A stretch of DNA of 64,000 bases from Bryobacterales bacterium (GTDB lineage: Bacteria > Acidobacteriota > Terriglobia > Bryobacterales > Bryobacteraceae), in contig PNAJ01000057.1 in assembly GCA_003170295.1 (NCBI GenBank), positions 1 through 64,000 of the forward strand, written 5' to 3'. The notes beneath the pieces are model-generated. The model saw only the letters and a list, made by a program, of their open reading frames with translations, had not been told where the DNA came from and did not search any database. Numbering within the stretch: the stretch's first letter is position 1; every line of letters starts with the position of its first letter. Shown here in pieces: positions 1 to 64,000 of the stretch. The position numbers and the translations under genes are program-made.

Positions 1-983
1 GTGCAGATGTTCGAGGTCGCTTTCTCGCGGCGAATATGTTGTTCGCGGGTTTGCAGCGCCATGCGATACGCGGTGTTGCCGCCGGCGTCGACCGACACAC
101 CGATCACGCGTCCAGGCACTTGGCGCACGAACTTTTCGCGCGTCGCGAAGAACGCCGCATGAGGGCCGCCGTAACCTAGCGGAACTCCGAAGCGCTGCGA
201 ATTTCCAAATACGACGTCCGCTCCCATTTCTCCTGGCGGCGTGAGCAACGTGAGGCTCAACAGATCGGACCCGACCGCGACCAAGACGCCGGCGCGCTTT
301 GCCTCCGCGATGAATCCGCGGAGATCGTGGACCAAGCCCGCTTCATCTGGAGTTTGGAGGAGCGCGCCGAAACATCCTGTCAAATCCGCATTGCGCCAAT
401 CGCCAATCGCCAGTTCGATGCCCAGAGGCTCAGCGCGGGTGCGCAACACATCGATTGTTTGCGGGAAGCAGTTGTCGGCAATGAAGAATTTCGAGGTGCT
501 TTTCGAGTGAACGCGATGAAGCATTGTCATCGCTTCGGCCGCGGCGGTCGCTTCATCGAGCAGCGATGCGTTGGCGACCTCCATGCCGGTGAGATCGCGG
601 ACGACGGTCTGAAAATTGAGCAGGCCTTCCAGGCGGCCCTGCGCCATCTCTGCCTGATACGGGGTGTAGGGCGTATACCAGCCGGGATTTTCGAGCACGT
701 TGCGCAGGATCACGCTCGGCGTGATGCAATCGGAATAACCGAGACCGAGATACGACTTGAAAATCTGGTTGCGCGCGGCGAGCGAGCGCAGTTCACGCAG
801 GAATTCGTATTCACTTTGGCCATCCGGAAGTTGAAGCGGCCGCTCGAGACGAATACGCTGTGGAATTGCTTCTTCCATGAGCGCGTCCATGGAGGAAGCT
901 CCCACAGCTCTCAACATTCGATCACGTTCGGTTGAGTCAGGACCAATATGACGGGTAGAGAAGGACTCGAAGTCAAAGATCAT
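1..983 (-). CDS. gcvP: Glycine dehydrogenase (decarboxylating), P-protein, N-terminal part (cut by window edge)
   Basis: This is the P-protein of the glycine cleavage system, which decarboxylates glycine with PLP and passes the aminomethyl group to the lipoyl H-protein. Reading inward from 983, the protein begins with FSTRHIGPD, the conserved start of long-form GcvP, and continues through family-typical stretches such as [34 protein letters not shown] and [17 protein letters not shown]. About 327 residues are present and the frame runs off the left edge, so the PLP-lysine half is not visible. The extended N-terminal motif suits the single-chain protein, but a split GcvPA subunit cannot be excluded without the downstream sequence. 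The ATG at 981-983 is chosen because it places the family motif at residue 10. No other gcv gene is in the window. Confidence 0.95.
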
Positions 984-1007
984 TCGCTATTCTCATTTTA
1001 GGGCAAC

Positions 1008-1325
1008 ATGTCAACGTCGCGCAGAACGCCGCCAAAATTGCCGTCTCCATCTGAGGAGATGAGACACGCGAGCGCACTGCTTGCGCAAGAGCTGTTGAGT
1101 TGGCCCGATGTCGGCACGCGGCCGATGTTCGGGCTCCGGGCATTCTACCGGAGAGGGGTGATCTTCGCGATGCTGCCGGAGAAGCGCGCCTTTGAGGTTC
1201 CCAACGGGATCGCGTACAAAGAAGGCGGGAAGTGGAAGGTCTTTGAAGTGGAGAATGAAGCGGGGATTGGCAAAGCGCTCGCGGTTTTGGAGAAGGCGTA
1301 TGCGCGGGCTGCTGTGACAAAATAG
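1008..1325 (+). CDS. TfoX N-terminal-like small protein
   Basis: A 105-residue cytoplasmic protein divergent from gcvP. Its central part (PDVGTRPMFGLRAFYRRGV followed by IFAMLPEKRAFEVPN) resembles the N-terminal domain of TfoX/Sxy proteins, where an MFGG..-YRDG-like strand pair precedes a short beta hairpin. The C-terminal helix of full TfoX is absent, as in many stand-alone TfoX_N proteins. No enzyme motif is seen and the cellular role of these short versions is unknown. It ends 8 bases before the ParD-like gene, so the two are probably co-transcribed. The assignment is by motif impression only. Confidence 0.6.
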   Translation: MSTSRRTPPKLPSPSEEMRHASALLAQELLSWPDVGTRPMFGLRAFYRRGVIFAMLPEKRAFEVPNGIAYKEGGKWKVFEVENEAGIGKALAVLEKAYARAAVTK

Positions 1326-1333
1326 AGTTGCCC

Positions 1334-1606
1334 ATGACAATCGAACTGAAACCCGAGATCGAGGCGCTGATCCAGGAGCACATTCAGCGTGGACCGTACC
1401 GGACCACGAGCGAGTTTGTGGAGCAAGCCGTTCGAATGCTGCACCAAGAGGAAGAGCTTTGGGCGATCGAGAAAGAGGAAATCGGCGAGAAGATCGAGCG
1501 AGGACTGGGTGAGTTCGAGCGTGGTGAGTATTTGTCAGAAGAGGAATCGCGCGCCAGGCGGCAGGAGCACAAAGCGACGTGGTTGGCCCAGCGATTGACG
1601 CGTTGA
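1334..1606 (+). CDS. ParD-like antitoxin (ribbon-helix-helix), no adjacent toxin
   Basis: A roughly 90-residue protein with an N-terminal ribbon-helix-helix pattern: a strand (TIELKPEIEALI), then GPYRTTSEFVEQAVRML, the usual layout of ParD/CC2985-type type II antitoxins, followed by a highly charged C-terminal region (EKEEIGEKIERGLGEFERG) of the kind that wraps a ParE toxin. ATG 1334 is preferred; an in-frame TTG lies two codons upstream at 1328. No ParE/RelE-like frame follows: the next 500 bases are repeat-rich and hold no gene of that size. It is either an orphan antitoxin or a simple RHH regulator. Confidence 0.8.
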   Translation: MTIELKPEIEALIQEHIQRGPYRTTSEFVEQAVRMLHQEEELWAIEKEEIGEKIERGLGEFERGEYLSEEESRARRQEHKATWLAQRLTR

Positions 1607-1620
1607 AATGGCGTCTGTCC

Positions 1621-1766
1621 GCTCCCTGACGGTCGCGGTTCGGGCGGCGACACTCTCGAAAACAGGGGCTTTGACCGCTCCTGTTGGTCGCGGCTCTACA
1701 AACCGTCCGGGCTGGGCCCGGATGGACCGATTCACAATCGGTCCGCAGGTTGGCAACCTGCCCCAC
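1621..1766 (+). repeat. Composite intergenic repeat: two GGTCGCGG units and three consecutive hairpins ending in CCCCAC
   Basis: Two related direct units sit at 1621-1643 and 1677-1696, both built around GGTCGCGG(T/C)TC after a GCTCC start; a third copy is at 5212-5233. Then come three back-to-back hairpins: 1703-1725 (10-bp stem with one wobble), 1724-1744 (GGACCGATT, loop CAC, 9-bp stem) and 1745-1761 (GCAGGTT, loop GGC, 7-bp stem), ending in CCCCAC at 1761-1766. The same stem-loop plus CCCCAC layout recurs at five other intergenic places in the window. An open frame crosses this stretch but shows no protein features. Confidence 0.85.
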
Positions 1767-1817
1767 AAGGCGATTCGCGTTTTCATTGCTATCGCGGTGC
1801 TAGCCTAACGGCCAGCT

Positions 1818-1928
1818 ATGGTTTTTGCACTTCAAAATGAAAAATATCTGATTGTTGTGTTTTTTTTAGTCGGGATGACATACGTACTCGCGAATGGCGT
1901 TTTCGCCATTTTATATCCGGACAGATGA
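1818..1928 (+). CDS. Possible 36-residue single-pass membrane peptide
   Basis: A short frame in the spacer after the composite repeat encodes 36 residues, of which about 24 form one continuous hydrophobic segment (YLIVVFFLVGMTYVLANGVF) ending in charged YPDR. The upstream sequence has no strong Shine-Dalgarno motif. The 3' third of the frame overlaps a 7-bp hairpin (1893-1910) followed by TTATAT, which could be a terminator. The hydrophobicity could simply reflect the T-rich bases here, so this is a weak call. Confidence 0.3.
   Translation: MVFALQNEKYLIVVFFLVGMTYVLANGVFAILYPDR
1893..1914 (+). terminator. Candidate hairpin terminator
   Basis: AATGGCG (1893-1899), loop TTTT, CGCCATT (1904-1910), followed by TTAT. 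It is a perfect 7-bp stem with a short AT-rich tail, downstream of the ParD-like gene and the composite repeat. The weak T-run lowers confidence. Confidence 0.4.
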
Positions 1929-2157
1929 CTGAAGGCCTGTTGGACAGCCACACGTGGCATTAGTCCAGAAACGCCTCCGGATACAGTCCGTATCAACGGG
2001 GTCATGTATTTAGCAATTGCAGTCGTAATTGATGCAATCGTCGTGAACTTTCTCTGGTTCTAGGACTCGGGTGCGGCAAGCGGGCGCATCCAAAACACGA
2101 GTGTCGACGTGGCACGCACGAGTGCGTGCGCCACAAGCTGCATCATCCTACGGATTT
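1929..2157. other. Gene-poor spacer
   Basis: No convincing gene. A 19-residue hydrophobic frame (2004-2063, starting MYLAIAVVIDAIVV) follows an ACGGGG stretch but is too short to support. Small inverted repeats occur at 2096-2105 (ACACGAGTGT) and 2109-2134. The spacer ends at the stop codon of the lytic transglycosylase gene on the opposite strand. Confidence 0.5.
2109..2134. repeat. Intergenic hairpin of the GCCAC-ending type
   Basis: GTGGCACGCAC, GA, GTGCGTGCGCCAC: an 8-bp perfect inner stem (GCACGCAC/GTGCGTGC) with a two-base GA loop and outer GTGGC/GCCAC pairing across a 2-base bulge. The hairpin at 5119-5140 has the same GA loop and CCAC end but a different stem sequence. Confidence 0.75.
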
Positions 2158-2793
2158 TTATTGGCCGCCGTTTTTCTGGTAATCCTGGATCACTTTGTTG
2201 ACGTACATCTGGGTTTCCCGATAGGGCGGGAGGCCGTTGTAGCGAGCGACCGCGCCTGGGCCTGCGTTGTACGCCGCCAGAGCCTTCACAACATCGCCGT
2301 CGTATTTTGCCAGCAACTCCCGCAGCAGGCGTGTTCCCGCGTCGATGTTCTGGCCGGCATCGTGCGGATCGGCATCGAGTGCTCTCGCGGTGGCGGGCAT
2401 CAACTGCATCACTCCGATGGCGCCCTTGGGGGAAACCGCGCTCTGCTTCATCGCCGATTCGGCTTTGGCGACGCTCGCGACGAAGGCAGGGGGCAGGGAA
2501 TTGCGGACGGCTGCTTCGCGGATCAGGGTCCTGGGATCTGTTGCCCTGATCGCGGCTGGAGCGGGCGCTATGGGATCGACGATGGCGGGCGGAGCAGTAT
2601 ACTCTTCGGCCTCAAACTCGGCTACCGAGTTTGACGGGACTTCGATCATGCCCTCTTTGGTAAACAATCTCGTGTTGGAGCCGTCTACTTCGTGCCGTTC
2701 CGCATGAATGCGAAAACCCGTCGAGAGGACCGCGTATTCGCCGGCGAAGGCTGGTAACGCGACAAAAATCGCAAAGAGAAGCTTACGGGACAC
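2158..2793 (-). CDS. Secreted lytic transglycosylase, SLT domain
   Basis: A 211-residue exported murein-cleaving enzyme. A basic start and hydrophobic signal (RKLLFAIFVALPAFAG) leads into a short linker and a C-terminal SLT (family 1, Slt70/MltC/EmtA-like) domain. The catalytic glutamate lies in VAKAESAMKQSAVSPKG, followed by the diagnostic GAIGVMQLMPATA and AAYNAGPGAV blocks. The GTG at 2791-2793 is chosen because it begins right at the signal peptide; the frame stays open upstream only across the 3' end of the neighbouring transporter gene. It follows that transporter on the same strand with a 47-base gap. It cleaves the MurNAc-GlcNAc bond to leave 1,6-anhydro ends, and by size is a housekeeping peptidoglycan enzyme rather than a phage lysin. 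Confidence 0.93.
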   Translation of the reverse strand: MSRKLLFAIFVALPAFAGEYAVLSTGFRIHAERHEVDGSNTRLFTKEGMIEVPSNSVAEFEAEEYTAPPAIVDPIAPAPAAIRATDPRTLIREAAVRNSLPPAFVASVAKAESAMKQSAVSPKGAIGVMQLMPATARALDADPHDAGQNIDAGTRLLRELLAKYDGDVVKALAAYNAGPGAVARYNGLPPYRETQMYVNKVIQDYQKNGGQ

Positions 2794-2840
2794 AACTTTA
2801 CCTAATCCATATGACGTTCGGCAAGGCTTAAACGTGCAGA

Positions 2841-3905
2841 TTACTTGGTGGCGTACATGGGGGCGAGCGAGACCAGCGTCACGCCGGCCGCGAACAGGAC
2901 GATCATCCCTAGAAGCAGCATCCTGACGCCTTGTGTCGAGCCTTTGAATTCCCGCCACGCCAGAATTCCCCACAACGCCGCCAGGATCGGGACGCTTTGC
3001 AGAAGGCCGGCTTCGAGCGCCGTCCCGGTCCGCAGCGCCGCCGGGGAGGCCTCCTCGACCAGCACCGCCACGAAGCCCACTGCCCAGAGGATCCCTCCGA
3101 AAATACCCCAAAAATGCTGTTTTTTCGCGCCTTTGAAATAATCACGCACCTGAATCGGATCGCCCTGCACGGGGAAGTTAATGAAAAACGGCACGTAGAG
3201 CAGCGTGGAGCCGAGCATTCCAGCGCCAATGAGCGCCGCCAGGCCATAGGGACCAACGCCATTGTCTCCAATACGGCTCATATCGATCATCGGAAAAACG
3301 AAACCCAGGGCGATGCCGCTGGCGACGCTCAGGACGATGCCGCGGGCTGCGATCGGAGTCCGCACCGGCAGCTTTGTGCGAGGGTCGAGCATGGGACCCG
3401 TTTTGGAGGCGGCCGCAAGAGCATCAAGATGGGAACGGTAGGCGAGGATATCGACGATTACCGCGACCAGCACCAGCACCAGGCCGCAAAAGAGCAGCAG
3501 AGCGTTACTGGACTGCGGATTTCCGATAAAATTCGCTACCGACATCACTACGAGTCCAATCCCGAACGAGAGCGGAAACGCGACAGCCATCCCCGACAAA
3601 GAAATTGCTGCGACAAGCAACATATTGGCCAGGTTAAGTATCACTCCTGTAGCTAAGCCATAGGCCATCTTGCGATAGCTGGCGATCATCATGTTGTCGG
3701 AAACCGTCAACTCCTGGGAATTCATCGATCCAAGCGTAAAGGTCGCGATTAAGAGACAGGCGGCTAGTCCGAGGACGAAATCGTAGTAGAAGAGCTCGAA
3801 ACGCCATTTAAATACCAATCGTTGAGAATTCGCCCAGGAACCCCAGCAAAACAGGGCGAGGATCAGAAGGAGAAGGCTGGCAAGCGTGGTTGAGGGAAGA
3901 ATCAT
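2841..3905 (-). CDS. DMT-superfamily permease (GRP/RhaT/ureide-permease-like)
   Basis: A 354-residue integral membrane protein with about ten hydrophobic segments. The start (FCWGSWANSQRLVFKWRFEL) and the segment ANMLLVAAISLSGMAVAFP recall the glucose/ribose/rhamnose-permease and ureide-permease branches of the drug/metabolite transporter superfamily, whose members have ten helices in two repeats. A cytoplasmic loop of about 30 residues lies after helix 5 (LDALAAASKTGPMLDP). Substrate cannot be told; a sugar or small polar metabolite is a guess from family. It starts 98 bases from the divergent TPR gene. Confidence 0.75.
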   Translation of the reverse strand: MILPSTTLASLLLLILALFCWGSWANSQRLVFKWRFELFYYDFVLGLAACLLIATFTLGSMNSQELTVSDNMMIASYRKMAYGLATGVILNLANMLLVAAISLSGMAVAFPLSFGIGLVVMSVANFIGNPQSSNALLLFCGLVLVLVAVIVDILAYRSHLDALAAASKTGPMLDPRTKLPVRTPIAARGIVLSVASGIALGFVFPMIDMSRIGDNGVGPYGLAALIGAGMLGSTLLYVPFFINFPVQGDPIQVRDYFKGAKKQHFWGIFGGILWAVGFVAVLVEEASPAALRTGTALEAGLLQSVPILAALWGILAWREFKGSTQGVRMLLLGMIVLFAAGVTLVSLAPMYATK

Positions 3906-4003
3906 AAGGAGTTTTGGTTCATCGCTAAGGTTATCGTACTAAAGATTCGTTGCTCATCAACCGAAAGAGCTTATATATTACACCATGTGAAAAGGAGGGA
4001 ACG

Positions 4004-5113
4004 GTGAAAAAGCTGCTCATGCTGCTATTCAGCATCGCGGTTGTGGTCAACCCGATGGTTGCTCAACGCCGCAAGCCCGTCTACGACCCTGAAACGAAAG
4101 AGGGTTTACTGATCCAGCACATTCAGCAGGAGCCCGATCCCGCGGAGAAACTCCATTATATGGAGCAATTTATCGTGCAATATCCGGCGAATCCCTCTAT
4201 CGGATGGGTCTACGACCAGATTCTGCCGGCCTACGTGAAAGAGCAGGCATGGGACCAGGCCATGCGGATTGGGGACAAACGGATTGCCCTCGATCCGGAG
4301 GATCTGGACGCCGCCAAGCTATCGCTCAAAGCCGCCGAGAGCCAAGGGAATCGGGAGGATATTGCAACGTGGGCAGATCGTTCCTGGCAGGTCGCGTCGA
4401 GAGTCGCCGCCAAGGGTGGACGCAACGCCGCCGACGCCCAGCAGATGCAACTGTACGCGGAGTATACGTTCTTTTCGATCGCGCAGCAGACGCCGGACCC
4501 GGCTACGCGCATCGGGATGCTGAAGAGCTTGCAGGAGAGGAACCCCAAGAGTCCTTACGCCGAGAATATTCCGGCGGAGTGTTTTGCCATCTACAAGAAG
4601 CTCAACCAGATGGACAAAGCGCTCGCGCTGGCGGACAGGACGCTTGCCGAGGACCCCGACAACGTCGATATGCTAATGGCGGTATCGGAGTTTTATTTCC
4701 CCACAGGGGACGGGCGTGAAAGAGTAATCGCCAATTCGGTCCGCGTGATCGACGCTCTGGCGAAGAAGCTGCGTCCCGCGAGTTTGGGAGAGGAAGATTG
4801 GGCCAAGAAAAAAGCCCATATGCTGGCGAGCGCGTACTACATGGGAGGAGTCGCCAACAGCCTTACCGCCCAGTATGGTCGCGCGGACCAGATGCTTCGG
4901 GAGGCGCTCCCGCTGATCGCAGGCGACGGGACGCAAGAGGCGACCGCGTTTTATCAACTCGGTATCGCGAATTATCACCTGGCGGACAAGGATCCGTCTC
5001 GCGCCAAGGAAGCGCTGGCGTACTGGAGACGCTGTGCGTCGATAAAAAGTAATTTCCAGGCGCAGGCGGTGAAGAACGTCCAGGCGGTTCGTGTCGAGTT
5101 CAACTTACCGTAA
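4004..5113 (+). CDS. Secreted TPR-repeat protein
   Basis: A 369-residue protein with an N-terminal signal (KKLLMLLFSIAVVVNPMVAQ) followed by helical repeats with the tetratricopeptide pattern, for example AWDQAMRIGDKRIALDPED and MDKALALADRTLAEDPDN. The GTG at 4004 is chosen over an upstream in-frame start at 3950 because a perfect AAGGAGGGA ribosome site (3992-4000) precedes it and it starts the signal peptide. TPRs mediate protein-protein contacts, here in the periplasm or outer envelope. No partner is evident: the neighbours are a divergent transporter and a convergent nuoI. The product is a typical acidobacterial exported tetratricopeptide protein of unknown role. Confidence 0.85.
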   Translation: MKKLLMLLFSIAVVVNPMVAQRRKPVYDPETKEGLLIQHIQQEPDPAEKLHYMEQFIVQYPANPSIGWVYDQILPAYVKEQAWDQAMRIGDKRIALDPEDLDAAKLSLKAAESQGNREDIATWADRSWQVASRVAAKGGRNAADAQQMQLYAEYTFFSIAQQTPDPATRIGMLKSLQERNPKSPYAENIPAECFAIYKKLNQMDKALALADRTLAEDPDNVDMLMAVSEFYFPTGDGRERVIANSVRVIDALAKKLRPASLGEEDWAKKKAHMLASAYYMGGVANSLTAQYGRADQMLREALPLIAGDGTQEATAFYQLGIANYHLADKDPSRAKEALAYWRRCASIKSNFQAQAVKNVQAVRVEFNLP

Positions 5114-5117
5114 CGGT

Positions 5118-5233
5118 ACACAGACTGAAGTCTGTGCCACCTCTGCTATCGAACGTGTTTCTTAATTGGTAGCGTAAAGCATATCGATGCTCGAAAAGGA
5201 GCGCGAACTCCGCTTCCTGCGGTCGCGGCTCGG
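5118..5233. repeat. Intergenic hairpin plus third GGTCGCGG unit
   Basis: The hairpin CACAGACT-GA-AGTCTGTG (5119-5136) followed by CCAC lies just after the TPR gene stop, and may also act in termination. GCTTCCTGCGGTCGCGGCTC (from 5212) matches the units at 1621 and 1677. The spacer between these holds no gene. Confidence 0.75.
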
Positions 5234-5269
5234 TAGAGAATTTGATTAACGGGTAGCGGTGAAGGAGAC

Positions 5270-5776
5270 TCAGTGGCCGCCCGATTCCACGGGCTCTTCG
5301 GCTTTCAGCGGGAAATGGGCGCCCTTGGGAATGGGAACCAGCATCTGCTCTTTGCGGTAAATCAGCGTGGAGGTGTTGTAGCTGGCGATCTCAAAGCCGT
5401 GGCCGTGGGTGATGGCATCGGTGGGGCAAGCCTCCACGCAGAAGCCGCAGAAGATGCAGCGATTGTAATCGATGTTATAAACCTTGGCGTAGCGTTCGCC
5501 GCCGCTGATTCGCAATTGATCGGTGTTTTCGGCAGCTTCAATGTAGATGCAATCGGCCGGGCAGGCCGCCGCGCACAGAAAGCATGCGACGCACTTTTCG
5601 AGGCCGTTTTCGTCGCGCTGCAGTTCATGGACGCCGCGAAAGCGCTCCTGGAACTTCGCCGGAGCTTCCGGATAATCCTCGGTAATGGTCGGTTGCAGCA
5701 TCTCCATGAAGGTGATGCCCATTCCCTTTGCAATTGCCGCCGCACCGCCGAGCACCTCAGAAATTTTCGAAGACAT
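5270..5776 (-). CDS. nuoI: NADH-quinone oxidoreductase subunit I (NuoI)
   Basis: A 168-residue two-cluster ferredoxin subunit of complex I that carries electrons through clusters N6a and N6b in the peripheral arm. Both eight-cysteine-type motifs are intact: CVACFLCAAACP and CIFCGFCVEACP, each followed by typical sequence (ADCIYIEAAE, TDAITHGHGFE). The N-terminal KGMGITFMEMLQPTITEDYP region matches the NuoI lead-in helix. It is not next to other nuo genes: a redoxin precedes it by 48 bases and a TPR gene is convergent, so this may be an extra copy or a detached subunit of a split complex I locus. Confidence 0.95.
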   Translation of the reverse strand: MSSKISEVLGGAAAIAKGMGITFMEMLQPTITEDYPEAPAKFQERFRGVHELQRDENGLEKCVACFLCAAACPADCIYIEAAENTDQLRISGGERYAKVYNIDYNRCIFCGFCVEACPTDAITHGHGFEIASYNTSTLIYRKEQMLVPIPKGAHFPLKAEEPVESGGH

Positions 5777-5824
5777 TCTATGTAATGTTATCAGCTTCCC
5801 GACCGGAGGCTAGTTTTTCGATCC

Positions 5825-6271
5825 TCAACCGGCCTTCCACGCGGGGACTGCCTCGTCCGCGCGGAAAGGCACGCCGATCGCTTCCAGATCCGATTTGAGG
5901 AAACCCTCGGTTGCGCGCGAGATCGTGCCATCCGCTTCGACCAGAAACAGGCTCGGCACGTGAGCGATGCCGAACGCGTTGCTTACCGGATAGCCTTCCT
6001 CCTGGTGGTCGAGCAGGGTCAGAATCGTGAGGCCGAATTTTGTCTGGAACTTCCGGGTAGCGGCCGCCTCGTCTTGCGAAATCGCGAGGACTTGCGGGGA
6101 ACCGTTTTTGATTCGCTCCAGAAACGGCAGGGTGAACTGGCAGGTCGGACAACTGATTTTATAGAGGACTACGAGAAGCGGGCCGCGCGAAAGCAAAGCG
6201 GCGAGCGAGTGTGGCGATCCGTTGAGATCGTCGAGAGAGAATTGGGGAGCTTTTGATCCTGGATAGAGCAT
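5825..6271 (-). CDS. Thioredoxin-fold redoxin (AhpC/TSA-like)
   Basis: A 148-residue thioredoxin-fold protein. The start (PGSKAPQFSLDDLNGSPHSL) is the lead-in typical of the AhpC/TSA/redoxin family, and the active site is a CxxC in VVLYKISCPTCQFTLP rather than the PxxxTxxC of true 2-Cys peroxiredoxins, so a thiol-disulfide reductase or bacterioferritin-comigratory-type role is likely. The cis-proline region (GIAHVPSLFLVEADG) is present. No signal peptide is seen, suggesting a cytoplasmic protein. It lies 48 bases upstream of nuoI on the same strand and could share its transcript. Confidence 0.85.
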   Translation of the reverse strand: MLYPGSKAPQFSLDDLNGSPHSLAALLSRGPLLVVLYKISCPTCQFTLPFLERIKNGSPQVLAISQDEAAATRKFQTKFGLTILTLLDHQEEGYPVSNAFGIAHVPSLFLVEADGTISRATEGFLKSDLEAIGVPFRADEAVPAWKAG

Positions 6272-6327
6272 ATTTAGTTCTGAAGATCACAGCGGCGAAA
6301 TTCTCGACGTCGGCGACACCGGACGGG

Positions 6328-6368
6328 CCGATCCGGGGATCGGGCGCGGACCAGGGGGTCCGCCCCAC
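6328..6368 (+). repeat. Double hairpin repeat ending in CCCCAC
   Basis: First stem CCGATCC-GG-GGATCGG (6328-6343), second stem CGGACC-AGGG-GGTCCG (6347-6362), then CCCCAC (6363-6368). Nearly the same element lies at 34587-34627 in the opposite orientation. It sits between the divergently placed end of the STAS gene and the start of the redoxin gene. Confidence 0.85.
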
Positions 6369-6425
6369 TCGGAAGGGAAAATGAGTTTTTCAGCAATCTC
6401 TGCCAGCCTGCACCACATGGAACAT

Positions 6426-6836
6426 CTATGCGATCGGCTCGTCCTTTTCAGCCTGGACGAATTTCAAAATATCGAAGTGCTTGATCTCGCGGTCGGGGAA
6501 AAAGCTGTTCACGGCGTCCTGCTCGTCGGCGAAAACCTCAAAGATGGTGTGCAGCTTGGTGAGTAACAGGAGCTCCACGTTGCGCTTGTTCGGATTCACC
6601 AGCTTCAGCGCGCCGCCCGCTTTTTTAAGCGACGTGAAACAGATCACCATCGCTCCGAGGCCCGTCGAATCGATGTACTCGACGTGTTCCAGGTTCAAGA
6701 GCACGTTCACGTTTCCGGTGGCGGCGACGGCGCTGACCTTCTCGCGCACCTGGCTCGCCTCGCCCACCGTCAGACGGCCCTTCAGCGAAAGGATATCAAT
6801 CCCCTCGCGCGAACTTTCATGAATATCGAGACTCAT
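6426..6836 (-). CDS. STAS-domain anti-sigma factor antagonist
   Basis: A 136-residue SpoIIAA/RsbV-type protein. The signature LNLEHVEYIDSTGLGAMVIC carries the serine (in DSTGLG) that partner-switching kinases phosphorylate; unphosphorylated antagonist binds the anti-sigma kinase and frees a sigma factor or other partner. About 30 residues beyond the usual STAS end (REIKHFDILKFVQAEKDEP) form a charged tail. Its start lies inside the 3' end of the histidine kinase gene (20-base overlap), which puts it in the two-component operon, where it could link phosphorelay input to partner switching. No RsbW-like kinase is in the window. Confidence 0.93.
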   Translation of the reverse strand: MSLDIHESSREGIDILSLKGRLTVGEASQVREKVSAVAATGNVNVLLNLEHVEYIDSTGLGAMVICFTSLKKAGGALKLVNPNKRNVELLLLTKLHTIFEVFADEQDAVNSFFPDREIKHFDILKFVQAEKDEPIA

Positions 6837-8343
6837 TAGACGTTAGTGTAGCGGACTCGGCGGGGATCGGGTCCGGGGCTGGCACACCCGAGGGCAGCAG
6901 GACGGTGAAGCGCGTGCCAACGCCCGAGTTGCTGGCGACGTCGATGCGTCCGCCGTGCGCTTCCACGATCCAGGCGACGAAGCTCAATCCCAGTCCTAGG
7001 CCCTGGATGGAGTTGGTCTGCGCATTGCGCACGCGGTAGAAACGATCGAAGATGTGCGGCAAATTTTCCGCCGGGATGCCGACGCCGGTATCCTCGACGG
7101 AAAGCTTGGTCCAGCCGGGCTCTCTCGCCGGGCCCACGACGACGCGGACCGATCCGCCCTTGGGCGTGTATTTCACGGCGTTCGACAGCAAGTTGGAGAG
7201 GAGCCGCTCCATCTGGGTGCGATCCGCTTCGACAGGCGCGCACGGCTCGATCGAAGCCGCCAGAGTCACTTCTTTTTCTTCCGCTGGAATCTGGAATTGA
7301 TCGACCAGGTCGGTGACCACGCCGCTCAAATCGAGCGGCGCCTTTTGCAATACGAGTTGCCCGGATTCGGCCTGCGACAGCAGCAGCAGGGCGCGCACGA
7401 TGCTGGAGAGTTTTTCAATGTCCTCCATGGCATTGATGATCGACTCGCGATACTGGTCGGGTGTCTCCGCGGTGAAGAGCGCGACTTCGAGCTGGCCGCG
7501 GATGGCGGTGATGGGAGTGCGCAGCTCGTGCGAGACGTCGGTCGAGAAACGGCGGACCTGCTCGAAGGATTGATGGAGCCGCTCCGTCATCTGGTTGAAG
7601 CTATCAATAAGGTGATCGAGCTCGTCACCCGCGCCGCGCAAGGGAATCTGCACCGTGATATTCGAGCCGGTGACGTTCTGCGCCGCGTGGGCGACGGAAT
7701 TGACGGGGCTGATGGCGATGCCTGCCAGCCACCAGCCGAACAGGCTGGCGAGGACCAACATTGCGGGGGCGAGCAGGAGGTAGCTTCGGGTGAAACTATC
7801 CACCGTCTTGTACTGGATGGCAAGCGAACGCCCGATGGCGAGGAAGTATTTGTCTTTTCCTTCGTCATCGTGCATCCACCCTTTTTCGATCATGTACGGA
7901 ATTCCGTTTTTGTCCTTGCTAATCTTGAACTCCCCAGTGGCGGGCCCTTTTAACATACGGGCGATTTCCTCAGGGGAATCGAATCCTATGGAATCATAAA
8001 GCTCTGAATTCTGCACCACGTTGCCGTCGGCGTCGGCAAGGAAATAGATACGGCGCAAACGCTCGACAATGAAACCTTCTTCCGGGTCCGTGAGGTCCGC
8101 AACCCATACCGGGCGTTCGTTCTTAATGTGAAGATACAGCTTCATCGCCTCCCAATCGGACGAGACGGTGAGTTGTGTGTCGGCCTCCGCTTCACTCTTC
8201 AGATGCCGCCAGAAGAAGAAACCGATGGCCGCCAGGAGGATCGCGAAGAACGCTACGTAGCTCACCGCGAGGCGGAAACGCAGCCCGCGCATGAATCCTA
8301 CTCGCAGTTGGCGGACTCCGAAGACTCGCGTGAAACGGGCCAT
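6817..8343 (-). CDS. Membrane sensor histidine kinase (HAMP-HisKA-HATPase)
   Basis: A 508-residue sensor kinase. Helix 1 is at about 24-46, a periplasmic sensor domain at 47-185, helix 2 at 188-211, HAMP to about 262, HisKA with phospho-acceptor H272 in FSTDVSHELRTPITAIRG, and the ATPase domain with the N box (NLLSNAVKYTPKGG), G1 box (VEDTGVGIP) and GLGLGLSFV. Organisation resembles CusS/IrlS heavy-metal kinases. Upstream lie a sensor-only paralogue (3-base gap) and the OmpR-type regulator; the STAS gene overlaps its end. It most likely phosphorylates the regulator encoded at 8948-9640. An alternative start is the ATG at residue 18, which aligns better with the paralogue. Confidence 0.95.
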   Translation of the reverse strand: MARFTRVFGVRQLRVGFMRGLRFRLAVSYVAFFAILLAAIGFFFWRHLKSEAEADTQLTVSSDWEAMKLYLHIKNERPVWVADLTDPEEGFIVERLRRIYFLADADGNVVQNSELYDSIGFDSPEEIARMLKGPATGEFKISKDKNGIPYMIEKGWMHDDEGKDKYFLAIGRSLAIQYKTVDSFTRSYLLLAPAMLVLASLFGWWLAGIAISPVNSVAHAAQNVTGSNITVQIPLRGAGDELDHLIDSFNQMTERLHQSFEQVRRFSTDVSHELRTPITAIRGQLEVALFTAETPDQYRESIINAMEDIEKLSSIVRALLLLSQAESGQLVLQKAPLDLSGVVTDLVDQFQIPAEEKEVTLAASIEPCAPVEADRTQMERLLSNLLSNAVKYTPKGGSVRVVVGPAREPGWTKLSVEDTGVGIPAENLPHIFDRFYRVRNAQTNSIQGLGLGLSFVAWIVEAHGGRIDVASNSGVGTRFTVLLPSGVPAPDPIPAESATLTSNESRYS

Positions 8344-8346
8344 ATG

Positions 8347-8946
8347 TTATGTTGTGCGCCGGCCTTGCCGGATCGCGACGCCGGTCAGCCACCAGCTGAA
8401 AACGCTTGTCAGCGGCAGCATCGCGAGAGCGAGAAGTGTGTAAATTAAGACGAAACGGTCTGCCCTTCGATACGGGGCTGCAAGCGAACGCCCGATGGCC
8501 AATAGGTATCTGCGGTTCTGATCGTCGCGGATCCAGCTAGCTCTAGTCGAATAAGGGATGCCGTTTCGATCATGCAGGATCGAGTATTGAGGGTCGTACG
8601 TTGGCGTCCCCCGTGTTTGGCGTGTGGCCCTGATGGACTCGAAAATCGCCGACTGTTCGAGCACATTTCCGTCCGGGTCAGTGAGCTGATACACGTGCCG
8701 GAGGCGCTCCACCGCGTAGGCTTGGTCGAAGTCGTTGCGATCGTTCACCCACTCCGGCCGCTGGTTATCGATGTGAAGGAATCCGCCGGCCGCCCCCCAA
8801 TCCGCTTCGACTGCTATGCGCGCATTGAGCTCAGCTTCATCCCTCAGACTCTGCCGCAAGAAAAAGCCGATTCCAGCAAGGAGGATCGCTGTGAACACGA
8901 CGAAGGTCGCCGCGAGACGGATTCGCAATTGGGTGTGCCGCCTCAT
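8347..8946 (-). CDS. Kinase-less sensor protein, paralogue of the adjacent histidine kinase input half
   Basis: A 199-residue protein with helix 1 (FVVFTAILLAGIGFFL), a periplasmic domain and helix 2 (IYTLLALAMLPLTSVFSWWL). It aligns along its whole length with residues 18-211 of the next kinase: shared landmarks include VERLR-IY/VYQL-D-DGNV, the NGIPY and LAIGRSL blocks and SWWLTGVAI versus GWWLAGIAI. It stops seven residues after that point (RQGRRTT), exactly where HAMP would begin; the kinase start codon follows after 3 bases. It looks like a tandem duplicate that lost HAMP, HisKA and ATPase regions. It might still be made and bind ligand or heterodimerise, or be a decaying copy; the intact frame favours retention. 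Confidence 0.85.
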   Translation of the reverse strand: MRRHTQLRIRLAATFVVFTAILLAGIGFFLRQSLRDEAELNARIAVEADWGAAGGFLHIDNQRPEWVNDRNDFDQAYAVERLRHVYQLTDPDGNVLEQSAIFESIRATRQTRGTPTYDPQYSILHDRNGIPYSTRASWIRDDQNRRYLLAIGRSLAAPYRRADRFVLIYTLLALAMLPLTSVFSWWLTGVAIRQGRRTT

Positions 8947-8947
8947 A

Positions 8948-9640
8948 TTACAATGCTCGCTCGACGGCTTTGTCGGGAATATCCAGCATATAGCCGATGC
9001 CGCGCACGGTCTGGATCATCTTCTCCGGCCATTTGTCGTCGATCTTACTGCGCAGGTGGCGGATGTAGACGTCGACAATGTTCGTGAGCCCGTCATAATC
9101 CATGTCCCACACATGCTCGACGATCATGGTGCGGCTCAGTGGGCGGCCGCGATTGCGCATCAGGTATTCGAGAATGCTGAATTCTTTTGGGGCGAGCTCG
9201 ACGTTTTCGCCGGATCTCGTGACTTTTCTGCGGATGCAATCGAGAGAAAGCTCGCCTACCTGCAAACGCTCCGGCGTCGGCTGGCCGCGGCGCAGCAAGA
9301 CGCGCACGCGCGCCAGCAATTCGACGAACGCGAACGGCTTAACCAGATAATCGTCGGCCCCGCCTTCGAGACCTTTGACGCGGTCGTCGACGGCGTCGCG
9401 AGCGCTTAAGATCAGCACCGGCGGACTGGTCTTGCGATTGCGGATTTTCTGGAGCACGCCCAAACCGTCCATGTCGGGCAGGCCGAGATCGAGGATAATC
9501 AGGTCGTATTCGGTGTTGTGGACCAAATCGATGGCGGTGGCGCCGGTCGCTGCCACATCGACCGCATAGCCTCCGCTTTCCAGGCCGCGGGATAGAAAAT
9601 CGGCGATGCGCTTCTCATCCTCGACCACGAGAATTCTCAT
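8948..9640 (-). CDS. OmpR-family response regulator
   Basis: A 230-residue two-domain regulator. Receiver: acidic pair in VVEDEKR, phospho-acceptor D51 in DLIILDLGLPDMDG, conserved K in DDYLVKPFAF. C-terminal winged helix of OmpR/PhoB type, including LAPKEFSILEYLMRN, VWDMDYDGLTNIVDVYIRHL and TVRGIGYML. The ATG at 9640 begins exactly at the receiver; the open frame continues 25 codons upstream through a repeat with no homology. It is the first gene of the operon regulator - sensor fragment - kinase - STAS, with a 1-base gap to the next start. The family relation to CusR/IrlR suggests a metal or envelope signal, but no target operon is certain. Confidence 0.95.
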   Translation of the reverse strand: MRILVVEDEKRIADFLSRGLESGGYAVDVAATGATAIDLVHNTEYDLIILDLGLPDMDGLGVLQKIRNRKTSPPVLILSARDAVDDRVKGLEGGADDYLVKPFAFVELLARVRVLLRRGQPTPERLQVGELSLDCIRRKVTRSGENVELAPKEFSILEYLMRNRGRPLSRTMIVEHVWDMDYDGLTNIVDVYIRHLRSKIDDKWPEKMIQTVRGIGYMLDIPDKAVERAL

Positions 9641-9671
9641 AGCTACGATTCTACAGGAGGGCTGACGGAGC

Positions 9672-9708
9672 CGGACCAGGGGGTGTACGAACGGGGGGTC
9701 CGCCCCAC
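9672..9708 (+). repeat. CCCCAC-ending hairpin with enlarged loop
   Basis: CGGACC at 9672-9677 pairs with GGTCCG at 9697-9702 and is followed by CCCCAC (9703-9708). The loop is 19 bases instead of 4, as though a TGTACGAACGG-containing piece had been inserted in or retained from a longer version of the element. Confidence 0.7.
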
Positions 9709-9729
9709 CCGGCACAGCAGATCAGAAGG

Positions 9730-10569
9730 TTAGGGATGCCAGGCTAGCGCGACTCCATAGCGGTGCTCGCCCGGCTGAACGTCGGGGCGCACGTCGGGAG
9801 CCAGGCGGTGGGAGACCTTCTCGTGCGTGTTGAAGACGTAGGCGCCGATAAACCATCCGACGGCGGCCGGCGCGACGATATCCGACGCGAAGTGGTTCCG
9901 GCCGGTGAACCGCGACGCGCTGACGAGGCTCGCGAGGCCATAGGCGAGCACCGATACTTTCTTACTGTGGTACTCGTGCGCGACTACGGAAGCCAGAGCG
10001 AAGCTCTCCATCGAATGGCCGGAAGGAAACGAACTGCCGCCGTGAAAGAAGTGGCCGTGTCCATCGCCTTCGAGTGGCCGCTGCCGCTGGGCGGCGAGTT
10101 TGAAGACCTCGAATACAATCGCTCCATCGACCAGCGCCTCCGCGCCGAGCAGCCCTGTTTCCCGGGCTTTGGCATTGTCTGTAAAAAGTCCCACCAGGTA
10201 AATACTGGCAGTCGCCGGAATCACCGAATAGAAGGAGCCGAGATTCGACACGCGCCCGCTGTAGCGAAGCTGGTCCCGGGTGTTGGGAAGCTGGGTCGAA
10301 GTCCAGTGATCCGAGGCGATCAATCCGGCCGTGATTCCTCCAAAGAGGATCCAATACTTGGCGTTGCCGCCCTTCATATGGAAAGGACTGGTCCAGATCT
10401 CTTTTTGGTCGAGCAGGACATTGCGGACAAATTTCTTTACCAGGGGCTTGGCCGGCTCCGACTCGGTCGAGTAAGCCGCGTCTTCTCTTGCAGTCAACGC
10501 AGCGGCCGGAACGTCCGTTTGTGCTTGGGCGATGGAGCCCATAACCAGGCAGAACGCGAATAGCTTCAT
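9730..10569 (-). CDS. PAP2-family phosphatase, envelope-located
   Basis: A 279-residue protein with a signal peptide (KLFAFCLVMGSIAQAQ) and the three acid-phosphatase/PAP2 motifs: KLAAQRQRP, SSFPSGHSM and SRFTGRNHFASD. PAP2 enzymes remove phosphate from lipid phosphates (phosphatidate, undecaprenyl diphosphate) or from soluble phosphoesters. The catalytic His of motifs 2 and 3 and the Arg of motif 3 are present. It is the last gene of an operon and starts 5 bases after the zinc phospholipase C gene, so the two may act in sequence on envelope or exogenous phospholipid; that pairing is an inference. Confidence 0.92.
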   Translation of the reverse strand: MKLFAFCLVMGSIAQAQTDVPAAALTAREDAAYSTESEPAKPLVKKFVRNVLLDQKEIWTSPFHMKGGNAKYWILFGGITAGLIASDHWTSTQLPNTRDQLRYSGRVSNLGSFYSVIPATASIYLVGLFTDNAKARETGLLGAEALVDGAIVFEVFKLAAQRQRPLEGDGHGHFFHGGSSFPSGHSMESFALASVVAHEYHSKKVSVLAYGLASLVSASRFTGRNHFASDIVAPAAVGWFIGAYVFNTHEKVSHRLAPDVRPDVQPGEHRYGVALAWHP

Positions 10570-10574
10570 AGGGT

Positions 10575-11840
10575 TTATTGGGCCGTGGCCACGCTTACAG
10601 CCTTCAGCTCATCCAGTTCCTTGACCACCTGCGCCCATTCCTTGGTGTCGCTTTTGGTGGAGATGGGCGCGCTCAGGTCTCCGTAGAACGCGAGAATATC
10701 CGCGCGCATTTCGGCAGGCATGTCGGGGTAGTGCCCCTCCAGCTTGTCCAGCAGGCGGGCATAGGCGCGATCTCCCAGTGTGTATTTTCCAGCCACGGTA
10801 TCTTCTCCCACGTCGAAGTTGCGGTTGGGCAGCTTCAATTGGCCGGCTTTCTGGGCGGCGAGAAGTTCCCGATAGCGGTCGAGAGTGGTGTTGAAGCTCG
10901 CCATGAACATTTTCTCCGACTCCGGCGTCGGCATGCGAAATCTCAGATCTCTGGTTTTGCCGAATTGAGGCATAATCCGTAACATAAATGCCAGCAGGCT
11001 TGATCGGAACCCCGGCCGCTGATAATCATTGCCCCATTCTTTTTGGTAGCTCGTGCGGGAGAGGTTGTAAAGAAACTTCTTGCGGGTCGTAGTGGGAGAG
11101 TCCTTGACGATCTCGTCCTTCTTCAACTTCCAGGCGACGCGGGTCATGGCTGGAATAATCGAACTGACGGATTTTCGATAGGAACCGAGGGCGAGGGTGA
11201 CGTTCGGAAATAAATCCGCCATTTTCAGGCCGTACGTCTCCAGAAACGCGCGCTCCAGCAAGGGGCGTGCGACCTTAAAGCCGATGAATTCATGGTACGA
11301 ATTCGGGGCGTAGTGGCCTTGCGCGACTTGCAGCACGTCGAAGGCAAACTCCGTCCTGACATGGGAGAGCTGATCGTCGGCATAGGTCACCTTCTTTCCG
11401 AATTGCTGACCGAGCTTCGGAAACAGCAGAGGGACCACCTGGTTGACGGCCATGGGGTGGCCGGTGTTATCGGCGGCATAGTGCGCTAAGGCGCCGAGCG
11501 AAAACGCATACTCGTTCAGGTCTTGAGAATCGGCAATCAGGGTGAGGATGAAATCGCCGCTCCGGACGTAGTGCAGCAGGTCGCTGAAGAATTTGCTGCC
11601 GAACGGGCCGTAGCCCATGTCTTGAACAATGCTTCCGCCGTAAGCGTAGGCGTGGGCCTGGATCAATTCGTCCGCGGTCGCTTGCGGGAACCGCTTCAGG
11701 AGCATTCCCTTAATGGAGGTATCCCAAACGGAGTCGATGATGGCCTCGTGCGTGAGGACGGAATAAGAAGATGCTGGAGTGGCGAAAAGCAGAACCAGCA
11801 GGCCCAAGCAGATCGCGGTTGTCACTGTATTGTAAGGCAT
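10575..11840 (-). CDS. Zinc-dependent phospholipase C-like protein
   Basis: A 421-residue exported protein. After a signal (LGLLVLLFATPASS) comes YSVLTHEAIIDS, the N-terminal histidine motif of the zinc-dependent phospholipase C family, then further candidate metal ligands in FFSDLLHYVRSGDF, GALAHYAADNTGHPM and DQLSHVRTEF. The domain covers roughly residues 20-220, with a long C-terminal extension of unknown function. The ATG at 11840 is preferred because it starts the signal peptide behind a GGGAGGGGACAAGAGG stretch; a start 14 codons upstream is possible. It lies between the sortase and PAP2 genes in one operon. Substrate is presumed to be phospholipid headgroups, but some family members are of unknown activity. 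Confidence 0.85.
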   Translation of the reverse strand: MPYNTVTTAICLGLLVLLFATPASSYSVLTHEAIIDSVWDTSIKGMLLKRFPQATADELIQAHAYAYGGSIVQDMGYGPFGSKFFSDLLHYVRSGDFILTLIADSQDLNEYAFSLGALAHYAADNTGHPMAVNQVVPLLFPKLGQQFGKKVTYADDQLSHVRTEFAFDVLQVAQGHYAPNSYHEFIGFKVARPLLERAFLETYGLKMADLFPNVTLALGSYRKSVSSIIPAMTRVAWKLKKDEIVKDSPTTTRKKFLYNLSRTSYQKEWGNDYQRPGFRSSLLAFMLRIMPQFGKTRDLRFRMPTPESEKMFMASFNTTLDRYRELLAAQKAGQLKLPNRNFDVGEDTVAGKYTLGDRAYARLLDKLEGHYPDMPAEMRADILAFYGDLSAPISTKSDTKEWAQVVKELDELKAVSVATAQ

Positions 11841-11871
11841 CCTCTTGTCCCCTCCCGTTGAGGAAAGCAAT

Positions 11872-12483
11872 TTATTGCCCATTCACGAGCCTCTCGGCGC
11901 GAACGATGAACCGCTGGGGGGCGGGACCTACGAAATAGAACGGATAACAGGTCACCAGGGTCAGGATCTCACGGCCGTCGGGATTCAAGACCGCGACATC
12001 GGAGGGACTTACGACTCTGGTGGACAGGACGCTGTAGCGGTATTCGCCGCGCAGAGTGGTAAGAATGACGATGTCGTCGAGCTTGATATTTCGCAAGGGC
12101 CGGAAGAAGGTGTCGCGGTGTGCGGCGAGTCCTATGTTGCCCGCCTGGCCAGCGAAGCCGGTCCCCACGATGTGCCCGACGGCTCGCCGGAGAATCAGTG
12201 CGGTGGATCCTTCAATAACCACCGCGGAGAGACCCAGACGCGGGATTGCAATGCGGCCAATGAGACCATCGGAACCAACATTGGGCGGCAAGGATTCCGG
12301 CAGCAGGCTGACGGGGCGCTGCAACTGGCGGTCGAGATTCCGGGTCTCGCGATGCTGGAACCTCCAGGTGTCGACGACGACGAACGCGCAGTACCCCAGG
12401 AACATCGCGGCGCATGCGAAGAGGGTGCGCTCGGTCCATCGGAGAACCAAGCGCAGCGACTTTCTCGGCAGGAGGAGTCTCAT
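11872..12483 (-). CDS. Class D-type sortase
   Basis: A 203-residue membrane-anchored transpeptidase. One N-terminal helix (FACAAMFLGYCAFVVVDTW) is followed by a sortase beta-barrel: IGRIAIPRLGLSAVVIEG, catalytic H122 in GLAAHRDTFFRPL, catalytic C179 in LTLVTCYPF and the arginine in RFIVRAERL. The spacing and IPRLGL start resemble class D sortases. Sortases join LPXTG-like proteins to wall or pilus subunits; in diderm bacteria their partners are poorly known. No LPXTG-plus-anchor protein is visible in the window. The ATG at 12483 is chosen; a start 13 codons upstream would overlap the NRAMP gene. It sits 13 bases after that gene. Confidence 0.92.
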   Translation of the reverse strand: MRLLLPRKSLRLVLRWTERTLFACAAMFLGYCAFVVVDTWRFQHRETRNLDRQLQRPVSLLPESLPPNVGSDGLIGRIAIPRLGLSAVVIEGSTALILRRAVGHIVGTGFAGQAGNIGLAAHRDTFFRPLRNIKLDDIVILTTLRGEYRYSVLSTRVVSPSDVAVLNPDGREILTLVTCYPFYFVGPAPQRFIVRAERLVNGQ

Positions 12484-12496
12484 CTTATGTCTATAT

Positions 12497-13804
12497 TTAT
12501 TTCCACGTCGCAAACATCGCAATGCTCGCGCCTGTCATTACCACCACGGTGATCCATCCGAGCGCGGAAAGCCAACGAGGGTTCGATCGCGGCCCCATGA
12601 CTTTGCGGCTATTGGTCAGCAGAAGCACGATGACGATCAGGGGAGGCGCCAGCACACCGTTCAGCACCGCCGACCAGAACAGCATCGACACCTCGTTGAA
12701 GCCGGCGTAATCCAGGGTGAGCCCGAGCGCTAAACCCACGGCGATAACGGCATAGAATTTGCGCGAAGGATGGGGGGAATCGGCGAGCGATCCGCGCCAC
12801 GTCGCCGCCTCTGCGACAGCATAGGCGCTGGATCCGGCTAGGACAGGCACCCCGAGCATCCCGGCTCCGATCAGACCCAGACTGAAAAGCCAGTAGGCTC
12901 CTTTTCCGGCGAGCGGGCGCAATGCTTCCGCGGCATCCTGCGCGGTTGAAATGTCGGTCTTGCCGTGGGCGTGGAGCGTGGTGGCTGTCGTCAAAACAAT
13001 GAAGTACATGATCAGGTTCGAGAAGAACATTCCGGTGACTACGTCATTGCGGGACTGCCGCAGGTCCGCGTTGGTGGTTCCTTTCCGTTGCTGGAGGGTC
13101 ACATGGCCTTCTTTGCGCTCCTCCTCCACTTCCTGGGAGGCCTGCCAGAAGAACAGGTAGGGCGAAATGGTGGTTCCGAAGATTCCCACGAGCGTGGCCC
13201 AATATTTACTCGACATTTCGATATGGGGGATAACCGTCGCGCGGAGCACCGCGGCCCAATCTGGCTTCGCGAAGAAGGCGGCGGCGACATAGGCGAACAG
13301 TACCAGCGTGAGCCATTTGAAGATTCGGGCGACATCGGCGTAGGACCACCAGATCAGGAAGGACGCGATGGTCACGGCGTAAATCGGGGTCCAGTACATG
13401 CTCCTGATTCCGGTCACCATCTCGGTTACCTTCGCCATGCCGCCGAGGTCGGCTCCAATGTTGACGGTGTTGGCGGTGACCAGCAACGCGCAGGCGCCCC
13501 ACAGGACCCACTTCGAATACTGGTGGCGGATTACGCCGGCCAGTCCTTGGCCGGTCACCATGCCGAGCCGCGCGCACATCATCTGCACGGCGGTCATCAG
13601 AGGAAATGAGAATAGGGCGGTCCAAAGCAGGCCGAAACCGAACGTCGCGCCGGTGACGGAGTAGGTAGAAATTCCCGAGGGGTCGTCATCGGCTGCACCT
13701 GTAATCAGACCCGGTCCCAAGCCGCTAAAAAAACCCCGGGAGCGGCGTGGGATGGCGCGCGGTTGCTTCGATGGCTTGATCCGATCGTCGGGAAGCGCTG
13801 GCAC
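12497..13804 (-). CDS. NRAMP-related divalent metal transporter with altered binding motifs
   Basis: A 435-residue protein with about 11 membrane helices and the SLC11/NRAMP fold. Helix 1 has GAADDDPSGISTYS (residues 37-50) in place of the classic DPGN, keeping the metal-binding aspartate but not the Asn. Helix 6 has GTTISPYLFFWQAS (210-223) in place of the classic MPHN motif, so the soft-metal-selecting methionine is an isoleucine. Such changes are seen in NRAMP-related groups thought to carry other divalent cations, including magnesium; exact substrate is unknown. Start is GTG at 13804. It heads the operon with sortase, phospholipase C and PAP2 phosphatase. A 16-base palindrome lies in its upstream region. 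Confidence 0.9.
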   Translation of the reverse strand: MPALPDDRIKPSKQPRAIPRRSRGFFSGLGPGLITGAADDDPSGISTYSVTGATFGFGLLWTALFSFPLMTAVQMMCARLGMVTGQGLAGVIRHQYSKWVLWGACALLVTANTVNIGADLGGMAKVTEMVTGIRSMYWTPIYAVTIASFLIWWSYADVARIFKWLTLVLFAYVAAAFFAKPDWAAVLRATVIPHIEMSSKYWATLVGIFGTTISPYLFFWQASQEVEEERKEGHVTLQQRKGTTNADLRQSRNDVVTGMFFSNLIMYFIVLTTATTLHAHGKTDISTAQDAAEALRPLAGKGAYWLFSLGLIGAGMLGVPVLAGSSAYAVAEAATWRGSLADSPHPSRKFYAVIAVGLALGLTLDYAGFNEVSMLFWSAVLNGVLAPPLIVIVLLLTNSRKVMGPRSNPRWLSALGWITVVVMTGASIAMFATWK

Positions 13805-13882
13805 CCTGACACGGGAGCACTCGTGGGTCCACTATGACGCCACCCGGGATCCAAATCGAAGGACCGACCGTGCAAGATCAAA

Positions 13883-13898
13883 TGACCTAATAAGGTCA
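13883..13898. promoter_or_regulatory. Perfect palindrome in divergent promoter region (candidate operator)
   Basis: TGACCT-AATA-AGGTCA, a perfect 6-bp inverted repeat with a 4-base spacer, lies between the divergent NRAMP-related gene (78 bases away) and the small secreted protein gene (93 bases away). It has the size of a dimeric regulator site. It matches no operator I can name with certainty. A half-copy (TGACCTAAT) recurs at 15305-15313. Confidence 0.45.
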
Positions 13899-13991
13899 GT
13901 CATTCTGAAGTTTCAGCACCCGTGGTGCAGGTGGCGCGAGCGGGAGGAAAGGTCGGTGGCGTGCCTTAGCTTAGAGGGAGGTTTTACGATT

Positions 13992-14276
13992 ATGCATCGT
14001 TTTTTGATTTTGACAGCGTTTTGTGCCGGCGCCGCCTTAATTGCCCCTGTGGCGATGAGAGCCGACGATCATCATGACAAGCGATATTACGACAAGGAAG
14101 GCCACGATTATCATACGTGGGACAACCAGGAGGATAAGGCATATCGCGTCTATTTAGGAGAACAACATCAGGGATATCGTGAATTCGGAAAGAGGAAGGC
14201 TCCGGAGCAAAGGGAGTACTTCAAATGGCGTCACGATCACCCGAATAACGTCCTGTTCAAGGTTGAGATCAAGTAA
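13992..14276 (+). CDS. Small exported charged protein of unknown function
   Basis: A 94-residue protein with a clear signal peptide (LILTAFCAGAALIAPVAMRA) and a mature part rich in His, Asp, Lys and aromatic residues (DDHHDKRYYDKEGHDYHTW). The pattern of regularly spaced tyrosines and tryptophan in RVYLGEQHQGYREF and EQREYFKWRHDHP suggests a compact folded domain, not a disordered tail. ATG 13992 follows a GGGAGG ribosome site. I do not recognise the family. The His/Asp-rich start could bind metal, which would fit the divergent metal transporter, but that is speculation. A hairpin terminator follows. Confidence 0.8.
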   Translation: MHRFLILTAFCAGAALIAPVAMRADDHHDKRYYDKEGHDYHTWDNQEDKAYRVYLGEQHQGYREFGKRKAPEQREYFKWRHDHPNNVLFKVEIK

Positions 14277-14289
14277 TGGATGCCTGGCG

Positions 14290-14315
14290 GCGCCGGTCCT
14301 CGTGCCGGCGCTTTA
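14290..14315 (+). terminator. Hairpin terminator after the small exported protein
   Basis: GCGCCGG (14290-14296), 8-base loop, CCGGCGC (14305-14311), then TTTA. A perfect 7-bp GC stem with a short T-run 14 bases after the stop codon. Confidence 0.55.
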
Positions 14316-14337
14316 GGGCAGTGTCCGCGAGGATCGT

Positions 14338-14493
14338 CTAATGAAAACCGCCCAGCAAGTAGGCGATCAGGAGAATGATTAATATGGTGCCTAGCCCGAT
14401 CCCTGCACCACCGCCGGCACCCCAGCGTTGGTGGCCATAGTACCCGCCACCTCCTCCGAAAAGCAACACCAAGATGATAATCAGTATCAACAT
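14338..14493 (-). CDS. DUF3309-like tiny membrane protein
   Basis: A 51-residue protein with two hydrophobic stretches (MLILIIILVLLFGGGGG and LGTILIILLIAYLLGG) separated by a glycine-rich, aromatic linker (YYGHQRWGAGGGAG). This layout matches the DUF3309 group of small membrane proteins found near stress genes. An AAAGGAAGA ribosome site precedes the ATG at 14493. It is the last gene of the minus-strand CsbD - DUF3185 - DUF3309 series. Function unknown. Confidence 0.8.
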   Translation of the reverse strand: MLILIIILVLLFGGGGGYYGHQRWGAGGGAGIGLGTILIILLIAYLLGGFH

Positions 14494-14536
14494 TATTGTG
14501 GATCTTCCTTTCTTCTGAACGTCGGCTGCGCGGAAG

Positions 14537-14749
14537 TTAATCCTTCCTGCGTGTTACCAGGAGCGCGATGCCCCCAATGAGCGCCAGCGCGCCCAAGATG
14601 GGAGGCAGCGGTATAGTATGAGTCCGGTCGCGAGTCGCATGGATCGGTCCGATGTCCACGACCTTTTCGCTGGTCGTGTACGTAAATCCTCCCCACGCAA
14701 GACCGAATATACCAAGCGTAATCAGGATCAGCCCGATCGTCTTGTTCAC
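14537..14749 (-). CDS. DUF3185-like small membrane protein
   Basis: A 70-residue protein with two membrane helices (IGLILITLGIFGLAWGGF and ILGALALIGGIALLV) joined by a polar loop (TTSEKVVDIGPIHATRDR) and ending in basic residues. The helix-loop-helix form with TSEKVVDIGPI in the loop is characteristic of DUF3185-type proteins, often annotated near CsbD-like genes. It lies between the CsbD-like gene (23-base gap) and the DUF3309-like gene (43-base gap). Function unknown; probable inner-membrane protein. Confidence 0.85.
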   Translation of the reverse strand: MNKTIGLILITLGIFGLAWGGFTYTTSEKVVDIGPIHATRDRTHTIPLPPILGALALIGGIALLVTRRKD

Positions 14750-14772
14750 AGCTCCTCCCCCGTTGGGTTCAT

Positions 14773-14952
14773 CTACTTCTCGATCACCCTTTCAACTTGC
14801 CCGACTTTCTTTTGAATTTTGCCGGCGAGGTTTTCGGTTTGGCCGTCGGTGGTCAGTTTGGGGTTGTTCGTGACCTGCCCCGCCTTCTCTTTGACTTTCC
14901 CTTTCAGCTCATGAAGATTACCTTCGATCTGATCTTTCGTGCTCGATTTCAT
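14773..14952 (-). CDS. CsbD-family stress protein
   Basis: A 59-residue, highly charged protein with the CsbD repeat pattern: STKDQIEGNLHELKGKVKEK, then LTTDGQTENLAGKIQKKVGQ. CsbD proteins are small cytoplasmic general-stress proteins, sigma-B controlled in Bacillus, of unsettled function. An AAGGAG ribosome site lies just upstream of the ATG at 14952. It is the first gene of a minus-strand trio with the DUF3185- and DUF3309-like genes and is divergent from the lmo0937-like gene. Confidence 0.93.
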   Translation of the reverse strand: MKSSTKDQIEGNLHELKGKVKEKAGQVTNNPKLTTDGQTENLAGKIQKKVGQVERVIEK

Positions 14953-15126
14953 TGATTTCTCCTTCTGGGCATTGCCCTCTGCAAGATTTGGAAGCCGGAA
15001 CGAGTCAAGCTTCCATCAATTGGAAGCACGTTTCTCACCGAACCAATTATGGCTTCGGTTCTAAACGTGCAGTAGAGCAGGTGTCTCGCGCAGGTAGGCG
15101 AAATCTAGAGGCAATGGAGTGAGATT

Positions 15127-15276
15127 ATGCTTTGGACACTGGTCGCGGTTTTCTTGATTCTATGGCTATTGGGCTTCAGCATGAGCATTGGAGGGAACCT
15201 GATTCATTTGCTGTTGGTGGTAGCCCTCGTGGTTTTCGTGATTAACCTGCTGAGCGGCCGGCGAGGCGCAGTCTAG
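15127..15276 (+). CDS. lmo0937-family tiny membrane protein
   Basis: A 49-residue, nearly wholly hydrophobic protein: MLWTLVAVFLILWLLGFS, a short polar turn (MSIGGN) and LIHLLLVVALVVFVINLL, ending GRRGAV. The MLWT start, W-LG centre, IHxLLVVA helix and basic end are those of the lmo0937 family, found widely as a stress-associated membrane peptide. A GGAGTGA sequence precedes the ATG. It is divergent from the CsbD gene across a 174-base spacer which holds an inverted repeat (GCTTCC 15009-15014, GGAAGC 15022-15027). Confidence 0.88.
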   Translation: MLWTLVAVFLILWLLGFSMSIGGNLIHLLLVVALVVFVINLLSGRRGAV

Positions 15277-15333
15277 GGCTGCGAATGGCCCACGGCGCAT
15301 CACTTGACCTAATGTCGTCACGCAAAAGTTTCG

Positions 15334-15360
15334 CGGGCTAGCTCACAGGACGCTAGCCCG
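15334..15360. terminator. Convergent-gene hairpin
   Basis: CGGGCTAGC (15334-15342) and GCTAGCCCG (15352-15360) form a perfect 9-bp stem with a 9-base loop between the lmo0937-like gene and the convergent permease gene. It lacks a T-run on either side, so it may stop transcription only with Rho or simply stabilise ends. Confidence 0.5.
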
Positions 15361-15368
15361 ATGAGGCC

Positions 15369-17879
15369 CTACTCGTATCGCAACGCCACCATGGGATCGA
15401 TCTTCGATGCGCGCCTGGCCGGAATGTACCCTGCGAAAGTACCCACGATCAGGAGTATTGCCCCAGCGACGATAAACGTCAGAGGATCGGTGGGCGTCAA
15501 TCCGAACAGTTGGCTTTCGACGAATCGAGTACCTGCGATCGCCGCGACAATTCCCGCCACCGCACCCGCGATCATTAAGAGCATTACTTCGTGCAAAATC
15601 ATTCCGATTACGTTCGATCTTTGCGCGCCCAGGGCCATCCGGAGGCCGATTTCATTGGTCCGCCGTGCGACTCCGTACGACATGACGCCATAGAGTCCGA
15701 TGGCGGCGAGCGTCACGGCGAGGATCCCGAAGAATGCGGAAAGGCGAGCGACCAGCCGCTCCTGAACCACGCTTGCGTCCATCAGTTCGCGAACCTCTTT
15801 AATGCTCAGAATCGGCAGGTTGCGATTGACGGCTTGCACTTCCCGCCGCAGCAGTGCTTCCACGGCTGCCGGATTTCCCGCTGCCCGAATTTCGAAGTTC
15901 GCCGTCGTGATTCCATCGATCGGCTGGAAGTACGATACGTAGAAACGCCGTACTTGCGGATCCCGGAAGTCATGATCCCGCGCGTCGCTGACGACGCCGA
16001 CGATTTCGAGCGCCAGCTTGTCGAAGGTGACGTGCTTGCCGATCGGATTCGCGCCTTTGAAATAAAACTTCGCCATGGTGTCGTTGACGATGGTGACCCG
16101 CTGCGCGCCTGGACTATCGCGCTCCGTCATGTCGCGGCCCAATAGGATCGGAATGCCGATGTTGGTAAAGTACCCTGGCCCGATCTGATCGAATCGCGCG
16201 TTCTTATCGTCCGGTCCGCTCGGTGTAAATCCTTCGACGTCGATACCCGTACCGGAGTCCGTACCCGAAAACAGACCGTTCTCTGAAAACGTCGCGGCAC
16301 GGACGCCTGGCAGCGCCGCGATCCGGTCGAGCAGGTTTTTGCAGACGCGTCCGATATCGTCCCCACGATATCCCGCGCTGATGGGGTCAAGGCGCAACAG
16401 CACCAGGCGCTCGGGATTGTAGCCGACGTTCTGCGATTGCAAATTGTAGAGCGTTCGCAGGAACAAGCCCGCACCGATCAGCAGGAGCAGCGAAACGGAA
16501 ACTTGCGCCGCCACCAGCACCTTCGCCATGCCCACGCGACGCCCGCCCGCGGAGCCTCGCGAGGCTTCCTTCATGGTGTCGGCCAGACTCACTCGCGTGG
16601 CGCGTAATGCCGGCGCGAGTCCGAACAGCAGTCCCGTGACGATCGAGATCACTGCCATGAATGCCAGCGTCCGCCAGTCAATGGTGAAGGGCAGAGTGAT
16701 CTGGTCCTGCTCGCTTGAGACCATCGAGACCAGCACTCTGGTTCCTAAAACAGCGAACGCCAGTCCTAGCGCGCCGCCGATGACCGATAGCACAAGACTC
16801 TCGGTCAGCAATTGGCGGATCAATCGTCCCCGGCGCGCGCCCATCGACAATCGCACAGCGATCTCGCGCCCTCGCGCCGTGGCGCGTGCGAGCAAAAGAT
16901 TCGCGACATTCAAGCATGCGATCAATAGCACCAATCCCACCGCGGTCATCAACACTAGCAACGGTTGTGAGAACTGCCGCCGCAGTTGGCCGAAGCCCTT
17001 TTCACCCGATTCGACATTGCGATTGGACTGCGCGATACGCCGCTTCAGGTCGTCCGTCAGTTTGTCGCCTTGTTCGTCGGTAAGGATCTGCCTCCAGAGC
17101 ACGGTGACCGCGGCCCGTGCCTGCTCGACGCTCACGCCCGGTTTCAATCGACCCATGAGATAGAGGAACGATACGCTTTGACGCTGCTTCAACCACGGCC
17201 GGCCGGGCATCGCCGATGCCTGCATCATCATGGGAATCCAAATGTCGGTAGACGTTCCCACGGAGTCCCCGAAAAATTCCGGCAGAGCGACTCCCACGAT
17301 GGTCAGCACCGCTCCCTCCATCGATCGCGACGCGCCCGGCCCATCGTATATATCGAGCCCGCCAGTGTTGGCGTTTCCCGACCCTGACCGTACCTGGATC
17401 TTCTTTCCGAGCACGTCCGCCGATCCGCCGAACATGCGCTTCCAATAGCCGTTGCTGATCACCGCCACAGGACTCGATTCCGGAGCACGGTCGTCCTCGG
17501 GAAGAAGTGTCCGGCCGAGGATCGAGTTCACGCCCAACATCTGAAAATAGTTGGCCGTCACGAGCTCGCCGGTCGCCTGACCGGAGGGTTGTCCCGGAAT
17601 GCTGACCGTCATGTCGCTTAACGAATGCGTCGCCACTACGCTTGAAAAAACCTGGTTCCGATCGCGAATATCTTCGTACCGCGGAAAAGAAAACTGCCCG
17701 CGGATCACGGCCAGTTCGGAGGGATTGCGCACCGGCAGCAGCTTCAGCATCACATGATCGATCAGCCCGAAAATCGCGGTATTGGCGCCGATCCCCAGGG
17801 CCAGCGACAGCGTCGCGATAAACGCGAATCCCGGATTACGCAGCAACTGCCGCAGTGCGTAGCGAAAGTCCTGTAACAC
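15369..17879 (-). CDS. Large MacB/FtsX-type orphan ABC permease (ADOP)
   Basis: An 836-residue permease with two FtsX-like modules. It starts FRYALRQLLRNPGFAFIATL, has one helix, then a MacB periplasmic core (about 50-260), three helices (LLVLMTAVGLVLLIACLNVA onward), a second helix-plus-core unit and three final helices ending IPARRASKIDPMVALRYE. The duplicated layout and LSLALGIGANTAIF motif mark the acidobacterial duplicated orphan permease group; no ATPase gene is adjacent. Unlike the copy at 52034 it lacks the N-terminal cytoplasmic helix bundle and a PadR neighbour. Start is GTG 17879 with AGGAGG 8 bases upstream. Probable role: envelope export or lipoprotein/macrolide efflux with an ATPase encoded elsewhere. 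Confidence 0.92.
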   Translation of the reverse strand: MLQDFRYALRQLLRNPGFAFIATLSLALGIGANTAIFGLIDHVMLKLLPVRNPSELAVIRGQFSFPRYEDIRDRNQVFSSVVATHSLSDMTVSIPGQPSGQATGELVTANYFQMLGVNSILGRTLLPEDDRAPESSPVAVISNGYWKRMFGGSADVLGKKIQVRSGSGNANTGGLDIYDGPGASRSMEGAVLTIVGVALPEFFGDSVGTSTDIWIPMMMQASAMPGRPWLKQRQSVSFLYLMGRLKPGVSVEQARAAVTVLWRQILTDEQGDKLTDDLKRRIAQSNRNVESGEKGFGQLRRQFSQPLLVLMTAVGLVLLIACLNVANLLLARATARGREIAVRLSMGARRGRLIRQLLTESLVLSVIGGALGLAFAVLGTRVLVSMVSSEQDQITLPFTIDWRTLAFMAVISIVTGLLFGLAPALRATRVSLADTMKEASRGSAGGRRVGMAKVLVAAQVSVSLLLLIGAGLFLRTLYNLQSQNVGYNPERLVLLRLDPISAGYRGDDIGRVCKNLLDRIAALPGVRAATFSENGLFSGTDSGTGIDVEGFTPSGPDDKNARFDQIGPGYFTNIGIPILLGRDMTERDSPGAQRVTIVNDTMAKFYFKGANPIGKHVTFDKLALEIVGVVSDARDHDFRDPQVRRFYVSYFQPIDGITTANFEIRAAGNPAAVEALLRREVQAVNRNLPILSIKEVRELMDASVVQERLVARLSAFFGILAVTLAAIGLYGVMSYGVARRTNEIGLRMALGAQRSNVIGMILHEVMLLMIAGAVAGIVAAIAGTRFVESQLFGLTPTDPLTFIVAGAILLIVGTFAGYIPARRASKIDPMVALRYE

Positions 17880-18097
17880 AGGCGGTTCCTCCTATTTAAA
17901 ATTAGACTCCCAGCGTGCCGCCAGGTTAGCAGGGGCGCATCTTTCGGTGAAACGTTGGGCTGCCTTCGAGTCTCAATATAAGGTAGTATTATTTTCACTC
18001 GGTCCAGCAACGGAGAGGCGGATATCACCTGTGATCAAACCGTGATCGCGCCGGTGCGAGACGTTAGGTTAATTGTTCATGCCAGAGGACTCAGCTC

Positions 18098-19396
18098 ATG
18101 ATTGAGCAACACGAACCGCCCCTGCAACTTCCCGCGGCCGTTGCGCCGCCACCGCCTGCCGAAAAGAAACCTCCTTCGCATAAAGGGTGGATTTGGGTGG
18201 CGGTTCTGATCGTGGTGGCTGCTGCCGCTTATTTTCTCTGGCCCAAACTCACCTCTACGCCGGCCGCCGTGCCTGCAAAAGGCTCAGGCAAAGGCGGCGG
18301 GGGCGGTGGGGCTCCGGTGATCGCGGTGCGATCCCGCAAGGGCGACATGGGGGTTTATTTTACCGGCCTGGGCACCGTTACTCCGCTCAACACGGTGACC
18401 GTGAAGAGCCGCGTGGACGGACAGTTGCTGAAGGTCCAATACAAGGAAGGCGAACTGGTCCATCAGGACGATGTGCTGGTCGAGATCGATCCGCGACCTT
18501 ATGAAGCGGCGTTGATGCAAGCGGAAGGGACGCTTGCGAAGGACTCGGCGACGCTGGCCAATGCGCGCATCGATTTCGCGCGCTACCAAACGCTGTTGAG
18601 CCAGCAGGCGATCCCGGAACAGACGTTTGCCACTCAAAAAGCCGTCGTCGCGCAGGAGGAGGGAGTGGTTAAGACCGATGATGGCTTAGTCGAGAATGCG
18701 AAGCTCAACTTAACGTACGCCCACATTACCGCTCCCATCACTGGCGTCATCGGCTTGCGCCTGGTGGATCCCGGGAATATAGTTCACGCGTCCGATGCCA
18801 ACGGACTGCTGGTCATCACGCAGATTCAGCCGATCAGCGCCATCTTTACGATCGCCGAAGATCAGCTCCAGGTAGTTCTTCAAAAAAAGAGGGCGGGGCA
18901 AAAATTGCAAGTAGACGCTTACGATCGCGAGATGAAGACCAGGCTTGCGCAAGGATGGTTGACGACGCTCGACAACCAGATCGACCAGACCACCGGTACA
19001 CTCAAGCTGCGGGCGACCTTTGACAATCACGACAATGCGCTATTTCCCAATCAGTTCGTAAACATACGCTTGCTGGTGGAAGAGAAGCGAGGAGTCATCC
19101 TGGTTTCGACGGCCACCATTCAGCGGAACTCTCAATCGACTTATGTATACGTGGTGAATCCGAATTCGACGGTGACGGTGCGAAAGGTAACAATTGGCAC
19201 CACCGAAGGCGATGATTCGGAAATTACCTCGGGGCTGACCGTGGGCGAGGTGGTCGTGATGACCGGCGTCGATAAGCTTCAGGAAGGAAGCAAGGTCACC
19301 GCGCAAATCCCCGGTGAAACTGCTTCACCAGGCGCATCACAAAAGTCGTCGGCGAGCACGGCAACAAAAAGTGGAAAAACCCGGAAAGGAAAGTAG
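18098..19396 (+). CDS. mdtA: RND efflux periplasmic adaptor (MdtA-like)
   Basis: A 432-residue membrane-fusion protein. After a Pro-rich cytoplasmic start comes one inner-membrane helix (WIWVAVLIVVAAAAYFL), then the adaptor core: lipoyl half (VTVKSRVDGQLLKVQYKEGE), alpha-hairpin (about 150-230), second lipoyl half (NLTYAHITAPITGVIGLRLV), beta-barrel and membrane-proximal domain (SGLTVGEVVVMTGVDKLQEG). It ends in a Ser/Thr/Lys-rich tail. Its stop abuts the GTG start of the first RND pump, and a second pump follows: the MdtA-MdtB-MdtC order. It links pump to an outer-membrane TolC encoded elsewhere; the nearest TolC-type gene (44310-45563) belongs to the metal efflux set. Confidence 0.93.
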   Translation: MIEQHEPPLQLPAAVAPPPPAEKKPPSHKGWIWVAVLIVVAAAAYFLWPKLTSTPAAVPAKGSGKGGGGGGAPVIAVRSRKGDMGVYFTGLGTVTPLNTVTVKSRVDGQLLKVQYKEGELVHQDDVLVEIDPRPYEAALMQAEGTLAKDSATLANARIDFARYQTLLSQQAIPEQTFATQKAVVAQEEGVVKTDDGLVENAKLNLTYAHITAPITGVIGLRLVDPGNIVHASDANGLLVITQIQPISAIFTIAEDQLQVVLQKKRAGQKLQVDAYDREMKTRLAQGWLTTLDNQIDQTTGTLKLRATFDNHDNALFPNQFVNIRLLVEEKRGVILVSTATIQRNSQSTYVYVVNPNSTVTVRKVTIGTTEGDDSEITSGLTVGEVVVMTGVDKLQEGSKVTAQIPGETASPGASQKSSASTATKSGKTRKGK

Positions 19397-22300
19397 GTGA
19401 ATCCGTCCCGGATATTTATTCTGCGGCCGGTAGCCACCACCATGTTCATGGTAGGAATCCTGCTGGCAGGCGCGGTCGGGTACACACAATTGCCGGTTTC
19501 GGCACTGCCGGAGGTGGATTACCCCATCATCCAGGTGATTACGTTCTACCCCGGCGCGAGTCCCGATGTGATGGCGTCAGCGGTGACGGCTCCGCTCGAA
19601 CGTCAGTTCGGGCAGGTGCCCGGACTTCAACAGATGACCTCCACGAGCTCAGATGGGAGCTCGGTAATTACACTGCAATTCAATCTCAACCTGAGCATCG
19701 ATGTGGCCGAGCAGGAAGTGCAGCAATCGATCAACGCTTCCGGAACTTACTTGCCGCCGGACTTGCCCGCGCCTCCTATTTACAGCAAAACCAATCCCGC
19801 GGATACGCCCATCCTGACACTGGCGCTGACTTCGACGGAGCTTCCGCTCTCACGAGTCGAGGATCTTGCCGACACGCGGCTTGCACCTAAGATTTCGCAG
19901 TTGCCCGGCGTGGGTCTGGTCAGCATCAGCGGAGGACAGAAGCCCGCGGTAAGGATTCAGGCCAATCCCACATCACTGGGATCTTACGGGCTCAACTTAG
20001 AAGATGTGCGGACCGCCATTATCGCCGCGAACGCAAATCAGGCGAAAGGGAATTTCGATGGGCCGCATCAGGCGTACCAGATCGGGGCCAACGATCAACT
20101 GCTCTCAAGTAGCGACTATGCCGCGCTCATCATTGCTTACAAAAATGGAGCACCTGTAAAGCTGACGGATGTCGCCGATGTGGTCGATGACGCCGAGAAC
20201 CTGCGCCAGGCCGCCTGGATGAATGAAGTTCCGGCGGTGATCCTGAATATTCAGCGGCAGCCCGGGGCGAATATTATCTCGGTGGTCGATCATATTAAAT
20301 TACTACTGCCGACGCTAACTACGTCACTTCCCGCGTCTGTGGACGTCAAGATCCTAACCGATCGGACGACCACGATCCGGGCGTCGGTCAGCGACGTTCA
20401 GTTCGAACTAATGCTCACGGTTGCGCTAGTGGTGATGGTTATGTTTCTATTCCTGCGTAATTTGTCCGCCACCATCATCCCGAGTATCGCGGTTCCGATT
20501 TCGCTGGTAGCTACCTTCGGAGTGATGTACCTGCTGGGGTACAGTTTGAACAATTTGACATTGATGGCGCTCACTATTTCCACGGGGTTCGTGGTGGACG
20601 ATGCGATCGTCATGATCGAGAATATTTCCCGCTATATAGAAGCCGGTGAGCCTCCCATGCAGGCGGCGCTCAAAGGGTCCGGGCAGATTGGCTTCACAAT
20701 CGTCTCGCTCACTGTTTCACTAATCGCGGTTCTCATTCCTCTCCTCTTTATGGGCGATATCGTGGGCCGCCTGTTTCGCGAGTTTGCGATTACTCTGAGC
20801 GTGACTATTCTCGCCTCCGCCGTGGTTTCGCTTACCGTCACACCGATGATGTGTTCCCTGCTTTTAAAGCACACTCCAGCGGAAAAGCAGGGACGGTTTT
20901 ATCTCGCGTCGGAGCGGGTATTCAACGCGGTGATTGACTACTATGCGAAAACCCTGCGATTTGTGCTTCGCTACCAATTGACCACCTTACTGGTAGCCAT
21001 CGGGACTCTGGCCTTTACCATTCTTCTTTTCATCATCATTCCCAAAGGGTTTTTCCCGGTTCAAGATACCGGAGTCATCCAGGGCGTCTCCGAAGCGGCC
21101 CAGTCGGTATCTTTTCCGGAAATGGCCAGCGAGCAGCAGCAGTTGACCAGGATCATCTTGCAAGATCCAGCGGTGGAGAATCTGTCCTCCTTCATCGGCG
21201 TCGATGGCACGAACACCACTCTCAATAGCGGGCGCATTCTGATTAATCTAAAGCCCGTTAGCGTTAGAAAAATCAATGCCAGCGACGTCATTCGACGCTT
21301 ACAGCCGGAATTGGCGAAGGTGGCGGGGATCACTTTGTTTATGCAACCGGTACAAGACCTCTCGGTAGAAGACCGAGTGAGCCGGACACAATATCAGTAC
21401 ACTCTGGAGGACGCCAATGTCGATGAGCTGAATACCTTCGCGCCGCAGATGCTCGGCCGGCTGCAGCAGTTGCCCGAGTTGCGGGACGTCGCCAGCGACC
21501 AGCAGGTTTTGGGTTTGCGTGCAAAACTGGTATTCGATCGAAACACGGCCGCGCGTTTCGGCATCACGACCGCGTCGATAGATCAAACGCTTTACGACGC
21601 CTACGGACAGCGCTTGGTTTCGACCATGTTTACACAGTTAAACCAATACCACGTGGTGTTGGAAGTCAAGCCAGGGTTTCAGCAAAATCCTTCAAACTTG
21701 AGCGATCTGTTTATCCGGACCGCCGCAGGAGTGTCGGGCGCGCCTTCAAGCGGGGGCGCGACAAGTGTATCGAGTGTACCAGCTGGCGGCGCCAATCAAT
21801 CGTCTTTGGCGTTTCCGGGCGGCAACCAGATCCCACTGAGTGCCTTTTCACATGTTGAGCAAACTTCGGTTCCAATTACCGTGAACCACCAGGGCCAGTT
21901 TCCCGTAGTGACTCTGTCGTTTAATTTGGCTCCGAATGTTTCTCTCGGGGAAGCGGTCACCGCTGTGGACAAAGTTAAGAATGGGATGAATATGCCGCCG
22001 AGTGTACAGGTCGCTTATCAGGGTACTGCGCAGGCTTTCCAGGCGTCCTTAGCGAATGAGCCTATTCTAATTGCGGCGGCTCTAATTACGGTCTATCTAG
22101 TGTTGGGCGTGCTGTATGAAAGCTACATCCATCCGATTACGATTCTATCAACGCTTCCCTCCGCGGGCGTGGGCGCTTTGCTGGCCCTCATCATTTGCCG
22201 GGATGACTTCAGTGTGATCGCCCTTATCGGCTTGGTGCTTCTCATCGGCATCGTGAAGAAGAACGCTATTATGATGATCGATTTCGCTCTCGCGGCGGAG

Positions 22301-22612
22301 CGCCATGATGGCATGAAGCCGGAAGACGCGATTTATCAGGCTTGCCTGCTGCGTTTTCGTCCCATCATGATGACCACCATGGCCGCGTTGCTGGGTGCGT
22401 TGCCGTTGGCGCTCGCTGGCGGTAGCGGCTCGGAACTGCGCCGGCCCCTGGGCATCACGATCATTGGCGGGCTGTTGATCAGCCAGTTGCTGACTCTTTT
22501 CACGACCCCAGTGATCTACATCTGGTTCGATCGTCTGGCCGCGCGATTCTCACGTCAACCGAGGGAGTCAAAGACGCTTAACTCGGGCGGCGAGCCGCTT
22601 GCGGCCGAGTAA
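19397..22612 (+). CDS. mdtB: RND multidrug efflux pump subunit (MdtB-like)
   Basis: A 1071-residue proton-driven inner-membrane pump of the HAE1-RND type with 12 helices and two large periplasmic loops. Seen: [20 protein letters not shown] start, [12 protein letters not shown], helix-4 motif [19 protein letters not shown] with the proton-relay aspartates, and the matching helix-10 [17 protein letters not shown] Gly/Ser-rich insert (about 780-800, [19 protein letters not shown]) lies in the second periplasmic loop and is absent from the next pump. GTG start directly follows the adaptor stop. MdtB and MdtC form a B2C heterotrimer in enterobacteria; the same is likely here. Confidence 0.95.
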
Positions 22613-22615
22613 TCG

Positions 22616-25600
22616 ATGAACATTTCCGAACCCTTCATCAGAAAGCCTGTCGCGACGACGCTCATGGTCGTGGCTATTACGCTGGCCGGGGCGGCGGCCT
22701 ACCGGCTGCTCCCGGTATCGCCATTACCGCAAGTGGAGTTTCCGACTATCTCCGTAAGCGCCGGTCTGCCGGGCGCGAGTCCCGAGACGATGGCTTCCTC
22801 CGTGGCGACGCCGCTCGAACGTCAATTCGGACGGATTGCAGCAGTTACGGAGATGACCTCGTCGAGCGCTCTCGGGTCCACAAGCATCACTCTGCAATTC
22901 GACCTGAACCGAGACATCGACGCCGCTGCACGCGATGTGCAAGCCGCCATCAATGCGGCTCGCGGGAACCTTCCGGCCAATCTTCCTAACAATCCTTCCT
23001 ATCGGAAAGTAAATCCGGCGGATTCTCCTATTTTTATGCTGGCGCTTACCTCGCCGACGCTGACGAGAGGCCAGATGTATGATGCGGCATCGACGATTAT
23101 GGCGCAGAAGCTATCGCAGGTTACCGGCGTCGGCCAGGTGACCGTGGGAGGAAGCTCGCTTCCGAGCGTTCGTATTGAGCTCAATCCGCCCGCCTTGAAC
23201 AAATATGGTATTGGTCTCGATCAGGTGAGAACCATACTAAGCAATGCCAACGCCAATATACCGAAGGGCCATTTTTCCGACGGTCTCCGGATGTGGGAAG
23301 TGGGCGCCAACGATCAGATCTTCAAAGCCAGCGACTACGAAGGGTTAGTAGTGGCTTACCGCAATGGATCGGCGATTCGCATCTCCGACATTGGACACGC
23401 ACAGGACTCGGTTGAAAACCTCCGCAATGCAGGCTATGCCAACGGCAAGCCATCCGTTCTGGTGATTATCTTCCGGCAGCCCGGCGCGAATATCATCGAT
23501 ACCGTGGACCGGATTCGCGCCATCCTTCCCCAGGTTAAAGCTTCTATTCCGCAGTCCATCGACGTTAAGGTGGCGATGGATCAAACCGTCACGATCCGCG
23601 CTTCGGTAAACGATACGGAACGGACTTTGGCGTTGTCGGTTGGCCTTGTGATTCTCGTAGTCTTCTTTTTCCTGAGGAATCTGCGGACTACCTTTATTCC
23701 GAGCGTTGCAGTTCCGGTGTCCCTGGTCGGGACCTTCGGCGTGATGTACCTGCTTAACTATAGTCTCGACAATTTATCGTTGATGGCCTTAACTATCTCT
23801 ACCGGCTTTGTAGTCGATGACGCAATCGTCGTGATTGAGAACGTCACCCGCTATCTCGAAATGGGCCTGCCTCCGTTCGAAGCCGCTCTCAAGGGCGCCC
23901 AGGAGGTAGGCTTTACCGTGCTTACCATCAGCATTTCGCTGGTCGCGGTATTTATCCCATTGCTCCTGATGGGAGGCATTGTAGGCCGTCTATTTAGAGA
24001 GTTCGCTGTAACTCTATCGGTCGCGATCGCTGTGTCGATGGTCGTTTCTCTTACCGCTACTCCCATGATGTGCGCTCACTTGCTGAAGCAGCAGCATTCC
24101 CACGGCTGGATGTATGAAAAGAGTGAGCGAGCCTTCACCGCGATGATCAACGCTTACGGCAGAAGTCTCTCGTTAGCGCTCCGGTTTCGTGCGATCACAC
24201 TCTTAGTCTTGCTGGCCACCATCGGATTGAACGTGTACTTATTCATCCACGTGCCGAAAGGCTTCTTTCCCCAGCAGGACACGGGACGAATTCAAGGGTC
24301 GATTCAAGCCGATCAGGATACATCCTTTCAGGCCATGGACAAAATACTCCTCCCGATGATTAATATTGTTGCCGCCGACCCGGCCGTTGACACTGTGAAT
24401 GGATTCACCGGGGGTGGTGGCTCCTCTAATTCCGCGCGCATGTTCATCTCGCTTAAGCCGCTCGCGGAGCGAAAGATTACAGCCGACCTTATCATCGCCC
24501 GGCTGCGGCCGAAACTCGCCCGAGTGCCCGGGGCGACGCTGTTTCTGCAGGCGGCGCAGGACCTGCGCGTCGGTGGCAGGCAGAGCAATGCGCAATATCA
24601 GTTCGCGATGCGAGGCGATAATCTGCAAGATCTGAACCAGTTCGCCCCCAAGATGGTGGAGCAATTAAAAAGCATCCCTATCATTACCGACGTGAGCAGC
24701 GATCAGCAAGACCGCGGGCTGCAATCCCTGATTCAGTACGATCGCGTCACTGCCGCGCGCTTTGGGATCTCTCCACAAGTCATCGACGCGACACTTTACG
24801 ACGCCTTCGGCCAGCGCCCGGTGTCGACCATGTACACCGCGCTGAATCAGTATCACGTGGTGATGGAAGCCGCTCCGGAATTCTGGCAGGATCCACAGAT
24901 TTTAGGGCAGTTCTATGTAAACTCGCCCAGTGGGCAGCAAGTTCCCTTGAGCGCGTTTGCGAGATTCGCACCCGCTATTGCGCCGCTTACTGTGACTCAT
25001 GAGGGGCTCTTTCCGGCCGTGACTATTTCTTTCAACCTCAGGCCGGGTGCCGCGTTAGGAGACGCCGTCGAAGCTACTGACGCAGCGGCTGCGAAAGTCG
25101 GACTCCCCGCTACCATCCGCACAGCCTTCGCCGGAACGGCGCAAGCTTATCAGGATTCGCTCGCTACCGAGCCTATACTCGTCGGAGCGGCGCTGGTGAC
25201 GGTGTACATTATTCTGGCTATCCTCTATGAGAGTTATATCCACCCGATCACAATTATTTCCAGTCTTCCGGCGGCCAGTGTCGGCGCATTGCTGGCGCTC
25301 CAGTTGACCCACACGGACCTCAGTATCATCGCTATCATCGGAATCATTCTGCTGATTGGAATCGTCAAGAAAAACGCGATTATGATGATCGACTTCGCAC
25401 TCGCGGCCGAACGGATTGAAGGCAGGAATTCCTACGATTCGATCGTCGAAGCTTGCATCTTACGGTTCCGGCCCATCCTGATGACCACCATGGCCGCCCT
25501 GCTGGGCGCATTGCCGCTTGCGCTCGGCACTGGGACCGGATCTGAACTTAGACGGCCTCTGGGGATCACGATTATAGGAGGGCTGATCGCGAGTCAGTTA

Positions 25601-25723
25601 TTAACTCTCTATACGACCCCAGTCGTGTATCTATATCTTGACGCCCTCCGGCTCCGGTGGGACAAGATGCGCGGGCGAGATTCGGCACCGGCCGTGTCGG
25701 AAAAACGCTGGGAAACTACTTAG
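22616..25723 (+). CDS. mdtC: RND multidrug efflux pump subunit (MdtC-like)
   Basis: A 1035-residue HAE1-RND pump, paralogue of the one just upstream (3-base gap). Landmarks are EPFIRKPVATTLMVVAITLA, PLPQVEFPTISVSAGLPG, helix 4 [19 protein letters not shown] and helix 10 [16 protein letters not shown]. Both pumps carry the DD and K residues of the proton relay, so both could be active. It is the last gene of the adaptor-pump-pump operon; the next gene starts 94 bases on and is of unrelated type. Natural substrates are unknown; MdtABC in enterobacteria handles bile salts, novobiocin and related compounds. Confidence 0.95.
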   Translation: MNISEPFIRKPVATTLMVVAITLAGAAAYRLLPVSPLPQVEFPTISVSAGLPGASPETMASSVATPLERQFGRIAAVTEMTSSSALGSTSITLQFDLNRDIDAAARDVQAAINAARGNLPANLPNNPSYRKVNPADSPIFMLALTSPTLTRGQMYDAASTIMAQKLSQVTGVGQVTVGGSSLPSVRIELNPPALNKYGIGLDQVRTILSNANANIPKGHFSDGLRMWEVGANDQIFKASDYEGLVVAYRNGSAIRISDIGHAQDSVENLRNAGYANGKPSVLVIIFRQPGANIIDTVDRIRAILPQVKASIPQSIDVKVAMDQTVTIRASVNDTERTLALSVGLVILVVFFFLRNLRTTFIPSVAVPVSLVGTFGVMYLLNYSLDNLSLMALTISTGFVVDDAIVVIENVTRYLEMGLPPFEAALKGAQEVGFTVLTISISLVAVFIPLLLMGGIVGRLFREFAVTLSVAIAVSMVVSLTATPMMCAHLLKQQHSHGWMYEKSERAFTAMINAYGRSLSLALRFRAITLLVLLATIGLNVYLFIHVPKGFFPQQDTGRIQGSIQADQDTSFQAMDKILLPMINIVAADPAVDTVNGFTGGGGSSNSARMFISLKPLAERKITADLIIARLRPKLARVPGATLFLQAAQDLRVGGRQSNAQYQFAMRGDNLQDLNQFAPKMVEQLKSIPIITDVSSDQQDRGLQSLIQYDRVTAARFGISPQVIDATLYDAFGQRPVSTMYTALNQYHVVMEAAPEFWQDPQILGQFYVNSPSGQQVPLSAFARFAPAIAPLTVTHEGLFPAVTISFNLRPGAALGDAVEATDAAAAKVGLPATIRTAFAGTAQAYQDSLATEPILVGAALVTVYIILAILYESYIHPITIISSLPAASVGALLALQLTHTDLSIIAIIGIILLIGIVKKNAIMMIDFALAAERIEGRNSYDSIVEACILRFRPILMTTMAALLGALPLALGTGTGSELRRPLGITIIGGLIASQLLTLYTTPVVYLYLDALRLRWDKMRGRDSAPAVSEKRWETT

Positions 25724-25817
25724 CGGTCGGCGGAGTTCATCTGTTTCGCGTCTTGATACAATTGCGGGAGCGATTCGCGACGAGGCACTTGTGCAGCCGG
25801 CCGGCCGATTTCTTCTG

Positions 25818-26669
25818 ATGACCGCTTTACTGAGGGCGACCGATCTGGCGGTGGATCATGCGACCGTGGCTGGAACGGACCTGACCCAAATGCGGGCGCG
25901 TCTGGCCGCCATCGGGATCCCCAGCGAATATGGCGGTCCGCACAGCAACGGCGCCACCCAAATGGCGCTCACGAGTTTCCCGGATGGATCGTATCTGGAG
26001 TTGATTGCGCTTCAGGCGAATCCCGATGAAAAGGCCGCGGCCGCTCACTACTGGGCGAAGCAGATTCAAGGTAACGCGGGTCCGGCAGCATGGGCGGTGC
26101 GCGCGAGCGACGTCGCCGCGGAAGCTGGACGCTTGCGGGCGGCTGGCATCACGGTGAGTTCGCCCGCGCAAAGCGGACGTGAGCGGCCCGATGGTACACG
26201 CCTTGAATGGGATACGGCGCGGGTCGGTGTGGAACCGAACGGCACCTTCTTCCCGTTTCTGATTCGCGATATCACCCGGCGCGAACTCCGCGCTTTTCCG
26301 GCGGGCCAACCGTCGACTGAGAAATTCACTGGATTGAAACGGGTGGTAATTGCAGTGCGCGACTTGGAGGCATCGGTCGAGCGATACCGGCAAGGGTACG
26401 GATTCCCGGCGCCGGCCGAGCAAGACGACATTCGTTTCGGCGCGCGCCTGGCTTGGTTCGCGGGCACGCCCGTGGTGCTGGCGGCTCCGCTGAACGCCCG
26501 GTCATGGCTTGCCAAACGAATCGAGAGATTCGGCGAAGGTCCGTGCGCGTTTGTGCTGGGCTCCCAGACGAGCGACTATCGGGCGGCCTCAAAGACGCGT
26601 TGGTTCGGCGCCGAGGTCTCCTGGTTCGATACCGAGAAGCTCGGTTGGTATCTCGGATTTGAAAAATAG
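25818..26669 (+). CDS. VOC/glyoxalase-like protein
   Basis: A 283-residue cytoplasmic protein made of two vicinal-oxygen-chelate-type halves. The first half (LAVDHATVAGTDLTQMRARL through SYLELIAL) matches the Glyoxalase_3-like domain, where the strand LDH and a later E supply metal ligands: here H and E in VDHATV and YLELIAL. The second half (LKRVVIAVRDLEASVERYRQ) repeats the fold. The ATG at 25818 is chosen because it starts the fold; the frame upstream overlaps the mdtC end in another phase. The reaction is unknown; VOC proteins include isomerases, dioxygenases and resistance proteins. Proximity to an efflux operon is suggestive only. Confidence 0.8.
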   Translation: MTALLRATDLAVDHATVAGTDLTQMRARLAAIGIPSEYGGPHSNGATQMALTSFPDGSYLELIALQANPDEKAAAAHYWAKQIQGNAGPAAWAVRASDVAAEAGRLRAAGITVSSPAQSGRERPDGTRLEWDTARVGVEPNGTFFPFLIRDITRRELRAFPAGQPSTEKFTGLKRVVIAVRDLEASVERYRQGYGFPAPAEQDDIRFGARLAWFAGTPVVLAAPLNARSWLAKRIERFGEGPCAFVLGSQTSDYRAASKTRWFGAEVSWFDTEKLGWYLGFEK

Positions 26670-26705
26670 CTTCCCTCCGGCTCGGAACTCCAGTACTCTG
26701 TTCAC

Positions 26706-27173
26706 ATGATCTCCAAATGCCTCGGCGGACTGACGCTGTGCTTCTGGTTAACCGCGCAGGCTCAGGATAAAAAGGAAACCGCGCAAGTCTGTGCTTGGAT
26801 GATCGAAACCAATAAGCCTGACGATGTCCACAGGTTAGATCTGGGGCTTCAGTCCGAACGCGAATTGGAGTTTCTCTACGTCATCGGCGGGGAGGGCATC
26901 GTGACCCCCACCAGCAAGCTTCATTCGCCTTCCAGCGGAACGTACGTGCTGCACGCGGGCAAGGCCGCCGAGCCTTGGGGATTCGGAGGTACCGTGGACA
27001 CGCCCGCCAAAATCGACATCACGATCGAGCTGCGCCAGATGCCTGCCGACATCTTCTCCAAAGCCGAAACACCCTTGCTCGCGAAGTTCTCATTCCGGCG
27101 CGACATACCCGAATCCGAAAAATCCGCGCCGCCCACCCTCGCCAAGAAACAGTGCGCCGCAGTGAAGAAGTGA
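26706..27173 (+). CDS. Exported protein of unknown function
   Basis: A 155-residue protein with a signal peptide (LGGLTLCFWLTAQAQ) and a mature part with beta-strand-like alternation (LDLGLQSERELEFLYVIGGE, KIDITIELRQMP) and two cysteines (about 29 and 149) that could form a disulfide. No family is recognised. It begins 36 bases after the VOC gene and faces the HD-GYP regulator gene, ending 54 bases from it. Confidence 0.7.
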   Translation: MISKCLGGLTLCFWLTAQAQDKKETAQVCAWMIETNKPDDVHRLDLGLQSERELEFLYVIGGEGIVTPTSKLHSPSSGTYVLHAGKAAEPWGFGGTVDTPAKIDITIELRQMPADIFSKAETPLLAKFSFRRDIPESEKSAPPTLAKKQCAAVKK

Positions 27174-27227
27174 CGACTACAGCTCGAGTCCGCCGCGATT
27201 GATGTTTTCGCCAGGCCGTGCTGGTGG

Positions 27228-29708
27228 TTAGTTGAAGGAGCTGGCGACCGCGACGTCGGGTTTCGCCAGCAGCCGCGGTTGGCCGGTGAGCGAATTCGCG
27301 AGCCGCCCCAGGTCCGATCGAAATGTCGGCTGCGGCGCGGTTCTGGGACCGCGTTTCATCTTATACATGCGCCGGTCTGCTTCCGCGAGTAGTTGTTCCG
27401 CATCGACACCATCGGCGGGGTAGCAGGCGTGCCCGATGCTCATCGATAGCAAGTCTTTCCCCACCACGTCCAATCCAGCTTTCCGTCCTATCTCCGCGAA
27501 CAGATCCATTTTTGTCTGCACCGCTTCCGCGGGACAGCCTGGAAGCATGATCACGAACTCATCGCCACCCATTCGTGCGACGTAGTCGTATTCGCGGCAA
27601 TCCTCGCGTAGCATTTCGGCAACTCGGCGGAGCACGCGATTTCCCACCAGGTGGCCATACTGATCGTTGACCTGTTTGAATCCATCCAGATCGCATACTA
27701 GGACGGAAAGGGGATGAAGTTCACGCTTGGCGCGATCCAATTCACTGTCGAGATGGAGGAACAGCGATCGTGCATTCGGCAAGTCCGTTAGCCCATCGGT
27801 AGTAGCGCAATTCTCCGCCTGACGATACTTCAAGGCGTTCTCAATGCACAGCGCAATCTTCGCGGAAACAGCCGATAGGATGCGCAAATGATCGGATGTG
27901 AACGCGTCGCGCTCGTCGGCGTAGAGCGATAACACTCCGACCACACCGTTGGAGCCCTCCAGCGGAACCGATAATGCCGATTTCAACACGCTGAATTTCG
28001 TTGGATCGTTTAGATAGCTGGTCTCGAAGGAAGGGTTTCCGTTGACGATCGGCCGCTTGCTCTGTGCCACCCAGCCGGAGAGTCCTTGTCCCATGGGAAT
28101 CTCCAGGGGAGCGAATACCTCGAAGTCATGGCCATTTACAAATTCGGGGGAAAGAACGTTGTCTCTCAGGACATAAATCGCGATGCTATCGTATTGGCAC
28201 ATTCTCTTTAGCCGGAGCCCTAAGACGGAAAGAGTCTCGTGCAGACTGAGCGAGTTTCCGAGCTCGTGCGCCAACTCGAATAAATCCTGAGCCTCCTGGC
28301 GGGCCGCTGCAATGGAGGAAAGGAAATCCAGTTTTTCCGGCGTACGCGTCGTGCGCCCCGTCTCAATACCGGCGGCCGGCGTCGCGCCTCGCGAAATCTT
28401 GATGTGTTTTGACAGACGTGAATTCGAAAGGGACTTCGCATTGACCTCCGTCTCCAGCTCCTTATATTTCTTTGCCAGAATTTCCACGACTTTTGGATCG
28501 AAGCTCTTTCCCGACTCCGCGACAATATAGAGCATCACCTCTTCGGGCGCCATTGCGCGCCGGTATTGACGGTGTGAAGTCATCGCATCGAAGCAATCGA
28601 CCGCCGATAGAATCCGGGCGCCGATCGGAATCTCCTCGCCTTTCAGTCCATAGGGGTAACCAGTTCCGTCCCACTTCTCATGGTGCGCGACCACAATCGG
28701 GACGACCGGATAGGGAAACTCCACGCTCTCCAGAATCTCCGCGCCGATGACGGGATGAATCTTCAGCTTTTCGAATTCGACCGCCGTAAGCCGGCCAGGC
28801 TTCGAAATAATGTGCTCCGGAATCGCGAGTTTGCCGATGTCATGAAGCAGCGCGGCCGCTTGCAGCGCCTGGAGCTCCGGTTCGCGGACGCCCAGTTCCT
28901 TTGCGATGTCTCCCGCGTAAATCCCGACCCTGCGAAGGTGATCGTAGGTGTCGCAGTCTTTTGCTTCGATGGCCAGCGCGAGAGCTTCGATGGTCCGCAG
29001 ATGCAACCCCGCCATTTCGTCGCCGTGACGTGTTTCGGATTCCAGGCGCTCCAGATAGAAACGGTAAGACCGGTAAATTCCGTACAAGATCGGAAAGGTA
29101 AGCAGGGACGCTTCCCAGCCCACAATGCGGCCGATAATCTCCAGGCTTGCCGCGAGCACGGCCCCTGCCAGATAGTACGGAAACGACCAGAAGTAACATT
29201 CACGCCACGTCTTGACGAGGGGCTTTTTCTCCGTCAAACAAACGATGGCCGTTACCGGGCATGTGTTGGCGACAAAGTAAATGCACGCAGCCAGTATCAA
29301 TACGAATGGCTGCTTGATGCCGTGGCTTGCGAACCACGGAATGTGATACCAGTAGGAAGCCGCACTGATCGCGAGCGCAATGCTCGAAACGTTGAACAGT
29401 ATCTTAATGAGGCCCGGCCTGCTCTTAGAGCGCCACACGCATTGCAACAAGGTGCCGGTACAGGCGATGGCCAGACTCTCCGGCAGACTCATCGTTGTGA
29501 CGGAGATCAGAACGAATAAGAAATTTGCCGACATCGTTCCCGTGATTCCGGGCAACTGAACCTTGAATCCCGAGGCTAGGTTGGCAATTAGAAAGTAGCA
29601 GATGAATCGCGTCAGATTATCCGAGTGCCATGACGTCAGACCCACGGTCAGGGTGACAAGCCCGGCCAACACCGTGATACCTAAGTAAAATTTCGCCGCT
29701 CGAGGCAT
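27228..29708 (-). CDS. Membrane-bound HD-GYP / GAF / GGDEF c-di-GMP regulator
   Basis: An 826-residue protein with a multi-helix membrane domain (about 1-220), an HD-GYP phosphodiesterase (HDIGK near 289-293, HPVIGAEI, HHEKWDGTGYPYG near 342-354), a GAF domain (about 465-620) and a C-terminal GGDEF cyclase with intact MGGDEF (714-718). An RxxD inhibitory site (REYD) sits five residues before GGDEF. It thus holds both synthesis and breakdown modules for cyclic di-GMP with intact signatures. The start at 29708 (MPRAAKFYLG) is chosen because it aligns with the start of the paralogous stand-alone membrane protein at 31839-32522 (MNTNAKLYIG); the frame extends 25 codons further. It lies downstream of the S9 peptidase gene on the same strand. 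Confidence 0.95.
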   Translation of the reverse strand: MPRAAKFYLGITVLAGLVTLTVGLTSWHSDNLTRFICYFLIANLASGFKVQLPGITGTMSANFLFVLISVTTMSLPESLAIACTGTLLQCVWRSKSRPGLIKILFNVSSIALAISAASYWYHIPWFASHGIKQPFVLILAACIYFVANTCPVTAIVCLTEKKPLVKTWRECYFWSFPYYLAGAVLAASLEIIGRIVGWEASLLTFPILYGIYRSYRFYLERLESETRHGDEMAGLHLRTIEALALAIEAKDCDTYDHLRRVGIYAGDIAKELGVREPELQALQAAALLHDIGKLAIPEHIISKPGRLTAVEFEKLKIHPVIGAEILESVEFPYPVVPIVVAHHEKWDGTGYPYGLKGEEIPIGARILSAVDCFDAMTSHRQYRRAMAPEEVMLYIVAESGKSFDPKVVEILAKKYKELETEVNAKSLSNSRLSKHIKISRGATPAAGIETGRTTRTPEKLDFLSSIAAARQEAQDLFELAHELGNSLSLHETLSVLGLRLKRMCQYDSIAIYVLRDNVLSPEFVNGHDFEVFAPLEIPMGQGLSGWVAQSKRPIVNGNPSFETSYLNDPTKFSVLKSALSVPLEGSNGVVGVLSLYADERDAFTSDHLRILSAVSAKIALCIENALKYRQAENCATTDGLTDLPNARSLFLHLDSELDRAKRELHPLSVLVCDLDGFKQVNDQYGHLVGNRVLRRVAEMLREDCREYDYVARMGGDEFVIMLPGCPAEAVQTKMDLFAEIGRKAGLDVVGKDLLSMSIGHACYPADGVDAEQLLAEADRRMYKMKRGPRTAPQPTFRSDLGRLANSLTGQPRLLAKPDVAVASSFN

Positions 29709-29841
29709 AATCTGTGACCAAAGCGTATGCACGGGCAGGGCCAAGGTCATCGGAATTAGAAGTCCTTCTCTTGCATCACCCACATTTTGTAGCTCGCTAA
29801 TCTGGTGACAGAATGTCCCAAATCGGCGACAACATCGCCTG

Positions 29842-31842
29842 TTACCGTTGTTGCTGCGGTACTTGGTCGGATTGCTTGGAAGGTACTATCGTTTTCGGAT
29901 CGACGGTGATTTCCTTCAGCCGCTGGACTACTTCCGCGGAGCCGCCTTCCTGGTAACTGCCGCCCAGTTGCGCCGCCAGAAACTTCTCCGCCGCCATGAA
30001 CATCGCCATGTTGTTCACCGGCCGAGCGAAGCCGTGTCCTTCATCCGCGGCGAGCAGGTACTCCACCGGAAGTCCTCTGTCCCGCAGCGCGATCACGATC
30101 TGCTCTGCTTCCGCCCGATTCACGCGCGGATCGCGGGCGCCCTGCACCACCAGCACCGGCGTCTTGATCTTCGCCACCGCGCTTAAGGGCGACCGCTCCT
30201 TCAGCCATGCCTTGCCCTCCGCCGTTCCCGGATCCGCCATGCGCGTATACATGATCTTTCGTTGCGCTTCCCAGTAGGCGGGGATTGCATTGAGCAGCGT
30301 AATCAGGTTGGAAGGACCGGATACGTCCACCGCCGCGCGGTACAGGTCCGGGGTCAGCGTAATTCCGGCGAGAGCCGAGAATCCGCCATACGAACCGCCC
30401 ATGATGGCGATGCGCTTCGGATCGCTAATGCCTTCGGCTACCAGATACTTGACCCCCCAGGTAACGTCGTCCTGCATTTTTCGTCCCCACTCGCCGTTGC
30501 CCGCGTTGAGATATTTTTTCCCGTATCCTGTCGACCCGCGAAAATTCGGCATCAGCACCGCATAGCCGCGATTGGCGAAAAACTGCGCCAGCGGGTTGTA
30601 TCCCCAATTGTCCCGAGCCCACGGCCCGCCATGCGGCACCACCAGCGTCGGCAATCCTTTTCCCGATGAACCCTTCGGCAGCGTCAGAAAAGCGGGAATC
30701 TCGAGGCCGTCCGATGAGGTATAACAGATCGCCCGCATTGCCGCCAAAGCTTCCCGCGGCAGCTTCTCCCGAATCCGATATTGCGCCGTCAGCTGGCGCG
30801 TCTTCCGATCGAAAAGGTATACTTCACCCGGCTCGACATCGGCGGCCGCAGTGACCAGCCACAACTGCTCGTCGTCGGTGCGCGAGCTCAGGCTGATTTC
30901 TTTGCCCGGCAGCTTCGCTTCCAGCCATTTGTAATCGGCTTCGACGGACTTGTCCTTGAAGTAACGCCTGGTCCGCTCATCCTGATACGAAGTCGCGATT
31001 AGTTCCCCGGTCGCTTCCGAAAACAGAGCCGCTCCAAAGTCGGCGCGCTTCAGCGGATCGGATTCCACCGGCTGAACCGCTCCAGTCTCCGGATCGAACA
31101 ACATCAGCGACAGCAGATCCACATCGTCGCCCTTGTTGGTTTTCATGTAGACCCGCCTGGCGTCTTTGTGGAAACGTATCGGCGCGCATTCCTCGAAAAC
31201 AGTGCAGGAGTAGACTTTCGTGAAGCCGTTCGGATCCACCCGCAGCACTTCCTGTTCTCCGTTATCGGCCACCCGTGTAGCCAGCCGTAACTTCCCGCTG
31301 AGATCGAAGATCCACGCCGAGATCCGCTCCGTATTTTTTCGAATCAACGTCCGTTCCCCGGTGGAAATCGAGAGTCGGTAAAGATCGTGCCATGCCTTGT
31401 CGCGGTCGTTTAGTCCGATGTAGAGAGCATCCGAATCGTTCTTGGGCGCGCTGATCAACTGGACCCGCACGCCTTTTAACCCCGTTAAGTCGCGCGGGGC
31501 CGGCACAGCCGCGGCCGGGTCGACGCTATAAACGTTGAAATTCTCATCGCCGTCGTGATCCTTGACGTAGGTGATGAACTTCCCGTCCCGGCTCCACGTG
31601 TACGCCCCGATCGGGCGCTTCGCTTCCTCCGTCACCACCCGGGCGGAGCTGAACGGCTCCCCGGTCTTCTTCACCCATAAATTTCGCGTGTCTTTCCACG
31701 GCTTCAGGAACGCCAGATATTTACCGTCCGGTGAGATCTGTGCCCCCGTGATCTCGGGATTGTTAAACAGCAGCTCGCGGTCGATCAGTCCCTCGGCCGC
31801 GAGCATCGACGAAAGTAAGATCGTCGTCAACAAGTTTTTCAT
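29842..31842 (-). CDS. Exported S9 (prolyl-oligopeptidase family) peptidase
   Basis: A 666-residue serine peptidase with an N-terminal signal (LLTTILLSSMLAAEG), a beta-propeller of WD40-like units (ITGAQISPDGKYLAFLKPWK onward) and a C-terminal alpha/beta-hydrolase with catalytic Ser in IMGGSYGGFSALAG, Asp in GARDPRV and His in DEGHGF. Such enzymes release amino acids or dipeptides from short peptides. The ATG at 31842 overlaps the stop of the upstream membrane-protein gene by 4 bases (ATGA), implying coupled translation; a longer open frame upstream lies within that gene. It ends with a Gln-rich tail. A peptide importer operon lies farther downstream in the window. Confidence 0.95.
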   Translation of the reverse strand: MKNLLTTILLSSMLAAEGLIDRELLFNNPEITGAQISPDGKYLAFLKPWKDTRNLWVKKTGEPFSSARVVTEEAKRPIGAYTWSRDGKFITYVKDHDGDENFNVYSVDPAAAVPAPRDLTGLKGVRVQLISAPKNDSDALYIGLNDRDKAWHDLYRLSISTGERTLIRKNTERISAWIFDLSGKLRLATRVADNGEQEVLRVDPNGFTKVYSCTVFEECAPIRFHKDARRVYMKTNKGDDVDLLSLMLFDPETGAVQPVESDPLKRADFGAALFSEATGELIATSYQDERTRRYFKDKSVEADYKWLEAKLPGKEISLSSRTDDEQLWLVTAAADVEPGEVYLFDRKTRQLTAQYRIREKLPREALAAMRAICYTSSDGLEIPAFLTLPKGSSGKGLPTLVVPHGGPWARDNWGYNPLAQFFANRGYAVLMPNFRGSTGYGKKYLNAGNGEWGRKMQDDVTWGVKYLVAEGISDPKRIAIMGGSYGGFSALAGITLTPDLYRAAVDVSGPSNLITLLNAIPAYWEAQRKIMYTRMADPGTAEGKAWLKERSPLSAVAKIKTPVLVVQGARDPRVNRAEAEQIVIALRDRGLPVEYLLAADEGHGFARPVNNMAMFMAAEKFLAAQLGGSYQEGGSAEVVQRLKEITVDPKTIVPSKQSDQVPQQQR

Positions 31843-32522
31843 GACGCCGATATTCGGGTTTCGAGCGACGAGACGCACAGTTTGTAGCAGGAATAAGCCA
31901 GGTACATTACCGGCAGTGCCAGCAGCGAGAATCTCCAGCCGACCGTCAAGCTCGACTGGTTGATCATCCCGGCGACCGCCGCTCCCACTAGATAGTAAGG
32001 GAACGCCCAGAGATGACACTGCTTCCACACTGCGACTAAGGTGGACTTAGAGATCAGCGCCAGAACCAGAGAAACCATTCCGGTATTCATCACGAAGAAG
32101 ATGGTAGCCGCCGGAGCGAGCGCGACAAGTAAGTGAGTTTGCCCCGGCACCATGTGCGCGGCTAGGTATGCGAGGCCAGTGCTGATGAGCACCGTCGAGG
32201 TGTTGAACAGCACTTGCACCAGCTTGGGACGGGTCTTCGGCCGCCACAGACACTGCACCAGCGTCACGGCGAAGGCGATAGTAAGCGTTTCGGCCAGGCT
32301 GAGCTGCGCGAGGGCGATCAGGATGAACACGAAGTTCACCGAGATGGTGCCGTGCAACCCTGGCAACCGTACCTTCAACGTCGAAGCAATGCACCCCAAC
32401 GAGAGGCAAGCCAGGTAGCGAGCGACGTCCGGGAAATCGCTGAAAAAGATCAGCGTTCCGGCCAGCAGGGCGTATCCGACCGCCACGCTAGTTCCAATAT
32501 AGAGTTTGGCGTTGGTATTCAT
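31839..32522 (-). CDS. Stand-alone membrane sensor domain, paralogue of the HD-GYP protein's N-terminus
   Basis: A 227-residue protein with about six to seven membrane helices and no output domain. It aligns throughout with residues 1-225 of the HD-GYP/GGDEF protein: TLKVRLPGLHGTISVNFVFI versus FKVQLPGITGTMSANFLFV, SLAETLTIAFAVTLVQCLWR versus SLPESLAIACTGTLLQCVWR, and CHLWAFPYYLVGA versus CYFWSFPYYLAGA. It stops where the HD-GYP part would begin (SSLETRISAS versus ERLESETRHGDE). Its stop overlaps the S9 peptidase start (ATGA). It may sense the same signal or pair with the full protein; function unknown. Confidence 0.85.
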   Translation of the reverse strand: MNTNAKLYIGTSVAVGYALLAGTLIFFSDFPDVARYLACLSLGCIASTLKVRLPGLHGTISVNFVFILIALAQLSLAETLTIAFAVTLVQCLWRPKTRPKLVQVLFNTSTVLISTGLAYLAAHMVPGQTHLLVALAPAATIFFVMNTGMVSLVLALISKSTLVAVWKQCHLWAFPYYLVGAAVAGMINQSSLTVGWRFSLLALPVMYLAYSCYKLCVSSLETRISAS

Positions 32523-32549
32523 GGGAGTATCCTCTTGGTATCAGCCGGA

Positions 32550-34289
32550 TCAGTCACCCCAGACGACCGAAAAGTCGTCGTCGCCAACGTCGAGCGCCTG
32601 CATGTCCATCGGGAGCAAAACAGAATCGCCCCAGACGACGCTGAACCCACCCCCGCCATCATCCATACCCCAGATCACGCTGTCGCCCCACACAACCGAG
32701 AATCCGCCTGCGTCGAGGCCACTAAACATATCAAGACCGTACACCAGGCCGTCACCCCAGACCACGGAGCTTCCCCAGGTTGTTGTTAAACCGCGCGAGA
32801 TACTCACGTGGTGAGTCAAGCTGTTGTAAGTCGCGACCGCCGAAAGCGCAGGCATGGTAGTACGGTCGTGGTTGTAGAGAGCTGCCCCGATATCGAGGTA
32901 CCCCGCGCCGACTGCGAAAACATCGGACTGGAGGTTGAAACTGCGATTGGTGATCCGATCGAAAGTCATGGCGTATTTCGGCAGCCCTTTTTGTGCCGTC
33001 TTCATGAGAACCGCTTTCACCTGATCTGGCGTCAGCGTAGGGTCCTGCTGCAGAAGCAGCGCCACCGCGCCCGATACCACCGGCGTAGCCATGCTGGTCC
33101 CGCTCATCCGGAAATAAGTGTTCGAGGTTCCAGTGCCTCCGGTCTTGTAGTACGAGTTAGGGACTAGGCTGTTGGAGAGAGTGGCCGCCAGCGTGCAGTT
33201 AGGAGCCATCAGGGAAGCAACGCCGTTGCCCGGAGCAACCAGGTCCGGCTTGACGATATGATCGATCGCCGTGGGTCCTTTCGAACTGTAGCTGGCGACG
33301 ATGTCGTCGCCTCGATAGGACGTCCCCATGGCATTCATCGCACCCACCGTGATGACGTAAGGATCGTTCCCCGGCGCTACGATCGTGCCATATCCATGCT
33401 CACCCACGGAGTTGTCGCGGCCGTAGTTACCCGCAGCGGCGACCACCACTATTCCTGCCTTCCAGGCCGCTTCCACGGCTTGGCACAGCGGATCGAGCGT
33501 ATAGCTCTCCCACACCGGGCGTCCCAGCGAGAGATTGATCACACGGATGTTGTACTTGGTCCGCAAATTGATGGCTTCGTCGATAGCCGCGATCACGCCG
33601 GCGTCGGATCCAGCGCCGTTGGCGTCCAGCACGCGGAAGCTGATCAGGTTCACGTTCGGCGCGACACCCTTGAGGGTGCGCTTAAATCCGGGTCCCGTCG
33701 AATCCGCCCCGTTGCTGCCCACAATGCCGGCGACGTGCGTGCCGTGACCGTACTGATCCGAAGCGTCCAGCCCTGGGACGAAGCTCTCGCTGAATACGAC
33801 GCGTGAGCCCGTACCGTCGGCCGTCTTCAGATCGTCGTGCGCATAGACGCCGCTGTCAATCACGGCCACGCCGATGCCGGTGCCGGTATAGCCGAGGCTC
33901 CAGGCGAGATTCGCGTTCACCGTCGCCGTAGTCACGTCCAGGCTGCCCTTAGTGGGCCGGTTGGGCGTGATGTACTTTACGTTGGTATCCGTTGCGATCG
34001 TCTGTATCTGTCCCGTGGTGAGAGACGCCGACACCGCATTCACGTGCACGAATTGCTTCTTGATCTGGCCGTACGGGCCAAGCTGTTTCAACTCGTTCTT
34101 GGATGGCGGAGTCTGGTATTGCACGATGACATCGATCTGACTTGTCGGCGTGATTGGCTGCGACCCCCCGACCGGCGAAGACGACCCCGGCGCCGCCGAC
34201 CACACCGGCAGATCGGGCGAGAACTTCGATTGCGCGGCAACAAAACCCGCGCACGCGATCAGTGTTAGAACTTTTAAGAAATTTTTCAT
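32550..34289 (-). CDS. Exported subtilisin-like (S8) protease with C-terminal VVWGD repeats
   Basis: A 579-residue protease: signal peptide 1-20, inhibitor-I9-like propeptide (about 50-115), catalytic domain with D145 (VAVIDSGV), H182 (GHGTHVAG) and S399 (SGTSMATP), then a tail of about 75 residues. The tail has four SVVWGD copies (VVWGD at about 509, 532, 551 and 575) separated by Gly/Asp/Met-rich linkers, the last forming the C-terminus itself. Repeats of this WGD type are met in other acidobacterial S8 proteases; their role is unknown. It lies 27 bases upstream of the membrane sensor gene on the same strand. A short frame just upstream also ends in VWGD. Confidence 0.95.
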   Translation of the reverse strand: MKNFLKVLTLIACAGFVAAQSKFSPDLPVWSAAPGSSSPVGGSQPITPTSQIDVIVQYQTPPSKNELKQLGPYGQIKKQFVHVNAVSASLTTGQIQTIATDTNVKYITPNRPTKGSLDVTTATVNANLAWSLGYTGTGIGVAVIDSGVYAHDDLKTADGTGSRVVFSESFVPGLDASDQYGHGTHVAGIVGSNGADSTGPGFKRTLKGVAPNVNLISFRVLDANGAGSDAGVIAAIDEAINLRTKYNIRVINLSLGRPVWESYTLDPLCQAVEAAWKAGIVVVAAAGNYGRDNSVGEHGYGTIVAPGNDPYVITVGAMNAMGTSYRGDDIVASYSSKGPTAIDHIVKPDLVAPGNGVASLMAPNCTLAATLSNSLVPNSYYKTGGTGTSNTYFRMSGTSMATPVVSGAVALLLQQDPTLTPDQVKAVLMKTAQKGLPKYAMTFDRITNRSFNLQSDVFAVGAGYLDIGAALYNHDRTTMPALSAVATYNSLTHHVSISRGLTTTWGSSVVWGDGLVYGLDMFSGLDAGGFSVVWGDSVIWGMDDGGGGFSVVWGDSVLLPMDMQALDVGDDDFSVVWGD

Positions 34290-34315
34290 GACCTTATTCC
34301 TGTCTCACTCTTCGA

Positions 34316-34429
34316 TCAGTCGCCCCAGACCGCATTGCCGCGAAGGTCCAGTACCAACGCGAGACCATGTCTATAACTCATCTGTTTCTTCCCCGTTTGG
34401 TTTGTATTCACGAAGTCTCCTCGGTGCAT
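34316..34429 (-). CDS. Possible 37-residue peptide ending in AVWGD, upstream of the subtilase
   Basis: On the minus strand a short frame (MHRGDFVNTNQTGKKQMSY, then RHGLALVLDLRGNAVWGD and stop) ends with nearly the same residues as the subtilase C-terminus (SVVWGD) and stops 26 bases before the subtilase start codon. A GAAGG sequence lies 4-8 bases before the ATG. The frame is open further upstream to 34507. It could be a genuine small gene, a leader, or the tail remnant of a lost VWGD-repeat gene copy. The shared end is direct observation; the rest is inference. Confidence 0.4.
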   Translation of the reverse strand: MHRGDFVNTNQTGKKQMSYRHGLALVLDLRGNAVWGD

Positions 34430-34715
34430 GTCGCCTTCGTGAAGCACTTGGCGTGCCGATTCAAACCTTGTTGAAAACAGGCCTTTACTCGGATTCGAAT
34501 CTTGATCTCAGGGACAAACTGTCGCAGCCGGCGTCAATCCAGGTTCGCGACATAACTCGCTGTTGCCTCTGATGCTCTAATGTCAGGTGGGGTGGACCCC
34601 CTGGTCCGCGGCCGATCCCCGGATCGGCCTGTTCGTGTGTCCGCAGGCCTGGTTTTATTGGTCAAGAGCACGATCGGGAATCGTGCGCGGACCACTTAGT
34701 TTCCGAACGTTGGAT
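34430..34715. other. Spacer between importer operon end and subtilase region
   Basis: Apart from the double-hairpin repeat at 34587-34627 and the upstream extension of the VWGD frame to 34507, no gene or clear promoter is seen. The last bases before 34716 (CACTTAGTTTCCGAACG) show no T-run terminator for the ABC operon. Confidence 0.5.
34587..34627 (-). repeat. Double hairpin repeat, inverted near-copy of the 6328-6368 element
   Basis: Read on the plus strand: GTGGGG, then GGACC-CCCT-GGTCC (34594-34607), then CCGATCC-CC-GGATCGG (34612-34627). Read on the minus strand it matches the 6328-6368 element over about 40 bases with very few differences. Confidence 0.88.
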
Positions 34716-35519
34716 CTACCGCCGCGCTAGGCCGGATTCCATCGCGCTTGCGCCCACAGTCGGCAATTGCGGAATCGCATCGATCAATTGTTTGGTGTAA
34801 GGGTGCTGTGGATTGAGGAACACTTCGTCGACGGAATTACACTCCACAATCTCCCCTTGGTGCAGGATGGCCACCCGATGACACAGCGAAGCCACCGAAG
34901 CCAGGTCGTGTGAAATATATAGAATCGCGATTCCTCGACTCTGGTTCAGCCGCCTGAACAGCCCAAGAATCTCGGCCTGCGTAATCGTATCGAGCGCGCT
35001 GGTCGCCTCATCCGCAATTAACAGCGAAGGGTTGTGCAGAACCGCCATCGCGATCAAGAATCGCTGCGCGAGGCCCACGCTCAGATTCCTGGGATACTGG
35101 CGAAGAAAACTCTCCTCCGCTGGTAGGCTGACGCTTTCGAGCAGAGGCTTCCAATCTGGCTCGCCCCGTTCATGCGCGCGCCACGCTTCTTTGAGTTGCG
35201 AACCGAGCCGGACGTTCGGGTTCAGCGCCGCCAGCGGACTCTGCGGCACCAGTCCGATATCCTTCCCTCGGAGGCGCCTCATCTCCCGGGGATGCAATTT
35301 CAGCAGATCCCAATCCCGGTAGAGAATCTCTCCCTCACACCGGCCGCCTTTCAAAGCGAGCAAGCCCAGAATCGAGAGGGCAATGGTGCTCTTTCCCTCT
35401 CCGCTGCGGCCCACCAGTCCCAGGATTTCGCCTTCCGCTACCTCGAGAGAAACGTCATTTAACACACGTTTCCGCGCATACTCCACGGAGATTCTGAGCT
35501 GGAGAAGCGAACGCGTCAT
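34716..35519 (-). CDS. Peptide ABC importer ATPase (OppD/DppD-like)
   Basis: A 267-residue ATPase: Walker A GRSGEGKST (37-45), Q-loop in LVPQSPLAALNP, signature LSVGLAQR (146-153), Walker B LLIADEATSALD and switch His in ISHDL. The signature has Val where the family norm is Gly (LSGGxxQR), a notable change at an ATP-contacting position. The C-terminal HPYTKQLIDAIP is the conserved Opp/Dpp-type oligopeptide-transporter end. The ATG at 35519 overlaps the binding-protein stop (ATGA). It is the fourth and last gene of the operon; no second ATPase (OppF-like) follows, so it may act as a homodimer. Confidence 0.93.
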   Translation of the reverse strand: MTRSLLQLRISVEYARKRVLNDVSLEVAEGEILGLVGRSGEGKSTIALSILGLLALKGGRCEGEILYRDWDLLKLHPREMRRLRGKDIGLVPQSPLAALNPNVRLGSQLKEAWRAHERGEPDWKPLLESVSLPAEESFLRQYPRNLSVGLAQRFLIAMAVLHNPSLLIADEATSALDTITQAEILGLFRRLNQSRGIAILYISHDLASVASLCHRVAILHQGEIVECNSVDEVFLNPQHPYTKQLIDAIPQLPTVGASAMESGLARR

Positions 35520-37069
35520 CCGCCACCGGCAGGCTTTGGAGTCGTCGAGAGATGCTCCGCATCCCAGAACGTACGAGGGAAAAATGCCGTCGGCTTCACG
35601 CCAGTCACTTGCTTCGAAACCGCCGAGAGTGCGTTCGGGTGCAGTAGATAAACGACCGGCTCTTGCTCCCGCAGGATCTCCTGCACGCGGTCGAAGCTCT
35701 TTTTCCTCGCCCGATGATCCGCCGTCGCCGCTTGCGCCAGCATCAGGCGGTCGATCTCCGCCTCCCACGCAGTCTCCGGCGTTTTTTGCGAGGGATTCCA
35801 CGGGTGATTGCTCGCCGAGCTGAGCAGGACGTTCATCAACTCACTCGGATCCGGATTCACGTTCGTCAATCCGAGCAGGCAAGCTTCATAATTCAGCGTG
35901 CGGGTCATCCGTTCCAGCAAGGACGGAAAATCGAGCGTCACAATGTTGATTTTGATGCCGAGCTTGGTCAGGTCCTCCTGAATCATCACGGCCATTCTTT
36001 CCCTGGTCTTGTTACCCGCGTTTGTGATGATCGAAAACTCAACCGCGTTTCCGCTGCGGTCGCGCAGGACGCCCTTTTCCAATCGGAATCCATCCCCGGC
36101 GAGGAGTCTGGCCGCCGCGGCGGGATCGAACGCCTCGGGAGCCATCCCCTCCTTGAACCACAGCTTGTTCGACGGCGCGACGGGACCCGCCGCCGGAGTC
36201 GCGTGACCGCGATACACCACGCGGCACAGATCCGCCCTCTGAATCGCCTGCGAGATCGCATGCCGGAAGGCTGTCGACCGGAACCACTCTTTCGTCGGCT
36301 CAGGGATCGGAGCCCTCTTGGCCTGGTTGAACCACAAGAACTCAGAATCGAGCGTCGGCCCCGCATCCACCGCCGTCCCCGGCGCGTCCTGCGCCAGACG
36401 CTCATAGAGATCGGGCGTCAGCTTATCGATCAGGTGAATCTCTCCGCGCCGAAACCTCACGAGTTCGATGTCCCTGTTCTGTTCGATATCGATCCGGATC
36501 GTATCCACCAGCGGAAGCGGTTTCTTCCAATACGACGGGTTTTTCTTCAACACGATGGATACGCCGGATTTTCGTTCGGCAACGAGAAAAGGACCGAGTC
36601 CCGAACCGATCGCGACCTGATCGAAAATACTCTCGATGCTCGCCGTCGGGGCGGGGAATTCCGCAACTACTGCAAACGGACCTTGCGCGCTTACCTTCAC
36701 CGAACCTTTTTCCGTCTTAAAAGTATCCGCGATCGGTGAGTGCAGCGTTGGATCGAGCAAGCGGTGAAACGTTTTGACCACGTCTTCGGCCGTAAACGCC
36801 GATCCATCCGGAAACTTGACTCCCTGCCTCAACTGAAACGTGATCTTCGTGCCATCCTTCGCGACCTTCCACGACATTGCTAAGTCCGCCTCCGGCCTCT
36901 GCGTCAGACGATTGATCCGGATCAGCACGCCATCCGTCAAATAACCGATCGCTTCAGCGGATTCGTCGGCCATTAGGAGTGGGTCGGTCGTTTTCGGTTC
37001 TTGATGAAGTGCGAATCGGAGTTCTCCGCCGAGCAACGCGGTTGCGAAAGTAAATAGGAGCAGCCTCAT
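35516..37069 (-). CDS. Peptide ABC importer substrate-binding protein (SBP family 5)
   Basis: A 517-residue periplasmic binding protein with a short signal (RLLLFTFATALLGG) and the family-5 pattern: LRFALHQEPKTTDPLLMAD, LAMSWKVAKDGTKITFQLRQ, VKFPDGSAFTAEDVVKTFHR and VDTIRIDIEQNRDIELVRFR. This family binds di- and oligopeptides, nickel chelates or some sugars; the permease and ATPase neighbours suit a peptide system. The start at 37069 overlaps the permease stop by 4 bases. A longer open frame upstream runs inside the permease gene and is not supported. It is placed third in the operon, after both permeases, which is less usual than first place. Confidence 0.93.
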   Translation of the reverse strand: MRLLLFTFATALLGGELRFALHQEPKTTDPLLMADESAEAIGYLTDGVLIRINRLTQRPEADLAMSWKVAKDGTKITFQLRQGVKFPDGSAFTAEDVVKTFHRLLDPTLHSPIADTFKTEKGSVKVSAQGPFAVVAEFPAPTASIESIFDQVAIGSGLGPFLVAERKSGVSIVLKKNPSYWKKPLPLVDTIRIDIEQNRDIELVRFRRGEIHLIDKLTPDLYERLAQDAPGTAVDAGPTLDSEFLWFNQAKRAPIPEPTKEWFRSTAFRHAISQAIQRADLCRVVYRGHATPAAGPVAPSNKLWFKEGMAPEAFDPAAAARLLAGDGFRLEKGVLRDRSGNAVEFSIITNAGNKTRERMAVMIQEDLTKLGIKINIVTLDFPSLLERMTRTLNYEACLLGLTNVNPDPSELMNVLLSSASNHPWNPSQKTPETAWEAEIDRLMLAQAATADHRARKKSFDRVQEILREQEPVVYLLHPNALSAVSKQVTGVKPTAFFPRTFWDAEHLSTTPKPAGGG

Positions 37070-37842
37070 ACCGAATAATCCTCTCTCTCGACCACCGCTT
37101 GGAAGCTTCCCACCACCGCGGCCAGCAGCAGCACGGGCGCCAGCAGCCACGGATGCCCCGCGATTCCTCCGCCTTCGAGTTCGCGCAGCAGATTGCCCCA
37201 GGAGGGAAGCGGTTCCATCACGCCAAGTCCCAGCATGCCGAGCGTCGACTCCGCCAGAACATAGGCCGGAATGGTAATCCAGAGCTGCGCTAATAGAATC
37301 GGCATCGCATTCGGCATCAAGTGACGCCACAGTAATCTCCATTGCGGGCATCCAGTCGCGCGCGCCTGGAGCATGAAATCGGAGACACTAAGCTTGCGCA
37401 CCGCCGCGCGCACCACCCTGGCCGGAGCCGCCCAACCCAACGCGCCCAGCAGCAAAAAGGTGATCGTCACCGAAACCATAGGCGAGACATTCAGAGGCAA
37501 ACAGGCCCTCACCATCAGCAAAAGAAAAAGCCACGGCAGCGACAAGAACAAATCCGCGGCCCCGACAATCACGGTGTCCGCGATTCCAAGTCCCGCAATT
37601 CCACCAAGAGCCGCAGCCACAGCACACGACAAAAGCGCAGCCGCCGTCGCGAGCAAAAGCGATACGCGAGTTCCGTAAATCAAGCGCGACAACCTGTCCC
37701 GCCCCAAATCGTCGGTGCCCAGCGGAAATTGCCGGGAAGGCCCCGCATTGGGCGAATCGCGGAACTGCTTTTCATATCGCGCCGGAAGAAGAGCCGCCAG
37801 CAGGACCGCGATCAGAAAACCAATGGCAAGTGCGCGAATCAT
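37066..37842 (-). CDS. Peptide ABC importer permease (OppC/DppC-like)
   Basis: A 258-residue inner-membrane permease with about five or six helices. The PLGTDDLGRDRLSRLIYGTR motif near the start is the hallmark of the OppC/DppC subfamily, and the EAA-type loop (DFMLQARATGCPQWRLLWRH followed by LMPNAMPILL) contacts the ATPase. SLPWLFLLLMVRA and ESTLGMLGLGVMEPLPSWGN are also typical. It overlaps both neighbours by 4 bases. It pairs with the OppB-like permease encoded just upstream to form the translocation pore. Confidence 0.94.
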   Translation of the reverse strand: MIRALAIGFLIAVLLAALLPARYEKQFRDSPNAGPSRQFPLGTDDLGRDRLSRLIYGTRVSLLLATAAALLSCAVAAALGGIAGLGIADTVIVGAADLFLSLPWLFLLLMVRACLPLNVSPMVSVTITFLLLGALGWAAPARVVRAAVRKLSVSDFMLQARATGCPQWRLLWRHLMPNAMPILLAQLWITIPAYVLAESTLGMLGLGVMEPLPSWGNLLRELEGGGIAGHPWLLAPVLLLAAVVGSFQAVVEREDYSV

Positions 37843-38651
37843 TGTGGGTTAGCCATTTCCGAAACTGCCGTCGCCGCCGTTGTCGCAATCGCGACCAGCA
37901 TCGTCAAATTCACCAGCAGCGGAAGATCGCGCGCCATCGCCGCGTTCCAGGCGAGGCGCCCTAGCCCCGGCACGTCGCAAATCGCCTCGATCGGAATCGC
38001 CGCGCCGATCGCCATCGCCACGGAAGTGGCTGCAAGCGCTATGAGTTGTGGGGTGATTGCGGGGAAAACATGCGCCATCAGGATTCTGGCTTCGGTGACG
38101 CCGCGGGCTCGCGCCATTTCGACGTGCGGGGCGCTCGAAGCTTGCGCTAAAAGATTGCGGGCAAAGCGGAAAATTCTCGGCGCCAGAATGATCACTAAAA
38201 CCAAATACGATTTTGCGCCTTCGAGCAGACAGAGATAGGCAATCAGAGCGGTGGGCAGACTGAGAAGCAGCCCGGCGACTACGGAGAAGCCCCGTTTAGG
38301 GATCGCGAGCGCCAAACCGAAGAGCCAACCTCCGGCGAGTCCGATCGCCAGCTCGCGCAGCGTTGCGGGGGCGCGATCGGCGATCAAAGCGGCGATCGGA
38401 GCGTTGTTGGATTGCGAAAAACCAAGGTTCCCGTGCGCTAAATCGACCATATATCGCCTTAAAGTAGCTCCGATGTCGGTGTTTTGAGCCTTATTTGACC
38501 TTAATTCGCGGATGCTTTCCTCGCTCAAACGGCGGTCCACTTCGCGTTCATCGACACTGGTCCCCGGGGCATACTTGACGAGAAGCGCGCAGGACAGGCC
38601 TGCGGCTACGACCAGCACGGCAATTCGCGCAAAGTGCTTGACCACCAGCAT
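37839..38651 (-). CDS. Peptide ABC importer permease (OppB/DppB-like)
   Basis: A 270-residue permease that opens the importer operon. It has the OppB-type layout: first helix (IAVLVVAAGLSCALLVKYAPG), a periplasmic segment with a GNLGFSQSNNAPIAALIADR region, then helices and the ATPase-contact loop (EMARARGVTEARILMAHVFP). The conserved FxxxxxxPGDP segment of OppB is reduced to KYAPGTSVDE. It is somewhat shorter than typical OppB (about 300-335). Divergent from it, 114 bases away, is a sigma-54 activator; I found no -24/-12 element in the spacer. Confidence 0.9.
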   Translation of the reverse strand: MLVVKHFARIAVLVVAAGLSCALLVKYAPGTSVDEREVDRRLSEESIRELRSNKAQNTDIGATLRRYMVDLAHGNLGFSQSNNAPIAALIADRAPATLRELAIGLAGGWLFGLALAIPKRGFSVVAGLLLSLPTALIAYLCLLEGAKSYLVLVIILAPRIFRFARNLLAQASSAPHVEMARARGVTEARILMAHVFPAITPQLIALAATSVAMAIGAAIPIEAICDVPGLGRLAWNAAMARDLPLLVNLTMLVAIATTAATAVSEMANPQ

Positions 38652-38765
38652 ATCTATCGGCCGCGCGGGACATTGGCTGCACGATTCAGGCCTTCTGGCG
38701 CGGACTTTAGGGCAAAGGCCTTATGGATGCCGCGGCGGCATTCGTCAATAATCAAATGGGGTTTC

Positions 38766-39710
38766 ATGCTTGCTCGCGAGTTTCTCGGAGTTTCGGCCAT
38801 CTTCGCCAGCGAAGCGATGCAGCGCCTGATCTCGCTTGTCGAGAGAGTCGCGGCCACGAATGCCACTATACTGATCACGGGCGAGAGCGGCGCCGGCAAG
38901 GAAATTGTCGCGCGAGCCATTCATCATTATTCGCTAAGGTGCGCAAAATCCTGGGTGGACTTGAACTGCGCCGCACTGCCGGAGAATTTGCTCGAAAGCG
39001 AACTCTTCGGTCATGAGAAAGGCGCGTTCAGCGGGGCGGACTCCTCAAAACCAGGCTTGTTTGAGCTCGCCAATCACGGAACTTTGTTTCTCGACGAGAT
39101 CGGCGATCTGGATCCCCGGATGCAGGTCAAACTACTACGGGTGCTCGATGGCGCCAGTTATTACCGCGTGGGCGGGGTTAAGAAGATCTCAGTGGACGTC
39201 CGTCTGGTGGCGGCGACGAACCAGGATTTGAAGGTGGCCGTTCGGGAAGGCCGCTTCCGGTCCGACCTTTATCACCGGCTGGCGCAGATTCCTGTTTGCG
39301 TGCCTCCTCTTCGTGACCGGCAAGACGACATTGTGCCACTCGCGCTTCACTATCTGGCGCAGCAGAATTCGGACCTCGTTTTTTCCCGGGCGGTACTTGA
39401 GAAGCTGAGCGGTTATGACTGGCCCGGAAATGTTCGCCAATTGCGGAATGTGGTGATGCGGGCGTCGGTGTTTGCGGCGGGTTCTGAAATCACCGTCGCG
39501 GACCTTCCGGAGGAGTTCACGGACAGCGCTTTTTCGTCCGGTCTCCATCGTCTCTCGGCCCTCTCAGAACTGGAGCGGACGGCAATCATGGCGGCGCTCG
39601 AGGCGAGCAGAGGCCACCAGCAGAAGGCCGCGGACAAACTGGGTATTTCCAAAAGAACACTTCAACGCAAAGTGAGAGCTTACGGAATGGTCGCCGAGTT
39701 GGCAGGATGA
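38766..39710 (+). CDS. Sigma-54 activator without N-terminal sensory domain
   Basis: A 314-residue bacterial enhancer-binding protein: AAA+ domain with Walker A GESGAGKE (39-46), GAFSGA loop (86-91, the sigma-54 contact, with Ser for Thr), Walker B GTLFLDEIGD (105-114), arginine fingers near FRSDLYHRLA, and a Fis-type helix-turn-helix at the end (AADKLGISKRTLQRKVRAYG). No receiver, GAF or PAS domain precedes the AAA+ part, as in PspF, so control must come from another protein or from expression. It is divergent from the peptide importer and followed after 6 bases by a PilZ protein. A longer start (38634) would add 44 residues with no recognisable domain. Confidence 0.93.
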   Translation: MLAREFLGVSAIFASEAMQRLISLVERVAATNATILITGESGAGKEIVARAIHHYSLRCAKSWVDLNCAALPENLLESELFGHEKGAFSGADSSKPGLFELANHGTLFLDEIGDLDPRMQVKLLRVLDGASYYRVGGVKKISVDVRLVAATNQDLKVAVREGRFRSDLYHRLAQIPVCVPPLRDRQDDIVPLALHYLAQQNSDLVFSRAVLEKLSGYDWPGNVRQLRNVVMRASVFAAGSEITVADLPEEFTDSAFSSGLHRLSALSELERTAIMAALEASRGHQQKAADKLGISKRTLQRKVRAYGMVAELAG

Positions 39711-39716
39711 TCGCGG

Positions 39717-40001
39717 ATGGCCTCTAATCACCAAACCGATCGAAGGAAGGAAGAGCGGTCACTCCATTCAGGCGCGATCGAGATTTCCTTCGAAGATCCC
39801 AACCCGGTAATGGTCAAAGCCGATCTAATAGAAATCAGCACGCGGGGATTTCGGGCTGCGCACGATGCTACTTCGCTCGCACCAGGACTTGAGGTTCACT
39901 ACGCGGGCACGAGTTCTTCCGGGCGGGCGCGCGTGATTTGGACGCATGTTCTAGAGGGGCGATGTGTCAGCGGGTTTTTGATACTCGCGTCTCCGCTTTA
40001 G
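39717..40001 (+). CDS. PilZ-like c-di-GMP-binding protein
   Basis: A 94-residue single-domain protein. It shows the PilZ arginine motif near the start (DRRKEERS) and the second motif as EISTRGF, where the usual (D/N)xSxxG carries Glu in the first place. Beta-strand pattern follows (LEVHYAGTSSSGRARVIW). PilZ domains bind cyclic di-GMP and relay it to partners. It follows the sigma-54 activator by 6 bases and is likely co-transcribed, suggesting a link between c-di-GMP and that regulator. The Glu substitution could weaken binding. Confidence 0.8.
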   Translation: MASNHQTDRRKEERSLHSGAIEISFEDPNPVMVKADLIEISTRGFRAAHDATSLAPGLEVHYAGTSSSGRARVIWTHVLEGRCVSGFLILASPL

Positions 40002-40012
40002 TACACAAAGAG

Positions 40013-40055
40013 GGCCGACGAGGGCGTCGGCCGCGGTCCGGGGGGACCGCCCCAC
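40013..40055 (+). repeat. Double hairpin repeat ending in CCCCAC
   Basis: GGCCGACG-AGGG-CGTCGGCC (40013-40032) then GCGGTCC-GGGG-GGACCGC (40033-40050) and the CCCCAC end (40050-40055), followed by TTTTT at 40056-40060. It stands between the convergent PilZ and CzcA-like genes, and the T-run means this copy could work as an intrinsic terminator for the PilZ transcript. Confidence 0.88.
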
Positions 40056-40083
40056 TTTTTAATACAAGGATATTGGATAAGGT

Positions 40084-43000
40084 TCAGACCTTTAGAACGT
40101 CATCGCGGCGCGCTACGATTGCGTAGAGGACTGGAGCCAGAAAGATCGACAGGAGCAGGCGCGAGAGCAGGCCTCCCACGATCACGATCGCGAATGGTTT
40201 TTGCGAATCGCTTCCGATTCCCGTGGACATGGCCGCCGGCAACAGGCCGATGCACGCTACCAGCGCCGTCATCATAATAGGACGCAACCGCAACAGGGAC
40301 GCTTCATAGGTCGCCGTGAGGATATCTTTTCCTTCGAGGCGCAGCTTGTTGATGAAGGAATACAGAATCACACTGGTGAGCACCGCGACGCCCATCAACG
40401 CCACGAATCCAAGCGCCGAGGATACGCTGAAATTGGTTCCCGTGTACCACAGCGCCAGCAAGCCCCCGACCGGTTCCGTAACCAACACGCTGAACAAGAT
40501 AATAAGCGGAAACTTCAAATTTCCGTAGAGCGCGAACAGGATTAGAAGAATCAGCAAAATCGTGAGCGGCGCGATGATCTTCATCTGCTCGCGCGCGGCC
40601 AGGTAGTCTTTGTACTCTCCGCCCCAATCGAAGGTATAACCGATAGGAAGCTTCATTTGGCGGTCGACTTCCCGGCGGGCTTCCTCGACCGCCCCAGCCA
40701 GATCGCGATTACGGACGCTGAACTGAACCCCGATGAAGCGCGAATTCGACTCTCTATAGATGAACGATGCGCCGCTATTGACTTTGATATCGGCGAACTG
40801 GCTGAGGGGAAGATGCTGGCCGTTGGGAGTCGCAATCAGCAAATTTCTAATAGCGTCGGCATCCTTGCGATAAGGTTCCTGCATGCGGACGAGAAGATCG
40901 AACTGCCGTTCGCCTTGAATCACCTGCGAAGCGGCCTTACCTCCCATCGCGGTTTCGACCATGGTGTTGACATCGTCCACGTTCAAACCATATTGCGCGA
41001 TCTTGGCCCGGTCCGGCGTGACGATCAGGCTCGGCTGACCGAGTTCGCGCACTACCGTGATATCGACAATGCCGGGGACCTTCGAGATAATGCGCTTCAC
41101 CTTGCGCGCGTTGTCTTCCAGGGTGGCCAGGTCGCCGCCGAAAATCTTCACCGCAAGCGAGCTTTTCAATCCTGTTTCCGCTTCGTCCACGGCATCCTGG
41201 GCGGGCTGAGTGAAGTTGAAAATCACGCCGGGAAACGCAGACATCTTTTCGTTGATCGCCTCCACGAGCTGCTTCTTGATGTGAAGTTTGCCATTCCACG
41301 CGCTGTCTGAGTAAGGCTTCAACCCGATGTAAAACTCGTTGTTGAAAAAGCCGGTGGAATCGGTTCCATCGTCCGGGCGCCCCAACTCATTCGCCACCGT
41401 GGTCACCTGGGGAAAGCTGCGCAGGATATTGCGAATCTGCGGCGAGAGTTTGGCAGCTTCCTCAAAGGAGATCGTATAGGGCGCAGTCGCGCGCATCCAA
41501 AGAGCGCCTTCATCGAGATGAGGCATGAATTCCGCTCCGATGAGCGGAATCAAGAGCAAGGATGCGGCGAAGACCGATAGCAGCATGGCGGTCGAGACTC
41601 CTCGATTCCGCAGGCACCAGCCGAGTAAGACTCCATAGCCACGCCGGATGAAGTCAAAGAAGGATACTTTCGGCTCGTGGATTTTGCCGCGCAGCAGATA
41701 GGAACACAGTACCGGCAACAACACCAGTGCACAGATGACGGAACCGACGAGAGCAAAGCCCATGGTGTCCGCCATCGGCTGAAACAGTTTTCCGGAGGGG
41801 CCCGTGAGCACGTAGATCGGCAGGTAGCCGGCAATGATCACGGCGACCGCATAAAAAATGGGACGCTCGACATCCTTCGCCGCCGCGCGGATGACGTAGA
41901 TCACATCGTATTCCTCGCCGTGACGGACGGCCAATTCGCGAAAGACGTTTTCCACCATCACGACGGCTCCGTCCACTAAAATGCCGAAGTCGATCGCTCC
42001 GATCGAAAGAAGATTGGCTGGAATGTGCCTCCAATCCAGGCAGATGAAGGCAAACATCAAGGCGAAAGGAATCGTAATGGCAACGATGATGGCGGCGCGA
42101 ATGTTGAACAAAAATATTCCGAGAACGATCAGCACCAGCACCATGCCCCGCACAAGGTTCTCTTCAACGGTGGTTGTGGTTTCTTCGATCAAGCCGCTGC
42201 GGTCGTAATAGGGAACGATCTTCACATCCGGCGGCAGGACGTGCTCATTTAGCTCCTTGGTGAGCGTTTCTACCCGCTTCAACACGACTTGTGCCTGCTC
42301 CCCGACGCGCATCAGGATTACGCCTTCGACCGCGTCATCCTGCTTCATATAGCCGAATTCGCCGAGCCGCACTGCATCCCCAATTTCGACCGTCGCGACG
42401 TCTTTGACAAAGGTCGGGATGCCGTTGTTGGTCGCGACGACAACGTTGCCGATGTCCTGGGTGGTCTTCACTTGGCCCAGTCCGCGAATGTAATAGAACT
42501 GGCCGCCCTGGGAGTAGAATCCGCCGCCGGCGTTTGCATTATTCGTGCTCAACTGCTGGAAGACCTGCGGAACCGTCACGCCGCGGGAGAATAGCCGGTA
42601 TGGATTCAGCTTCACCTGATACTGCATTGTGGTTCCGCCGAGACTCGAATCGTCGGCCACGCCAGGGATCGCGCGATACTTCCGTGTCAGGACCCATTCC
42701 TCAAGGGTCTTAAGCTCCTGCGGCGTGCGATCGGGGCTGACCAAAACGTAGCGGTAGATCAACCCGCTGGGACTGAACAACGGAGAAACGCCGGGAGTAA
42801 CTCCGCTCGGCAATGTCGCGTTGGCCATGCGTTCAAACGCCTGCTCGCGCGCAAAATACGGATCGGTCTCATATTCGAAATTCATCTTCAAAGCGGAGAG
42901 ACCGTAGAGCGAAATCGAGCGTAGCGCCTCGATGTTGGGGATGCCATTCATCTCCACTTCCAGCGGAATAGAGATGAGACGTTCGACCTCTTCAGCGGCG

Positions 43001-43167
43001 TGGCCGGGCCATTGCGTGATGATCTCGACGTGAGGCGGAGAAAGGTCAGGATATGCGTCGATAGGCAATTTCTGGAATGAAATCGCGCCCCAAAACATCA
43101 GCGCCAGCGCCGCCGCGATGGTAACGAAGCGCTGTGCGAGGGCGAAGGTTATGATTCTTGCAATCAT
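40084..43167 (-). CDS. czcA: Heavy-metal RND efflux pump (CzcA-like)
   Basis: A 1027-residue HME-type RND pump. It starts IARIITFALAQRFVTIAAAL with KLPIDAYPDLSPPHVEIITQ, the family-defining early region, and the helix-4 motif is LSIGAIDFGILVDGAVVMVEN, the D-F-G-VDGAV pattern of Czc/Ncc-type pumps with both proton-relay acids, unlike the CusA pattern. Substrates in this branch are Zn, Co, Cd or Ni; which one cannot be read. Last gene of the czcC-czcB-czcA order on this strand, 9 bases after czcB. A His-rich small protein gene leads the operon. Confidence 0.94.
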   Translation of the reverse strand: MIARIITFALAQRFVTIAAALALMFWGAISFQKLPIDAYPDLSPPHVEIITQWPGHAAEEVERLISIPLEVEMNGIPNIEALRSISLYGLSALKMNFEYETDPYFAREQAFERMANATLPSGVTPGVSPLFSPSGLIYRYVLVSPDRTPQELKTLEEWVLTRKYRAIPGVADDSSLGGTTMQYQVKLNPYRLFSRGVTVPQVFQQLSTNNANAGGGFYSQGGQFYYIRGLGQVKTTQDIGNVVVATNNGIPTFVKDVATVEIGDAVRLGEFGYMKQDDAVEGVILMRVGEQAQVVLKRVETLTKELNEHVLPPDVKIVPYYDRSGLIEETTTTVEENLVRGMVLVLIVLGIFLFNIRAAIIVAITIPFALMFAFICLDWRHIPANLLSIGAIDFGILVDGAVVMVENVFRELAVRHGEEYDVIYVIRAAAKDVERPIFYAVAVIIAGYLPIYVLTGPSGKLFQPMADTMGFALVGSVICALVLLPVLCSYLLRGKIHEPKVSFFDFIRRGYGVLLGWCLRNRGVSTAMLLSVFAASLLLIPLIGAEFMPHLDEGALWMRATAPYTISFEEAAKLSPQIRNILRSFPQVTTVANELGRPDDGTDSTGFFNNEFYIGLKPYSDSAWNGKLHIKKQLVEAINEKMSAFPGVIFNFTQPAQDAVDEAETGLKSSLAVKIFGGDLATLEDNARKVKRIISKVPGIVDITVVRELGQPSLIVTPDRAKIAQYGLNVDDVNTMVETAMGGKAASQVIQGERQFDLLVRMQEPYRKDADAIRNLLIATPNGQHLPLSQFADIKVNSGASFIYRESNSRFIGVQFSVRNRDLAGAVEEARREVDRQMKLPIGYTFDWGGEYKDYLAAREQMKIIAPLTILLILLILFALYGNLKFPLIILFSVLVTEPVGGLLALWYTGTNFSVSSALGFVALMGVAVLTSVILYSFINKLRLEGKDILTATYEASLLRLRPIMMTALVACIGLLPAAMSTGIGSDSQKPFAIVIVGGLLSRLLLSIFLAPVLYAIVARRDDVLKV

Positions 43168-43176
43168 TTGTTGGCG

Positions 43177-44313
43177 CTACTGGTTGCTGTTGGCGAACTG
43201 CAAAAAGACACTACCTTGAGCGACAACTTTTTCGCCCTCCTTCAATCCGCTCACAATTTCGGTGTCCTCTCCCTGCTCCACGCCAATGTTGACTAGACGC
43301 TGCGCGAATTTCCCGGGCGAGGCTTCCACATATGCGAACGGCAGGTTTTCGTCGTTGCGCAGAATGGCGGAGGTCGGCACGGTCAGCACGCTCCTTCCTG
43401 ACCGGGTGTGGATTACGGCGTCGACGAACATATCCTTCTTCAGCAGGCCGTCGGGATTTTTCGTGACGATACGCACTGAAGTGGTGCGGGTCGCGGGATC
43501 GATCAGGGCTTCAATATACGCAATCACTCCATGGAACGTCCGGTGGAAAGAAGAGTCCGTCTCTTCGACCGCGTCGCCGATGCGAACCGCTTCCAGATCG
43601 CGATCGTAGATGTGGCCCTGGACCCACACGCTGGACGTGTCGCTAATAGTGAAGCAAGCGGTGGTGCCGGCCTGGATCACTAAACCGGGCGTGACCAGTT
43701 TCTGCACGACCATGCCCGAGATCGGCGAGCGGACGGCCAGTTGCGGATTGATCGGGGTGCCTTGATGCTGCGCATCGTCGATCTCCTGTTCGGTCACGCC
43801 GAAAATTTTCAGTGCCTGGAGATCGTTTTCAGTTTCGGCGCGAGCATCGTTATACTCCTGCTCGGCAGCTTCCAGATCTTTGGTGGCGATCACTTTATGT
43901 TCGAGCAGGTCCTTGCTCCGATCCAGGGTTTTCTTCGAATAATCCTGGTGGTTGCGAGCTTTCTTATAGGCCGAGATCGCGGTGGCCACGTCGGGGCTCG
44001 ATACGTAGAGCAGCGGTTGATTCACGGTGACTCGCGTGCCCAAATCCACCAGTAATTTTGAAATTGGCCCGTTCACTTGCGTGATCGCTTGCGTGGTGTG
44101 ATCCGAGTCCCAATCCACGGTTCCCGTGGTGCGAACCACGGAGGACCAGGCGGTCCTCGTAACTTCGGCGATTTTCAAATGCGGTAGCTGCTTGGCGGGC
44201 ACTTCGAATAACGCGGCCTCGTCCGTCTGAGCGGCCGCGGCGGCTGGGGGAGCTTTCTTATAAAGACCACAGGAGCAGGTCGCGAGCATCGCCGCCCAGA
44301 GAATCAGCTTCAC
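43177..44313 (-). CDS. czcB: Heavy-metal efflux periplasmic adaptor (CzcB-like)
   Basis: A 378-residue adaptor with an N-terminal signal and cysteines near residues 13-15 (MLATCSCG), possibly a lipoprotein anchor. Core: beta-barrel start (WSSVVRTTGTVDWDSD), lipoyl halves (GPISKLLVDLGTRVTVNQPL and LAVRSPISGMVVQKLVTPG), helical hairpin between, then WVQGHIYDRDLEAVRIGDAV and a final domain with SAILRNDENLPFAYVE. These last blocks are typical of CzcB/CusB-type metal adaptors. GTG start overlaps the czcC stop by 4 bases. It bridges CzcA to the CzcC outer-membrane channel. Confidence 0.93.
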   Translation of the reverse strand: MKLILWAAMLATCSCGLYKKAPPAAAAAQTDEAALFEVPAKQLPHLKIAEVTRTAWSSVVRTTGTVDWDSDHTTQAITQVNGPISKLLVDLGTRVTVNQPLLYVSSPDVATAISAYKKARNHQDYSKKTLDRSKDLLEHKVIATKDLEAAEQEYNDARAETENDLQALKIFGVTEQEIDDAQHQGTPINPQLAVRSPISGMVVQKLVTPGLVIQAGTTACFTISDTSSVWVQGHIYDRDLEAVRIGDAVEETDSSFHRTFHGVIAYIEALIDPATRTTSVRIVTKNPDGLLKKDMFVDAVIHTRSGRSVLTVPTSAILRNDENLPFAYVEASPGKFAQRLVNIGVEQGEDTEIVSGLKEGEKVVAQGSVFLQFANSNQ

Positions 44314-45563
44314 GGGATCACCTGCGTTCCGACGGCTTGATTCACTTGCTCGACTGCAATCATCTGCGCCGCCAGCGCTTGACGGTAGGCAAGCTGCGTC
44401 GCCCGATAGCTGCGCTCGGCATCTAGGAAATCGAGAATCGATGCCGCGCCGCGCTGAAACGCGTAGTTGCTGATATCGCGAGAATCGGTGGCCTGTTTGA
44501 GATACCCGCTTTCATAAAGGACCACGATCTCCTCGTCGCTTTGCAGCGCGAAATAAGCATTGACGACGTCGGTGAGCACGCCCACCTGGGTCGACGACTC
44601 GGTTTCGATGGATTGGCGCACTGCACTTTGACTGCGCGCGATCTCGCCCTGATTGCGGTCGTGAATCGGCAGTTCCATGGAAAATGACGCACCCACTCCG
44701 TTGGAGCCGTTGGAGTTCGCATAGTCTCCGCTGAAGGTCCAATCGCGCGCGCGGTTTCCAAAAGCCAGCGACACGGTATCGTTGGCGAGCTTCACGCCGG
44801 TGTGCGCGGATTGCAGATCCGGCCGCGTATCCAGGGCTTTCTTCTGGAGATCGTCGAGGGTGAGGGAGGGCTTGGTGTGGACGAGGGATCCACTGACGTC
44901 GAAATCATCCGTCACGGATTGGTAGCCGAGCTGTTGGCGAAGGGTCGCTCTCGCCTGGACGAGGCCGAGCACGGCGGCGGAAACGTCCTGCTCGAACTGG
45001 AGTTTCTGGAGCGACAACTTGAGATAATCGCCTTCGGCGAGGTCGCCCGCGACCAGGCGCGCATGATTCAGGTCGAGCTGTTGAGAAAAATTCGCCAAGT
45101 CGTCTTTAGCAAGCTGGAGAACGGATTTCGCGAGCAGAACATTGATGAATGCCTGAGCGGTTTGGAATTTCAAGGTCCGTTCATTGTCGGTAACCGTCTG
45201 CGCGGCAACTTGGGTGTTGTCCTTGGCCACGACCACACGCTTTTCGCGCTTGCCGCCGCGCTCCACTGTATAACTGAGGGCTTCTGAATAGACTTGAGTA
45301 TTAAAGCGGATCGTGCCGGGAGAAAAAACCGGGATTGCATCGACGAGAGTGCTCAAGGTCGGATTCGGCTTGAGGGAAGCGGTGACTTCCTGCGCCTTCG
45401 ACTGGTCGATATTCAATCGGTTCGCGCGGAGCGCCTGATTGTAGGCAAGAGCAATCCTGATGGCATCGTCCTTCGAGATTAATTTGGAGGGAGCGTCGGC
45501 GGTCTGCGGAATAGCAGGGCAGACGAAAAGGACGGTACTAATTGCGATCCGCCGAAAGCTCAT
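44310..45563 (-). CDS. czcC: TolC-family outer-membrane channel (CzcC-like)
   Basis: A 417-residue outer-membrane efflux protein with a signal peptide (RRIAISTVLFVCPAIPQTAD) and two OEP repeats of long coiled-coil helices (DDAIRIALAYNQALRANRLN; DDLQKKALDTRPDLQSAHTG). LKPNPTLS follows the first helix as in CzcC/NccC proteins, and RGAASILDFLDAERSYR is the conserved end-of-repeat motif. It overlaps czcB and belongs to the metal-efflux operon. It could also serve the MdtABC-like pump, which has no channel gene of its own nearby. Confidence 0.93.
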   Translation of the reverse strand: MSFRRIAISTVLFVCPAIPQTADAPSKLISKDDAIRIALAYNQALRANRLNIDQSKAQEVTASLKPNPTLSTLVDAIPVFSPGTIRFNTQVYSEALSYTVERGGKREKRVVVAKDNTQVAAQTVTDNERTLKFQTAQAFINVLLAKSVLQLAKDDLANFSQQLDLNHARLVAGDLAEGDYLKLSLQKLQFEQDVSAAVLGLVQARATLRQQLGYQSVTDDFDVSGSLVHTKPSLTLDDLQKKALDTRPDLQSAHTGVKLANDTVSLAFGNRARDWTFSGDYANSNGSNGVGASFSMELPIHDRNQGEIARSQSAVRQSIETESSTQVGVLTDVVNAYFALQSDEEIVVLYESGYLKQATDSRDISNYAFQRGAASILDFLDAERSYRATQLAYRQALAAQMIAVEQVNQAVGTQVIP

Positions 45564-45661
45564 ATTTAGGGTAATCGCCTATTATGACGGGCATCTCAAG
45601 GCGAGAAGGGGCAAAATCCTATGAGCGGGCCCGATTTCGCCGTGAGCGGGACAATTTGCCG

Positions 45662-45877
45662 CTATTCGTGAGAATCGTGGTCTTCGGCCTGGTGCTTGCT
45701 TGCCGCCTCGACGTGCTCAGTCGCGTGGACCAGGTGGCCGTGAGAAACCATGGCATGATGGGCGGCCTTTTCAAACTCTCCAGAGCCGTGGTATTTCGCG
45801 GCGCTGCGCTGGTGCTGCGCGGCATGCTCGAGAAGTTCCGCGGCTTTCAAGTGATGATCAACGCCTTTTTGCGACAT
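45662..45877 (-). CDS. Small His-rich protein leading the czc operon
   Basis: A 71-residue helical, cytoplasmic-looking protein with about 16 histidines, often spaced i, i+3/4 (VDHHLKAAELLEHAAQHQRS; AAHHAMVSHGHLVHATEHVE). There is no signal peptide, so if it is a metal buffer it acts in the cytosol. Similar His/Ala/Glu-rich small proteins occur next to metal efflux genes and elsewhere; no function is established that I know. It lies 98 bases before czcC on the same strand and is divergent from the oxidase gene. Confidence 0.75.
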   Translation of the reverse strand: MSQKGVDHHLKAAELLEHAAQHQRSAAKYHGSGEFEKAAHHAMVSHGHLVHATEHVEAASKHQAEDHDSHE

Positions 45878-45924
45878 GACCTTAGAATAACAAGCGGCAC
45901 GATCTGCTAAATTGTTTGCTACCG

Positions 45925-47103
45925 ATGAATCGACGCGATTTTCTGGGCGGCGTGGCCATGGTGGGGTTGGGCGGGTGCGCCCGCAAGGCCAGAATCGTTG
46001 CGCCCTCCGAAGTACTCCCCAAGCTGATGCCGATCCGGGCGCAGGCCGACCGAATCTTTCGGGTCACGGTGTGCCTGCGGCCGTTTCGCGCGGCCGGGCC
46101 CCGGCTGGATGTCGAGCGTGTCGGGGATAAGACCGTGGTGCACAACTATGGGCATGGCGGCAGTGGCTGGTCGCTTTCGTGGGGATCGAGCAGCATCGCG
46201 GTCGAGAAAGCGATGGCCGCTTTGCATACGCTCGACGCCGAGAAAGACGTGGCCGTCATCGGATGCGGCGCGTTGGGGCTGACGTCGGCGATTCTGCTGC
46301 AAAGCGCGGGCGCCAAGGTTACGATTTATGCCAAGGAGCGGCCACCCGAGGTGCGGTCCGCCCGAGCCACGGGATCGTGGACGCCCGATTCACGGATTGC
46401 GTTGACCAACTCCGTGTCGCCCGATTTTCCAGCGCTGTGGGAGAAGATGTGCCGCACTTCGTTTCACACCTATGAGAGCTATCTGGGCATGGCGGGGAAT
46501 CCCGTGGAATGGACCGATCGTTACCAGCTGTCGGAGAAAAGCCCGGCTGAGGCGCAAGCGAACCGGCGGAGCGCCGAGACGCTCGAGTTTGCGCACTATC
46601 AGGACCGGGTGAGGGATATCACACCGCGGTCTCAAGATTTGCCGCCGGGAACGCATCCTTTTCCAACCCGATATGCCAGGCGAAATTCGAGCCTCACTTT
46701 CAATATTGCGAGCTACTCCAGGCAACTCGTTACCGACTTCTTGATCGAGGGCGGCAAGATCGAGAGGGTCGAGTTTCAAACGCCTTCCGAGTTGAGCCGG
46801 TTGGCCCAGAAGGTCATCGTCAACGCGACCGGCTACGGAGCGAGGGCGCTGTGGAAGGACGAGTCGATTGTTCCCGTGCGGGGGCAAATTGCTTGGCTGA
46901 TTCCGCAGCCCGAAGTAAATTACGGAGTGCAATATAAGAACGTGAATATCCTCGCGCGGCGGGACGGGATCGTGGTGCAGGACGGCGGCATCGGCGAGAT
47001 GGACGGATACAACGACGCCAACGAGCAACCCGATCGGGGAGCGGCGGAATCCGCAGTGAAGGTGGTGGCGGAGTTGTACGGGCGGATGAGCGGCCAGCGC
47101 TAG
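45925..47103 (+). CDS. Exported FAD oxidoreductase related to D-amino-acid oxidase, in permuted order
   Basis: A 392-residue protein. The start NRRDFLGGVAMVGLGGC combines a twin-arginine motif and a lipobox-like LGGC, so it is probably a Tat-exported, lipid-anchored flavoprotein. At 50-87 it has CLRPFRAAGPRLDVER and HNYGHGGSGWSLSWG, blocks that in D-amino-acid and D-aspartate oxidases form the C-terminal end; the FAD Rossmann motif VIGCGALG, normally at the N-terminus, follows at about 111-118 with IYAKERPPEVRSARATGSW. The C-terminus (RGQIAWLIPQPE, then GIVVQDGGIGEMDG) corresponds to mid-protein in the standard enzyme. The order thus looks circularly permuted. Substrate unknown. Start ATG 45925 is preferred over an in-frame TTG three codons upstream. 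Confidence 0.85.
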   Translation: MNRRDFLGGVAMVGLGGCARKARIVAPSEVLPKLMPIRAQADRIFRVTVCLRPFRAAGPRLDVERVGDKTVVHNYGHGGSGWSLSWGSSSIAVEKAMAALHTLDAEKDVAVIGCGALGLTSAILLQSAGAKVTIYAKERPPEVRSARATGSWTPDSRIALTNSVSPDFPALWEKMCRTSFHTYESYLGMAGNPVEWTDRYQLSEKSPAEAQANRRSAETLEFAHYQDRVRDITPRSQDLPPGTHPFPTRYARRNSSLTFNIASYSRQLVTDFLIEGGKIERVEFQTPSELSRLAQKVIVNATGYGARALWKDESIVPVRGQIAWLIPQPEVNYGVQYKNVNILARRDGIVVQDGGIGEMDGYNDANEQPDRGAAESAVKVVAELYGRMSGQR

Positions 47104-47120
47104 TGGCCCGTCTCTGAAGT

Positions 47121-47229
47121 GTGGGGCAGACGCTCTCGTCTGCTCCGGACCCCCTGGTCCGGCTCTGGCAACGCTCTTAAAACGGAGGCCGACGAGGGTG
47201 TCGGCCGCAGGCCGGGGGGCCTGCCCCAC
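47121..47229. repeat. Two hairpin repeats facing each other
   Basis: First copy, minus orientation: GTGGGG (47121-47126) with GCAGACG-CTCT-CGTCTGC (47126-47143) and CCGGACC-CCCT-GGTCCGG (47145-47162). Second copy, plus orientation: GGCCGACG-AGGG-TGTCGGCC (47187-47206, one G-T wobble), GCAGGCC-GGGG-GGCCTGC (47207-47224), CCCCAC end (47224-47229). They fill the space between two convergent genes. Confidence 0.88.
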
Positions 47230-47248
47230 TATGCCAACCAGAGGGGTG

Positions 47249-48712
47249 TTACCTCACGGTAAACAGCGATTGACGCTGTTGCTCGATGCGCTTGGGGTAG
47301 GCCGCGAGCAGCTCCTTCTTCGACGCGAGCCACGCCTCGGTCTGTGAGATTTCGGCTTCCGCTTCTCCAATGGCATCGCGTACCGGTTCGATCGCCGGCC
47401 CGCCGGGTATGCGGCGAACCTCGACGAAATTTATCGGATCGAGGGCTTTCAGCAGATCCGCGCGCGGCGTCCGCAAAGGATGTGCGCTCACAAGGGCATC
47501 CACCATCGCGCCAGGGGAATAGTTGCCGCGAAGATCGCGGACGGCCGCCGAAACGATGTGATGGGCCTCGCGAAAACTCATTGGCTCGGAGCGCACCAGC
47601 GTATCAGCAAGCTCGGTTACGCTGAGGAAATCCGCATTCCCGCGTTCGGCCATGCGCGCGATATTCACTTCGCAGTTCTCGACAACGCCGCCAAATAGAC
47701 GGAGCGCCCGCAAGGCCTCGGCGGTCATGGTAAAGACCAATGGCTGCAGATCGTCCTCGCTGTCGACGATGTCTCCGAACGGCGTATTGTGGGACGCGAT
47801 GAAGATACTCTGCGACTGGCCGAGGGCCTTGCTCGCAAGGATGCGCACGTGTTCAAACGCCACCGGGTTGCGTTTCTGAGGCATGATGCTGCTGATCTGC
47901 ACCCAGGCATCGGAGAGCCGTAGAAAGCCGAATTCGGCGGTACACCAAAGCAGGAAATCCTGCGTCACCTTGCCGAGATTCACCATGCAGATAGCGATCG
48001 CACCGGCGGTTTCCGTCACGTAATCGGTCGCGGCGATCGCGCCATAGGAGTTCAGTTGCAGCCCTTCGAACCCCAACAGCTCCGTCGTGAATTGCCGGTC
48101 TATCGGAAAGCCGGTGGTGGTGATGGCGCAAGCTCCCAGTGGATTGCGGTTCACGGTCGCGAAGGCTGCCTGCAATCTTCGCTCGTCGCGGCCGAGCAAC
48201 TCGATGACTGCTAGTAAATAATGCGCGAGTGTCGTGGGTTGAGCCGGTTGCGTGTGGGTGTAGGCGGGCATGACGGTACGCACATGATCGCGGGCGGTTG
48301 CCAGCAATACTTTGCGCACGGCATCAATGGCGCCAACCACGTCTAGAATCTCGCGACGCAACCGCATCCGGTATTGCGTGATGTCGATGTCGTTGCGGCT
48401 GCGAGCCGTGTGCATATGCCCTGCATTCTCCGGTCCGCAGGCGCGTTCGAGGGCCGCTTCGACGTGAAAGAACAGATCCTCGTACTGGCCGTCGAAGGGG
48501 GCGCGAGCCAGCTCGGCGCGATCGAGCGAATCGAGTCCTTCAAGACAACGCCGCGCTACGCCCAGAGGAATAATCCGCTGGCGGGCCAGCATCAAGGTGT
48601 GCGCGTAGTGAATTTCCAGCAGCGCTTCGAGAAAGTATCGCTGCGCGTCCGCGAAATTAACGGCCAGCACCGTCTCGGCATAAACCGACGCTGGAAACTT
48701 CTCGGCTTCCAT
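47249..48712 (-). CDS. argH: Argininosuccinate-lyase-family enzyme
   Basis: A 487-residue member of the fumarase/aspartase superfamily, argininosuccinate lyase branch. Conserved regions: HMHTARSRNDIDITQYRMRL, PAYTHTQPAQPTTLAHYLL and the signature SSIMPQKRNPVAFEHVR, where the common MPQKKNP is MPQKRNP. The ATG at 48712 overlaps the TonB receptor stop by one base (TAATG), so the two are translationally coupled. That is odd for arginine biosynthesis and hints at a lyase acting on an imported aspartate- or succinate-adduct. No other arg gene is near. A true biosynthetic ArgH remains possible. Confidence 0.88.
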   Translation of the reverse strand: MEAEKFPASVYAETVLAVNFADAQRYFLEALLEIHYAHTLMLARQRIIPLGVARRCLEGLDSLDRAELARAPFDGQYEDLFFHVEAALERACGPENAGHMHTARSRNDIDITQYRMRLRREILDVVGAIDAVRKVLLATARDHVRTVMPAYTHTQPAQPTTLAHYLLAVIELLGRDERRLQAAFATVNRNPLGACAITTTGFPIDRQFTTELLGFEGLQLNSYGAIAATDYVTETAGAIAICMVNLGKVTQDFLLWCTAEFGFLRLSDAWVQISSIMPQKRNPVAFEHVRILASKALGQSQSIFIASHNTPFGDIVDSEDDLQPLVFTMTAEALRALRLFGGVVENCEVNIARMAERGNADFLSVTELADTLVRSEPMSFREAHHIVSAAVRDLRGNYSPGAMVDALVSAHPLRTPRADLLKALDPINFVEVRRIPGGPAIEPVRDAIGEAEAEISQTEAWLASKKELLAAYPKRIEQQRQSLFTVR

Positions 48713-51585
48713 TACCAATCGACGCGGATTCCGAGCTGGATCAGACGCCCCTCGAGCACCGTCGAGACGGGGGCAAGCGACGGGGGAGCGGTGATCAATC
48801 CCTGCGCGTTCACGTTCGCCTTTGTGTTAAGCGTCGTAACGTTGCGGGTATTGAACACATTGTTCGCTTCCGCGAGAAATTTCGGAACGATACGCTCGCG
48901 AATCCGGAATAGCTGACGCGTGTAGCGCATGTCGACCTGATAAATGTTGCCGGTGCGCAAGGTATCGCGGCCAATGTAAGCGGGACGCTGCACCGCGGCC
49001 CCGACCGGGTCGTTATTCAGGTTCAGATTGGCGACTTCGTTCTGTTGATCGCCGACCGCAAGGTTCGCCAGCATCGTCAACTGGTTGCCGTTCGCCAGAC
49101 GCTTCATGAAAGCGTTCCCTGGGCTGAACGCCGGCGCGAGAACGGCGCTCAGGTTAAACGCCTGCGGCCGGTTCACCAGCGTATTGCCTCGATCGTAGGC
49201 GCGGCTGAATGGATTTTGGATCACCGCATTCTGCTCAAAGCTGTTTGCGTCCGGAGCATCGCTGATGGCATGCGACCAGGTATAGTTGGCGTTCACCTCG
49301 TACCCCTTGGAAGAGCGATGAACGTACGTCACGATCATGGCGTTATAGTTCGATACGGCTCCCACATCCTGGAGGGTAATGGCGTTGAACTGCGGATAGA
49401 GGCGCGTCGCCGCGTTTACCGCCGTCGAGAATATGGGACGCCCATCGGCGAGGGTTCCGGTCGGGTTGATGAGGTTCATGTCGCGCAAAAATCCGAGGTC
49501 GCGCGCGCCGGTGTTCGCGTATCCGAGAATAATCTTGTCGTTCTGCGACAACTGCTGCTCCACTTGAATGCTGGTATTCATGGCGTAGGCGTTCTTGAAA
49601 CCGGGCGTGACCGCGAAGATGCTGGGCGGCGCCGGCAGCGTGGCTCCGGGCAGGAAACTGAAGACGTTCGGGAACGCGGGCGCGCCGCCTGTCGAGGGAG
49701 AGAACGAGTCTGTGAACGCGCGCGTCGATCCGTCGTTGACAAAGGAGTTGTACCAGAGATTCGTGGGCGGAGCTTCGTAGAACATACCCCAACTGGCTCT
49801 GACGACGGTCTTCGGCGTCACCTTCCATGCCAGGCCGAGCCTCGGCGCAAAATCGCGGTTGGGCGTGTGGAAATTCTGGGTGTATGCGAAAGGCGCATTC
49901 GTCTCGCCACCGGGAGCCTGATAACGATCCCAGCGCAGGCCGTAAATCAGCAGCAGGCTCGGGCGTACCTGCCAGGTGTCCTGGGCATAGAAATCGTAGA
50001 AATACGATTTGTAAGAAGCGCCCGGCGTTCCAAGAACCGTTTGGAAAGACGAGTACGAGAACGGATTGGCGCCGCTTTTCGCCGACAAATACGCCGCGAC
50101 GCTGGGGAATGTGTACGCGCTGTAAACATCGCCGATCTGGTTATCGTTGTTCAACTGCCAGCCAAATCCCGCCTTGATTGTGTGAGAACCCTTGACCTTG
50201 GTGAAATTGTCGCTGACGCTCGGAATCTTCTCGCCAAAGCGGTCGCCCGCATTCTGAGTGCCGTTGAAGGTTGCGACGCCGGTAATGGTAATCTGCGGTC
50301 CCGGACCCGTAAGCGCGTCCGCCACGTGATGCTCGTTGCGATAGGGTTCGGAGGCGCGCAGCTCGTTCAAGGCCGTCGCCGAAAAGGTTGTGAGAAGTTG
50401 GAGACCGCCGACGTGCGCGCGATCTTGAAAATCCACGCCCGCGGCCAGCGCGTTCAAGCCGCCATTCTGAGTGTTGAACGGGTACACGTTGCGAAAGTAA
50501 TCGTAGCGGAAGAACATCTGGTTTTTTTGGTTGATGTTCCAATCGACGCGCAGATCCAGGAACTGGACGTGCTGCACCGTGGGCGAGGTGGCGAGCTGGG
50601 ACGCTGGAATCCCGATCTGCGCCGCCGCGGTGGGATCGATCGTCACAGGCACCGGAGTGCCGCGCAGCAAGTGCTCATAGCCGCCGAAGATGAAAACCTT
50701 GTCCTTCTTTATCGGCCCGCCGGCGTTGAACGCGTAATCATGCAGATCGATACTCGCATTGGCCCTGTTGGACGCCAGCAGAATGGTGCGCGCGACCGCG
50801 TCTGGTGGACGGCCGATGAAGTAGAACTCGCCGTGGAAAACGTTACTTCCCGAATTCGTGATGACGTTGAAGATATCGCCGGCGGTGTTGCCGAACTCCG
50901 GCGCGAAGCTGTTGGATACCGTCTGTACCTCGCGAACGTAAATGTCCGAGATGGCGAACAGCCGCAGGCCATAGCGGTCGGTTTCGGTGTCGACCATTCC
51001 ATCCATTTGGTAGTTGATGCGGTCGAGCAGTCCGTTCGTATTGAGCGTGCGCGGGATGCCAAGCTCCGGGTTCGGATGGCCGCTCAAGCCGGGCTGGAAG
51101 ATCACAAAATTATAGGGATTGCGCGAGGTGAGCGGCAGGTTGTCGACCTCGTCGTGATCGATCGTCAGGCCAGTGGAGACGCGGGACGCTTCTAAGATGG
51201 GCGCTCCACCGGTCACGTCGACCGTGGTCGTGACCGAACCGACTCTGAGCTGCGAATCGATGACAGCCTCGGTTCCAGCGTTCAGCACAATGCCCGTGTG
51301 GCGCTCAGTGTCGAAGCCCTGCTTTTTCACGATGACAGAATAGGTTCCGAGCGGCAGATTGGGAACGACGTAATAGCCTTCCTCATTGGTTTCGACGGTC
51401 CGGGCAAAACCAGTGCTCGCGTCCGCGACCGCGACGGACGCCTTGGGAACCGCGGCGCCGGTCCCATCCACAACCCTGCCGCGAATACTGCCGTTAATCG
51501 CCTGTGTCTGGGAAAAAGCAAATTGCGAAGCCAGGGTGCTGAGAAGCAGCCCGGCGAGTAGATATCGAGCGATGACTCGTGCCAT
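48712..51585 (-). CDS. Oar-like TonB-dependent receptor with N-terminal carboxypeptidase-regulatory-like domain
   Basis: A 957-residue outer-membrane protein. After a signal (LLAGLLLSTLASQFAFS) comes a CarboxypepD_reg-like domain (IRGRVVDGTGAAVPKASVAV, GYYVVPNLPLGTYSVIVKKQ), then a plug (DEVDNLPLTSRNPYNFVIFQ) and a long beta-barrel with Oar-type marks such as KGSHTIKAGFGWQ and RPSLLLIYGLRWDR. No TonB box is clear. These receptors are numerous in Acidobacteriota; ligands are generally unknown, with polymers or peptides suspected. It is coupled to the argH-like gene and divergent from PadR across 117 bases. Confidence 0.93.
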   Translation of the reverse strand: MARVIARYLLAGLLLSTLASQFAFSQTQAINGSIRGRVVDGTGAAVPKASVAVADASTGFARTVETNEEGYYVVPNLPLGTYSVIVKKQGFDTERHTGIVLNAGTEAVIDSQLRVGSVTTTVDVTGGAPILEASRVSTGLTIDHDEVDNLPLTSRNPYNFVIFQPGLSGHPNPELGIPRTLNTNGLLDRINYQMDGMVDTETDRYGLRLFAISDIYVREVQTVSNSFAPEFGNTAGDIFNVITNSGSNVFHGEFYFIGRPPDAVARTILLASNRANASIDLHDYAFNAGGPIKKDKVFIFGGYEHLLRGTPVPVTIDPTAAAQIGIPASQLATSPTVQHVQFLDLRVDWNINQKNQMFFRYDYFRNVYPFNTQNGGLNALAAGVDFQDRAHVGGLQLLTTFSATALNELRASEPYRNEHHVADALTGPGPQITITGVATFNGTQNAGDRFGEKIPSVSDNFTKVKGSHTIKAGFGWQLNNDNQIGDVYSAYTFPSVAAYLSAKSGANPFSYSSFQTVLGTPGASYKSYFYDFYAQDTWQVRPSLLLIYGLRWDRYQAPGGETNAPFAYTQNFHTPNRDFAPRLGLAWKVTPKTVVRASWGMFYEAPPTNLWYNSFVNDGSTRAFTDSFSPSTGGAPAFPNVFSFLPGATLPAPPSIFAVTPGFKNAYAMNTSIQVEQQLSQNDKIILGYANTGARDLGFLRDMNLINPTGTLADGRPIFSTAVNAATRLYPQFNAITLQDVGAVSNYNAMIVTYVHRSSKGYEVNANYTWSHAISDAPDANSFEQNAVIQNPFSRAYDRGNTLVNRPQAFNLSAVLAPAFSPGNAFMKRLANGNQLTMLANLAVGDQQNEVANLNLNNDPVGAAVQRPAYIGRDTLRTGNIYQVDMRYTRQLFRIRERIVPKFLAEANNVFNTRNVTTLNTKANVNAQGLITAPPSLAPVSTVLEGRLIQLGIRVDW

Positions 51586-51680
51586 TTAATACCCCTTTAG
51601 AAGCGGACGTCTTAGACGCCGGTTCGTTCGTTGCCTAGTTGTAACATTTTTTCGTGGTAACTATCCAGTCCGACGACAGT

Positions 51681-51708
51681 AGATATACTCAGAAGTCTTA
51701 GTATGTCT
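51681..51708. promoter_or_regulatory. Inverted repeat over the padR start (candidate PadR operator)
   Basis: AGATATACT, 10 bases, AGTATGTCT: 8 of 9 positions are complementary. It overlaps the padR start codon (51703) and would let the regulator block its own gene and the permease. PadR proteins commonly bind AT-rich inverted repeats in their own promoters; this assignment is inference. Confidence 0.5.
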
Positions 51709-52032
51709 AAATCCGACTCCCTCCAAGGCTCGCTCGATCTTCTCGTCTTGAAGATTCTGTCGCGCCGCCCGCGGTTGCACGGCTACGCGATTATGACCGC
51801 TATTAAGGATGGGTCCGGCGACGTTTTGTCGGCAGAGGAGGGTTCGCTTTATCCGGCATTGCACCGGATGGAGGAGGCGGGCTGGGTTCGTTCCGAATGG
51901 ATCAAAAAAGAAAGCGGGCGGCGGGCGCGGATTTATGAGCTGACGGCGGGCGGGAGGAAGCAGCTTGCGCAGGAAGAGTCGCGCTGGCAGACGGTAACTT
52001 CGGCCGTAAATCGCGTATTGAGGACGGTGTGA
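51703..52032 (+). CDS. PadR-family transcriptional regulator
   Basis: A 109-residue regulator with the PadR winged helix: GSLDLLVLKILSRRPRLHGY, a recognition region ending with EEGSLYPALHRMEEAGWVRS, then the wing (WIKKESGRRARIYELTAGGR) and a C-terminal dimer helix. The LQGSLDLLVLK start and SLYPALHRME are characteristic of the short acidobacterial PadR proteins that precede large permeases. It ends 1 base before that permease gene, forming a two-gene operon. It probably represses the operon via the inverted repeat over its own start. Confidence 0.96.
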   Translation: MSKSDSLQGSLDLLVLKILSRRPRLHGYAIMTAIKDGSGDVLSAEEGSLYPALHRMEEAGWVRSEWIKKESGRRARIYELTAGGRKQLAQEESRWQTVTSAVNRVLRTV

Positions 52033-52033
52033 A

Positions 52034-54703
52034 ATGTCGTTGTGGTCTCGCATTGCGAATGTATTTCGTGGCGAACAGTTGAGCCGGGAGATTGACGAAG
52101 AGCTGCAGTCGCATATCGAGGAAGCGATCGAGCAGGGGCGGGATCCGCGGGAGGCTCGCAAGGCTTTCGGATCGGTGCTAAGGAAGAGAGAGGAGACTCG
52201 CGACGTGCGGCTGATCGCATGGCTTGATTCAGTGCGGGCGGATGCGGTATTCGGCTTGCGCCGGCTTCGAAAAACCAAAGTGACTTCTGCCGCCGCGATC
52301 TTGTCGCTGGCACTGGCGATTGGCGCGTCGACAGCGGCATTCCGGCTGATCGATGCACTGCTGTTGCGGCCTTTGCCAGTCGCGCATCCCGAATATTTAT
52401 ATGTCGTCGCGTTTGAAGGCGCCCACGCTGTCAGTGGAAAAGCGATGACGTATGACAGCTCTTCCTACCCGATGTTCCGTCAGATGAGGGCCGATGTGCG
52501 GGAGCAAGCCGAGCTGATCGCGGTCTCCTATGCCGACCGCACCGATCTGACTTACCGGTCGGACCAGGAGATGGAGAAAGCCTACCGCCAGTACGTTTCC
52601 GGCTGGATGTTCCCTGCGTTTGGACTCCGGCCCGCGCTGGGACGGCTGTTTTCCGCCGCCGACGACCTCACGTCTGGCCAGCAGCATCCCGTTGCCGTGC
52701 TGTCTCACGATTATTGGAACCGCCGGTTCGGAGGAGATCCCAAAGTAATTGGTCGCACATTCCGGATGGGCGACGACCTTTACGAAATCGTCGGTGTCGC
52801 CGAGGAGCGCTTCACCGGCACCGAGACCGGCACCATGACGGACATCTTTTTTCCCATGGCGATGAAGAATCCCGCCACGCTTCAAAGCTCCAACAACTTC
52901 TGGCTTCGCACGCTGGTCCAGATGAAGCCCGGCGTTAATGTCGAACCCATTCGAGAGAGGTTGCGCGCGACGTTTCGCGCGATCCAGGAAGAGCGGGCCA
53001 AGAGTTTTACCGCCATGCCCCAACGTCGTCTGGAACTGTTCTTTAAAGAGAAGCTGTTGCTCGAACCCGCCGCCGCCGGCCGCTCGAATCTGCAGCGGGA
53101 TTACCGGCCATCGCTTACGGCCTTGGGCGTTCTCGTCGCGCTGGTGCTGCTGATCGCCTGCGCGAACGTCGCGAATCTGATGACCGCCCAAGCCGCGGCG
53201 AGGGCGCGCGAGATGGCGCTGCGCGTCTCGATCGGCGCGGGACGATGGCGGCTGGTGCAACTGGTTCTGGTCGAAAGCGCGTGGGTCGCATTTCTGGCGG
53301 CCGCCATCGGCGCGATTCTCGCATCCTGGTCGGCGCCCTTCATCCTGAGCATCGTCAATTCGCCCGATAACCCGGCACGTCTGGCCCTTCCGGCCGATTG
53401 GAGAGTGTGGGAATTTTCTGTGGTGCTGACCTTGGGCGTCACGTTTCTGTTCGGTCTGCCGGCGGCGCTGCGCGCCTCCTCCGTCAAGCCCGCCAGCGCG
53501 CTAAAGGGCGGAGAAGATCCGCACTCGCGCCGCCGCTTGATGCATGCTCTGATTGCGGTTCAGGTCGCGTTCTGTTTTCTCGTGCTTTTTGTGGCCGGCC
53601 TGTTTGTGACAACGTTCGACCGCTTGTCGCATCAGCCCACCGGATTTTCCTCGGAACGGATTCTCAACCTGGAAACGGTCACGCACCGCCCGCAACCGCC
53701 GGTCTTCTGGGAGCAGGTGGCCGAGCATCTTCGCGGCGTTCCAGGTGTCGAGACCGTCGCCCTGACGGTGTGGCCTCTGATGAGTGGAGAAAGTGGTGTC
53801 GGCTCGATTGCGATCAATGGCGCGGCTCCGGCGGAGGTCTTCGCGGACTTCCTGAAAATTTCTCCAGGCTGGCTGGACACCATGAAAATTCCGCTCGCCG
53901 ACGGCAGGGATTTCCGCGAGAGCGACGCCAACCCGACCGTCGCGATCGTCAACCAGGCCTTCGCGAGACAATATTTTGGCGGGGAGAATCCGATCGGAAG
54001 ATCGTTCGAAAGAGTGGAAGTGGCGGGCACGCGTGTTCGCTTTCAGATTGTGGGCTTCGTGCCGGACGCCCGTTCCAGGGACGACATGCGCCTGCCGATC
54101 CGGCCGACGGTCTACCTTCCGTTTCCATCGTCGGACGGCAAAGGCGGATTCCAGCCGACCGGCCGGGGCGATTTTATCGTGCGGACAGTCGGTGCGAACC
54201 CTCTCGCCCTCGCTTCGATTCTCCGTCAGGAAGTGCCGCGGGCCCGGCCCGAATTTCGCGTCACCAATATTCGCACGCAGACGGAGATCGTCGACTCGAA
54301 AACCGTTCGGGAGCGCCTGCTTGCGATGCTCGCTCTGTTCTTCGCCGTGGTTGCGGTGCTGCTGGCGGGGATCGGACTCTATGGCGTTCTCGATTACTCC
54401 GTGCTGCAGCGACGCCGCGAAATCGGGATTCGCATGGCGATCGGAGCGCAAGCCGCGGCCATCGCGCGATTGGTGACCGTGGAGGTCTTCGCGATGGTTT
54501 TGATCGGTGCGATTGCGGGACTCGCGCTCGGTTTGGCGTCGGTGCGAACCATCGAGTCGCTGTTTTACCAGGTGAAGGCGACTGACCTGAACATGCTCGC
54601 GCTCCCGACACTGGCAATCCTGGCCGCCGCTCTACTGGCCGCCCTGCCAGCGGTGCTTCATGCGGTGCGAATCGACCCGGTGAAAACGCTACGGTCTGAG
54701 TAG
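52034..54703 (+). CDS. Large MacB/FtsX-type orphan permease with N-terminal cytoplasmic extension (ADOP)
   Basis: An 889-residue permease. An N-terminal cytoplasmic part of about 75 residues (LSREIDEELQSHIEEAIEQG) is the helical module common at the front of PadR-linked permeases of this group, followed by the same double FtsX/MacB layout as the copy at 15369-17879: VTSAAAILSLALAIGASTAA, MacB core, LVALVLLIACANVANLMTA, a second unit and the end AVLHAVRIDPVKTLRSE. No ATPase is adjacent. It follows padR by 1 base. Function unproven; related MacB exports macrolides and peptides with its own ATPase. Confidence 0.94.
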   Translation: MSLWSRIANVFRGEQLSREIDEELQSHIEEAIEQGRDPREARKAFGSVLRKREETRDVRLIAWLDSVRADAVFGLRRLRKTKVTSAAAILSLALAIGASTAAFRLIDALLLRPLPVAHPEYLYVVAFEGAHAVSGKAMTYDSSSYPMFRQMRADVREQAELIAVSYADRTDLTYRSDQEMEKAYRQYVSGWMFPAFGLRPALGRLFSAADDLTSGQQHPVAVLSHDYWNRRFGGDPKVIGRTFRMGDDLYEIVGVAEERFTGTETGTMTDIFFPMAMKNPATLQSSNNFWLRTLVQMKPGVNVEPIRERLRATFRAIQEERAKSFTAMPQRRLELFFKEKLLLEPAAAGRSNLQRDYRPSLTALGVLVALVLLIACANVANLMTAQAAARAREMALRVSIGAGRWRLVQLVLVESAWVAFLAAAIGAILASWSAPFILSIVNSPDNPARLALPADWRVWEFSVVLTLGVTFLFGLPAALRASSVKPASALKGGEDPHSRRRLMHALIAVQVAFCFLVLFVAGLFVTTFDRLSHQPTGFSSERILNLETVTHRPQPPVFWEQVAEHLRGVPGVETVALTVWPLMSGESGVGSIAINGAAPAEVFADFLKISPGWLDTMKIPLADGRDFRESDANPTVAIVNQAFARQYFGGENPIGRSFERVEVAGTRVRFQIVGFVPDARSRDDMRLPIRPTVYLPFPSSDGKGGFQPTGRGDFIVRTVGANPLALASILRQEVPRARPEFRVTNIRTQTEIVDSKTVRERLLAMLALFFAVVAVLLAGIGLYGVLDYSVLQRRREIGIRMAIGAQAAAIARLVTVEVFAMVLIGAIAGLALGLASVRTIESLFYQVKATDLNMLALPTLAILAAALLAALPAVLHAVRIDPVKTLRSE

Positions 54704-54722
54704 TGCCAGTCGCGCGCCGCTA

Positions 54723-55088
54723 CTATTTGCAGACCGAAAAGCTGACATGCTTTGACTCCAGCGGATTGGGAGCAAGAACCTTGAACGCAACCCAGCCCGA
54801 CGCGCTACCGCGGTGACTCCAGTCGTAGTTGATCGTGAGCGGTCCTTTCTTGTCGAAGTGAAGCGTCTTGACGGGCGCCTGAGAGTGATCGCTTCGGATC
54901 CATTGGTACGTGACGTCTAGGGGCCCTGTCGCATTGATACGGCCGGTGACGTGGACGCGCGTGTTCGGACAGTTACCGATTGTTGCGGGAGCGTCGAGCG
55001 CCAACCCGCCTACGCGAGACGGTGGTTGGCCGGTTACGGAAGACACGATCAGCGCCGCCAAGGCGACTAGCATTTGACGATGACTCAA
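54723..55088 (-). CDS. Small exported protein of unknown function
   Basis: A 121-residue protein with a signal peptide (MLVALAALIVSSVTGQ) and a short mature domain of beta-rich character (TRVHVTGRINATGPLDVTYQ) with two cysteines (GNCPN and the C-terminal SVCK) likely to be disulfide-bonded. A TTG at 55088 is taken as start because a perfect AAGGAGG lies 7 bases upstream of it; the ATG at 55075 has no such site. It follows a secreted protein gene and a cytochrome gene on the same strand, perhaps one operon. No family is recognised. Confidence 0.7.
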   Translation of the reverse strand: MSHRQMLVALAALIVSSVTGQPPSRVGGLALDAPATIGNCPNTRVHVTGRINATGPLDVTYQWIRSDHSQAPVKTLHFDKKGPLTINYDWSHRGSASGWVAFKVLAPNPLESKHVSFSVCK

Positions 55089-55137
55089 TTTGTTACCTCC
55101 TTGTCCGAGGCAGCATATCACAACAATCCGGCAACGT

Positions 55138-55971
55138 TTATTTGACAGTGACCTTCACTTGAGCATTCGTCCAGCAGCACTGGAAGCCGCGGCCGCCGTC
55201 GCCGGACCAATCGTTGGCGACCACTCGCAGAACATATTCGCCTGCTTCGCTGAAGGTGGCCGTGGTGATCGCGGTACCGCTGAATACCGCGGGAGCCGGC
55301 GCCTTGAATGCCGCCTTCTCCACTGGCTGCCTCGGGTTCGCGAATGTCACCGTACCCGGTCCGCGAAACTTGCTCCATGCCACCGTGACCGGCGAGCCCA
55401 GCGCGCGCTGCGTGACCAGGACCGACTTCGCATCGTCGGCGAGCCACAGTGCCAAGGTCACGGGTTTCTCGACCGTAGTCTCCATTGCCCGGCTCTGTCC
55501 TCGCGGACCCTGCACGAAAGGACCGGCCTCGGAAAAGGCGATAAATGGCGGCGTATTTCCGCTCGCCTCCATGAACGGCTGGACCTCATACATAGGATGC
55601 AAACTGACCGGGATTACGGCCGTCTTCCCATTCGCGACAAGGGTCCACGTGAGTTTCTTCTCGCCGAAATCCTTGGGCACCGTGATGGTGAATACGCCCC
55701 ATTGGCGCGCTGGAAGAAAATGCGTCGGCTGGCCACGGTCCGGGCCCTTCGGCTCGATGCGATTATTCGGTCCGGTGGGAATCTCGATGGTCTGCTTCTG
55801 ATTGCGATTGTAATAGCCGAGCAGCAGGCTGAACGTTCCGTCGGGGTTTGGGAACCATCCTTCGAAAGCACCGGTGATGCCTTGCCCGGAGTCATGAGCG
55901 GGTTCGAAAGGCAACGATTGCGCCCATCCCGCGCCTAGAAGCGCGATCCCGATCAGAAATATTCGCGGCAT
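55138..55971 (-). CDS. Exported Ig/beta-sandwich-like protein of unknown function
   Basis: A 277-residue protein with a signal peptide (RIFLIGIALLGAGWAQ) and a beta-rich body, including YEVQPFMEASGNTPPFIAFS, TVEKPVTLALWLADDAKSVL and a last domain (TFSEAGEYVLRVVANDWSG) that resembles Ig-like folds of exported proteins. It ends with an FQCCWTNAQVKVTVK strand. ATG 55971 lies 4 bases after the stop of the cytochrome/monooxygenase gene, so both are probably translated from one mRNA. Similar proteins accompany cytochrome c/PHM-like genes in Acidobacteriota, but I cannot name a function. Confidence 0.75.
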   Translation of the reverse strand: MPRIFLIGIALLGAGWAQSLPFEPAHDSGQGITGAFEGWFPNPDGTFSLLLGYYNRNQKQTIEIPTGPNNRIEPKGPDRGQPTHFLPARQWGVFTITVPKDFGEKKLTWTLVANGKTAVIPVSLHPMYEVQPFMEASGNTPPFIAFSEAGPFVQGPRGQSRAMETTVEKPVTLALWLADDAKSVLVTQRALGSPVTVAWSKFRGPGTVTFANPRQPVEKAAFKAPAPAVFSGTAITTATFSEAGEYVLRVVANDWSGDGGRGFQCCWTNAQVKVTVK

Positions 55972-55975
55972 CCTG

Positions 55976-57265
55976 TTACGGTCGCGCCATGCTGGTCCGG
56001 CTAGGTCTGTGGCTGGCGGCCCACTGGTTGTAATCGTCGTCTGAGATGTAAGTGACGTTGACCCACGCATGTCCCATTTCGTCGACGGTGCGATCTCCGT
56101 ACCCGACCCACTGATCGTGATCCGGATTGTTAGGATTGTTGGCGGTATTGTCGTACCAGGCCGTCACGTGGATCACGGTTCCCTTGGGCAGCACCGGCGC
56201 CGCATCGTCCGCGTAGATGTAATTGTTCATCCAGTTGAAGTTGAAATGGTCGACGTAGCTCAGCATCTGCGTGGTGCCGTCGGGTAGGATGGCTTCCATC
56301 GCCATCCCCTTGCCGCGCCAGTGCATGTGCGGCTGAAAATTCTCCAGGCGCGCCGCCTGCCTCAGCACCTGGTAAGTCTGATTCGCGATCACGCTGTTCG
56401 GCGGGATATCGAAAGGTCCCGGGTTGCCGGGTGATGCGCCGAACAAACTGAGACGCGTGCGATACTTCGGAACCTCGCCCTTTGGATAAAGGTACACGGC
56501 CAACTCCACATGATCGCGGATCTGTTCGCCCACCGCGTGAAGATGGAGTTCCCAACGGATCTGCGCTCCCGGCAGCAGCAACTTTCCAGTACCGGGCCGG
56601 TAGATGTCGTAGCTCTTCCCCACCGCCCATTCCATTAAGAGACCCGGTCCGCCGGCATCCAATGCAGCAGGTTCATCCTGGCGAAGACCCGCGAGCGCAT
56701 GATGTACGATTCTGCGCCCTGCAGGCGTGGCCGGCCGCATCTCGACCGCGCGCACCCAGCGCTCCTCCGTAATGCCGATGTCGGTCGCCGGTTTAAACCA
56801 CACGTCCTGACCGTGAGCGGGCATGGTGTATGCCTCGGACTTGACGACGAAATCCGGCGGCCCGAACTGTTTGGCGAGTTGCCACCCGTCGTCGGTTGGC
56901 CACTGCTTGGCTGGCGGCAAATCCTTGGGATCGCCGAGCGGCGCGCCCGCATCGGCCCACCGCACGATCGTCGAAATCTGCTCTTCGGTCAGCGAGCGGT
57001 CATTCGCGAAATGCTGGATTCCAACCGTCTTGTCCAGGTGCCAGGGAGGCATGTTCCGCGTAACCACGCGCTCACGGATGGATTTTACCCACGGCCGCGT
57101 TTCTTGATATGTCACCAGCGACATGGGAGCCATCGAACCGGCGCGGTGACATACTTCGCACTTTTGTTGGAATATCGGAGCGATATCCTTCGCGAATGTG
57201 ACGGAATCTAGCGCGGCCGCGAGGCCCGGGAAAATCACGATAGCGCAGAACGTGGCACTTCGCAT
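55976..57265 (-). CDS. Cytochrome c - copper type II monooxygenase-like fusion
   Basis: A 429-residue exported protein. N-terminal part: signal peptide, then TFAKDIAPIFQQKCEVCHRA with one heme-c site (C36, C39, H40) as in planctomycete/acidobacterial cytochromes. C-terminal part resembles the two-domain copper monooxygenase PHM/DBM fold: RRIVHHALAG, RWELHLHAVG, FQPHMHWRGKGM and RTVDEMGHAW match the His-His, H-x-H and Met copper-ligand regions. A single polypeptide could therefore feed electrons from the heme to the copper sites. It leads a series with two exported proteins. Substrate unknown. Confidence 0.88.
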   Translation of the reverse strand: MRSATFCAIVIFPGLAAALDSVTFAKDIAPIFQQKCEVCHRAGSMAPMSLVTYQETRPWVKSIRERVVTRNMPPWHLDKTVGIQHFANDRSLTEEQISTIVRWADAGAPLGDPKDLPPAKQWPTDDGWQLAKQFGPPDFVVKSEAYTMPAHGQDVWFKPATDIGITEERWVRAVEMRPATPAGRRIVHHALAGLRQDEPAALDAGGPGLLMEWAVGKSYDIYRPGTGKLLLPGAQIRWELHLHAVGEQIRDHVELAVYLYPKGEVPKYRTRLSLFGASPGNPGPFDIPPNSVIANQTYQVLRQAARLENFQPHMHWRGKGMAMEAILPDGTTQMLSYVDHFNFNWMNNYIYADDAAPVLPKGTVIHVTAWYDNTANNPNNPDHDQWVGYGDRTVDEMGHAWVNVTYISDDDYNQWAASHRPSRTSMARP

Positions 57266-57416
57266 GACGGCTCCTCCTGCAATTAGGACCTTACACAGCA
57301 GTCTATTGGCTATAACGCCCCTCTGTCAATGCGTGGCCCGGCTATATGGTAAAAATTTATGAGTGAGGTTGTCGATTTGGACGCCTCCTATTCGACTTAC
57401 CTACGGAGGAATATAA

Positions 57417-58532
57417 ATGGCAAACGTACGAGTGCTGGTCGGCACCCGCAAGGGCGCATTCATCTTAACGTCGGACGGCAAGCGCGAAAAATGGGACGTC
57501 AGCGGACCCCATTTTGCAGGCTGGGAAATTTATCACGTCAAGGGATCTCCCGCGGACCCGAATCGCTTATACGCATCGCAATCCAGCGGCTGGTTTGGGC
57601 AGGTAATCCAGCGCTCCAGCGACGGCGGCAAGACTTGGGAGCCGGTGGATAACAAGTTCGCCTACGAAGGAGCCACCGGCACGCACCAGTGGTACGATGG
57701 CACACCACACCCCTGGGAGTTCAAGCGAGTCTGGCACCTGGAACCGTCGCTCACAGATCCCGATACGGTCTATGCGGGTGTCGAAGACGCCGCGATCTTT
57801 CGCTCGAGCGACGGAGGAAAAAGCTGGCAGGAGCTCTCCGGATTGCGCCATCACGGCTCCGGGCCCCGCTGGCAGCCAGGCGCCGGTGGGATGTGCTTGC
57901 ACACGATCGTCCTCGATCCCAGCGACCCTCGCCGGATCTTCATCGCGATCTCCGCCGCCGGGGCTTTTCGCAGCGACGATGCCGGCGAGACGTGGCAGCC
58001 CATTAACCGCGGACTGCACTCTCAAACCATTCCCGAGCCTACTGCCGACGTCGGCCACTGCGTTCACCGCATCGCGATGCACCCGTCGCGCCCGAATGTG
58101 CTCTTCATGCAGAAACACTGGGACGTCATGCGCACCGACAACGCTGGCGATTCCTGGCACGAGATCAGCGGCAACCTGCCGACCGATTTCGGCTTCGTGA
58201 TCGACGTGCACGCGCACGAGCCGGAAACGGTTTACGTAGTCCCCATCACGAGCGATTCGCACCACTACCCGCTCGACGGGAAGTTGCGCGTCTACCGCAG
58301 CCGGACTGGCGGAAACGAGTGGGAGCCACTCACCAAGGGCTTGCCGCAAAGCGACTGCTACGTGAACGTTCTGCGTGACGCGATGGCGGTCGATTCACTC
58401 GATTCCTGCGGCGTGTATTTCGGCACCACCGGCGGCCAGGTGTACGCCTCGGCCGATGCCGGCGACAACTGGGCTCCCATTGTCCGCGATCTTCCGGCCG
58501 TGCTTTCCGTCGAGGTCCAGACGTTGTCGTGA
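57417..58532 (+). CDS. BNR/Asp-box repeat beta-propeller protein
   Basis: A 371-residue protein of repeating SxDxGxTW Asp-boxes: [48 protein letters not shown] and [11 protein letters not shown], as in sialidase- and sortilin-type propellers. There is no signal peptide ([17 protein letters not shown]), so it is probably cytoplasmic, and catalytic residues of sialidases are not evident. A CTACGGAGGA ribosome site precedes ATG 57417. Its stop overlaps the start of the MoaD-like gene (GTGA), a firm link. Role unknown; propeller proteins of this type often bind partners. Confidence 0.88.
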
Positions 58533-58843
58533 CCCGCATGGTCATTCGCGTCGTCCTCCCGGCACATCTCCGCACGCTGGCCCGCATCAGTGGCGAGGTG
58601 ACGCTCGATATCGAGGGTCCCGCAATGCAGCGTTCGGTCCTCGACGCCTTGGAAGCCCGCTATCCGATGCTGCGCGGAACGCTCCGCGATCAAGTCAACC
58701 AACAACGCCGTCCATTTGTCCGGTTCTTTGCCTGCGAAGAGGATCTGTCGCACGAATCGCCGGATACTCCTCTGCCCGAAGCAGTGGTATCCGGGGCGGA
58801 GCCCTTTTTGATCGTAGGAGCCATTGCCGGCGGCTGCGACTGA
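58529..58843 (+). CDS. MoaD/ThiS-like sulfur-carrier homologue ending in GG-CD
   Basis: A roughly 100-residue ubiquitin-fold protein of the MoaD/ThiS class: [20 protein letters not shown], an [11 protein letters not shown] helix and [12 protein letters not shown] at the end. Sulfur carriers end in GG, whose last Gly becomes the thiocarboxylate; here two residues (Cys-Asp) follow, so activation would need trimming, as reported for QbsE-like carriers with a JAMM peptidase. No JAMM gene is in view. GTG 58529 overlaps the propeller stop; ATG 58538 is an alternative start. Genes for partner enzymes are not nearby. A role other than sulfur transfer is possible. Confidence 0.82.
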
Positions 58844-59003
58844 CCCCGCCCGCTGGGTGAAGACCCACAAGTCCGACCGCTTTGCGTCAATTGACCCGGC
58901 AACTTGCCTCGCCCCGCTTCCGATCGTGAATGGACTCAACAATATCGCTATGGCGAGCGGTGTGCCTCACACATTGCGGCGCGAAGCGCGAGGTTTTTTA
59001 GCC

Positions 59004-61016
59004 ATGAGAACATATTCGATCGTTTTCCTTCTAAGCATTTTGTCTATCACGGCGTCCGGTCAGGATCGTCCGGCGAGACGGAACAGGGACTTCAACCCCG
59101 AGTTGGCGTCGGTCAGCTCATTTCAGTCCTTCACGACCGGCGTTGTTGTGAAAATCAAGAGCGCCAGCATCGCCAAGGACGGCACGATCACGGCGCGATT
59201 CACTCTCACCGACTCCAACGGCGAGGGGCTGGATAATACTGGCCTTTTAACGGCTGGGTCCGAATCGCTCTCCTTCGTCGCGGCCTTCATCCCGACCGGC
59301 CAATCTCAGTACACGGCCTACACTACGACAGTTGACAAGTCGATCACGAACAACAACCCGCCGCAAACACAAGCCGGCACGGACACGGGTGGCAAATATG
59401 CGTTGGTCGACGCAGCGACGGGCACTTACGATTACACCTTTGGAACCAAGGTTCCCGTTACTTTCGACGCGACCGCCACGCACTCTATCGGTGTGCAGGC
59501 GTCGCGCAGTCTGGCCGCTTATGGTTATCCCACGGCGTACACTTCAAACGACGTATTCACGTTCGTGCCGAATGGCTCCCCAGTCGTAACCGTCCGCGAT
59601 ATCGTCACGGAAGCGAGTTGCAATGGATGTCACAATCCTCTTAGCGCGCACGGCGGCGCCCGTCAGAAGATTGCGTATTGCGTGCTTTGCCATACGCCGC
59701 AGAGTACGAACCCGGACACGCTCAATACCGTCGACCTGAAGGTGTTCATTCACAAAATCCATATGGGATCCAGCTTGCCCAGCGTGGTCGCGGGCGGGAA
59801 GTATGAGGTTGTCCATCGGGGAGCTGTCGTAGACTTTTCGACCGTCGTCTTCCCGCAGGATGTCCGCAATTGCACCAAGTGCCATGCCGCCGGACCCACG
59901 CAATCCAGCAACTGGGCGACTAATCCCAGCCGCGCCGCCTGCGGCTCCTGTCACGATAATGTGAACTTCGCGACCGGCCTGAATCACGTCAATCTGATTC
60001 AGGCGGACGATACGCAGTGCACCAACTGCCATGCTGCAGCGGCCCACACCGAATTCGACGCCTCGATTCCCGGGGCCCACACAATTCCGAACAGATCGGC
60101 CGCGCTCCCTGGAGTCGTTCTGAAGGTCCTCAAGGTGGACAACGCGACCCCCGGCAGCAGTCCAACCGTTACGTTCCAGGTAACCGATAAATCCGGGGCC
60201 GCAGTGGACATCACCAAGCTGACCACCATCCGAATGGTCATTGCCGGTTCGAACGTCGACTACGGCACGGGCACGGGCGGAATGCCGCGAGTATCCGAAA
60301 CTCCGACCAAAGCGACGGGCGGCGCGAACGGAATCTACATGTACACCATGACCAGCAAGATTCCTGTGGCGGCTACCGGCTCCTACACCATTTCCATGGA
60401 GGCGGCGAACACCGTAACGTTGCTGCCCGGCACCACGCAGCAGATGACCGCAACCGACATGGCGATGCCCTACGAGTTTTACCTCTCCGTCGACAGCAGT
60501 CCAGTCGCCGCCCGGCGTCAAGTGGTCTCGCTCGACAAGTGCAGCGCCTGCCATCAGAATCTCGGCTTTATTCACGGCGGTAGTCGCGGGAACACGCAGG
60601 AATGCGTAATCTGCCACAATCCGACACTGACCGACGGCACCTCCAAACAGAGTGTCAGCTACGCGACGCAGATCCACAGCATTCACCGTGGTTCGAACCT
60701 GGCGAATCCGTACATCCTGGGAACCACCAATTATCAGAGCATCTTATTCCCGGGTGATCTGCGCGATTGCACCACGTGCCACGTCAATAATTCCTATCAG
60801 GTCGACAACGTCGGCGCGGTGGCTTCGGTGGCGAGCCCCGGCGGTTTCACGCCGACCACGCCTCCGATCTCGGCCGCCTGCCAAGGTTGCCATGACGACA
60901 AATCGACCGCTTCGCATGCGCTCGCCAATACCACTTCGATCGGCGAGAGCTGCGCCACCTGCCACGGAATCAACGCCCAGTTCGCCGTGGATACCGTGCA
61001 CGCCCGGGTCCATTAA
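59004..61016 (+). CDS. OmcA/MtrC-family decaheme c-type cytochrome
   Basis: A 670-residue exported multiheme cytochrome with exactly ten CxxCH motifs: CNGCH, CVLCH, CTKCH, CGSCH and CTNCH in the first heme group, CSACH, CVICH, CTTCH, CQGCH and CATCH in the second, with beta-domains before each group (TFTLTDSNGE region, and VVLKVLKVDNATPGSSP). The two beta/pentaheme halves are the OmcA/MtrC architecture. The signal (YSIVFLLSILSITASGQ) ends without a lipobox cysteine, unlike Shewanella MtrC, so it may be soluble or otherwise anchored. No MtrA- or MtrB-type gene is adjacent. ATG 59004 starts the signal peptide. A strong terminator follows. Confidence 0.95.
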   Translation: MRTYSIVFLLSILSITASGQDRPARRNRDFNPELASVSSFQSFTTGVVVKIKSASIAKDGTITARFTLTDSNGEGLDNTGLLTAGSESLSFVAAFIPTGQSQYTAYTTTVDKSITNNNPPQTQAGTDTGGKYALVDAATGTYDYTFGTKVPVTFDATATHSIGVQASRSLAAYGYPTAYTSNDVFTFVPNGSPVVTVRDIVTEASCNGCHNPLSAHGGARQKIAYCVLCHTPQSTNPDTLNTVDLKVFIHKIHMGSSLPSVVAGGKYEVVHRGAVVDFSTVVFPQDVRNCTKCHAAGPTQSSNWATNPSRAACGSCHDNVNFATGLNHVNLIQADDTQCTNCHAAAAHTEFDASIPGAHTIPNRSAALPGVVLKVLKVDNATPGSSPTVTFQVTDKSGAAVDITKLTTIRMVIAGSNVDYGTGTGGMPRVSETPTKATGGANGIYMYTMTSKIPVAATGSYTISMEAANTVTLLPGTTQQMTATDMAMPYEFYLSVDSSPVAARRQVVSLDKCSACHQNLGFIHGGSRGNTQECVICHNPTLTDGTSKQSVSYATQIHSIHRGSNLANPYILGTTNYQSILFPGDLRDCTTCHVNNSYQVDNVGAVASVASPGGFTPTTPPISAACQGCHDDKSTASHALANTTSIGESCATCHGINAQFAVDTVHARVH

Positions 61017-61033
61017 TCTCGCGGAACAATAAC

Positions 61034-61068
61034 GGGGTTGCCTGGAATGACAGGCGGCCCCTTTTTTT
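61034..61068 (+). terminator. Strong intrinsic terminator after the decaheme cytochrome gene
   Basis: An 11-pair stem GGGGTTGCCTG/CAGGCGGCCCC including two T-G wobbles, a 6-base loop and seven T residues (61062-61068), 18 bases after the stop codon. Confidence 0.92.
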
Positions 61069-61093
61069 ATTTGTTCGCCGGTATTCTGGAGGA

Positions 61094-63022
61094 ATGCGTC
61101 ATCTTCTCGCCTGCGTTCTGACTTCCCTCGCGTGCCTGGCGCAAACGGCATCGGACCCGCGCATTCCCTCGATCCTGGGAGAACTTGCATCGGTCCGCAA
61201 CTTCGAACAAGTAGCGATGTCTCCCGACGCAAAACGAGTCGCCTGGATTGAGAAATGGTCCGAGAATGGGATTTTCATAGTCGACCTTCGAGCAGGAAGC
61301 TCTCCCGTGGGAATCGGTTCCGGCCGCGACCTGGCATGGTCGCCCGATAGCAGCCGCGTCGCGTTTCTCTCCGATCGCGATCGGAAGGGGCAAATGCAGC
61401 TCTACGTGGCCCCTGCCACCGGCGGAGCTGCCCGCAAGCTGACCAGCCTCACCGGCTATCTCACCGACCCACTGTGGTCGCCCGATGGCACGCACATCGC
61501 CTTGCTCTTTGCCGAAAATGCTCCCGGCGGCGGAGGCCCTCTCGAAGCCGAGCCAGTCGAAACCGGCGTCATTGGAGGCGAGATCCATAATCAGCGCCTG
61601 ACCATTGTCGAGGTAGCTTCCGGAGCGGTGAAACAGATCTCCCCCGGCGATTCGAATATCTACGAATTCGATTGGGCGCCCGACGGCCGCAGCTTCGCCC
61701 TCAGCGCCGCGCCCGGTCCAGGCGATAACAACTGGTGGATCGCGCAGCTCTACACCATGCCCGCCGCCACCGGCAAAATGACCGTAGTCTTCCATCCCGA
61801 AACGCAGATCGCTTTGCCGCGCTGGTCGCCCGATGGATCCACCATCGGCTTCATTCAAGGCCTGATGAGCGACGAAGGTTTCACCGGCGGCGACGTCTTC
61901 ACGATTCCCTCAACAGGTGGACAGGCCGTCAATCGCACACCGAACCGTAAATCTTCCGTCAGCTCCATCGAATGGATCTCTCCCGAAAAAATGTTGCTCA
62001 CCGAAATCGCCGGCGGAGGCAGCGCGATCGCCACCCTCGAAATCGCCTCGGGCCGCACCGAGCGCCTCTGGCAGGGCGGCGAGAGCATCCATGCCGGCGG
62101 TAATTTCGCGAACTTCTCGCTGGCGCGCGATGGTAAAACCGCGGGCGTCATCCGCAGCGATTGGCAGCATCCGCCGGAAATCTGGGCCGGCCCGATTGGC
62201 GAATGGAAACAGATTTCCCACGCTAACGGCCAACTCCACCCCAAATGGGGAGAAGTGAAAAATGTGGAATGGACCAACGGCGGTTTTTCGGGGCAGGGCT
62301 GGCTGCTCTACCCTCGCGATTACAGTCCCGACAAGCGCTATCCGATGGTCGTATCCGTTCACGGCGGACCCGCCAATTTCAACGCTCAGCACTGGCCCGG
62401 GGATCGTTTTGATATGAGTGTCCTCTCCGCGCTCGGTTATTTTGTTTTCTTTCCAAACCCTCGCGGCAGCTACGGCCAGGGCGAGTCGTTCACCAGGGCC
62501 AACGTCAAGGACTTCGGCGGCGGCGACCTTCGCGATATTCTCGCGGGCGTCGACGCGGTTCTTATAACCGTTCCTGTGGATTCCAACCGCGTCGGCATCG
62601 CCGGCTGGAGTTATGGTGGCTACATGACCATGTTTGCGGTGACGCAAACCAATCGTTTTCGCGCAGCCGTCGCTGGCGCGGGCATCGCGAATTATCAAAG
62701 TTATTACGGTCAGAATTCGATTGACCAGTGGATGATCCCGTACTTCGGCGCTTCGGTTTATGACGATCCCGCAGTCTACGCCAAGGCCTCGCCCATCACG
62801 TTCATCAAGAATGTAAAAACCCCTACTCTGGTCGTCGTGGGGGAGCGGGACGGAGAATGTCCCGCTCCGCAATCCTACGAATTCTGGCACGCGCTCAAGG
62901 CGCAGGGAACTCCCACCGAACTGGTGGTCTATCCCGGCGAAGGCCACATGTTCCGAGGCGCGGACCATAAGCGCGATGTCATGGAGCGGACAGTGAAGTG
63001 GTTCGAGCAATACCTGCGCTAG
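61094..63022 (+). CDS. Exported S9 (prolyl-oligopeptidase family) peptidase
   Basis: A 642-residue serine peptidase, signal peptide (LLACVLTSLACLAQ), WD40-like propeller with SPDxxxVAW/F repeats (MSPDAKRVAWIE, WSPDSSRVAFLS, WSPDGTHIALLF) and the hydrolase domain with Ser in IAGWSYGGYMTMF, Asp in GERDGECP and His in GEGHMF. These are the acylaminoacyl-peptidase-type S9 features. GGAGGA precedes the ATG. It meets the TIGR03435 gene end to end with no gap. A second S9 enzyme is at 29842-31842; the sequences differ enough to suggest different preferences. Confidence 0.95.
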   Translation: MRHLLACVLTSLACLAQTASDPRIPSILGELASVRNFEQVAMSPDAKRVAWIEKWSENGIFIVDLRAGSSPVGIGSGRDLAWSPDSSRVAFLSDRDRKGQMQLYVAPATGGAARKLTSLTGYLTDPLWSPDGTHIALLFAENAPGGGGPLEAEPVETGVIGGEIHNQRLTIVEVASGAVKQISPGDSNIYEFDWAPDGRSFALSAAPGPGDNNWWIAQLYTMPAATGKMTVVFHPETQIALPRWSPDGSTIGFIQGLMSDEGFTGGDVFTIPSTGGQAVNRTPNRKSSVSSIEWISPEKMLLTEIAGGGSAIATLEIASGRTERLWQGGESIHAGGNFANFSLARDGKTAGVIRSDWQHPPEIWAGPIGEWKQISHANGQLHPKWGEVKNVEWTNGGFSGQGWLLYPRDYSPDKRYPMVVSVHGGPANFNAQHWPGDRFDMSVLSALGYFVFFPNPRGSYGQGESFTRANVKDFGGGDLRDILAGVDAVLITVPVDSNRVGIAGWSYGGYMTMFAVTQTNRFRAAVAGAGIANYQSYYGQNSIDQWMIPYFGASVYDDPAVYAKASPITFIKNVKTPTLVVVGERDGECPAPQSYEFWHALKAQGTPTELVVYPGEGHMFRGADHKRDVMERTVKWFEQYLR

Positions 63023-63793
63023 TCAATTCGTGGCGGGCCGCTCCGCGTGGTCGATGACGTAAACTTCCACCGGTCCCTTTTGTGCATCCAATTTGAGCCC
63101 AAGCTGCTGCTTCAAGGCGTCGAAGATCGACGGACCGTCCAAGTCCGCCCCGGGCGGGAGGTTTTCTTTGGAAATTCCCGGCAGGTCCGGCGTCCAGTGC
63201 AGCGCGAAATCGTAGACTTTATCGAGCCCCGTTTTATCGATCACAGGACGATCCATTCCCGGAGTCTGAGAAAGAAAGAAACACATGTACTTCATGTCCA
63301 CTCTGACTCCGGTAATGTTGCCGAAGCCTGTGGGAGTGATCGGAATTTTGAAATCCTGCTCGGTCTCATTGAGTTTCATTTTCACTCCCGACTTATCGAC
63401 GCTCAGCGCATACACCGGAAGCTCCTTCTTCTCCTTATGGAATTGAAGTTTGAACTGATCCGCCAACAAATTTAGAAACATCTCATGGAGTTCGTCAATG
63501 TTAGAAGGCCGAGCGGCCTTCGCGGTGATGTCGTAGCGTTCGTCGTCGAGCCAGCTCGGCCCTCCCGTGACCTGCTGCGGCGTCAATCTGCTCATCAGTC
63601 TAAAAATGAGCCTCACCGGAACGTTCTCCGCGACGTAGGTCTGACCGCCCGCAAGAGGTCTTATCCCTCCTCCGCGCCCGCCCGGCTTGGCGAGCTTTAT
63701 CGACGCTACCTCAAACTCCAGCCGCTCCGGCTTCTGGCCGTAAACCATCAAGCCGATGGCGGCGCCAAACAGGCACGATCTGCGGGGAATCAT
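63023..63793 (-). CDS. TIGR03435-family exported protein (Solibacter-type)
   Basis: A 256-residue protein with an N-terminal signal (RSCLFGAAIGLMVYGQ) and the TIGR03435 marks: LEFEVASIKLAKPG, GGPSWLDDERYDITAKAAR, LLADQFKLQFHKEKKELPVY and IDKTGLDKVYDFALHWTPD. This group is highly expanded in Solibacter-like Acidobacteriota and its function is unknown. It ends convergently against the S9 peptidase gene, with no spacer. Confidence 0.92.
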   Translation of the reverse strand: MIPRRSCLFGAAIGLMVYGQKPERLEFEVASIKLAKPGGRGGGIRPLAGGQTYVAENVPVRLIFRLMSRLTPQQVTGGPSWLDDERYDITAKAARPSNIDELHEMFLNLLADQFKLQFHKEKKELPVYALSVDKSGVKMKLNETEQDFKIPITPTGFGNITGVRVDMKYMCFFLSQTPGMDRPVIDKTGLDKVYDFALHWTPDLPGISKENLPPGADLDGPSIFDALKQQLGLKLDAQKGPVEVYVIDHAERPATN

Positions 63794-63830
63794 TCCTAAT
63801 TGTCTCTAACATAATTAAATGGGACCCGCG

Positions 63831-64000
63831 ATGAATCAGGAACCGTTGTATCTGGAGGATCTTCACGTCGGACAGCGCTTCAGCTCCGCGGCGCATCGTA
63901 TCGAAGAGGATCGCATCAAGTCTTTCGCCGCCGAGTTCGATCCACAGCCCTTCCACCTCGACGAAGCCGCCGCGCAAGCCAGCATTTTTCGAGGACTCGA
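63831..64000 (+). CDS. MaoC-like hydratase, N-terminal part (cut by window edge)
   Basis: The first 56 residues of a hot-dog-fold hydratase: YLEDLHVGQRFSSA, then FAAEFDPQPFHLDEAAAQ with the conserved Asp (FDPQPFH) and His that in (R)-hydratases activate water across an enoyl-CoA double bond. The rest lies beyond the window. ATG 63831 is used; an in-frame ATG at 63819 is possible. It is divergent from the TIGR03435 gene. Confidence 0.85.
   Translation, partial: MNQEPLYLEDLHVGQRFSSAAHRIEEDRIKSFAAEFDPQPFHLDEAAAQASIFRGL

Follow-up and report, generated by a model that had tools for sequence, protein, structure and literature searches.

One gene of the window (the whole stretch of 64,000 nucleotides that was analyzed) raises the question whether a D-amino-acid-oxidase-like flavoprotein is encoded with its blocks in a rotated order, i.e., with the normally last part of the chain ahead of the FAD motif. 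The initial annotation had proposed such a permutation. It had placed CLRPFR (residues 50-55) and HNYGHGG...SWG (73-87) before VIGCGALG (111-118), and these positions are exact to the residue. Its remark that RGQIAWLIPQ, near the protein end, is mid-protein in the standard order agrees with the PDB match and the alignment. The Tat-type and lipobox-like motifs that it had noticed at the N-terminus are found in the sequence as RRDFL and LGGC (Cys18). The features are collected in Table 1.

Table 1. Positions in the window of the permuted gene and of the features of its product (D-amino-acid oxidase: DAAO).
Feature	Position	Strand	Basis
Gene, permuted D-amino-acid-oxidase-like flavoprotein, 392 aa	45925..47103	+	open frame, ATG start, translation, relatives
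Probable export signal, residues 1-18: R3-R4 (RRDFL) and lipobox L15-G-G-C18	45925..45978	+	sequence; pattern kept in most relatives
Moved block, residues 38-103, equivalent to the C-terminal end of standard DAAOs (7ct4 319-384)	46036..46233	+	PDB sequence match, rotation test
CLRPFR, residues 50-55, in which R52 takes the position of the carboxylate-binding Arg (Arg283, human DAAO)	46072..46089	+	alignment, passages of PMC6279847
HNYGHGGSGWSLSWG, residues 73-87 (H73-G87)	46141..46185	+	sequence, alignment
Short joint, residues 104-107, from old C-terminal helix (85-102) to old first strand (108-112)	46234..46245	+	AlphaFold2 secondary structure, best rotation point
Rossmann start, residues 108-135, FAD motif VIGCGALG at 111-118	46246..46329	+	Pfam DAO start, model, alignment
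RGQIAWLIPQ, residues 319-328; mid-protein in standard enzymes	46879..46908	+	PDB match, alignment
N341, aligned with the carboxylate-binding Tyr (Tyr228, human DAAO); variable in the window's subfamily	46945..46947	+	alignment
New C-terminal end, residues 342-392, equivalent to the stretch preceding GLRP in standard enzymes	46948..47100	+	rotation test, alignment

The Pfam, PDB and Foldseek matches support the identity of the protein as a D-amino-acid-oxidase-like flavoprotein, as had been proposed. The Pfam DAO family (PF01266) covers residues 108-385 (E 1.5e-23, 84.3 bits vs. a gathering value of 27.9, model positions 1-297 of 353), and the remainder of the fold lies upstream of this match. 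The 16 Pfam families listed for the protein start at residues 94-111, except TAT_signal; no NCBIfam model reaches its cut-off among the 25 matches listed. According to PMC9844085, DAAOs require a GxGxxG motif at the N-terminus, and GxRPxR and YGHGGxG are described as common to bacterial DAAOs and to some glycine oxidases too. In the window protein GxGxxG is found at 113-118, i.e., behind the normally last block and not at the N-terminus. The Arg-Pro pair is present (R52-P53), with Cys instead of Gly as the first residue of GxRPxR, and YGHGGxG corresponds to Y75-G81.

The swapped order with respect to standard DAAOs is seen in the PDB sequence search, where the chain of 7ct4 matches in two swapped pieces, i.e., its residues 319-384 correspond to residues 43-108 of the window protein (i-E 5.4e-9) and its residues 23-243 to residues 106-326 (i-E 0.015). 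The same swap is obtained with 1c0i and 6rkf, the pieces being weaker. When the window protein is rotated, a single collinear match to 7ct4 results (3-352 of 357). The phmmer score is no higher after rotation (61.5 bits native, 61.0 rotated); this test thus shows collinearity and not a better score. An HMM built from eight relatives of standard order (L041, L043, L051-L056) was also used to score all rotations of residues 29-392. The native chain scores 89.6 bits (model 4-234) and the best rotation, cut after residues 100-102, scores 143.3 bits (model 4-311 of 318). As a control, every fourth rotation of each of the eight standard sequences was scored with a model built from the remaining seven, and the native order was the best or at most 0.4 bits off the best. 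A natural circular permutation is recognized by exactly this: one rotation leads to full-length collinearity, with no duplicate block.

The structure prediction that the initial annotation had suggested as a check is confident. The AlphaFold2 model (no templates, 32 aligned sequences) has a pLDDT of 89.4 and a pTM of 0.86; the block means for residues 41-100 are 93-98 and only residues 1-28 are below 50. It starts with strands 44-55, 63-66 and 69-73 and helix 85-102, the Rossmann part coming next (strand 108-112, helix 116-127). A second model, that of the gammaproteobacterial relative L029 (24 sequences, 88.5, pTM 0.85), has equal starting elements. For both models, i.e., for two subfamilies, ranks 1-33 of Foldseek against the PDB are DAAOs or D-aspartate oxidases, including 4qfc and 4qfd, which we take to be human DAAO. 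L-amino-acid deaminase, opine dehydrogenase and iminodiacetate oxidase are found at lower ranks. The order-keeping TM by query length is 0.47-0.55 over the best 33 matches for the window model and reaches 0.63 for the L029 model; these low values may reflect a block beyond the reach of an order-keeping aligner. Among viral structures, four are found at E ≤0.001, the best being a generic FAD oxidoreductase, and the phage sources searched gave no match to the permuted protein. It is well supported, for the order as for the fold, that the gene encodes an FAD enzyme of the DAAO fold in a circularly permuted chain order.

According to PMC6279847, Arg283, Tyr228 and Gly313 are residues with roles in human DAAO. 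All 88 aligned sequences have the carboxylate-binding Arg of the RP pair, and 87 of them have the glycine of HNYG, the remaining one being a masked X. The place of Tyr228 is occupied by Tyr in 7/9 standard sequences, 3/41 of the window's group, 23/35 of a second permuted group and 3/3 of an outer one. Asn, Ser, Phe and Leu are mostly used in the window's subfamily, and the window protein has Asn. Since the carboxylate-binding Tyr is rare in this subfamily, the substrate or its binding mode may differ.

The general rules for Tat and lipobox patterns were applied to the permuted sequences as regular expressions. An RRx-hydrophobic motif lies upstream of the block in 76/79 of them, and in 64/79 a lipobox pattern comes 8-40 residues after it; the expressions were run on stop-to-stop frames, so some of these matches may precede the true start. 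Pfam TAT_signal matches residues 1-16 of the window protein below its cut-off (E 0.064). By eye, L032, L061, L066, L080 and L098 seem to have cleavable Tat signals, L067, L068 and L136 have no signal, L091 has a Sec-like one and L137, a relative of the outer group, a Tat-like one. No twin-arginine-plus-lipobox signal was seen by eye in the nine standard sequences. The window protein is probably exported and lipid-anchored, as judged from these patterns.

The best reading is an oxidase or dehydrogenase of permuted topology that acts on amino acids (probably D-amino acids) and is exported by Tat as a lipoprotein; of these properties, we infer export, substrate class, D stereochemistry and electron acceptor. 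The full explanation, i.e., a permuted FAD enzyme of the DAAO fold that is exported by Tat, anchored at Cys18 and oxidizes amino acids, is given a probability of about 0.75. In this protein, the moved block (the GLRPxR strand, the HNYGHGG strand and the final helix) forms the N-terminus, a few residues joining the old C-terminal helix to the old first strand. The protein would probably cross the membrane folded, via the Tat pathway, and be lipid-anchored at Cys18. The amino acid would most likely be bound by its carboxylate through Arg52 above the flavin, then be oxidized to the imino acid, which would be hydrolyzed to the 2-oxo acid and ammonia, as by DAAOs. The acceptor that reoxidizes the flavin may be O2 or, for some of the relatives, perhaps a cytochrome c.

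It is possible, with chances somewhat below even, that the same permuted fold serves another substrate, i.e., that the protein is not a D-amino-acid oxidase but a periplasmic oxidoreductase whose substrate is a hydroxy acid, an amino acid modified at its N or a different amine with a carboxylate, and that it uses a cytochrome or quinone acceptor. The Tyr228 equivalent, which is not Tyr in 38/41 of the window's subfamily, and the deaminase, dehydrogenase and iminodiacetate oxidase in the lower part of the Foldseek list agree with this possibility. The invariant Arg, the conserved HNYGHGG block and the nearest structures, which are DAAOs and D-aspartate oxidases, argue against it; moreover, this Tyr is reported not to be conserved among DAAOs either (PMC9844085).

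The genomic context bears on the same point. Of 85 same-strand neighbours, 32 were selected by eye and scanned against Pfam, as were eight other genes close to L034 and L037; since neighbours were picked by eye from many loci, the following cases are hints only. On a plasmid of Kozakia baliensis (L066:364-6658), the permuted gene is found with a DadA-like dehydrogenase (361 bits, the cut-off being 383), a serine hydrolase of the beta-lactamase family, an S9 peptidase and, directly downstream, a cytochrome c. This cluster could serve the use of D-amino-acid peptides outside the cytoplasm, and its cytochrome c is a point in favour of the alternative oxidoreductase. A general partnership with cytochrome c was rejected: among 44 loci scanned for CxxCH, only that of Kozakia has one directly adjacent. 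In two gammaproteobacteria (L034:2912-9662 and L037:519-7056) the permuted gene is flanked on one side by a twin-arginine FAD-oxidoreductase-like gene and on the other by a methylamine-dehydrogenase-type cluster with heavy and light chain genes (L034 also has MauE and thioredoxin-like genes), which likewise fits another substrate. L110, L111 and L120 likewise have an S9 or S15 peptidase as the first or second neighbour.

In Rhizobium ruizarguesonis and Nonomuraea gerenzanensis a ThDP enzyme follows directly on the same strand (L067:4920-7699 and L130:13773-16496), and both permuted oxidases are without a Tat-like signal. The two ThDP enzymes are 44% identical; their best models are indolepyruvate/phenylpyruvate decarboxylase, below the cut-offs, and the Rhizobium enzyme matches pyruvate and phenylpyruvate decarboxylases in the PDB. 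If the permuted oxidase makes a 2-oxo acid, its place next to a 2-oxo-acid decarboxylase-like enzyme is suggestive. No decarboxylase is found within about 11 kb of L136 and L137, which are relatives of the same group.

No neighbour family is common to more than 7 of 42 loci, and a fixed operon is ruled out, the neighbours varying among loci. The window's own neighbours are uninformative on function: by eye, a membrane-fusion and outer-membrane efflux pair (43177-45563, minus strand) and an argininosuccinate-lyase-like gene (47249-48718, minus strand), both unrelated in function to the permuted gene. The composition at the gene is unremarkable, no promoter-like site was found around it, and terminator-like sites number 2 vs. 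1.6 expected. An open frame antisense to it (46390-47229, minus strand, 279 aa) probably results from the codon use that goes with high G+C.

The scan of genome contigs gave 41 loci: L001-L039 are permuted, L040 is cut by a contig end and L041 is standard. After removal of duplicates with an identical 150-residue core, the distinct sequences are 79 permuted (the window's included) and nine standard; the loci of the sample from the phylum of a Caulobacter genome and of one later set are outside the 79 and the trees. The permutation is genuine and is kept in relatives from different bacterial phyla; conservation of the order among homologues had been suggested as a check, and the same order is found in many independent genomes. 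Matches were found in: (i) 30/150 genomes of the window's order, a permuted gene of nearly full length being present in 28, a gene divided between two contigs in one (G149) and a fragment in another (G088); (ii) 34/297 of its phylum, 26 permuted, 7 standard and one unassigned by match coordinates (G301); (iii) 15/337 of the class of the Caulobacter genome, all permuted; (iv) 20/398 of the phylum of that genome, each a single match collinear with the permuted profile; (v) 2/321 of the class of a Pseudohongiella genome, one permuted (the centre genome itself) and one standard; (vi) 1/116 of the phylum of a Chlamydiae genome, in standard order, which is the centre genome itself. These samples overlap in part, each centre genome is counted within its own sample, and standard-order genes are under-counted since the search profile was built from permuted sequences. 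Only 2/16 genomes of the window's genus match (G000, i.e., the window's own, and G149), so the gene is patchy. The window's genome also holds a standard-order gene on another contig (L043, G000:C64). The four copies in plasmid records (Niveispirillum, Kozakia, Rhizobium and Nonomuraea) are all permuted; the Nonomuraea record labelled as plasmid is 11.85 Mb.

Three loci are of separate interest. L139 (G1279:C7:147734-148786) is a permuted gene with one in-frame TAG within the match. A permuted member that has a Sec-like signal and is very divergent (L091 and L143:4114-5295) belongs to a small genome of 1.9 Mb in the Caulobacter class sample. In L102 (G097, 4818-7398) a partial copy (profile 268-375) lies downstream of a full permuted gene, with small genes, antitoxin-type by eye, between the two; it was rejected as a tandem intermediate, being a copy of the permuted gene itself without bearing on the origin.

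After rotation, the permuted and standard sets are the two sides of one branch (SH-aLRT 99, quick tree of 88 rows). In a careful tree of 47 rows, which were selected for spread and exclude the long rows L091 and L092, this split has 100/100 support and is found in 100% of 200 bootstrap trees. The long rows L091, L092 and L043 are placed with less certainty. The initial annotation had considered that a permuted, exported version may be a distinct subfamily, and a single branch divides 79 permuted sequences from nine standard ones. One permutation event is thus enough, and a single origin would suffice for the sampled sequences, the tree being unrooted and giving no direction. The permuted sequences form the window's group (41 rows), the second (35) and the small outer one (L067, L068, L091); the groups were separated at 40.5% identity to the window protein, with L027, L028 and the three rows of the outer group assigned by hand.

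Permutations are thought to arise through a duplicated or fused intermediate. A detached C-terminal piece of a DAAO fused ahead of an otherwise standard DAAO (i.e., a duplication or domain addition) would fit that supposed route, and is very improbable here: a single rotation aligns the standard model almost throughout (4-311 of 318), and 0/88 sequences have two copies of the block. The C-terminal repeat of the NYGHGG block that would have spoken against a permutation is absent from all 88, and fusion or block repeat is ruled out by this absence of a second copy.

The gene is under purifying selection: dN/dS is 0.07-0.12 for the whole gene and 0.02-0.04 for the moved block in six pairs, rough values since dS is mostly >1 (near saturation) and infinite in one part. 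In 5/6 pairs, those where all parts are comparable, no other part of the gene has a dN/dS as low as that of the moved block. That the gene is decayed, or an artefact of assembly or annotation, as the fragmented genome of the window (168 contigs, 82.86% complete) could suggest, has practically no chance and is ruled out by this selection and by the same order in many independent genomes, some of few contigs and at least 98% complete. The rotated order is common to many other bacteria and is thus an old, working rearrangement and not an error.

The comparison with known systems leads to the following: (i) DAAOs (Rasamsonia emersonii 7ct4, Rhodotorula 1c0i, pig 1kif, human 2du8) share with the window protein the FAD motif, the Arg of the RP pair, the HNYGHGG and RGQ blocks and the predicted fold, and differ from it by one cut that rotates the block order, by its twin-arginine and lipobox motifs and by the variable place of Tyr228; (ii) D-aspartate oxidases (human 6rkf, Cryptococcus 9vpf), which are among the best structure matches, share fold and motifs, whereas the window protein is rotated and nothing in it indicates acidic substrates; (iii) the standard-order bacterial relatives (L041 of Chlamydiae, L051-L056 of the window's phylum, L092, and L043 of its own genome) are on the other side of the tree, a single rotation being enough to make L041, L043 and L051-L056 collinear with the window protein.

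It is uncommon for large enzymes to be circularly permuted in nature. No naturally permuted D-amino-acid oxidase was found described in the literature, among the matches listed. Among FAD enzymes, PMC3779223 describes a natural permutation between PutA proline dehydrogenase and MTHFR, in a TIM barrel, i.e., a fold unrelated to that of the window protein; the permutation of LucY is engineered (PMC4408115).

In the permuted protein, a known fold takes a new topological form. A wider scenario is rather doubtful as a whole: one ancient permutation would have founded a separate, widespread bacterial lineage of DAAO type, mostly Tat lipoproteins outside the cytoplasm that give electrons to periplasmic cytochromes, the substrate having changed in the window's subfamily. 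Both chain orders coexist, even in the window's genome, so that natural pairs allow tests of how moving the chain ends affects folding, FAD loading, export and the electron acceptor. Family definitions that demand an N-terminal FAD motif, and aligners that assume the order, would miss or misread the permuted lineage, which may provide exportable oxidases.
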